NCBI GenBank assembly: GCA_003221515.1
Contig: QHSI01000104.1
Span: forward strand, 1 to 32,567
Direction: 5' to 3'
Origin: Candidatus Rokuibacteriota bacterium
Lineage (GTDB): Bacteria > Methylomirabilota > Methylomirabilia > Rokubacteriales > CSP1-6
Length of the DNA: 32,567 bases
The notes under the pieces are model-generated. The model ran no database searches, had not been told where the DNA came from, and saw only the letters and a list, made by a program, of their open reading frames with translations. The position numbers were made by a program, and so were the translations under genes. Of this stretch, positions 1 through 32,567 are shown piece by piece; the stretch's first letter is position 1, and every line of letters begins with the position of its first letter.

Positions 1-1974
1 GACCGCGATGCCGTTGCCTTGGTCGGACCCATTCCTGCCGAGGTAGGTGGAGTAGCTGAGGGCGCCGGTGGAACTGAGCTTCGTCACGAAGGCGTCGCCG
101 GGCTCGTCGGGCGGCAGCACGGCGGGGCCGCCAAACACAGTCTGGAAGGCCCCTGTAGTGGTCGGGAAATTGGTCGAGTCAGTGTCGCCCGTCACGTACG
201 CGTTGCCGTTAGTGTCCACCGCGATGGCGAGGCCCTCGTCAAACCCGGTCCCGCCGAGGTAGGTGGAGAAGACGAGGCCCGCGCCGGTAGGATTGAGCTT
301 CGTCACGAAGGCGTCGGCGCCGCCCCTGGCGGCGGTCTGGAAGGCCCCGCCAGTGGTTGGAAAGTTGGTCGAGTCGGTGTTGCCCGTCACGTAGGCGGTG
401 CCGCCGGCGCCCAGCGCAATGCCGAAGCCCTTGTCAGACCCAGTCCCGCCGAGGTAGGTGGAGTAGACGAGGCCCGAGCCGTCGGGCTTGAGCTTCGTCA
501 CGAAGGCGTCGCCGCCGCCTCCAACGAAGCCGGTCCGGAAGGCGCCCGGGGTAGTCGGAAAGTTGGGCGTGGCGGGGTTGATGAACGGGACGGTGCTGCC
601 CGTCACGTAGGCGTTGAAGCTGCTGTCCACCGCGATGCCGAAGCCAGCGTCCTGGCCATTCCCGCCGAGGTAGGTAGAGTAGACGAGGCCGGAGCCGTCG
701 GGTCTGAGTTTCGTCACGAAGGCGTCAATGGTTCCCTCGGAGCCGCCGCCACTCACAGTCTGGAAGGCCCCCATAGTGGTCGGGAAGTTGCTCGAGCCGG
801 TGCTGCCCGTCACGTAGGCGCTGCCGATGCTGTCGACCGCGATGCCAAAGCCCCTGTCATCCCCATTCCCGCCGAGGTAGGTGGAGTAGACGAGGGCGGA
901 GCCGTCGGCATTGAGCTGTGTCACGAAGGCGTCGCCGGAGCCGCTCGCGAAGGTGGTCTGGAAGGCCCCCATTGTCGGAAAGTTGAACGAGTCGGTGAAA
1001 CCCGTCACGTAGGCGTTGCCGGTGGCGGGGTCCACGGCGATGGCGTAGCCCTCGTCAAACGAACCCCCGCCGAGATAGGTGGAATACACGAGGGTTGGAT
1101 CGATGATGAGTGGCAAGCTCGTATCGTAGGCGGCGACATGAAACCCGACCCGTTGCCCATCCCTGAGGACGTAGTCGCCGGGGATCTCGACCCGGCGCCC
1201 GGCAACCTCTTGATAGATGATTGGCTTGCGCTGGCGGATGGCCCCGGCCGCCGTGTGGAGCACCAGGTCGCCCTGGGGGTCGACTTCGAGTCTCTGTGCA
1301 CCCTGGAAGCCCAGCGCGATGCGGCGAGGATCCGCGGCGGGGCGCACGACGAAGTCGTACTCCAGCTGGCGCTGGTTACCGTAGTACACGAGGTCGATGC
1401 CCGGGTAGAGGTCCTCGTAGTGCACCCTGGCGTAGGTCGGCACATTGGTCCGCCAGCCCGCGGGATCATTGCCGATGAAATAGTTGGCCTTGCCGGGCAG
1501 CTCCTCGCGCCCGGTCACGCGTACGTCGGGGTTGGCGCCGAGGAACGTCATGCCGAGCGCGGTCCGCGTCGCCGGCCTCGGCTTTGCCAGCTTTGCCTTC
1601 GTGCCTTGCCGTTCCCCTCCCTCCGGGTGTTCCCGGGTGATGAAGACCAGGACCGCCTCGGTCGGGGCGAGCAAGAGCGTGTGCTGGGGACCGCGGGAGA
1701 GAAACCTCACCTGAGAATCGGTCTGGCCTCGGTTGGCCTCGAAGGACAACGGCAACTGGCCGAAGGCCCCGATCACCCGGACCCGGACAGCGTCATCCGA
1801 CTTGGACGCGGGGCCCGGCGCCTGGCTTGGCTCCGCCGATGTGAAGTCGTCGACATTCGCGGCAAAGCAAGGGAGCGCCTGCAGCATTCCGATCGCCGCA
1901 ATGGTGAGCAGCGAAACGATCAGAACGGCTGAGCGACCCCGACCTAACCCACCTCGCAGCGTGTTCGTTCGCAT
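1..1974 (-). CDS. Secreted SBBP-repeat (beta-propeller) protein, DUF7948-like N-terminus, 3' end cut by window
   Basis: The minus strand is open without a stop from an ATG at 1974 to the window edge, giving 658 residues of an incomplete protein. Residues 1-38 form a signal peptide: basic MRTNTLRGGLGRGR, then a hydrophobic stretch ending near PCFA. Residues about 55-295 contain LSFEANRGQTD, GKANYFIGNDPAGWRTNV, YPGIDLVYYGNQRQLEYDF and IIDPTLVYSTYLGG. This is the conserved domain that usually precedes SBBP repeats. Six repeats follow, with STYLGG threonines near residues 299, 365, 434, 506, 571 and 643 and a period of 65-72 residues. Each repeat has AYVTG, FPTT.GAFQT and DAFVTKL motifs, as in bacterial beta-propeller proteins. 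It is probably exported and may bind ligands or surfaces; the exact role is unknown. GGAGG sits 5 nt before the start. The plus strand here is also open for about 1.9 kb, but its product is low-complexity and is a shadow. Confidence 0.9.
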   Translation of the reverse strand, partial: MRTNTLRGGLGRGRSAVLIVSLLTIAAIGMLQALPCFAANVDDFTSAEPSQAPGPASKSDDAVRVRVIGAFGQLPLSFEANRGQTDSQVRFLSRGPQHTLLLAPTEAVLVFITREHPEGGERQGTKAKLAKPRPATRTALGMTFLGANPDVRVTGREELPGKANYFIGNDPAGWRTNVPTYARVHYEDLYPGIDLVYYGNQRQLEYDFVVRPAADPRRIALGFQGAQRLEVDPQGDLVLHTAAGAIRQRKPIIYQEVAGRRVEIPGDYVLRDGQRVGFHVAAYDTSLPLIIDPTLVYSTYLGGGSFDEGYAIAVDPATGNAYVTGFTDSFNFPTMGAFQTTFASGSGDAFVTQLNADGSALVYSTYLGGNGDDRGFGIAVDSIGSAYVTGSTGSSNFPTTMGAFQTVSGGGSEGTIDAFVTKLRPDGSGLVYSTYLGGNGQDAGFGIAVDSSFNAYVTGSTVPFINPATPNFPTTPGAFRTGFVGGGGDAFVTKLKPDGSGLVYSTYLGGTGSDKGFGIALGAGGTAYVTGNTDSTNFPTTGGAFQTAARGGADAFVTKLNPTGAGLVFSTYLGGTGFDEGLAIAVDTNGNAYVTGDTDSTNFPTTTGAFQTVFGGPAVLPPDEPGDAFVTKLSSTGALSYSTYLGRNGSDQGNGIAV

Positions 1975-1978
1975 GGCT

Positions 1979-2034
1979 CCCTCCGTGTGTCGCCGCATTG
2001 GCCATTCCCTCCGTGTGTCGGTGCATTGGCCCGG
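1979..2034. repeat. 28-bp tandem duplication carrying the ribosome-binding site
   Basis: Two adjacent copies (1979-2006 and 2007-2034) share CCCTCCGTGTGTCG, then differ by two bases, then share GCATTGGCC. On the minus strand each copy contains CGGAGGG, so the SBBP gene has a Shine-Dalgarno-like sequence at its start codon and a second one 28 nt upstream. Confidence 0.8.
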
Positions 2035-2240
2035 GATAGTGGATTCCTGGAGGGAGGGCTACGACAACACATAGAAACCCGAATAATTCGATGAGGGATT
2101 TCCGTCGAGCAGGCGAACCCCTTACAGAAGATCAGGGAATGCCTTACCAGGCCGTAGGAGTTCCCACTAAGGGGATCGTGACGGGAACGAGCCGAGGGCC
2201 GGCGGCGGGACCGTCAAGGGAGAATCAGCAGTGACGGTTT

Positions 2241-2266
2241 CGGGGGGAGCGGCGCCGCTCCCCCCG
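2241..2266 (-). terminator. Perfect 26-bp GC palindrome behind the zinc-ribbon gene
   Basis: The 13-base arm CGGGGGGAGCGGC is followed immediately by its exact reverse complement, so the RNA can fold into a very strong hairpin. It starts 18 bases past the stop codon of the minus-strand gene ending at 2284, where a terminator is expected. There is no U-tract on either side (AAACCG follows in the minus direction). It would be a non-canonical terminator or a 3'-end stabiliser, and could also be a protein-binding palindrome. Confidence 0.45.
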
Positions 2267-2283
2267 ATCAATATCAAAACACC

Positions 2284-3213
2284 TCAAATCACATCAAAGC
2301 GGCAGAGCCGGCTCTCGATCGCGTCGCTAGTGGCTTGATCGAGATTCGGGTAGAGCGCGCGGATCTTGTCCCACGCCGCGTGGAGCGCGCGGCTCGACGA
2401 GGTGAGCGCCGGATGGCGGACCATACGGCACAGGTCGACCGTCGAGTCCTTGATCTTCTCGGCCACGAACACCCCGAAGAACACGATCTGCCGGTCGGTG
2501 GCCACGACCAGATGACGGTGGATGCTCGGCAGCCGCACGGGGACGGCGAGCACGTTCAGCTTCGCCAGCACGGCCGCCTGCCGTCGCTGATAGACGTCCA
2601 GCAAGCTACCGTACCCGTCCGCGGTCCGCGTCGTCCGTAGCACCTCGTGGATGTTGAGGCGGTTGTCGGCGCCCTTCTGCAAGACCAGCAGCATCTCCTG
2701 GATGTACTGGAGCTCGTCGTGGTCGACGATCGGGCTGGTCCCCGGCAGGGGGTACCAGGCGCTCCAGTCGCGCTGTGGCCAGTTCGCCGGCGTGATGCGG
2801 CGGCTGTCGGGGTCCTCGGCCGGGCTCGCGGGATTGGGCCGAAGCCCAGCACGGCCGGCCACGACCGCGCCGGCGACGACGGCGCCGCGCGCCGCCGCGA
2901 GGGCCGCGACCAGCGTGCGCCTCACCACGCGCAACCGGTCGCGCTTTCTCGCAAGGACGGCTTCGTGCTGTTCGCTGACGAGCGCGCGCAGGCGGTCGCC
3001 TTCGGCACGGCTCAACCAGATGCCGTGCTGATTCGGGCACGCGCTGACGAAGAGGTCGCTCTGAGGCAGCGTCGTCCGGAGCAGGTCGCCCAGGCACTCC
3101 GGGCACACGGTCGGCGCCTCGCGCGCGTCCGGATCGTTCGCGAGGACGTCGGCCAGGACCCGGTCGACGTCGATCGCGTTCAGATCCTCGACCCGGCGGT
3201 CGGAGATCCACAT
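2284..3213 (-). CDS. Zinc-ribbon (zf-TFIIB-like) protein with one possible membrane segment
   Basis: 309 residues from an ATG at 3213. The N-terminal third carries a zf-TFIIB-like zinc ribbon: CPEC at 37-40, then ACPNQHGIWLSRAEGDRL, where the usual C-P-x-C-x-G-x-W-L motif has become C59-x3-H63. The zinc site would therefore be C37, C40, C59 and H63. A small-residue hydrophobic run (about residues 101-120, LVAALAAARGAVVAGAVVAG) could be a membrane helix or a hairpin. The C-terminal 185 residues contain no motif I recognise. The gene starts 4 bases after the glycosyltransferase stop, so the two are almost certainly co-transcribed; it has no strong ribosome-binding site of its own. The biochemical role is unknown. 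Proteins with this ribbon are usually annotated as hypothetical. Confidence 0.8.
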   Translation of the reverse strand: MWISDRRVEDLNAIDVDRVLADVLANDPDAREAPTVCPECLGDLLRTTLPQSDLFVSACPNQHGIWLSRAEGDRLRALVSEQHEAVLARKRDRLRVVRRTLVAALAAARGAVVAGAVVAGRAGLRPNPASPAEDPDSRRITPANWPQRDWSAWYPLPGTSPIVDHDELQYIQEMLLVLQKGADNRLNIHEVLRTTRTADGYGSLLDVYQRRQAAVLAKLNVLAVPVRLPSIHRHLVVATDRQIVFFGVFVAEKIKDSTVDLCRMVRHPALTSSSRALHAAWDKIRALYPNLDQATSDAIESRLCRFDVI

Positions 3214-3217
3214 GGCT

Positions 3218-4042
3218 TCAACGTCCCAGCGCCGGAGCCGGCGCGCGCCGGTCGATCGCCGCCCGCGGCGCGGCGCCGGGCAGGCGCGTGTACCGCCCGC
3301 GCAAGCTGTCGAAGGCGCGCGACCGCCAGAGTCCGTGACGGTGCAGGCCGTAGCGGGCCAGGAGCATCAGGATGCGCAGCCCATAGACGGTCGACGCCGA
3401 GAAGCTCGCCGACGACGCCTCCGGGAAATAGCGCGTGGGCACCGCGATCTCCGCGATGCGGAAGCCGCCGGCGACGACCTGCGCGATGATCTGCTGGTCG
3501 AACACGAAGCCGTCCGAGTCCAGCGCGAAGTTGACGCTCTCGAGCACCTCCCGGCGGAAGGCACGGTAGCCGGTGTGGAACTCGGAGAGCGTCAGACCGA
3601 ACGCGCGATTTTCTGCGCCCGTGAGGAAGCGGTTCGAGATGTACTTCCACCAGGGCATCCCCTGGGCCAGCGCCGAGCCGCTCTTCAGCCGCGAGCCGAG
3701 CACTACGTCGGCCTCCCCACGGACGATCGGTTCGATGATTTGCGGAACCAGCCGCGGATCGTACTGATAGTCGGGGTGCACCATGACCACGATGTCCGCC
3801 CCGGCGCGCAGCGCCTCCGCGTAGCACGTCTTCTGGTTCGCGCCGTAACCGTAGTTCCGGTTATGGACGAAGATCTCGAGGCCGAGCTGCCGGGCGACCT
3901 CGAGTGTGGCGTCGGTCGAGCCGTCGTCCACGAGGATCACGAGGCTGACGGTGTCCTTCGGCAGCTCCTCGTATGTCAGGCGGAGCGTCCGCCCCGCGTT
4001 GTAGGCGGGCATCACGACGACGACCTTCGGTTGCGTCTGCAT
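3218..4042 (-). CDS. Family 2 glycosyltransferase (DPM1/polyprenyl-phosphate type)
   Basis: 274 residues from the ATG at 4042. It is a GT-A fold glycosyltransferase that would transfer a sugar from a nucleotide donor to a lipid-phosphate or glycan acceptor at the inner membrane face. Visible motifs are VVVVMPAYNAGRTL (7-20), the nucleotide-binding VDDGSTD (38-44), NYGYGANQKTC (63-73), HPDYQYDP (89-96, in the place of the usual metal-binding DADLQ) and TGYRAFRREVL (158-168). A GTG at 4108 would add 22 residues, but it would place the inverted repeat at 4050-4094 inside the gene and extend past the usual N-terminus (MxxxPKVVVVMPAYN). I therefore prefer the ATG, which has GAGG just upstream. There are no C-terminal membrane helices, so it resembles the soluble DPM1 group. 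Donor and acceptor are not deducible. Confidence 0.88.
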   Translation of the reverse strand: MQTQPKVVVVMPAYNAGRTLRLTYEELPKDTVSLVILVDDGSTDATLEVARQLGLEIFVHNRNYGYGANQKTCYAEALRAGADIVVMVHPDYQYDPRLVPQIIEPIVRGEADVVLGSRLKSGSALAQGMPWWKYISNRFLTGAENRAFGLTLSEFHTGYRAFRREVLESVNFALDSDGFVFDQQIIAQVVAGGFRIAEIAVPTRYFPEASSASFSASTVYGLRILMLLARYGLHRHGLWRSRAFDSLRGRYTRLPGAAPRAAIDRRAPAPALGR

Positions 4043-4049
4043 GGCGCCT

Positions 4050-4094
4050 CGAGATTGCAGCGGCGATGCCATCTCGTGAGCCGCCGCAATCTCG
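4050..4094. repeat. 15-bp inverted repeat in the divergent region
   Basis: CGAGATTGCAGCGGC (4050-4064) is matched by GCCGCCGCAATCTCG (4080-4094), with one mismatch in 15 and a 15-nt loop. It ends 8 bases before the glycosyltransferase ATG, so it can form a 5'-leader hairpin close to that ribosome-binding site or serve as a dyad operator. If the GTG at 4108 were the true start, it would lie in coding sequence. Confidence 0.6.
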
Positions 4095-4166
4095 CGTACT
4101 TGGGCCACGCCGGCCCCGAAATCCGGATTCTTCTCGACAAAAAATCGTCTCCGCCGTGGACGAGAA

Positions 4167-4196
4167 TTGTCACCGCCACCGTGAGTGGCCGATAAT
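4167..4196 (+). promoter_or_regulatory. Sigma70-type promoter for the plus-strand block
   Basis: TTGTCA (4167-4172, one change from TTGACA) and GATAAT (4191-4196, one change from TATAAT) are separated by 18 bases, the best pair I found in the window. Transcription would begin near 4203 and leave a leader of about 60 nt before the ATG at 4266. The element overlaps an upstream in-frame GTG (4185), which argues against that codon being the start of the dehydrogenase. Confidence 0.6.
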
Positions 4197-4265
4197 GCAT
4201 TCGCGGTGCGCGCCGCAGGCCGTCGTGGGGCTGGGGCCCGGCTGGCCGAGGTGCCTGGACCAGAG

Positions 4266-5414
4266 ATGCGAAACGACTTCTATTTGAGTGATGAGCAGCG
4301 CGCGACGCGCGACCTTGCGCGGTCGATCGCGCGCGAGCGCATCGCCCCGCTCGCCGCCAACGTCGACGAGGCGGAGTCGTACCCCGCGGAGCAGCTCGCG
4401 CTGCTCGGCCAGCAGGGTCTGATGGGGCTCTACATCCCCGAGGCGTACGGCGGCACAGGCATGGGGACGCTCGCCTTCTGTCTCGCCGTCGAGGAGATCG
4501 CCTGGGCGTGCGCCTCGACCGCCGTCATCTATCTCGTCCAGTACGCGGGCGGTTGGCCGATCGTGGCGGCCGGGAGCGAGGCGCAGAAGCGCCGGTATCT
4601 GCCGCGTCTGGCGTCGGGCGAGATCACCGCGGCGTTTTCGCTCTCGGAGCCCGGCGCGGGCTCCGACGCGGCCTCGATCTCGACGAAGGCCGTGCGCCGC
4701 GGCGACCGCTACATCCTGAACGGCGTGAAGCTCTGGGTGTCCAACGGCAGCCAGGCCTCGGTCATCACGCTCTTCGCCACGGTCGACCGCGGCCGCCGTA
4801 AGCAGGGCGTGACCGCCTTCCTGGTCGAGCCCACGTTTCCGGGGATTGCCCTCGGCAAGCTCGAGCGGAAGATGGGAATTCGCGGATCGCCGACCGTGGC
4901 CCTGCACCTGACCGACTGCGAGGTGCCGGTCGAGAACCGATTGGGTGAGGAGGGCGAGGGCTACAAGATCGCGCTCCAGGTCCTCGACGGCTCGCGCCCC
5001 GCGGTGGGAGCCGAGGCGGTCGGGATCGGGCAGGCCGCGCTCGACGCCGCGGTGGCCTACGCCAAGGAGCGCCAACAGTTCGGCCAGCCGATCGCCAATT
5101 TCCAGGGACTTCAATTCATGCTCGCCGACATGGCGATGCAGGTCCACGGGGCGCGACTCCTCGTCCACCACGCGGCCGCGCTCGTCGACCGCGGTGCTCC
5201 GTCGACGGCCCTCGAAGCCTCCCTGGCGAAGTGTTTCGCGGCCGACGCGGCGATGAAGGTCACGACCGACGCCGTGCAGATCTTCGGCGGCTACGGGTAC
5301 ACGCGGGAGTATCCAGTGGAGCGATTCATGCGCGACGCCAAGATCACGCAGATCTACGAGGGCACGAACCAGATCCAGCGCGTCGTCATCGCGCGCGAGC
5401 TGACCACCCGATGA
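4266..5414 (+). CDS. Acyl-CoA dehydrogenase (short/medium-chain type), copy 1
   Basis: 382 residues, the usual family length. It is an FAD enzyme that introduces a trans-2 double bond into acyl-CoA and passes electrons to ETF. Motifs are the N-terminal helical domain (FYLSDEQRATRDLARSIARE), the FAD/substrate signature FSLSEPGAGSDAAS, the mid-domain ERKMGIRGSPT, and C-terminal [25 protein letters not shown] followed by [12 protein letters not shown]365 of YEGT aligns with the catalytic base of medium-chain enzymes. An in-frame GTG at 4185 would add 27 unrelated residues and overlap the promoter, so I use the ATG; the paralogue at 26511 starts at the same point ([12 protein letters not shown]). 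It is a close paralogue of that gene, nearly identical over [13 protein letters not shown] and [11 protein letters not shown]. The substrate is unknown. Confidence 0.93.
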   Translation: MRNDFYLSDEQRATRDLARSIARERIAPLAANVDEAESYPAEQLALLGQQGLMGLYIPEAYGGTGMGTLAFCLAVEEIAWACASTAVIYLVQYAGGWPIVAAGSEAQKRRYLPRLASGEITAAFSLSEPGAGSDAASISTKAVRRGDRYILNGVKLWVSNGSQASVITLFATVDRGRRKQGVTAFLVEPTFPGIALGKLERKMGIRGSPTVALHLTDCEVPVENRLGEEGEGYKIALQVLDGSRPAVGAEAVGIGQAALDAAVAYAKERQQFGQPIANFQGLQFMLADMAMQVHGARLLVHHAAALVDRGAPSTALEASLAKCFAADAAMKVTTDAVQIFGGYGYTREYPVERFMRDAKITQIYEGTNQIQRVVIARELTTR

Positions 5415-5509
5415 GCGCCGACCGGAACCACCTTCGCCAGATGCTGGCGAACGTCCAGACCTTCGCCTGGCCCCACATGGGCAACGCCCAGCGGTTTTCG
5501 ACCGCGTAG
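5411..5509 (+). CDS. 32-residue ORF translationally coupled to the dehydrogenase
   Basis: The ATG at 5411 overlaps the dehydrogenase stop (ATGA), and the frame runs 32 codons to TAG. The product begins MSADRNHLRQMLANVQTFAW and ends GNAQRFSTA. I do not recognise it. It could be a real small protein, or the N-terminal stub of a deleted gene, as is clear for other junction ORFs in this window. The 4-nt overlap is its only positive evidence. Confidence 0.3.
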   Translation: MSADRNHLRQMLANVQTFAWPHMGNAQRFSTA

Positions 5510-5550
5510 TCAGCTCCCGGCGATCGTTCCCCGCTCGTCGGTGTGAAAAA

Positions 5551-5580
5551 TTGACGGGCACCCGCCTTAGGTGGTACGTG
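5551..5580 (+). promoter_or_regulatory. Possible promoter of the GntR regulator
   Basis: TTGACG (5551-5556) is a good -35 element. The matching -10 (TACGTG, 5575-5580, spacing 18) is poor, though preceded by TGG, which could act as an extended -10. It sits directly against the palindromic operator, as expected for a self-repressed promoter. Confidence 0.35.
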
Positions 5581-5588
5581 TCTAGACA
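5579..5588. promoter_or_regulatory. Putative GntR/HutC-family operator (TGTCTAGACA)
   Basis: A perfect 10-bp palindrome, TGTCTAGACA, lies 21 bases upstream of the regulator's GTG start and overlaps the probable -10 region. Operators of the UTRA-domain (HutC) branch of GntR regulators are built on a GTCTAGAC or GTATAGAC core, for example the DasR/NagR type TGGTCTAGACCA. The site therefore fits the adjacent gene product. Binding here would block the promoter that reads the regulator and, through it, hyuA onwards. Confidence 0.6.
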
Positions 5589-5609
5589 TCCTGACAGCAG
5601 GGGGGCGGA

Positions 5610-6335
5610 GTGAACTATCGTCCAGGAATTCCCCGCTATCTCCAGATCGCCGAAAGCATCCGCCACGAGCTCCGCGACGAGGGCGAGCGCATCTCGTCGG
5701 AGCACGCGCTGTGCGCGCGCTTCAAGGTGAGCCGCCCGACCATCCGGCAAGCCCTCGAAGTCCTCGTCCAGGAGGGTCGGCTCTACCGTCACGCCGGCCG
5801 CGGCACCTTCGCGACGCCGGTTCCCGGAGGCGACCGGAAGCTGCGCGTGATCGGCTCGGTGGGCGACATGATGGCCCTCGGCGACGAGACGTGGTTCAAG
5901 CTCGTGTCGCGCGACGTCGTGCTGCTGCCGGCAAACATCGCCCAATCGTTGCGCCTGCCGCCGCGCTCCTCGGCCTACTGCATCGTCGGCGTCCGCTACG
6001 CCGAGACCGGCCCCTTCCAGCACGTGACCGCCTACATGCCCCTGACCATCGGGACGGCGCTCTCGGACGAGGACCTCTCCAAGACCTCGATGATCGGCGC
6101 CATCGAGCGCGTGCTCGGCGTGCCGATCAAGCTCATGGAGCAGGTCGTGGACGCGGCGCTGGCCCCGCGCCAGGTCGCCGCGCTTCTCCAGATCCGGGGG
6201 CGCTCCCCGCTGCTCTGCTTCGAGCGCACCTACTATGCGGCCAGCGGCGAGCCCGTCGAGCACGCGGTGTCCTGGCACACCGGCCGCCGCTATCCTTACA
6301 GGATGATCCTGTCGCGCGCCGAGCGGCGGACATGA
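5610..6335 (+). CDS. GntR-family transcriptional regulator, HutC subfamily (UTRA domain)
   Basis: 241 residues from a GTG at 5610 with a purine-rich GGGGGGCGGA just before it. Residues about 5-70 are the winged-helix DNA-binding domain: IPRYLQIAESIRHEL, then SSEHALCARFKVSRPTIRQALEVLVQEGRLYRHAGRGTF (given in parts: SSEHALCARFKVSRPTIRQ is the helix-turn-helix and GRGTFA the wing). Residues about 85-235 are a UTRA ligand-binding domain, with VRYAETGPFQHVTAYMP, APRQVAALLQI and LCFERTYYAASGEPVEHAVSW near its end. UTRA domains usually bind a small catabolic metabolite that releases the operator. Because hyuA begins 36 bases after its stop, it probably represses itself and the downstream catabolic operon through the palindrome at 5579-5588. 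The inducer is unknown. Confidence 0.9.
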   Translation: MNYRPGIPRYLQIAESIRHELRDEGERISSEHALCARFKVSRPTIRQALEVLVQEGRLYRHAGRGTFATPVPGGDRKLRVIGSVGDMMALGDETWFKLVSRDVVLLPANIAQSLRLPPRSSAYCIVGVRYAETGPFQHVTAYMPLTIGTALSDEDLSKTSMIGAIERVLGVPIKLMEQVVDAALAPRQVAALLQIRGRSPLLCFERTYYAASGEPVEHAVSWHTGRRYPYRMILSRAERRT

Positions 6336-6370
6336 CAATGTCGCCGGCCTCGGGGCCGCCGCGACCCTAG
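6332..6370 (+). other. 12-codon bridging mini-ORF between gntR and hyuA
   Basis: The ATG at 6332 overlaps the regulator's stop (ATGA). The 12-codon frame (MTMSPASGPPRP) ends in TAG directly abutting the hyuA ATG (TAGATG). hyuA lacks a clear Shine-Dalgarno sequence, so ribosomes finishing this mini-ORF could restart on hyuA. This is a translational-coupling device by position only; nothing shows that the peptide itself matters. Confidence 0.3.
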
Positions 6371-8440
6371 ATGCCCTACCGGGTCGGGTTCGACGTCGGC
6401 GGAACCTTCACCGACTTCGTGCTCCAGTCGCCGTCGGGCGACCTGCTCACCGCCAAGCGGCTCACGACCTACCCCGACCCGTCCGAGGCGTGCCTGGCCG
6501 GCCTCGACGACCTGCTGGCGCAGAGCGCGGTGTCCTGGAGCGACGTGAGCCAGGCGACCCACGGCACCACGCTCGGCTCCAACATCGTCATCGAGCGCAA
6601 GGCGCGCGGGGTGGGGCTCCTGACCACGCGCGGGTTTCGCGACGTCCTGATCATCGGCCGCGAGAAGCGCTACCAGGTCTACGACCTCCAGATCGAGAAG
6701 CCGGTGCCGCTCATCCCGCGCCGCTTCATCGGTGAGGTGACCGAGCGCATCCTCGCCGACGGCACCGTGCGGACGGAGCTCGACGAGGCCGATGCGCGCC
6801 GGGCGATCCGTGCGCTGGCCGCGCGGGGCGTGACCACGCTGGCGATCTGCCTGCTGCACGCCTACCTGAATCCCGTCCACGAGCGGCGGCTCGCCGCGAT
6901 CGCGGCCGAGGTAGCGCCGCACGTCACGGTCACCCTCTCCCACGAGGTCTCGCCGACGTTTCGCGAGTACGAGCGAACCTCGACGACCGTGGTGAACGCA
7001 TACGTGATGACGGCGATCCGCGACTATCTGCGCGGGCTGGCGACGGCCATGACCGGGCGCGGCTATCGCGGCCGGCTGTTCGTCATGCAATCGTCGGGCG
7101 GCATCGCGACCGCGGAGGCGATGCAGCGCTATCCGGTCCGGATGATCGAGTCCGGCCCCGCCGCCGGGGCCCTGATGGCCGCCGCGTACGGCGAGCTGAC
7201 CGGCCACCGTGACCTCATCGCGTTCGACATGGGCGGCACCACCGCCAAGCTCGCGTTGATCGAGGCAGGGCGGCCCGCGACGACGACGGCCTTCGAGCTG
7301 CACCGGGTGAACAACGCGCCCGGCAGCGGGCTCCCCATGAACATCCAGGCGATCGACCTCGTCGAGATCGGGGCCGGTGGGGGCTCGATCGCGCGGGCCC
7401 GGCTGGGCGTCGTCGCCGTCGGGCCCGAGAGCGCGTCGTCGACGCCCGGCCCGGTCTGCTACGACCGAGGCGGCGTCGAGCCAACCGTGACCGACGCCGA
7501 CGTCGTTCTTGGCTACATCAACCCCGACTACTTCGCCGGCGGCTCGATCACGCTCCGGCCAGGCGCGGCGGCGCGTGCCATCGAGGAGCGGATCGGCAGG
7601 CCCCTCGGGCTCTCACTCGAGGACGCCGCGTGGGGCATCCATACGATCGTCAACACCAATATGGAGCTGGCCACGCGCGTGGTGTCGATCGAGCGGGGCC
7701 GCGATCCGCGCGACCTCACGCTCGTCGCTTTCGGCGGCTCGGGGCCGGTCCACGGCTGCCGCCTGGCGCAGGCTCTGGGGATCCCGCGCGTCATCCTTCC
7801 GGCGGCCGCCGGGGTCACGGCCGCGATCGGCCTGCTCGCCGCCGAGGTCAAGTTCGACGTGGCGCGGACCTACGTGCGCCGCCTCGATGGTCTGGACCCC
7901 GCGGCCGTCGACGCGATGTACGGAGAGATGGCGGCGCAGGCGACCGAGGTCGTGCGCGAATCCGCCGTCGCCGGCGAGGTGGCGCTCGTGCGCTCGGCCG
8001 ACGCGCGCTACGTCGGTCAGGGCTACGAGCTCACCGTGCCGGTGCCGGGCGGGCGACTCGACGCCGACGCGCTCGTCCGCGTGCGGGCGAGCTTCGACGA
8101 GGTCTACGCGGCGCGGTACGGGTACGCCAACCCGGCCGAGCCGGTGGAGATCGTGACGTGGAAGCTGTCGGCGGTCGGCGGCGCGCCGCGGATCGCGCTC
8201 GCCAAAGCGGCCACGCGCTCGGTGGGCGAGAGCCGCAAGGGAACCCGGCGCGCGTACTTTCCGGAGACTCGAGGCTACGTCGACACGCCCGTCTACGATC
8301 GGTACGCGCTCGCCGCGGGGACGTCGCTGAGTGGCCCGGCGATCGTGGAGGAGCGCGAGTCGACCACCGTGCTCCCGCCGGGCCTCACCGCGGCGGTCGA
8401 CGAGTACGCCAACCTGATCGCGGAGACGGGCCGTCGATGA
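6371..8440 (+). CDS. hyuA: Hydantoinase/oxoprolinase family protein, subunit A (HyuA)
   Basis: 689 residues, typical for the family. HyuA and HyuB form ATP-dependent amidohydrolases (N-methylhydantoinase, 5-oxoprolinase) and are related to the alpha/beta subunits of acetone carboxylase. The N-terminal Hydant_A_N domain begins RVGFDVGGTFTDFVL (4-18), with D8, G10, G11 and T12 in the first phosphate-binding loop. The second actin-like loop is AFDMGGTTAKLAL (284-296). Also visible are QATHGTTLGSNIVIERK near 57-75, MQSSGGIATAE near 239-249 and AFGGSGPVHGCRLAQ near 454-468. The gene follows the GntR regulator and is separated from hyuB only by a 26-codon scar. No acetone-carboxylase gamma subunit is present, which favours hydrolysis of a lactam, hydantoin or similar ring over ketone carboxylation. 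The substrate is not deducible. Confidence 0.92.
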   Translation: MPYRVGFDVGGTFTDFVLQSPSGDLLTAKRLTTYPDPSEACLAGLDDLLAQSAVSWSDVSQATHGTTLGSNIVIERKARGVGLLTTRGFRDVLIIGREKRYQVYDLQIEKPVPLIPRRFIGEVTERILADGTVRTELDEADARRAIRALAARGVTTLAICLLHAYLNPVHERRLAAIAAEVAPHVTVTLSHEVSPTFREYERTSTTVVNAYVMTAIRDYLRGLATAMTGRGYRGRLFVMQSSGGIATAEAMQRYPVRMIESGPAAGALMAAAYGELTGHRDLIAFDMGGTTAKLALIEAGRPATTTAFELHRVNNAPGSGLPMNIQAIDLVEIGAGGGSIARARLGVVAVGPESASSTPGPVCYDRGGVEPTVTDADVVLGYINPDYFAGGSITLRPGAAARAIEERIGRPLGLSLEDAAWGIHTIVNTNMELATRVVSIERGRDPRDLTLVAFGGSGPVHGCRLAQALGIPRVILPAAAGVTAAIGLLAAEVKFDVARTYVRRLDGLDPAAVDAMYGEMAAQATEVVRESAVAGEVALVRSADARYVGQGYELTVPVPGGRLDADALVRVRASFDEVYAARYGYANPAEPVEIVTWKLSAVGGAPRIALAKAATRSVGESRKGTRRAYFPETRGYVDTPVYDRYALAAGTSLSGPAIVEERESTTVLPPGLTAAVDEYANLIAETGRR

Positions 8441-8517
8441 CCGGTCGGGCCGCCAAGACCCTCGGCGTCACGTTTCCCCCGCCGCTTCTGGCGCGCGCCG
8501 ACGAGGTCGTCCAGTGA
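8437..8517 (+). pseudogene. C-terminal scar of a PF04392-type ABC substrate-binding protein
   Basis: A 26-codon frame starts with ATGA overlap at the hyuA stop and ends with GTGA overlap at the hyuB start. Its residues AAKTLGVTFPPPLLARADEV are the hallmark C-terminus of PF04392 ABC substrate-binding proteins (typically KTAKALGLTIP..LL.RADEVI). The intact relative at 27696-28676 ends LKTAKTLGLTLPASLSLRA. This looks like the last 21 codons of a deleted transporter gene, kept as a translated bridge between hyuA and hyuB. Confidence 0.7.
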
Positions 8518-10247
8518 CGCCCGCCCGCGGGCTCGATCCGGTCACGCTCGGCGTGGTCTGGGGCGCGCTGCAGTCGATCGCGGTCGAGATCGGGACGACC
8601 GTGCACAAGACCGCGTACTCCGAGCAGGCGCGCGAAGGCCAGGACTTCTCGGTGGCCGTCTTCGATCCGCAGGGACGCATGGTCGCGCAGGGGCCCTATT
8701 CGCCCGGACACATGGGCGCGATGTCGTTCGCGGTCAAGAACGCGCTCGCGGCGCATCCGGTCGAGTCGCTGCGACCCGGCGACGCAATCTTGCTAAACGA
8801 CCCGCTCCTCGGCTCCGGGCACCTTCCCGACTTCTTCATCACGCAGCCCGCGTTCCACCAGGGCGCGCTGGTGGGCTTCGCGGTGAACATCCTGCACCAC
8901 ACGGACGTGGGCGGTCAGCGGCCGGGGAGCCAGGGCGTCGAAGGGATCTTCGACTACTTCCAGGAAGGACTCCGCATCCCGCCGACAAAAGTCTGGAGGG
9001 AGTACCAGGAGCAGGACGGGATCGTCGGCATCATCGCCGCGAACACCCGCACCCCCGACAAGGTCCTCGGCGATCTGCGGGCCCAGCGGAGCGCGCTCCG
9101 CGTCGGCGAGCTGAGGCTCCAGGAGCTGGCCGCGCGCTACGGGCGCGACGTGCTGCTGGCCGCGATGGACGAGATCATCGCGCGCACCGAGGCGAGCATG
9201 CGAGCGGCGATCCGTGAGATCCCCGACGGCGTGTACCGCTTCGAGGACTTCCTGGACGACTTCGGTCCGGGCACAGATCCGCTCCGGGTCGCGGTGGCCG
9301 TGACGGTGGCCGGCGATTCGATGATCGTCGACTACGCGGGCTCGAGCCCGCAGACCGCGTCGGGGATGAACTCGTACATCAACTACACGCGCTCGTATTC
9401 GTACGCGGCGGTGAAGTGCCTCACCGACCCGCTGGGACCGATGAACGAGGGCGCGCTCCGGCCGGTCACGGTGACCGCGCCCGAGGGCTCCTTCCTCAAC
9501 CCGCGTCCGCCGGCCGGCGGCGGGCCGCGCGCGATCATCTGCTACAGGACGTTCGAGTCCGTGCTGGGCGCACTGGCGCCGGCGCTTCCCGACCGCGTCG
9601 CGGCCGCTGCCTCGCACATGGCGAACCCGACCTTCGGCGGACGGGACCGCGCGCGCAAGCGCCCGTTCGTGGCCTACGAGCTGGTGCTCTCCGGAACGGG
9701 CGCGCGGGCGACCCGGGACGGCTGCGAAGCCATGTCGTGGGCGTTCAACGCGTCGAACATCCCCGTCGAGGCCCAGGAGGCCAACCAGCCCCTGATCGTC
9801 GAGCGCTTCGAGCTGATCGGCGACTCCGCGGGCGCCGGCCGGTTCCGCGGGGGGTGCGGCATTCGCCGCGACTTGCGCTTCCTCGCCGACGAGGGCAAGC
9901 TCACGAACCTGTCCGACCGGCAGAAGTTCGCGCCGTACGGGCTCGGCGGCGGGAAGCCCGGGAAGCTCGGCCGCACCGTGATCAACCCCGGGCCGAGTGA
10001 GCGGATCGTGCACGGCAAGCAATCGCGCGAGTTCGGCTATGACGACGTCATCTCGTTCCAGCAGTCGGGCGCCGGCGGCTACGGCGATCCCCTCGAACGC
10101 GACCCACAGCGGGTCCTCGAGGACGTGCTGGACGACTACGTGTCGATCGAAGCGGCCCGCCGCGACTACGGCGTCGTGATCACCGGCGCCGCCCCCGCTC
10201 TCACCGTGGACGAACGCGCCACCCGCGAGCTCCGGAAAAGACCGTGA
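8514..10247 (+). CDS. hyuB: Hydantoinase B/oxoprolinase family protein (HyuB)
   Basis: 577 residues from a GTG at 8514 that overlaps the stop of the preceding scar. It is the partner of HyuA in ATP-dependent opening of hydantoin- or oxoproline-like rings. Family motifs are LDPVTLGVVWGALQSIAVEIG (about 6-26, read in two halves), EQAREGQDFSVAVFDPQGR (about 37-55), SPGHMGAMSFAVKNAL, LRPGDAILLNDPLLGSGHLPD (read as GDAILLNDP and GSGHLPD), FAVNILHHTDVGGQRPGS, and near the C-terminus FRGGCGIRRDLRF, QQSGAGGYGDPLERDP and DYVSIEAARRDYGVVI. The length and all central motifs are intact, so I regard it as functional. Its last 4 bases overlap the next dehydrogenase (GTGA). Confidence 0.92.
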   Translation: MTPARGLDPVTLGVVWGALQSIAVEIGTTVHKTAYSEQAREGQDFSVAVFDPQGRMVAQGPYSPGHMGAMSFAVKNALAAHPVESLRPGDAILLNDPLLGSGHLPDFFITQPAFHQGALVGFAVNILHHTDVGGQRPGSQGVEGIFDYFQEGLRIPPTKVWREYQEQDGIVGIIAANTRTPDKVLGDLRAQRSALRVGELRLQELAARYGRDVLLAAMDEIIARTEASMRAAIREIPDGVYRFEDFLDDFGPGTDPLRVAVAVTVAGDSMIVDYAGSSPQTASGMNSYINYTRSYSYAAVKCLTDPLGPMNEGALRPVTVTAPEGSFLNPRPPAGGGPRAIICYRTFESVLGALAPALPDRVAAAASHMANPTFGGRDRARKRPFVAYELVLSGTGARATRDGCEAMSWAFNASNIPVEAQEANQPLIVERFELIGDSAGAGRFRGGCGIRRDLRFLADEGKLTNLSDRQKFAPYGLGGGKPGKLGRTVINPGPSERIVHGKQSREFGYDDVISFQQSGAGGYGDPLERDPQRVLEDVLDDYVSIEAARRDYGVVITGAAPALTVDERATRELRKRP

Positions 10248-11404
10248 TAAAGCTCACGACAGAGCAAGAAAGCTTTCGCCGGGCCGTCGCGAAGTTCGTC
10301 GACGCCGAAGTCGTCCCGGTGGCGGAGGCGATCGACGCGCGCGCGGAGTTCCCGACAAAGCTCTTCCGCCGTCTCGGCGAGCTCGGCTACCTCGGGTTGC
10401 GTTACCCGGAAGCGTACGGCGGCGCGGGCGCCGACATGGTGACCTATTGCCTGTTCGCCGAGGAGCTCGCTCGGGGCTCGCTGTCGGTGGCCGCCACCGC
10501 GGGCATGCAGTCGCTGATGGGCACGTACTTCGTCTACAAGTACGGGTCCGAGGAGCTTCGCCGGCGCTACCTGGTGCCGGCGCTCCGGGGCGATCTGGTC
10601 GCGACCTTCGCGCTCACCGAGCCGAACGCCGGCTCGGACGTCGCGAACATCATGACCCGGGCTCAGCGGCGCGGGGATCGGTACGTGTTGCGCGGCACGA
10701 AGACGTGGGTCACCAGCGCGCCGGTGGCCGATATGCTGACGGTCGCCGCGAAGACGTCGGACCAGCGCGGCATGGGGAACATCGCGCTCTTCCTGCTCGA
10801 CCGCGCGACGATGCGCGGGATCACCCTCGGCAAGGCGATCGAGAAGATGTCCGTCCGAGGCTCGGTGACCGGCGAGATCCACCTGGAGGACGTGGAGGTT
10901 CCCGCCGAGCACCTGTTGGGCGGCGAGACCGGCGGCGTCGAGAAGATCGGCGGGGTCCTCTCCGAGATCCGCGTGATGACCGCGGCGATCTCGGTGGGCC
11001 TCGCGCGCGCGGCGTACGGGGCGGCGCTCGCGTACGCGCGTGAACGGGTGGCCTTCGGCAAGCCGATCGCCGAGCACCAGGCGATCGGCTTCAAGCTCGC
11101 CGATATGCTCACCTCGCTCCACGCGGCGATCCTCATGACCTATCAGGCCGCGGCGCAGCTCGACGCCGGCGTGGTCGTCGCGCGCGAGGCCGCGATGACC
11201 AAGCTCTTCGCGTCGGAGACGGCGGTGAAGATCACCGACGAGGCGGCGCGGATCTTCGCCTCGTACGGCCTCGCGATGGAATATCCGGTGCAGCGCTATT
11301 TCCGGGACGCGCGGTTCCTCCTGCCCGGCGGAGGCACCTCCGAGATCTTGCGCGTGATCATCGGGCGAGATCTCGACTGGGACCGGGGCCAGGCCTTCGT
11401 CTGA
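10244..11404 (+). CDS. Acyl-CoA dehydrogenase family protein with altered catalytic-base position
   Basis: 386 residues from a GTG overlapping the hyuB stop. The fold signatures are intact: ALTEPNAGSDVANIMT (FAD/substrate loop, about 123-138), KTWVTSAP, KMSVRGSVTGEIHLEDVEVP and YARERVAFGKPIAEHQAIGFKLADM (read in two parts). It is clearly more distant from the other two dehydrogenases than they are from each other. At the C-terminus the canonical YEGT is replaced by GGGTSEILR, so the usual catalytic Glu is Gly363. A Glu at 241 (VLSEIRVM) lies in the helix where isovaleryl- and long-chain-type enzymes carry their base, although it is offset by one in my hand alignment. It may oxidise a branched or cyclic acyl-CoA, or do a non-redox reaction. 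Its position between hyuB and MaoC suggests work on the HyuAB product. Confidence 0.88.
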   Translation: MIKLTTEQESFRRAVAKFVDAEVVPVAEAIDARAEFPTKLFRRLGELGYLGLRYPEAYGGAGADMVTYCLFAEELARGSLSVAATAGMQSLMGTYFVYKYGSEELRRRYLVPALRGDLVATFALTEPNAGSDVANIMTRAQRRGDRYVLRGTKTWVTSAPVADMLTVAAKTSDQRGMGNIALFLLDRATMRGITLGKAIEKMSVRGSVTGEIHLEDVEVPAEHLLGGETGGVEKIGGVLSEIRVMTAAISVGLARAAYGAALAYARERVAFGKPIAEHQAIGFKLADMLTSLHAAILMTYQAAAQLDAGVVVAREAAMTKLFASETAVKITDEAARIFASYGLAMEYPVQRYFRDARFLLPGGGTSEILRVIIGRDLDWDRGQAFV

Positions 11405-11438
11405 GGGCCGAGCGACCATCCTCCACTGAAGGAGAGCC

Positions 11439-11891
11439 ATGCAATCACGCGGACGCTATTTCGAGGACTTCAAGGTCGGCGAGATGCTGACGACGAGCCG
11501 ACGGACCGTGGAGGGCGGCGACGTCTCCCGCTTCGCCGGGCTGACCGGTGACTTCAACCCGCTCCACACCGATGAGGTGTTCGCCCAACAGACACCGTTC
11601 GGCGCGCGCGTCGCGCACGGCATCCTCACGCTGGCGGTCTCGAATGGTCAACAGAACCTCTCGGGCTGGTTCGAGGGGACGGCCTTCGCGCTGCTCGGGC
11701 TCGATCGAGTGAAGTTCACCGCGCCGGTGAAGTTCGGCGACACCATCCACACCGAGATGACCGTGACGCAGGCGCGCGCCTCGTCCAAGCCCGATCGCGG
11801 GGTCGTGTCGTTCGACGTGATGGTGAGGAACCAGCACGGCGAAGTGGTGTGCACCTACGAGACGAGCGTGCTCATGCGGAGGCGAGCGTGA
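11439..11891 (+). CDS. MaoC-family (R)-specific enoyl-CoA hydratase
   Basis: 150 residues with a perfect AAGGAG 4 bases before the ATG, one of the strongest ribosome-binding sites in the block. It has the single hot-dog domain of MaoC/PhaJ-type hydratases, which add water to trans-2-enoyl-CoA. The hydratase-2 motif is FAGLTGDFNPLHTDEVFA, with D38 and H43 as the catalytic pair, followed by FGARVAHGILTLAVSNG. Later motifs are LDRVKFTAPVKFGDTI and VRNQHGEVVCTYE. It would act directly after one of the acyl-CoA dehydrogenases, supplying a 3-hydroxyacyl-CoA for the dehydrogenase at 13196. It lies 34 bases after the previous gene. Confidence 0.9.
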   Translation: MQSRGRYFEDFKVGEMLTTSRRTVEGGDVSRFAGLTGDFNPLHTDEVFAQQTPFGARVAHGILTLAVSNGQQNLSGWFEGTAFALLGLDRVKFTAPVKFGDTIHTEMTVTQARASSKPDRGVVSFDVMVRNQHGEVVCTYETSVLMRRRA

Positions 11892-11921
11892 GGCTCGAGC
11901 CGTGATGTCGGTGGGATCTGA

Positions 11922-12020
11922 ATGGCGGCCCTCGACGAGCTGATCACGGCGATCAAGCGGCGCGACATCGCCGCCCTGAAGCTCCTGGGTGCGGCGACAA
12001 AAAGAGGGACGCGGCCATGA
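11922..12020 (+). CDS. 32-residue junction ORF of unknown function
   Basis: The ATG at 11922 opens a 32-codon frame (MAALDELITAIKRRDIAALK, then LLGAATKRGTRP) whose stop overlaps the thiolase ATG (ATGA). The first 25 residues look like an amphipathic helix rich in A, L, I, K and R. There is a GGTGGG about 7 bases upstream. It could be a small helical protein, a translational bridge, or the stub of a lost gene. I recognise no family. Confidence 0.3.
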   Translation: MAALDELITAIKRRDIAALKLLGAATKRGTRP

Positions 12021-13186
12021 GAAAAGTGGCGCTGGTCGGGGCCGGGGTTTCACGGTTCGGCGTGCGCAAGGCGAGCTACCGCGACCTCATCTGGGAGGCG
12101 GGCAAGGCGTGCTTCGACTCGGTGCCCGCGGTGAAGCCCAAGGACGTCGAGGGGCTCGTGGTCGGCTCCGTCATGCCGGAGCGAACGGCGTTCCAGTCGC
12201 ACATCTCGTCGCTCGCCGCCGAGGCGCTGGGGATCCGGCCGAGTGCCTTGAGCGCCCGCACCGAGCACATGTGCGCGTCGGGCACCGTCGGCATCCGCTA
12301 CGCGTACGCGTTCATCGCCGCCGGCCTCGCCGACCTCGTCATGGTCCTCGGCGTCGAGAAGCTGAACCAGCCGGCCGGTGAGGAAGCGATCCTCAACATG
12401 GGCACCGGGGTCGACCGCGAGTGGGAGGCGTCGTTCGGGCTCACCGCGCCGCCGTGCTTCGCGCTGGCCGCTCAGCGCCACATGGCCCAATACGGGACCA
12501 CCGAGGAGCAGCTCGCGCGGATCGGCGTGAAGAATCACACGCACGCCTCGAAGAACCCCAACGCGCACTTCCAGAAGGGCGCGACGCTCGCCCAGGTCCT
12601 CGGCTCGCGGATGATCTCCTCGCCGCTGCGCCTCTTCATGTGCTCGCCGATCACCGACGGCGCCGCCGCCGTGCTGATCGCCTCCGAGGACCGCGCGCGC
12701 TCCCTCACCGACAAGCCCGTCTGGATCCGCGGCACGGCCCAGGCGCTGGACGGCTTTCAGCTCACGTCGCTGCACGAGGACTACGCCCACTGGCCGGCGC
12801 TCGCGCGCGCCGCGCAGTCGGCCTATCGCATGGCCGGCGTCACCGCCCGCGACGTGAACGTGGCCGAGGTTCACGACTGCTTCGCGATCGCCGAGCTGAT
12901 CGCGTACGAGGAGCTGGGGTTCTGTGGCAAGGGCGAAGGCGGGCCGTTCGCCGCGCAGGGCCGGAGCGACTACGGCGGCGACGTGGTGGTGAACCCGCGG
13001 GGTGGGCTGATCGGCTGCGGCCACCCGCTCGGGGCCACCGGTGTCGCCCAGGCCGCCGAGGTGTACGCCCAGCTTCGCGGCGAGGCCGGCGCGCGCCAGG
13101 CGCCGGATGCGGCGATCGGGCTCACGCACAACAACAGCGGCATGGGCGAGCACGTCGTCATGATCTACGGGCGCGACGCCGGGTAA
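12017..13186 (+). CDS. Thiolase-family acyl-CoA acetyltransferase (SCP2-type)
   Basis: 389 residues, start supported by AGAGGGA upstream. It is the lipid-transfer (SCP-x/archaeal) thiolase type that cleaves 3-ketoacyl-CoA with CoA, or condenses acyl-CoAs. The nucleophile is C86 in EHMCASGTVG. VAEVHDCFAIAEL (282-294) and GGLIGCGHPLGATGVAQ (329-345, H336) are the other active-site loops. The C-terminal loop is LTHNNSGMGEHVV rather than the C-x-G-x-G of biosynthetic thiolases, as is common in this subgroup. Such thiolases work with a small DUF35/OB-fold zinc protein, encoded here at 14140, two genes away. This supports a shared complex. It is probably the last step of the local beta-oxidation. 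Confidence 0.9.
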   Translation: MRKVALVGAGVSRFGVRKASYRDLIWEAGKACFDSVPAVKPKDVEGLVVGSVMPERTAFQSHISSLAAEALGIRPSALSARTEHMCASGTVGIRYAYAFIAAGLADLVMVLGVEKLNQPAGEEAILNMGTGVDREWEASFGLTAPPCFALAAQRHMAQYGTTEEQLARIGVKNHTHASKNPNAHFQKGATLAQVLGSRMISSPLRLFMCSPITDGAAAVLIASEDRARSLTDKPVWIRGTAQALDGFQLTSLHEDYAHWPALARAAQSAYRMAGVTARDVNVAEVHDCFAIAELIAYEELGFCGKGEGGPFAAQGRSDYGGDVVVNPRGGLIGCGHPLGATGVAQAAEVYAQLRGEAGARQAPDAAIGLTHNNSGMGEHVVMIYGRDAG

Positions 13187-13195
13187 GCGGCGCCG

Positions 13196-14143
13196 ATGAA
13201 TCGCGTCGCGGTCCTCGGACCGGGCCGGATCGGCCGCCAGATCGCCCTCGCGTTCGCGCTGGGCGGACACCGCGTGTCGCTGGTCGACGTCAAGAGCCGA
13301 CCGGCGGGCGGGGCCGACGCGGTCTTCGCCGACGCCCGGCGTGAGATCGCGCGCGATCTCCAGCTCATGGTCGAGGAGGGTGTGATCGCCCGCGCCGACG
13401 TGGCGCCGGCGCTCGCCCGGATCGTCGATCAGGTGGGCCTCGACGGGCTCGACGACTGCGCCTTCGTCCAGGAGGCGCTGCCCGAGCTGGTCGACCTCAA
13501 GCGCGAGATCCTCGGCCGCGTGTCGACGCTCGTGGCGCCGGAGGCCATCCTCGCGTCGACCAGCTCGACGATCTCGCCGAAGCATCTGGCGGACGCCATC
13601 CGCGGCGCCGAGCGCTTCCTGGTCGTCCACTGGCTCAACCCGGCTCACATCATTCCGCTCGTCGAGGTGGTGCCCGGCCAGGCCACGAGCGCGGCGGTCG
13701 TCGAGCGCACCGTTGCGCTGCTGGACGCGCTCGGCAAGGTGCCCGTGCGCTGCGCCGACTCGCCGGGATTCATCGGCCCCCGCCTCCAGGCCCTGCTGAT
13801 GAACGAGGCGGTACGCTTGGTCGAAGAGGGCGTGGCCTCGCCCGAGGACGTGGACCGCGCCTTCAAAGCCGGCATGGGATTTCGCTACGCGACCGTCGGA
13901 ATCTTCGAGTTCATCGACTGGGGCGGTGTCGACATCCTGCACCGCGCGAGCGGGTTCCTGGCGAAGGCCCTCGGCGAGGAGCGATTCCGCCCCGCGCGCC
14001 TGGTCGAGGAGAAGATCGCCCGGAACGAGCTCGGGCCCAAGACCGGACGCGGGTTCTACGACTACACGGGCGACCGGCGGGAAGCGTTCGAGACCGCCAA
14101 GGTACGGGCCTTGCTCCGGCAACTCCGACGCGAGGTATCATGA
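13196..14143 (+). CDS. 3-hydroxyacyl-CoA dehydrogenase (NAD-dependent)
   Basis: 315 residues, a stand-alone HAD of normal length. The N-terminal Rossmann fold has VAVLGPGRIGRQIALAF (4-20) and an acidic D31 at the end of the second strand (SLVDVK), consistent with NAD. The catalytic region reads STSSTISPKHLA (121-132) and VVHWLNPAHIIPLVEVVPG (143-161), with H145, N148 and E157 matching the family's His-Glu dyad and Asn. The C-terminal helical domain includes GFIGPRLQALLMNEAVRLVE and ends TGRGFYDYTGD. It oxidises 3-hydroxyacyl-CoA to 3-ketoacyl-CoA, between the MaoC hydratase and the thiolase. Its last 4 bases overlap the next gene (ATGA). Confidence 0.92.
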   Translation: MNRVAVLGPGRIGRQIALAFALGGHRVSLVDVKSRPAGGADAVFADARREIARDLQLMVEEGVIARADVAPALARIVDQVGLDGLDDCAFVQEALPELVDLKREILGRVSTLVAPEAILASTSSTISPKHLADAIRGAERFLVVHWLNPAHIIPLVEVVPGQATSAAVVERTVALLDALGKVPVRCADSPGFIGPRLQALLMNEAVRLVEEGVASPEDVDRAFKAGMGFRYATVGIFEFIDWGGVDILHRASGFLAKALGEERFRPARLVEEKIARNELGPKTGRGFYDYTGDRREAFETAKVRALLRQLRREVS

Positions 14144-14568
14144 CGTACTTCCGGGCGACCGACCCGTTCCCGCTGGAGTCGGCCGACCATACCAAGCTCC
14201 ATGAGTTCTACACCCGGCTGGCCGCCGGACGGCTCGCGACGACCCGGTGCGCGGGGTGCCGGCGCCTGGCGTGGCCGCCGCGGGCGTTCTGTGGAGAATG
14301 CGGCGCCGACCGGTTCGACTGGGTGGATCTTTCGGGTGAGGGCACGGTCCACGCGTTCACGGTGCAGGAGACGGGGCTGCCGGCCGGCTTCCAGGGGCCG
14401 CGGGTGTTCGCGATCGTGAAGATCGACGGCCTTCGCGTGTTCTCGATCCTCGTCGACGCTGACCCGGCGAAGGTCGCGATCGGCAGCGCGGTCCGGCTCT
14501 CGCCCCTCCGCGTCGCCGATGACCCCGGCGGGAGCGCGCGCTGGCTGCCCGCGTTTCGGCTGGCATGA
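14140..14568 (+). CDS. OB-fold/zinc-ribbon (DUF35) thiolase partner protein
   Basis: 142 residues. A rubredoxin-like zinc ribbon is followed by an OB fold. The ribbon cysteines are C37 and C40 (RCAGC) and C51 and C54 (FCGEC). The OB-fold strands contain [20 protein letters not shown] (about 66-85) and [17 protein letters not shown]. Proteins of this family are obligate or helper partners of SCP2-type thiolases; in the archaeal HMG-CoA synthase/thiolase complex they link the two active sites and bind CoA. It overlaps both neighbours by 4 bases, so production is probably coupled to the dehydrogenase and the B12 domain. Confidence 0.88.
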
Positions 14569-14945
14569 AGGTGCTGATCGCCAAGCCCGGGCTCGACGGG
14601 CACGACCGCGGCGCGAAAGTCGTGGCTCAGGCCCTGCGCGACGCCGGCGTCGAGGTGGTCTACACCGGGCTCAAGCGGACGCCGGACGAGATCGTGCAGG
14701 CGGCGATCCAGGAGGACGTGGACGTCGTCGGGCTGTCGGTGCTGTCCGGCGCCCACCTGCTCCTCGCCCGTCGGGTACTCGACGGGCTGCGGGACAACGG
14801 CGCCGGCGACATCGCGGTGATCGTGGGCGGCACCATTCCGCCGCGCGACGTGGACGAGCTGCGGGCGCTCGGCGTCCGCCGGGTGTTCCCGATGGGAACG
14901 CAACTGCCGGAGATCGTGAAGGCGTTCAAGGAGCTGCCGGGTTGA
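14565..14945 (+). CDS. B12-binding small subunit of an acyl-CoA mutase
   Basis: 126 residues, a complete stand-alone cobalamin-binding domain. [14 protein letters not shown] (11-24) contains the D-x-H-x-x-G motif with H13 as the lower axial cobalt ligand. [13 protein letters not shown] (52-64) supplies the S-x-L segment, and [12 protein letters not shown] (86-97) the GG segment lining the nucleotide tail. It pairs with the catalytic subunit at 15802, which lacks this domain, making a split mutase as in archaeal MCM and in isobutyryl- or 2-hydroxyisobutyryl-CoA mutases. Unusually, a hydrolase gene lies between the two subunits. All three overlap by 4 bases. Confidence 0.93.
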
Positions 14946-15805
14946 TTCCGACGTGGGTCGATCGAACGGAGTACCCGTTCGAGCCCCGCGCGCTGGACGC
15001 GGACGGGGGGCGGCTGAGCTACGTCGACGAGGGCGAGGGCGCGCCGATCGTGATGGTGCACGGCACGCCGACGTGGTCCTTCCTCTATCGCCACCTGATC
15101 AAGGGCCTGGCGCCGCGGTACCGGTGCGTGGCGCCCGACCACCTCGGCTTCGGCCTGAGCGAGCGCCCGGCCGCGTGGTCGTATCGTCCCGAGGACCAGG
15201 CGAAGAACCTGTCCCGGCTCGTCGACGCGCTCGGACTCAAGGACCTCACGCTCGTCGTCCACGATTTCGGCGGCCCCATCGGCCTCGCCTACGCCATCGA
15301 GCACCCGGAGAACGTGCGTCGCCTCGTGCTCTTCAACACGTGGATGTGGTCGTGTGCCGGCGACCCGCACATCGAGTGGTTCGCGCGGATCCTCGGCGGG
15401 CGGTTCGGGCGCTTTCTCTACGAGCGCCTCGGCTTCTCGGTGCGGGTGATGCTCCGGCACGCGATCGCCGACCGGCGGCGCTACACGTCGGCGGTCGACC
15501 GTCACTATCTGCGCGCGCTCGACGGCCACGCGACCTGGATCTACGCGCGCGAGCTCCTGGGCTCGAGCGCGTGGTATGACGATCTCTGGCGGCGTCGAGA
15601 CCGGATCGCGAGGACCCCGGCGCTGCTGATCTGGGGGATGAAGGACCCCGCCTTCGGCCGCTACCTCCCACGCTGGCGCGAGGTCTTCGAGCGCGCCGAG
15701 GTGGTCGAGCTGGCGGACTGCGGCCACGCGCCGCCGGAGGAGCGGGGGCCCGAAAGCCTGGCGCTCATCGCGCGGTTTCTCGAGCGGCAGGGAGGAGACC
15801 CATGA
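14942..15805 (+). CDS. Alpha/beta hydrolase, haloalkane-dehalogenase-like
   Basis: 287 residues from a TTG at 14942 that overlaps the preceding stop (TTGA). No better in-frame ATG or GTG fits the usual N-terminus. The fold is that of haloalkane dehalogenases and epoxide hydrolases: [16 protein letters not shown] (oxyanion region, about 38-53), [31 protein letters not shown] with nucleophile D108, [18 protein letters not shown] with acid D235, and [10 protein letters not shown] with base H262. An Asp nucleophile excludes ordinary esterases (Ser). True dehalogenases usually have Trp directly after the nucleophile and Asn or Trp elsewhere for halide; here it is F109, with T42 in the Asn position. 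The leaving group is therefore uncertain: halide, epoxide or C-C/CoA-type chemistry. Its place inside the mutase operon is striking. Confidence 0.85.
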
Positions 15806-17397
15806 AAGAGCTGAAAGCGAACGCCGGATTCCCGATCGAGCCCGTGTACGGGCCCGAGGATCTCGCCGGCGTCGACGTCGATCGCGACATCGGCCGTCCC
15901 GGCGAATACCCGTTCACCCGCGGCATCCACAAGCACATGTACCGGGACCGTGTCTGGACGATGCGGCAATATATCGGCTTCGGCACGCCGGTGGAGACGA
16001 ATGCCCGCTTCAAATACTTGATGGCGCATGGACAGGATGCCCTCAACGTTGCCTTCGATTTGCCAACCCAGCTCGGGCTCGACTCAGACGATCCGCGGTC
16101 CGAGGGCGAGGTCGGTCGGGTGGGTATGGCCATCGACACGCTGGCCGATATGGAGGACGCGTTCGCCGGGATCCCGCTGGATCGCGTCAGCGTCTCGCTC
16201 ACGATCAACGGGATGGCGGCGCCGATCACCGCGATGTACTACGCGGTCGCCGAGAAGCAGGGCGCCGCGGCCGATCGCGTGGTGACGACGCCGCAGAACG
16301 ACATCCTGAAGGAGTTCGTCGCGCGCGGCACGTGGGTCTACCCGGTCGATCCGTCGCTGCGGCTGGTCGGCGACCTGATCGAGTTCTCGGCTCGCCACTA
16401 CCCGCGGGCGAACCCGGTGTCGGTGTGCGGCTACCACATCCGCGAGGCCGGCTGCACGACCGCGCAGGAGATGGCGTACGGCCTCGCGATCGCCGCGGCC
16501 TACGTCGAGCTGATGCTCGCGCGCGGGATCGCCGTGGACGACTTCGCGCCGCGGATCTCGTTCAACTTCACCGCGTGGGGCAAGATCTTCGAGGAGGTCG
16601 CGAAGTTTCGCGCCGGGCGGCGGCTCTACGCGCGCATGCTCCGCGAGCGCTTCAAGGCCGCGAATCCCAAGTCGTGGATGTTCCGGAGCCTCATCGGCGG
16701 CGGCGGCTCGGCGTTCACCGTCCAGGAGCCGGAGAACAACATCGTGCGCGGCGCCTACATCGCGCTGGCCTCGGCGCTGGCGGGCGCGCAGACGATGGCG
16801 CTGCCGACCTACGACGAGGCCTATACGATCCCGTCGCCGAAGGCGCAGCTGATCGCGCTGCGCACGATGCAGATCTGCGCCGAGGAGTCGGGCGCCGCCG
16901 ACACGGTCGATCCGCTGGCCGGCTCCTACTACGTGGAGGCGCTCACCAACGCGATGGAGAAGCAGATCGCGACGGAGCTGGCCCACGTCGAGCGGATGGG
17001 CGGCATCGTCGAGGCAATCAGGAGCGGAGCGATCCAGGCCGAGGTCGCGCGTCAGGCCTATCTCTTCGAGCAGCGGATCGCCTCCGGCGAGATCCCGAAG
17101 GTCGCCGTCAACTGCCACGTCGGTGACAAGCCGGCCGAGGCCGACCGCGAGATCGAGCTCTATTCCTTCGACGCGAAAGTGGCCGAGGCGCAGCTGGCGC
17201 GGCTCGAGCGGACCCGGGCGGGGCGTGACGGTCGCGCGGTCCACGCGGCGCTGGGCCGCCTCCGGGACGAGGCGCGGGGTGGCGGGAACCTCATGTACCC
17301 GATCATGGACGCGGTGAAGGCGTACGCGACCCTCGGCGAGATCGCGCGGGCCATGAGGGACGTCTTCGGCGAGCACAAGGAAGCCGTGAAGCTCTGA
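15802..17397 (+). CDS. Methylmalonyl-CoA mutase-type catalytic subunit (large, split form)
   Basis: 531 residues with GGGAGGAG before the ATG. It is the TIM-barrel acyl-CoA subunit of a B12 mutase with no C-terminal B12 domain; that domain is the separate gene at 14565. Specificity residues are readable. Y57 is in TMRQYIGFGT, where isobutyryl-CoA mutase has Phe and 2-hydroxyisobutyryl-CoA mutase has Ile. R175 is in QNDILKEFVARGT, where both of those have Gln and methylmalonyl-CoA mutase uses Arg for the substrate carboxylate. Q165 and H212 (CGYHIREAG) are conserved catalytic residues. This favours methylmalonyl-CoA/succinyl-CoA or another dicarboxylic acyl-CoA pair. No MeaB/ArgK chaperone or epimerase gene is in the window. 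The usual FTAWGKIFEEVAKFRA and GGGGSAFTVQEPENNIVRG segments are intact. Confidence 0.93.
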   Translation: MKELKANAGFPIEPVYGPEDLAGVDVDRDIGRPGEYPFTRGIHKHMYRDRVWTMRQYIGFGTPVETNARFKYLMAHGQDALNVAFDLPTQLGLDSDDPRSEGEVGRVGMAIDTLADMEDAFAGIPLDRVSVSLTINGMAAPITAMYYAVAEKQGAAADRVVTTPQNDILKEFVARGTWVYPVDPSLRLVGDLIEFSARHYPRANPVSVCGYHIREAGCTTAQEMAYGLAIAAAYVELMLARGIAVDDFAPRISFNFTAWGKIFEEVAKFRAGRRLYARMLRERFKAANPKSWMFRSLIGGGGSAFTVQEPENNIVRGAYIALASALAGAQTMALPTYDEAYTIPSPKAQLIALRTMQICAEESGAADTVDPLAGSYYVEALTNAMEKQIATELAHVERMGGIVEAIRSGAIQAEVARQAYLFEQRIASGEIPKVAVNCHVGDKPAEADREIELYSFDAKVAEAQLARLERTRAGRDGRAVHAALGRLRDEARGGGNLMYPIMDAVKAYATLGEIARAMRDVFGEHKEAVKL

Positions 17398-17399
17398 CG

Positions 17400-19664
17400 A
17401 TGGCCGGAGGCTTCGACGTCGTCGGCAAGTCCACCCCCAAGCTGGACGGTCCGGACAAGGTCACGGGACGGACGTGCTACCTCCACGACCTGGAGCTGCC
17501 GCGCCTGGCCCACGGCAAGATCTTGCGAACGCGGCTGCCGCACGCGCGGATCGTGAGCATCGACACCAGCCGCGCGCGCGTCCTGCCCGGCGTGCTGGCG
17601 GTGCTGACCGGCGCCGACGTGGAGCCGCGGCCCTTCGGCTTCGCCAAGGACCAGGTCGCCCTCAAGCGCGGCAAGGTCCGCTGCATCCGCGACGAGGTCG
17701 CCGCCGTCGCGGCCGCGACGGCGACGATCGCGGAGGAAGCGCTGGCGCTGATCCAGGTCGAGTACGAGGAGCTGCCGGCGGTGTTCGATCCGCTGGCGGC
17801 GCTGGAGCCGGGCGCGCCGCTCGTGCACGACGAGCGGTCGACGAACCTCCACGACCTCCGCTACCGCTTCAACCACGGCGACGTCGAGGGCGCGCTGGCC
17901 GCCGCCGCCGCCGTCGTCGAGGACACGTACCGGCTGAACTTCGTCACGCCGGCGTGCCTGGGCACGATGGTCGCCGTCGCCGACTGGGATCCCGCCGGCA
18001 ACCTCACGATGTGGTCGACGACGCAGGTGCCGTTTCTCTACCAGCGCGATCTGTCGGAGGCCCTGGGGATCGGCGGCGACCGCGTGCGAGTGATGCAGCC
18101 GCCGGTCGGCGGCAACTTCGGCCGCGGCCTCGACATCTACCCGATCGACGTCATCGCGGCGCTGCTCGCACGCGTGGCGCGGCGTCCGGTGAAGATCGAG
18201 TTCGACCGTCTCGAGGAGTTCATCGCCTGTCCCACCCGCGAGCCCTGCACGATCCGGCTGCGTACCGCCGCCGACCGCGACGGCCGCCTGCTCGCGCGCG
18301 ACGCGCACGTGACGATCGACGGGGGGGCCTACACGTCGTGGGGCTCGACCACGCCGTACGTGATGCTCTCCACGGTCGCCGGGCTCTACCGGGTGCCGAA
18401 CGTGCGCTTCGACACCACGATCGTCTACACCAACAACCCCTACTCCGGATCGATGCGCGGCTACGGCAACCCCGAGTCGACCTTCGCGGTCGAGTCGCAG
18501 ATGGACGATCTGGCCGACCAGCTCGGGATCGATCGCCTCGAGCTGCGGCGGCGCAATCTGTCGAAGCCCGGCGACGTCAATCCACAGCAGTTCGTGCTCA
18601 CGTCGTTCGCGATGGGCGAATGCCTCGACGCCGTCGCCGACGAGATCCGGAGGGACCCGCCGCCACCGCGGCCGGGCCAGAAGCGCGGCGTGGGCTACGC
18701 CGGGATGTTCCACGTCGGCGGCGGCGCGCGGATCTACCGATCGGACGGGTGCGGCGCGATCGTGAAGCTCGACGACTTCGGCAAGGTCACTCTGATCACC
18801 GGCGCCAGCGAGATCGGCCAGGGCTCGGAGACGGTGCTCGCGATGATCGTCGCCGAGGCGCTCGGCGTGCCGCTCGAGCGCGTCGACGTCGTCAACTCCG
18901 ACACGAGCGTGCGCCCGTGGGACGTCGGGACGCACGCCAGCCGGACCACCTTCGTCGCCGGCAACGCCGCGAGGCTTGCGGCGGAGAAAGTGCGAGCCCA
19001 GCTCTTGGCGATCGCCGAGGGGCAGCTCGAGGAGCCCGCGGCCGCCCTGGATGTCAAGGGCGGCTGGGTCGTCGTGAAGCGCGATCCCCGGCGCCGGCTC
19101 CCGTACGAGGCCGTCGCCCGGGCCGGCCACTTCCGCGACGGCGGCCGCGTGCTGGTGGCCGAGGCGTTCTACGATCCGCCGACGGCCATGCTCGACAAGG
19201 ACCTTCAGGGCAACGTGTCGGCCGCCTACACGTCGGCCTTCCAGGCGGCGCTGGTCGACGTCGATCCGGAGACCGGCCGCGTCACCGTGCGCAAGGTCGT
19301 CTCCGCCCACGACGTGGGCCGCGCGCTCAACCCCGCCGCCGCGGAAGGCCAGGTGCACGGCGGGATCCACATGGGGCTCGGCTACGCGCTTTCGGAGAGG
19401 CTCGTGGTCGAGCAGGGGCAGGTGGTGAGCCAGACGTTCATGGACTACGCGTTGTTCAAAGCGGACGACATGCCCGATATCGTCGTGCGGCTGATCGAGT
19501 CGATCGACGCCGAGGGACCGTTCGGCGCCAAGGGCCTCGGCGAGTCCGGCGTGATTCCCGTCGCCGCGGCGGTGCGCAACGCGATCAAGGACGCGATCGG
19601 CGTGCGCTTCCACGAGCTGCCGCTCACGCCCGAGCGGGTGCACGCCGCCCTGGGGGCCGCGTGA
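17400..19664 (+). CDS. Xanthine dehydrogenase-family molybdopterin-binding (large) subunit
   Basis: 754 residues, the normal size of CoxL/HcrA-type catalytic subunits. These hydroxylate carbon centres next to N or in aromatic/heterocyclic rings, or act on aldehydes, with oxygen from water. The N-terminal hammerhead domain begins VVGKSTPKLDGPDKVTGRT. Later motifs are QPPVGGNFGRGLDIYPID, SGSMRGYGNPESTFAVE (moco-binding), TGASEIGQGSETVLAMI, VGTHASRTTFVAGNAA and FGAKGLGESGVIP, in which E715 is the invariant base. CoxL's CSFR loop is absent, so this is not a form-I CO dehydrogenase. No [2Fe-2S] or FAD subunit gene is adjacent and neither domain is fused. Instead a cytochrome b gene overlaps its stop by 4 bases, suggesting electrons go to the quinone pool. 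The substrate is unknown. Confidence 0.9.
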   Translation: MAGGFDVVGKSTPKLDGPDKVTGRTCYLHDLELPRLAHGKILRTRLPHARIVSIDTSRARVLPGVLAVLTGADVEPRPFGFAKDQVALKRGKVRCIRDEVAAVAAATATIAEEALALIQVEYEELPAVFDPLAALEPGAPLVHDERSTNLHDLRYRFNHGDVEGALAAAAAVVEDTYRLNFVTPACLGTMVAVADWDPAGNLTMWSTTQVPFLYQRDLSEALGIGGDRVRVMQPPVGGNFGRGLDIYPIDVIAALLARVARRPVKIEFDRLEEFIACPTREPCTIRLRTAADRDGRLLARDAHVTIDGGAYTSWGSTTPYVMLSTVAGLYRVPNVRFDTTIVYTNNPYSGSMRGYGNPESTFAVESQMDDLADQLGIDRLELRRRNLSKPGDVNPQQFVLTSFAMGECLDAVADEIRRDPPPPRPGQKRGVGYAGMFHVGGGARIYRSDGCGAIVKLDDFGKVTLITGASEIGQGSETVLAMIVAEALGVPLERVDVVNSDTSVRPWDVGTHASRTTFVAGNAARLAAEKVRAQLLAIAEGQLEEPAAALDVKGGWVVVKRDPRRRLPYEAVARAGHFRDGGRVLVAEAFYDPPTAMLDKDLQGNVSAAYTSAFQAALVDVDPETGRVTVRKVVSAHDVGRALNPAAAEGQVHGGIHMGLGYALSERLVVEQGQVVSQTFMDYALFKADDMPDIVVRLIESIDAEGPFGAKGLGESGVIPVAAAVRNAIKDAIGVRFHELPLTPERVHAALGAA

Positions 19665-20287
19665 GCGCCGGCGTGGAGCGGTTCACGGTCAGCGAGCGCG
19701 CGCTCCACTGGGCGCTCGCCCTCGGTTATCTCCTGCTGCTGGCGAGCGGGCTTCCGCTGATGATGCCCGCGCTGCAGGGCGGGATCCGCGGGTACAGCCT
19801 TCTGATCGGCGAGCGGCTGCACATCGCCTGCGCCATCTTCTGGGTGCTGACGATGATCGCGACGTTGGCGCTCGGCGACCGCCGCCGCGTCAAGCGCACG
19901 CTCGAAGAGCTCGCGCGGCTCGAGCCGAGCGACCGGCGGTGGCTGCGGAGCTTCCCGCGCTGGCTCGTGGCGGGGCCGCGGGAGCGCGCCCGGCTCGACC
20001 GCGACGTCGGCCGCTTCAACGCCGGCCAGAAGGTCAACGCGCTGTTCACGCTGGTGACCGCGTCGCTGCTGCTGGCGACCGGCGTCGCGCTGTGGCCCTT
20101 CGGCATCGATGGCATCGTGCGCGACGTGCACCGCTGGCTCACGCTCCTCGTGCTGATCCCGATCGCCGGCCACGTGTATCTGGCGGCCGTCCATCCTTCG
20201 ACGCGGCACGCGTTGAAGGGAATGCTCGATGGACGGGTGGATCGCGAGTGGGCCGCCTCGCACCATCCGCGATGGGAGGCGAAATGA
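19661..20287 (+). CDS. Cytochrome b subunit, formate-dehydrogenase gamma-like
   Basis: 208 residues from a GTG overlapping the previous stop. There are four hydrophobic segments, about 17-36, 54-71, 124-146 and 158-178. The four heme-ligand positions are all present: H16 (RALHWALALGY), H54 (GERLHIACAIF), H157 (RDVHRWLTLLV) and H171 (IAGHVYLAAVHP). In spacing they closely match the ligands of E. coli FdnI. The signatures RFNAGQKVNALFTL and the terminal SHHPRWEAK are also those of FDH gamma subunits. It should anchor an oxidoreductase and pass electrons to quinone. Family members normally serve formate dehydrogenases or hydrogenases; here the only redox enzyme beside it is the xanthine-dehydrogenase-type Mo subunit. 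The FDH alpha and beta genes are absent. Confidence 0.88.
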   Translation: MSAGVERFTVSERALHWALALGYLLLLASGLPLMMPALQGGIRGYSLLIGERLHIACAIFWVLTMIATLALGDRRRVKRTLEELARLEPSDRRWLRSFPRWLVAGPRERARLDRDVGRFNAGQKVNALFTLVTASLLLATGVALWPFGIDGIVRDVHRWLTLLVLIPIAGHVYLAAVHPSTRHALKGMLDGRVDREWAASHHPRWEAK

Positions 20288-21477
20288 AGCTCTTCGACGG
20301 CATTCGCGTCCTCGACCTCTCGCGTATGCTCGCGGGACCGTACGGCTCGATGTTGCTCGCCGACCAGGGCGCCGAGGTGATCAAGATCGAGGATCCGGAT
20401 GGCGGCGACCCGATGCGGAGCATGGGCCCGCCGTTCCTGCCCGACGGCGAGTCGGCGTACTTCCTGGCGATCAATCGCAACAAGAAATCGCTCGCGCTCG
20501 ACCTCCACCGCGAGCGCGGCCGCGAGGTGTTCTACGAGCTCGTCCGTCAGGCGGACGTGGTCTGGGAAAATTTCCGCCCCGGCATCATGGAGCGCCTGGG
20601 CCTCGCGTACTCGAAGCTCTGGTCGCTCAACCAGCGGATCATCGTCTGCTCGATCTCCGCCTACGGCCAGGAGGGACCGTACCGCGACTGGCCCGCGTTC
20701 GACCTCGCGCTGCAGGCGATGGGCGGCGCCATGTCCGTCACTGGCGAGCCCAACGGGCGCCCGGTCCGCATGGGCTTGCCGATGGCCGACCTGGCCGGCG
20801 GGATGTTCGGTGCCTTCGCGGTCGCCGGCGCGCTCTTCCGCCGCGAGCGCACGGGCGAGGGCGGCCAGATCGATCTGTCGCTCCTCGACTGCCAGGTCTC
20901 GCTGCTCACGTACATCGCGCAGTACTTCTGGACCAACGGCCGGGTCCCCGTTCCGATGGGCTCGGGCCACGCCTCGGTGGTCCCGTACCAGGCGCTGCCG
21001 ACGCGTGACGGCCACCTGATCGTCGCGATCTTCGCGGAGAAGTTCTGGGGCGCGTTCTGCCGCGCGGTCGACCATCCGGAATGGGAGCGCGACATGCGCT
21101 TCGCGAAGAATCGCGATCGCGTCGTCCACCGCGAGATCCTGATGCCGCTGGTCGAGGCCGCGTTCCGCACGCGGACGACGAAGGACTGGCTCGAGCGGCT
21201 CCAGGCTCTCAACGTTCCGGCCACGCCGATCCAGAGCGTCGACCGCGTGCTCGGCGATCCCCAGGTGACCCAGCGCAGCATGGTCGTGGAGATGTCCCAT
21301 CCGCTCCACGGCAAGACGCGTACGCTCGGGACGCCGGTCAAGCTGGACGGCGCGATGGGTCTCGACGTGACGCCGCCGCCCCGGCTCGGCGAGCACACGG
21401 ACCAGATCCTCTCCCAGATACTCAAGTACTCGAACGTGAAGATCGCCGAGCTCCGAGCGACCGGCGCCATCGCGTGA
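20284..21477 (+). CDS. CaiB/BaiF family CoA-transferase, copy 1
   Basis: 397 residues, the standard family-III length. The enzyme moves CoA between a donor thioester and a carboxylic acid without ATP, through an Asp-bound anhydride. Motifs are FDGIRVLDLSRMLAGPYGSM at the N-terminus (4-23), GAEVIKIEDPDGGDPMR, NRNKKSLALDL, ADVVWENFRPGIMERLGL, ISAYGQEGPYRDWPAFDL and MGLPMADLAGGMFGA with catalytic D169. It lies between the cytochrome b (ATGA overlap) and an octopine-dehydrogenase-family gene. It would activate an imported acid, or the product of the Mo hydroxylase, for beta-oxidation. The acid is not deducible. Confidence 0.92.
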   Translation: MKLFDGIRVLDLSRMLAGPYGSMLLADQGAEVIKIEDPDGGDPMRSMGPPFLPDGESAYFLAINRNKKSLALDLHRERGREVFYELVRQADVVWENFRPGIMERLGLAYSKLWSLNQRIIVCSISAYGQEGPYRDWPAFDLALQAMGGAMSVTGEPNGRPVRMGLPMADLAGGMFGAFAVAGALFRRERTGEGGQIDLSLLDCQVSLLTYIAQYFWTNGRVPVPMGSGHASVVPYQALPTRDGHLIVAIFAEKFWGAFCRAVDHPEWERDMRFAKNRDRVVHREILMPLVEAAFRTRTTKDWLERLQALNVPATPIQSVDRVLGDPQVTQRSMVVEMSHPLHGKTRTLGTPVKLDGAMGLDVTPPPRLGEHTDQILSQILKYSNVKIAELRATGAIA

Positions 21478-21490
21478 GCCGCGCCGGCGT

Positions 21491-22600
21491 ATGAACGTCG
21501 CCGTGCTCGGCGGGGGCAACGGCGGGTTCGCGACCGCCGCGGACCTGGCGCTGGCCGGCCACCGCGTGCGCCTCTGGAGCCGCTCGGCGTCGGCGCTGGG
21601 CCCGCTGGCCGGCGAGCCCGCGCTCACGCTCGTCGCCGAGGGGCGGCAGGGGCGCGCGCGCCTCGAGCGCGCCACGACCGAGATCGCCGTCGCCGTCGCC
21701 GGCGCCGAGGTCGTGATCGTGCCGCTTCCCGCGACGGGCCACGCGGACCTGGCCGAGCGCCTGGCGCCGCACGTGAACGAGGGGCAGACCATCCTGCTCA
21801 CGCCGGGCACGCTCGGCAGCTACGCGATGGCGCGCGACCTCGCCCGCGCCGGCGGCGCGCGCCCCTACGCGATCGCCGAGACGGGCACGCTGCCGTACCT
21901 GGCGCGCAAGACCGGCGCCGCGACCGTGTCGGCGCCGGTGCGGGCTGCGAACCTGCCCCTCGGCGTCTTCCCGGCCTCGCGCAGCGAGCCGACCGTCGCG
22001 CGGATCGCCGAGCTCTTCCCGGCCGTGCGGCCGTGCGTCGACGCGCTCGACGTCGCGCTGACGAACGCGGGCCCGGTGATCCATCCGCCGCTGGTCCTCC
22101 TGAACGCCGGCTCCATCGACGGCGGGCGCTTCGACGTTCATGCTGCGGGGACGACACCGAACGTGCGGCGACTGATCGACGCGGTCGACGCCGAGCGCGT
22201 CGCGATGCGCGAAGGCTGGGGGTATCCCGCGCCGCACTACGAGGTCGCCACGTACTACGACGAGGCGCGCGGCGCCGCGGGACTCTACGGCGCGGGCGCC
22301 AAAGCCAAGCTCGTCGCCAGCGGTCTCTGGAGCGAGGTCCTCACGCTCGAACACCGGTACGTGACCGAGGACGTGGTGCTCGGTCTCTCGCTCCTCGAGT
22401 CCGCCGGCCGCACGGCGGGCGTCGACACCCCGGCGGTCACGGGGCTGCTGATGATCTTTCGCGTCCTCCTCGGCCAGACGCTGTCCGGCCACGGTCGCGC
22501 GCTCGAGCACCTGGCACTCGGGGACTACAGCCGGCGCGAGATCCGCGCGTTCCTGCGCGAGGGCTGGGAGTCGCCCTTGTGGGGCAAGGTGCTCCGGTGA
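21491..22600 (+). CDS. NAD/NADP octopine/nopaline dehydrogenase family protein
   Basis: 369 residues. The N-terminal Rossmann domain starts MNVAVLGGGNGGFATAADLA with the unusual glycine-rich GGGNGG loop shared by opine dehydrogenases. The C-terminal Octopine_DH domain follows, with NAGPVIHPPLVLLNAGSI (about 192-209); H198 corresponds to the catalytic His of octopine and N-(1-D-carboxylethyl)-norvaline dehydrogenases. Family enzymes reversibly couple an amino acid and a 2-oxo acid by reductive amination, but many bacterial members have unknown substrates. Here it may release an amino acid or keto acid from a secondary-amine nutrient before CoA activation. There is no strong ribosome-binding site. 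It starts 13 bases after the CaiB stop. Confidence 0.85.
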   Translation: MNVAVLGGGNGGFATAADLALAGHRVRLWSRSASALGPLAGEPALTLVAEGRQGRARLERATTEIAVAVAGAEVVIVPLPATGHADLAERLAPHVNEGQTILLTPGTLGSYAMARDLARAGGARPYAIAETGTLPYLARKTGAATVSAPVRAANLPLGVFPASRSEPTVARIAELFPAVRPCVDALDVALTNAGPVIHPPLVLLNAGSIDGGRFDVHAAGTTPNVRRLIDAVDAERVAMREGWGYPAPHYEVATYYDEARGAAGLYGAGAKAKLVASGLWSEVLTLEHRYVTEDVVLGLSLLESAGRTAGVDTPAVTGLLMIFRVLLGQTLSGHGRALEHLALGDYSRREIRAFLREGWESPLWGKVLR

Positions 22601-22747
22601 GCGCGCCGGGGGCCGCTCATCTTCGGCGCCATCCTGATTGTGTCCATGCTCTTCATGCCCGGTGGTATCGCGAGCGCTCTGCGGAAGCTTGCAGTCGCCG
22701 GCGCGGCGGGCCAGCCACGAACCGGGCCGCCTACGGCGAGCCTCTGA
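22601..22747 (+). pseudogene. C-terminal remnant of a LivM-type ABC permease
   Basis: Directly after the stop of the previous gene the frame stays open for 48 codons but has no start codon. It reads GPLIFGAILIVSMLFMPGGI, then ASALRKL and a Pro/Ala-rich tail. A last membrane helix followed by F-x-P-G-G-I/L is the typical end of LivM branched-chain amino acid permeases. With the LivG stub at 23926 it brackets an intact solute-binding protein gene, implying that a former liv cassette lost its permease and ATPase genes. Confidence 0.62.
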
Positions 22748-22761
22748 CAAGGAGACGATCC

Positions 22762-23922
22762 ATGATTCGTGCCGCGCTCCTGCTCGTCCTGGCGCTGATC
22801 CCGACGGCGCTGCCGGCGTCGGCCCAGCCGCCGGGAGTCAGCGACAAGGAGATCCTGATCGGCGGCTCCAACTCGTTCTCGGGGCCGCTGGCCTTCACCG
22901 GCGAGCAGATCACCAAGTTCGGCGTCGACCTCTACTTCAAGGTGGTCAACGACGCCGGGGGGATCCACGGCCGGACGATCCGGACCATCTTCTACGACGA
23001 CGGCTACCGGCCCCAGGACGCGATCGCCAACACCAAGAAGCTCGTCGAGCAGGACAAGATCTTCGCGGTCATCATCCCGCAAGGGTCGCCGCCGGTCATG
23101 GCGACGCTGGCCTACCTGGAAGAGAACAAGGTGCCGCTCCTGTTCCCGTACCAGAGCTCGCCGGAGACGCGGGGCAAGCGCTACGTGTTCCAGGGCACGA
23201 CGGTGAGCGACCGCTCGTCGAAGATGATGATCGACTACCTCGCCGGCCAGCGGAAGCTCAAGAAGTTCGCCGCGCTCTACCAGGACGACGAGTACGGCAA
23301 GTCGTTCCTGACCGCGTTCGAGAAGGACCTCGGCCGGTTCGGCCTCAAGCTGGTCGCCGCCGAGTCCGTCAAGCGCGGCGTCACCGACGTGAGCTCGCAG
23401 ATCGCCAAGCTCCAGGCGGCCAAGCCGGAGGTCACGTTCCTGGTGCTGGTGCCCGGGCCGGGCGCGCAAGCGCTCATCGAGCGGCGGAAGATCGGCTGGA
23501 CGGACACGCTCATGGTCTCGACGGGCCCGCTGACCGACGAGCGGTACCTCGCGCTGGCCGGCGACGCGGCCGAGGGCGTCGAGGGGTTGTCGCTCTGGCC
23601 GGATCCGCTGCTGTCCGATCTGGCCGGTGTCAAGCGCTACCGTGAGCACATGCAGAAGTACTTTCCCAAGAACGCGCCGAACCAGTACTCGATCGCTGGC
23701 TACTTCGCGGCGATGCTCTTCACGGAGGGCGCCAGGCGCGCCGGCCGGAACCTGACGCGCGAGTCGCTGATCGCGGCGCTCGAGTCGATCAAAGGCTACG
23801 AGAGCGGTATCCTGCCGCCGCTCACGATCGGCGCCGACCACGAGACGCAGAAGCGAGGGTTGTGGGTCCGCGTCGAGAAGGGGCGCTTCAAGCCGCTGAC
23901 GGACTGGCTCAAGTCCGAGTAG
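22762..23922 (+). CDS. Branched-chain amino acid-type ABC solute-binding protein (LivK-like)
   Basis: 386 residues with AAGGAG 7 bases before the ATG at 22762. A Sec signal peptide (MIRAALLLVLALIPTALPASA-Q, cut near residue 21) exports it to the periplasm. The mature part is a type-I periplasmic binding fold (Peripla_BP_6): VSDKEILIGGSNSFSGPLAF, NDAGGIHGRTIRTIFYDDGY, DAIANTKKLVEQDKIFAVII, YQDDEYGKSFLTAFEKDLGR and a C-terminal lobe beginning near MVSTGPLTDERY. It would capture an amino acid, amide or aromatic/aliphatic acid for a Liv transporter. Its own permease and ATPase genes survive only as fragments on each side, so it must use another transporter, perhaps LivH/LivMG at 30342-32567. Confidence 0.9.
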   Translation: MIRAALLLVLALIPTALPASAQPPGVSDKEILIGGSNSFSGPLAFTGEQITKFGVDLYFKVVNDAGGIHGRTIRTIFYDDGYRPQDAIANTKKLVEQDKIFAVIIPQGSPPVMATLAYLEENKVPLLFPYQSSPETRGKRYVFQGTTVSDRSSKMMIDYLAGQRKLKKFAALYQDDEYGKSFLTAFEKDLGRFGLKLVAAESVKRGVTDVSSQIAKLQAAKPEVTFLVLVPGPGAQALIERRKIGWTDTLMVSTGPLTDERYLALAGDAAEGVEGLSLWPDPLLSDLAGVKRYREHMQKYFPKNAPNQYSIAGYFAAMLFTEGARRAGRNLTRESLIAALESIKGYESGILPPLTIGADHETQKRGLWVRVEKGRFKPLTDWLKSE

Positions 23923-23925
23923 CCG

Positions 23926-24033
23926 GTGCTCAGTGTCGAAGATCTCTCGATCAGCTTCGGCGGCCTCGACGCGCTGAGCGGGCTCAGCCTCCAGGTCACC
24001 GGGCTCGACCGCGTCCTCAAGACGGCGCCATGA
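23926..24033 (+). pseudogene. N-terminal stub of a LivG-type ABC ATPase
   Basis: A GTG at 23926, three bases after the binding-protein stop, opens 35 codons. MLSVEDLSISFGGLDALSGL is the standard beginning of LivG (LL.V.DLS..FGGL.AL.G.S). The reading then runs into unrelated residues and stops before any Walker A motif. Its stop overlaps the PaaK-like ATG (ATGA). This is an ATPase gene truncated by deletion, leaving the first 26 or so codons as a coupled bridge. Confidence 0.7.
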
Positions 24034-25307
24034 CGATGTGGCAACCCGAGCTCGAGACGCTGGACCGCGAGTCGCTCGAGCGGCTCGTGCTCGAGCGCAT
24101 GCGGGCGACGCTCGCGCGCGTGCTGGCCCAGCCGACCTGGGCCCGACGGTTTCACGGCGTCCGTCCCGAGGACGTCGAGCGCGTCGAGGACTGGCGGAAG
24201 CTCCCGTTCCTCACCAAGGAGGAGCTGCGCGACGCGTACCCGTACGGGCTCGCGTGCGCGCGGGACGCGGGCTACCAGCGGATCCACATGTCGAGCGGGA
24301 CGACGGGGAACCCGATCCTGAACCCGTACACGGCCGCCGACGTCGCGCAATGGGGCGAGGTGATGGCGCGCTGCTACGTCGCCGCCGGCGTCGGCCCGAG
24401 CGACGTCATCCAGATCACACCCTCGTTCGGCCTCTTCACCGGCGGCTTCGGCTTCCACTACGGCGCCGAGCGGCTCGGCGCGATGGTGATTCCGACCGGC
24501 GCCGGGCGGACGACGCTACAGCTCAAGCTCATGCGCGATCTCAAGGCGACCGTCGTCGCGGCGATCGCCACGTATCCGCTGCGGCTGCTGGAGGCGGCGC
24601 GCGAGGAACGCTTCGACCTCGCGTCGCTCTCGCTGCGCGTCGGCATCTTCGGCTCCGAGATGTGGTCCGACGAGCTCCGCGCGCGAATCGAGCGGGAGCT
24701 CCGCATCCGCACCCACGACATCATCGGCATGACGGAGACCGGCGGGCCGGGGCTCGGCATCGACTGCGCCGCGCGCGGCGGGATCCACGTCTGGGAGGAC
24801 CACTACCACGTCGAGATCGTCGATCCCGTGACCGGCGCCGTCGTGGCGGACGGCGCCGAGGGCGAGCTGGTCGTCTCGACGCTGACCCGCGAGGGGCTGC
24901 CGCTGGTGCGCTACCGCACCCACGACCTGACGCGGGTCGTCTCGCGAGCGCGTTGCGACTGCGGACGCACTGCGCTCCGGCTCGATCGCCTGCGTGGCCG
25001 CACCGACGACATGGTGATCTACAAGGGCGTGAACTTCTACCCGCGTCAGATCGAGACGGCGCTCCTGCGACAGCCCGGCGTGAGCCACGAGTACCAGATC
25101 GTGCTCGACTCCGAGGGCGGCGGCGAGCGGATGACGATCGACGTCGAAACGGAGCCCGGCTGCGATCCGGCGATCGCCGCGCGGATCCGTCGCGAGCTCG
25201 GCGACCTGCTCGCGCTGAGCCCGGAGGTCCGGCTGCGGGCGCACGGCGAGATCGAGCGGCCGCAGGGCAAGGCGGTGCGCGTGGTCGACCGCCGGCCGCG
25301 ACGGTGA
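24030..25307 (+). CDS. Phenylacetate-CoA ligase-family (PaaK-like) acyl-CoA synthetase
   Basis: 425 residues, the PaaK length. It is an ANL-superfamily adenylating enzyme that makes an acyl-AMP and then an acyl-CoA from an aromatic or small carboxylic acid. Motifs are LPFLTKEELRDAYPYGL (58-74), the ATP-binding SSGTTGNPILNPYT (88-101; PaaK has SSGTTGKP), IGMTETGGPGLG (A5 region), LVRYRTHDLTRVV, CDCGRTALRLDRLRGRTDDM (C-terminal hinge) and VIYKGVNFYPRQIE. Like many environmental homologues it departs from true PaaK in the phosphate loop (Lys to Asn), so phenylacetate is only one possibility. It overlaps both the LivG stub (ATGA) and the next CoA-transferase (GTGA). Confidence 0.87.
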   Translation: MTMWQPELETLDRESLERLVLERMRATLARVLAQPTWARRFHGVRPEDVERVEDWRKLPFLTKEELRDAYPYGLACARDAGYQRIHMSSGTTGNPILNPYTAADVAQWGEVMARCYVAAGVGPSDVIQITPSFGLFTGGFGFHYGAERLGAMVIPTGAGRTTLQLKLMRDLKATVVAAIATYPLRLLEAAREERFDLASLSLRVGIFGSEMWSDELRARIERELRIRTHDIIGMTETGGPGLGIDCAARGGIHVWEDHYHVEIVDPVTGAVVADGAEGELVVSTLTREGLPLVRYRTHDLTRVVSRARCDCGRTALRLDRLRGRTDDMVIYKGVNFYPRQIETALLRQPGVSHEYQIVLDSEGGGERMTIDVETEPGCDPAIAARIRRELGDLLALSPEVRLRAHGEIERPQGKAVRVVDRRPRR

Positions 25308-26479
25308 GCGGTCTCCTCGCGGGCGTCACCGTCCTGAGCCTCGAGCAGGCCACCACGCTCCCGTACCTGACGTACCGGCTCGCGTGCGATGGCGCCCGGG
25401 TGATCCGCGTCGAGAACGCCGAGCGGCCCGACCCGAACCGGTTCGTGGGCCACGACGTCCTCGGTGAGCCCGCGATGCGCAGCTACTTCCTGCCGAACAA
25501 CTGCGGCAAGCAGGCCATCACCCTCAACCTCGGCGATCCCGAAGGCCGCGCCCTGCTGCGCCGGCTCATCGTCGGGCTGCGGGTCGACGTCTTCGCGTGC
25601 AACCAGCGACCGCGCAGCTACGCCCGGCTCGGCATCGAGCCGGCGGAGCTCAGGGCCGCCAAGCCCGATCTGATCTGGCTCGGGATCACCGGCTTCGGAC
25701 CGGATCACGACGAGGCCGCGTACGATCCGATCTTGCAGGCGCGCGCCGGGTTCATGGCGCTGACCGGCGACGCCGACAGGCCCCCGACGGTCTTCGGCCT
25801 GCCGATGGTGGACCTAGGCGCCGCCGAGCACGGCTACAGCGAGATACTGAAGGCGCTCTACCGCCGCGCGACGCGCGGCGACGGTGCGCGCATCGACGTG
25901 TCGATGCTGCGCAGCGCAGTGTCGTGGATGGTCGCGCCGATCGCGCTTTCACGGAGCCTCGGCGAGACGGTGACACGCCGGGGCAATCGCCACCAGTTCT
26001 TCGCGCCGGTCGGCGTGCACCGCACGCGCGACGGTCACGTGTATGTGGCGATCGGCAACGATCAGCAGTGGGCGTCGCTGGTCGCTCTGCCGGCCTTCGC
26101 GGCGTTGGGCCGTCCGGAGTACGTCAAGAACGCCGGGCGAATCGCCGACGTGGCGCGGCTCGAGCGCGAGCTCTCCGCCGGCTTCGCGAGCCTCTCCACC
26201 GACGAGGCGCTCGAGGCGCTGCGGCGCGCAGGCGTCCCGGTCTCCCGCGTCAGCACGCTCGCCGACGTGGCGACCGATCCGCTGATCGCCCAGACGCTCG
26301 TCCAGGTCACCGACCCGCGCTCCGGCCGCCGACTCACGCTGCCGGCGCCGCCGGTCGGCGAGCCGGCGCCGCTCAGCTTTCCGCCGCGGCTCGGCGAGCA
26401 CAATGAGACAATCTACGCCGAGGCGCTTGGCCTGACGCCCGCGGCCGTCGCCGAGCTCCAGCGGCGACGGATCGTCTGA
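25304..26479 (+). CDS. CaiB/BaiF family CoA-transferase, copy 2
   Basis: 391 residues from a GTG overlapping the PaaK-like stop. The family-III fold is complete: [20 protein letters not shown] (5-24), [73 protein letters not shown] and [20 protein letters not shown] with catalytic D170. It is well diverged from the first CaiB homologue in the window (different N-terminal motif and no MLAGPYGSM), so the two likely handle different acids. It follows the ligase and precedes a dehydrogenase, a usual activation-oxidation order. Confidence 0.9.
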
Positions 26480-26510
26480 GACAGGTGCGCGACGATACGA
26501 GGATGCGGCA

Positions 26511-27662
26511 ATGAACGACGTCTTCTACCTCACCGACGACCAGCGGATGATCCGCGATCTCGCGCGCAAGGTCGCGCGCGAGAAGATCGCGCCGAACGCC
26601 GCCGAGTACGACGAGGCCGAGAGCTACCCCGAGAAATCGATGCGGGCGCTCGTCGACTCCGGCCTGTTCGGCATCTGGGTGCCGGAGGAGTTCGGCGGAA
26701 CGAACATGGGCTGCCTCGCGCTCTCCCTGGTCGCCGAAGAGCTCGGGTGGGCGTGCGCCGGGACCACGACGAACTTCGGCGCGCACCCGCTGGGCGGGCT
26801 GCCGATCTTGCTGGCCGGCACCGCGGAGCAGAAGAAGAAGTACCTGCCGCGTCTCGCGGCCGGGGAGCTCATGGCCGCCTACTCGCTCTCGGAGCCGGGC
26901 TCCGGCTCCGACGCCGCGAGCCTCCGCACCACCGCGGTCCGGAAAGGCGATCACTACGTCCTGAACGGCTCCAAGCAATGGTGCTCGCACGGCGACCACG
27001 CCGACGTGCTCACGGTCTTCGCGACCGTCGATGCCAAGAAGCGCGCCAAGGGCATCACCGCGTTCCTCATCGAGAAGGGCATGCCCGGCTTCTCCGTCGG
27101 CAAGAAGGAGCGGAAGATGGGCATCCGGTGCTCGCCGACCGTGGCGCTGCACTTCACGGACTGCCCGGTGCCCGTCGAGCAGCGTCTCGGCGAAGAGGGC
27201 GAGGGGTTCAAGATCGCGATGCAGACGCTCGACATCACGCGGCCGATGACGGGCGCGATGGGGGTGGGCATCGGTCAAGCGGCCCTCGACGCCGCGGTGG
27301 CCTACGCGAAGGAGCGGCAGCAGTTCGGTCAACCGATCGCGGCCTTCCAGGGGATCCAGTTCATGCTCGCGGACATGGCCATGCAGGTCCACGCCGCGCG
27401 GCTGATGGTCCACCACGCCGCGCGACAGGTCGACCTGGGCATCCGCGGCAACACGTACGAAGCGTCGATGGCGAAGTGCTGGGCGGGCGACGCGGCGATG
27501 AAGGTCACGACCGACGCGGTCCAGATCTTCGGCGGGTATGGCTACACGCGCGACTATCCGGTCGAGCGGTATATGCGGGACGCGAAGATCATGCAGATCT
27601 ATGAGGGCACGAACCAGATCCAGCGCATGGTCATCGCCCGAGAGCTCCTGGGCGCGCAATAA
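26511..27662 (+). CDS. Acyl-CoA dehydrogenase (short/medium-chain type), copy 2
   Basis: 383 residues with GAGGA before the ATG. Its domains match copy 1 at 4266: [20 protein letters not shown] (5-24), [100 protein letters not shown] and [17 protein letters not shown] with catalytic E365. The two share the same start context, length and long identical blocks, mostly in the C-terminal half. They diverge in the substrate-facing loops near residues 85-100 and 150-165, consistent with duplication and changed specificity. It acts on a CoA ester probably made by the CaiB/PaaK pair upstream. Confidence 0.93.
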
Positions 27663-27695
27663 CGTGGCCTTGATCGGCTGGCGAGCCGGAAGGCC

Positions 27696-28676
27696 GTGAG
27701 GATCAGGGCGATCGTCGCGGCCTGCGGCGCCGCGAGCGCGGTCTTCAGCCTATCCGCGGCATCGTCGCCGGCGGAGATGCAGCAGCCGGTGAAGATGTAC
27801 CGGGTCGGGATCTTGACGGCGGCCGCAGGGTCTACGGAGAGCTTGCGCCAAAGCCTGCGCGATCTCGGCTACGTCGAAGGCCGGAACGTCATCCTCGAGA
27901 TTCGGGACACGGAGGGAAGACCCGAGCGGGCGAACGACCTCGCGCTGCAGCTGGCGCGTCTCAAGGTCGACGTCATCGTCGCGACCAATCCGGCCGCCGT
28001 ATTTGGCGCCAAGCGCGCGACGGCAACGATTCCCATCGTCATGATGCACACGCCGGACCCGGTTCAGCTGGGCCTCGTGGCCAGCCTCGCGCGTCCAGGC
28101 GGGAACATCACGGGCACGACCACCTTGAGCGTGGAGCTGAGCGTCAAGCAGCTCGAGCTCCTGAAAGAGGCGGTGCCCCGGGCTTCCCGAATGGCCCTCG
28201 TGTGGAATCCGGACAATCCATGGCATCCGCGTGTCGTCAAAGCCCTCCGGGACGAGCATCGATTGCCCGGCGTCCAGCTCCAGATTGTGGAGGCCAGACG
28301 CTCCGAGGACTTCAACGCCGCGTTCCAGGCGATGATCCGAGAACGCGCTCAAGGCGTCCTGGTCCTGGCAGACCCGATGACGTTCACGTATCGGAGTCGG
28401 CTGGCAGACCTCGCGGCCAAGCATCGTCTGCCCTTGATGGGCGGACCGCGAGGCTACACGGACGCGGGCGGCCTGATGTCCTACTGGGCGGATGAAAGCG
28501 AGCTGAGCCGACGGGCTGCCAGCTACGTCGACCGGATTCTGAAAGGCGCGAGCCCTGAAAGCCTTCCAATCGAACAACCGACCAAGTACGACCTGGTGAT
28601 CAACCTCAAGACCGCGAAGACGCTCGGGCTCACGCTTCCGGCATCGCTGTCGCTTCGCGCGACGGTGGTCGAGTGA
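27696..28676 (+). CDS. ABC transporter substrate-binding protein, PF04392 family
   Basis: 326 residues from a GTG at 27696 with GGAAGG just upstream. It has a signal peptide (MRIRAIVAACGAASAVFSLSA), then a periplasmic binding fold of the ABC_sub_bind family: YRVGILTAAAGSTESLRQSL, LRDLGYVEGRNVILEIRDTE, LKVDVIVATNPAAVFGAK, IPIVMMHTPDPVQLGLVASL, ARPGGNITGTTTLSVELSVK and the C-terminal YDLVINLKTAKTLGLTLP. The tail diverges (LSLRATVVE, where relatives have RADEV). Ligands of this family are mostly unknown; a few homologues are linked to amino acids. It has its own ribosome-binding site. A fragment of a second family member persists at 8437-8517. Confidence 0.9.
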   Translation: MRIRAIVAACGAASAVFSLSAASSPAEMQQPVKMYRVGILTAAAGSTESLRQSLRDLGYVEGRNVILEIRDTEGRPERANDLALQLARLKVDVIVATNPAAVFGAKRATATIPIVMMHTPDPVQLGLVASLARPGGNITGTTTLSVELSVKQLELLKEAVPRASRMALVWNPDNPWHPRVVKALRDEHRLPGVQLQIVEARRSEDFNAAFQAMIRERAQGVLVLADPMTFTYRSRLADLAAKHRLPLMGGPRGYTDAGGLMSYWADESELSRRAASYVDRILKGASPESLPIEQPTKYDLVINLKTAKTLGLTLPASLSLRATVVE

Positions 28677-28731
28677 GCACGGCAGTGTCGCGCGTTGCCG
28701 GGACTGAGCACACGAGCCGAGGAGACGCTTG

Positions 28732-29991
28732 ATGACGAAGCCGCGACTGACCCGCCGCACGTTTCTCGCCACGACCGCCGCTGCCGCCGGGTTCCCGCGG
28801 CCGCTCCGCGCGCAGCCGAAGACGTTCAAGATCGGCGTCGTCCATCCGGTGACGGGTCCGCTCGCCGAGCCCGGTCAGGCCTGCCGGCTCGGGGCGCAGA
28901 TGGCCGCCGACGCGATCAACGCGGCCGGCGGCATCAAGTCGAAGGGCGGCCTCAAGCTCGAGCTGATCGTCGGCGACACGCAGACCAAGCCCGAGAACGG
29001 CCGCGTCGAGGCCGAGCGCGTCGTGAACCAGGGCGCCCAGATGCTGATGGGCTCGTTCGACTCCGGCTCCACGAGCGCGATGGTGTCGGTCGCCCAGCAG
29101 AAGCGCGTGCCCTTCCTCATCGACATCGCGGCGGCGGATCCCATCACCGCCAACGTCGCGAAGTCGGTCAAGGACGGTGAGCAGAAGGTGCAGTACGTCT
29201 ACCGCAACTTCCCGACCGGCTCGAGCTTCGGCCGCAAGGCCGTCCAGTACTTCACGGACATCTTCAAGGAAGCCAACGTGTCGCCGAAGCGCGTCGTGCT
29301 GATGTACTGCAACGACCTCTTCGGCCAGAACCAGGCGCGCGGCTTCCAGGCGGCCCACAAGGCCGCCAACCCGTCGTGGGAGATCGTCGAGGTCATCCCG
29401 TGGCCGGAGCCGCCGTCCGATCTCTCCACCGAGGTGTCGCGCGCGAAGGCCGCCAAGCCCGACGTGATCGCGCCGATCACCCGCCCAGCTTCCGCGCTCT
29501 TGCTGCTGCCGGAGATCGTGAAGCAGCGCATCGAGATGCTGGGCATCGTCGGGCCCGGCGGCCCCGGCCTCTACGAGGCGGGCCAGCTGGCCCAGCTCAA
29601 GCAGAACCTCGAGTACGTGATGACGAGCGTGCCGTGGCCCAACTTCAAAAATCCAAAAACCGGCGCGGCGGCGGAGGAGTTCCGGAAGCGCTCGAGCGGC
29701 AAGACGTTCGACACGAACTCGGGCTACTCCTACGACGGCATGTTCGTGATCGCCGACATCCTCGAGCGCGCATCGAGCCTCGATGATCCCGACACGATCG
29801 TCGACGCGATGAAGAAGACCAACTACTCCGGCGGCCTCATGAACTACGGCGGTCCGATCGTCTTCAACGAGGTCGGCGATAATGCCAACGCCATTCCGAC
29901 GATGATCCAGATCCTCTCGCAAAAACCTGTCGCCGTGTGGCCTCGAGAAGCGGCGGTTCAGAAGTTCATCTTCCCTCGTCCTAAGGCTTAG
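28732..29991 (+). CDS. Branched-chain amino acid-type ABC solute-binding protein, Tat signal
   Basis: 419 residues from the ATG at 28732, with GAGGAG upstream. The N-terminus MTKPRLTRRTFLATTAAAAG has the twin-arginine motif TRRTFL, then a short hydrophobic core and AQ as the likely cut site, so it is exported folded. The mature Peripla_BP_6 domain has FKIGVVHPVTGPLAEPGQAC, AADAINAAGGIKSKGGLKLE, VGDTQTKPENGRVEAERVVN, MGSFDSGSTSAMVSVAQQKR, MYCNDLFGQNQARGF and NSGYSYDGMFVIADIL. It heads the intact transporter set (LivH, LivM-LivG). A strong inverted repeat follows its stop, which may set its expression above the membrane genes. The ligand is unknown. Confidence 0.92.
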   Translation: MTKPRLTRRTFLATTAAAAGFPRPLRAQPKTFKIGVVHPVTGPLAEPGQACRLGAQMAADAINAAGGIKSKGGLKLELIVGDTQTKPENGRVEAERVVNQGAQMLMGSFDSGSTSAMVSVAQQKRVPFLIDIAAADPITANVAKSVKDGEQKVQYVYRNFPTGSSFGRKAVQYFTDIFKEANVSPKRVVLMYCNDLFGQNQARGFQAAHKAANPSWEIVEVIPWPEPPSDLSTEVSRAKAAKPDVIAPITRPASALLLLPEIVKQRIEMLGIVGPGGPGLYEAGQLAQLKQNLEYVMTSVPWPNFKNPKTGAAAEEFRKRSSGKTFDTNSGYSYDGMFVIADILERASSLDDPDTIVDAMKKTNYSGGLMNYGGPIVFNEVGDNANAIPTMIQILSQKPVAVWPREAAVQKFIFPRPKA

Positions 29992-30341
29992 GGCGGCCGG
30001 GACGGCGGGCGCGCGGGGGTGGGAGGGGGCGACCGGACCACGCGGCACGCGTGCGCTGCCCCGCGGCGGCTGGGCTCCATCCGGGCGCGCGGCGCCCGCC
30101 GCTCGCTTCACGGGAACGGGTCCTGTCGCCCCCTCCCACCCCCGCCCGCTCGCCGCCCCGGGTCGCGCTTGGCGTCGATTCGACGTCCTCCACTGCTCGG
30201 TCGCCCACACGACCACTCGCTCCGGTTTGTACACGCCCGACCTGCCCGTTGTCCGTCCATACGCGTTGGCATGTTGAGGTTTGCGTGGAGCTGTCGAGAG
30301 CCCGGGCGCTCATACCGTTGTTGTCCTCGACTGGGTGCTCC
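29992..30341 (+). other. 350-bp intergenic region between binding protein and LivH
   Basis: No convincing gene. The first half (to about 30160) is the large G-rich inverted repeat annotated separately; its loop contains the 10-bp palindrome GCACGCGTGC (30045-30054). The second half (30160-30341) is less GC-rich and may carry a leader for livH. TTGTAC and TTGGCA hexamers occur there, but no matching -10 is present at proper spacing. Open frames across it join livH without a clear start and have no recognisable product. Confidence 0.6.
29999..30159. repeat. Long G/C-run inverted repeat with G-quadruplex-capable arms
   Basis: A perfect 21-bp arm (30013-30033, containing GGGGGTGGGAGGGGGCGAC) is repeated in reverse complement at 30125-30145, with a 91-nt spacer. 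Weaker matching extends each arm to about 40 bases. Arm 1 on the plus strand and arm 2 on the minus strand each contain four G-runs separated by short loops (GGGGG-T-GGG-A-GGGGG plus a preceding GGG), so either DNA strand could form a G-quadruplex. As RNA the arms would give a large stable hairpin 3' of the binding-protein gene. Confidence 0.8.
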
Positions 30342-31210
30342 GTGGATCTGACGCTGGTAGGGCAGGGGTTGATCAGCGGGGTGCTGTTCGGCGGGGTGTA
30401 TAGCCTGATGGCGGTGGGGCTCACGCTGATCTTCGGCGTGATGCGCGTCGTGAATTTCGCCCACGGCGACATGATGGTCTGGGGCATGTACTTGGCGTAC
30501 CTGCTCGCGACGCACGCCGGGGTCGATCCGTACGCGGGGTTCGCCCTCTGCGCGGCCGCGCTGTTCGTGCTCGGTCTCCTGATCCAGCGCGGGCTCGTCG
30601 ACCGTATCGTGGACGCCCCCCACGAGATGCAGATCCTCCTGATGCTCGGCGTCGCGCTGGTGCTCGAGAACGTCGCGCTGATGGTGTTCGGGCCGGAGCC
30701 GACGCGCGTCACGTCGTCGCTGGCGACCGCGACGCTCTGGCTCGGGCCGGTGTTCGTGGACGTGAACCGGCTCGTCGCGTTCGCGGTGGCGGTCGCGCTG
30801 ACCCTCGCCCTGTCGACGTTCCTGTTCCGGACCGAGCTGGGCCGGACCATCCGGGCCGCGGCCGACAACACCTACGGCGCGCTGGTGATCGGCACCGACG
30901 TGCGGCGCGTCTACGCGGTCGCGTTCGGCATCGGCGCCGCCTGCGTGGGCGCCGCCGGCGCTCTGGTCTCCTCGATCCTGCCGTTCCAGCCGCCGACCGG
31001 ACTCTCGCTGTCGGTGACCTCGTTCAACGTCGTGATCATCGGCGGCATGGGCAGCCTGGCCGGCGCGTTCGTCGGCGGACTGCTGGTGTCGGTCGCCGAG
31101 TCGCTGGGCGCCGTGTTCCTCAAGCCGTCGCTGAAGGAGCTGTTCAGCTTCACGCTGCTGATCGTGATCCTCCTGTTCCGGCCGGCGGGGCTCTTCGGCA
31201 AGCGCGCGTC

Positions 31211-31214
<4 letters not shown>
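30342..31214 (+). CDS. livH: Branched-chain amino acid ABC transporter permease LivH
   Basis: 290 residues from a GTG at 30342, chosen because the LivH family starts just before LVGQGLISGVLFGGVYSLMA (5-24). The frame is open further upstream but its translation there is not LivH-like, and no strong ribosome-binding site is visible. There are about eight membrane helices. Family motifs are VGLTLIFGVMRVVNFAHGDM (25-44), the cytoplasmic coupling segment ELGRTIRAAADNTYGALVIG, RRVYAVAFGIGAACVGAAGA and FNVVIIGGMGSLAGAFVGGL, and it ends FRPAGLFGKRAS. It forms the inner-membrane channel with LivM. Its final bases overlap the next gene (ATGA). Confidence 0.9.

Positions 31215-32567
<1,353 letters not shown>

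Follow-up and report, generated by a model that had tools for sequence, protein, structure and literature searches.

Stripped liv cassettes in a Candidatus Rokuibacteriota relative and its family: a binding protein kept after its permease genes were lost

Introduction

How does the gene of a substrate-binding protein (SBP) come to stand without a permease beside it, and what is left for the protein to do? The question is raised by a locus in which an intact SBP gene lies between what appear to be broken ends of liv transporter genes. The window, i.e., the whole stretch of DNA analysed (32,567 nt), is contig C55:1-32567 of the draft genome G000 (5.1 Mb, 191 contigs, 95% complete). The organism is a soil bacterium, a Candidatus Rokuibacteriota relative; among its genus mates, those with named records are MAGs of this group. 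The features of the locus are as follows.

21491..22600, + strand: octopine/nopaline-dehydrogenase-family gene, left flank of the slot (Pfam Octopine_DH, E 1.2e-24); the same neighbour is found in the relative G002 and in most other relatives
22597..22609, + strand: start of a V4R gene, 13 nt left, its GTG overlapping the dehydrogenase stop; identical to the V4R start of G002
22611..22761, + strand: 3′ remnant of livM (126/151 nt identical to the 3′ end of G002 livM; tblastn 82% over LivM 277-326)
22749..22754, + strand: AAGGAG, a Shine-Dalgarno-like site within the livM remnant, presumably that of the SBP gene
22762..23922, + strand: intact SBP gene, 386 aa, apparent signal peptide, Peripla_BP_6 (Pfam E 1.5e-68; orthologs 70-90%; AlphaFold2 mean pLDDT 88.7)
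23926..24000, + strand: 5′ remnant of livG, codons 1-25, stopping short of Walker A (96% to G002 LivG 1-25)
24001..24033, + strand: probable 3′ end of livF, continuing the reading frame of the livG head; stop and ligase start overlap as ATGA (supported by 13 exact nt, GGGCTCGACCGCG, and by its place ahead of the ligase)
24030..25307, + strand: PaaK-like CoA ligase gene, right flank of the slot (NCBIfam PaaK E 8e-116, under the equivalog cut-off; conserved neighbour)
28729..32567, + strand: separate downstream liv system with its own SBP, livH, and livM (PF13458 and PF02653 matches)

The Remnants and the Lost Genes

The frame before the SBP gene (22601-22744) comprises 48 codons without a start, ARRGPLIFGAILIVSMLFMPGGIASALRK..., and ends with a stop at 22745-22747. 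The first-pass annotation had taken it for the end of a LivM-like protein, and comparison with G002 bears this out, the matching segment being residues 277-326 of the 326 of G002 LivM (tblastn, E<=1e-5). On the other side of the SBP gene, a frame opened by the GTG at 23926 begins as LivG and breaks off ahead of Walker A, as had been noticed, although 25 codons fit the comparison (tblastn) better than the 26 counted earlier. These are followed by ten codons, GLDRVLKTAP, and a stop at 24031-24033. Judged by sequence, the ten codons look like the C-terminus of LivF, which makes them its probable remnant; the evidence is weaker here (score 14, 23/27 nt, with the 13 exact nt and the position), and a livF-derived frame of another genome, G008, likewise overlaps its ligase. 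Pfam searches with each remnant alone gave no match, the remnants being too short; the proof of their origin lies in the syntenic comparison.

The intact ancestral arrangement, which the first-pass annotation proposed to seek in syntenic clusters, is present in G002 and in 30 other family members. G002, the nearest relative and a member of the same genus, has an SBP 90% identical to that of G000 and carries the full cassette at the same site, in the order CoA transferase, octopine-dehydrogenase-like gene, V4R, livH, livM, SBP, livG, livF, and CoA ligase, with neighbours that are also kept in G000. In the alignment of the first joint, G000 22400-22609 corresponds to G002 7451-7660 and 22611-22761 to G002 9914-10064, so that 2253 bp (G002 7661-9913: V4R, livH, and most of livM) are absent from G000. 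At the second joint, homology to livG extends up to about 24000 and positions 24001-24029 resemble the last livF codons (G002 12695-12721), with about 1.39 kb gone (most of livG and livF); the gap between livF and the ligase holds 0.5 kb extra in G002, which is also missing in G003 and G006. A CCGG is common to both sides of the first joint in G002, and little or nothing is shared at the second.

The lost genes are gone from G000 and have not been relocated: searches of this draft genome, 95% complete, gave no livM at E<=1e-90 (the best match has 3.8e-55 and 41%) and likewise found neither livF (E<=1e-85) nor V4R (E<=1e-3). The slot is thus a complete livH-livM-SBP-livG-livF cassette, set within a carboxylic-acid/CoA gene cluster, that has been eroded by two separate deletions. 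The earlier idea of a livM-SBP-livG cassette worn away on both sides with the SBP kept was right in kind and too modest in extent, V4R, livH, and livF having been lost too. The frame of the V4R start is open and runs in frame into the SBP gene, and the livG/livF remnant forms an open frame of 35 codons; each of the two may help translation to continue along the operon.

The Retained Binding Protein

Peripla_BP_6 spans residues 31-374 of the SBP (PF13458), i.e., essentially the whole mature protein, as in a HAAT-type (branched-chain amino acid/amide) SBP, and the nearest PF02653 match is 6489 bp away, so the gene is an orphan with neither permease nor ATPase genes adjoining it. The structural model has the Type I periplasmic binding protein fold, with 4kv7 (Z 45.2, rmsd 1.9, 351 aligned) and 3lop (Z 44.0, rmsd 2.1, 347 aligned) as matches.

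Branch values of omega were obtained by triplets with codon bootstrap, two values denoting two outgroups. They were 0.32 (0.15-0.75) or 0.18 (0.08-0.45) for the SBP of G000, 0.34 (0.20-0.59) or 0.25 (0.16-0.40) for G001, 0.38 (0.19-1.20) or 0.22 (0.10-0.48) for G008, 0.48 (0.26-1.01) for G060, and 0.48 (0.33-0.68) for G068, the last four being further orphans described below. SBPs in cassettes gave 0.16 and 0.25 (G002), 0.05 to 0.07 (G007), 0.17 (G018), 0.25 and 0.28 (G032), 0.24 (G076), and 0.42 (0.23-1.01) (G004). Constraint on orphan SBPs thus tends to be weaker than in cassettes, yet it is present. The alignments contain the larger piece of the G001 SBP (residues 45-386) and, for G060, the 3′ piece (167-386), with one copy per genome except in the comparison with five distant outgroup SBPs.

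Losses across the Family

Five anchors served to survey 57 genomes of the family. The SBP was found in 35 of these genomes at E<=1e-150 and additionally in G060, where two contigs each carry a part of it; livM in 30 at E<=1e-90 and additionally in G067, whose cassette is interrupted by a contig end; and livF in 32 at E<=1e-85, a chimera in G008 included. A cassette is present in 31/57 genomes and the SBP alone in five (G000, G001, G008, G060, and G068), while livM without the SBP occurs in 0/57, all 30 livM genomes having the SBP.

The same stripping is seen in these relatives with other breakpoints. In G008 the joints differ: LivH 1-64 runs into the LivM tail, and the start of livG is fused to livF; the first of these fusions (L030 6048-6368) is an open frame of 106 codons with a start and a stop. 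In G001, dehydrogenase, SBP, and ligase are directly consecutive with no remnant, the SBP lying on two contigs that overlap by 144 nt with 2 mismatches. In G060 the SBP directly follows the dehydrogenase, again with no remnant, and a DUF2652 gene stands ahead of the ligase. Nothing but the SBP separates dehydrogenase and ligase in G068, where no remnant is left and the SBP frame is intact at 59-60% identity.

In a tree of the flanks (33 of 40 mapped genomes), G000 is sister to intact G002, G060 is nested within its genus among intact members (100%), G068 is far off, and G008 and G001 are sisters (96%); in the SBP tree, the neighbour of G008 is intact G004 (97%). The count from these trees is four losses with a shared event in G001 and G008, and five otherwise. 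The loss in G000 looks recent, so that its own SBP tells little; the three orphans free of remnants (G001, G060, and G068) have SBP branches of 0.18, 0.19, and 0.62 against flank branches of 0.045, 0.049, and 0.21.

Four of the 57 genomes (G009, G015, G020, and G078) have the flanks with no SBP between them, G009 being judged from reading frames only, and in G015 V4R alone remains in the slot. Either the SBP is not always retained or the cassette was never present there. A glucose/sorbosone dehydrogenase gene stands ahead of the CoA ligase in G078 (L138 6092-7297; PF07995, E 5.2e-80) and G020 (L140 324-1436; E 4.4e-81), where others have the liv cassette, which marks the slot as modular.

Several intact cassettes show variations of their own. 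V4R is broken internally in G005 (L029 7053-7334) and missing in G003 (L026) and G004 (L031), all with intact liv cassettes; a tie between V4R loss and cassette loss was considered and rejected on account of the broken V4R beside the intact cassette of G005. Tandem duplicate SBPs occur in the otherwise intact cassettes of G032 (L035 8169-10496) and G031 (L023 5348-7682), the coordinates being those of the reverse strand of the locus. In G017 (L040 5567-10343) the order is livH-livM-livG-livF-SBP, with the SBP not between livM and livG.

Parallel Changes at the C-Lobe Rim

Across the 31 cassette SBPs, 123 positions are invariant. The orphans have changed 9 of the 114 covered in G001, 5 of 70 in G060, 24 of 122 in G068, 4 of 123 in G000, and 1 of 123 in G008; in a leave-one-out control, the corresponding figure for a cassette SBP was 0 to 6 out of 123 to 129 sites that are invariant in all the others. 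Some changes recur in the three older orphans, G001, G060, and G068. At site 205, Arg is replaced by Pro in all three; at site 211, Ser is replaced by Arg, Arg, and Tyr, and at site 235, Ala by Val, Val, and Thr, each of the three sites being unchanged in 31/31 cassette SBPs. Five distant outgroup SBPs (32-34% identical) keep KRG..D.S over 204-211, but not A235. Triplets of cassette SBPs from three genera have at most one such site in common (7/3563), and a rate-matched P for the parallel sites is 5.9e-5 in a test made after the sites had been seen. G000 has two such sites in common with G001 (212 and 242) and two with G068 (242 and 365), while cassette pairs across genera have none in common in 417/431 cases and one in 14/431.

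In the secondary structure of the model (strand 197-203, helix 211-219, strand 224-228, and helix 231-243), sites 205, 211, and 235 fall at strand ends and helix starts, positions which, by the usual geometry of the fold, we take to be the cleft-side rim of the C lobe. Going by the model, the three sites would therefore lie at one rim of this lobe. This rim may be the edge on which LivHM docks; it could instead serve the ligand or stability. A sequence search of the PDB with LivM returned no solved relative. In the alignment with 4n0q, the residue at 205 is Pro, so that R205P could represent a move towards a widespread form and not damage.

Partner Permease and Ligand

According to the first-pass annotation, the SBP might feed the LivH/LivM-LivG system 6 kb downstream. 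No special support was found for this pairing: that system, whose livG and livF run past the window end (matches at 340 and 1046 of L045), has its own SBP, 21% identical to the orphan over 237 residues. G005, with its intact cassette, likewise has such a system further downstream (livG match at 18821 of L029; livM match at G005:C42:68867). Moreover, the genome of G000 has 69 BPD_transp_2 (PF02653) matches, which makes the downstream system one candidate among many. It has 41 Peripla_BP_6 matches; a permease match lies within 4 kb of 30 of these, and the other 11, several of them at contig ends, have none so near. The other SBPs of G000 were considered as models for the changed rim; none of 32 rows (31 of 33 loci and the downstream SBP) has KRG plus Ser at 211, so they single out no partner. 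Between an acyl-CoA dehydrogenase gene and the downstream liv system, the window also holds an ABC_sub_bind gene (27696-28676; PF04392, E 2.7e-41), which encodes another SBP of a different family with no obvious permease of its own kind.

The position of the slot between the dehydrogenase and the PaaK-like CoA ligase suggests a carboxylic acid as the ligand. Passages of PMC3223731 describe SBPs of this family from R. palustris that bind aromatic and fatty acids.

Weighing the Explanations

The favoured reading, which we hold to be reasonably probable, is that of a stripped cassette whose SBP is still exported, binds its old ligand, and serves another HAAT-type permease, its rim being free to change later. 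Two deletions removed V4R-livH-livM and livG-livF apart from the remnants, and the SBP gene was left complete and collinear with the genes on either side. Its product would still be exported and bind the old ligand, which another permease of the HAAT type encoded in the genome would then take over, so that the cell would keep ligand capture in the gene cluster and save a dedicated channel. Soon after the loss the SBP would be almost unchanged; later, the C-lobe rim that once fitted the lost LivHM could vary freely, with the same sites affected in separate lineages. Since orphan SBPs serving distant permeases are established elsewhere, a shared permease is the most likely arrangement here, and on this reading the stripped SBPs remain under purifying selection and probably serve another permease.

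We think it rather unlikely that the cassette is simply decaying, with the SBP as the last gene to go and with no present function. The long SBP branches of the orphans without remnants agree with decay, as does the absence of the SBP from the slot in the four genomes named above; the omega intervals of G060 and G008 reach 1 (1.01 and 1.20), and relaxation would fit a protein on its way out. Against this, the frame of G068 is intact despite its divergence, omega is clearly below 1 in G001 and G068, and the changes are concentrated on the same few sites; moreover, any order of loss would be expected under decay, whereas livM never outlives the SBP in the 57 genomes. The weaker constraint in one cassette SBP, that of G004, counts against the favoured reading. 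There is a smaller chance that the SBP has become a part of a sensor or signalling system (a ligand carrier for a chemoreceptor or kinase, or an AmiC-like regulator) with no role in transport: it has its fold in common with the amide sensor AmiC (1pea: Z 39.4, rmsd 2.3, 346 aligned), and SBP-activated sensor kinases exist, as parts of PMC11113362 report, but no sensor gene was noted beside the SBP in the orphan loci when named reference genes were mapped there, and the apparent signal peptide is retained.

Transfer of a single orphan-type SBP from lineage to lineage, in place of convergence, is a scarcely likely source of the parallel sites. The topology tests that bear on this used 31 of the 36 SBPs (G013, G023, G061, G075, and G079 were omitted). 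Quick-search AU tests leave a clade of G001 and G060 standing (p 0.40 on protein and 0.80 on codon data); in these, some constrained trees outscored the free one, and the full search on third codon positions is preferred. The latter rejects this clade (AU p 0.013) and groups G060 with its genus mates (97%). When residues 195-245 are masked, G001 falls in its own genus (100%) and G060 joins G059 and G011 (90%), and a clade of all three orphans is rejected on codon data (p 0.0165, quick search). Hardly any weight falls on misassembly or strain collapse, by which the full cassette would be present and the junctions artefacts. The draft is in 191 contigs, and the contigs of G001 break within the SBP with mismatches in their overlap; on the other hand, livM, livF, and V4R were not found in the largely complete genome at the thresholds given above, the remnants have diverged from G002, and separate genomes show other junctions and independent losses.

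One broader proposal is offered as possible and no more than tentative: the stripping of transporters would be a recurrent route from dedicated SBPs to free adaptors in these bacteria. The channel would be given up and the SBP retained, after which the KRGxxDVS rim of the C lobe (205 and 211, with 235 beside it), as the docking edge for its own LivHM, would be remodelled in parallel for docking on a different permease of the genome.

Known Systems and Implications

In E. coli, the LivJ/LivK-LivHMGF system has two SBPs, with the same fold and of the same family as the SBP of G000, that share one permease; there, the permease is present, whereas here only remnants of a lost cassette accompany the SBP.

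Closer in layout is BraC3 of Rhizobium leguminosarum, which, according to passages of PMC2978685, is an orphan SBP encoded away from the Bra permease (LivHMGF-type) that it feeds. As here, a HAAT-type SBP is encoded apart from a cassette permease; unlike here, the partner was proven by transport assays, while the permease of the G000 protein would be one of many candidates, and in G000 the ancestral cassette and the deletions are visible. Orphan SBPs are common in general, with genes away from their permeases as in the present case, examples in parts of PMC3223731 and PMC7731109 being a putrescine SBP of R. palustris and zinc SBPs. What differs here is that the intact, recently stripped, and long stripped states can all be seen at the same slot within one ortholog group. 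Orphan SBPs are thus known, while such a graded series is new to us; a literature search at the level of listings returned nothing on stripped liv cassettes in Rokubacteria, and four transporter terms are absent from PMC5103831.

The origin of orphan SBPs is rarely seen. Here, several lineages document it at a single slot, which ranges from the complete cassette through a recent loss with remnants to a loss of long standing. From the parallel changes, a handful of residues emerge as candidates for the grip of HAAT-type SBPs on LivHM. If this proves true, docking surfaces could be mapped by using partner loss as a natural experiment, and an SBP gene found alone would not deserve to be written off as a leftover.
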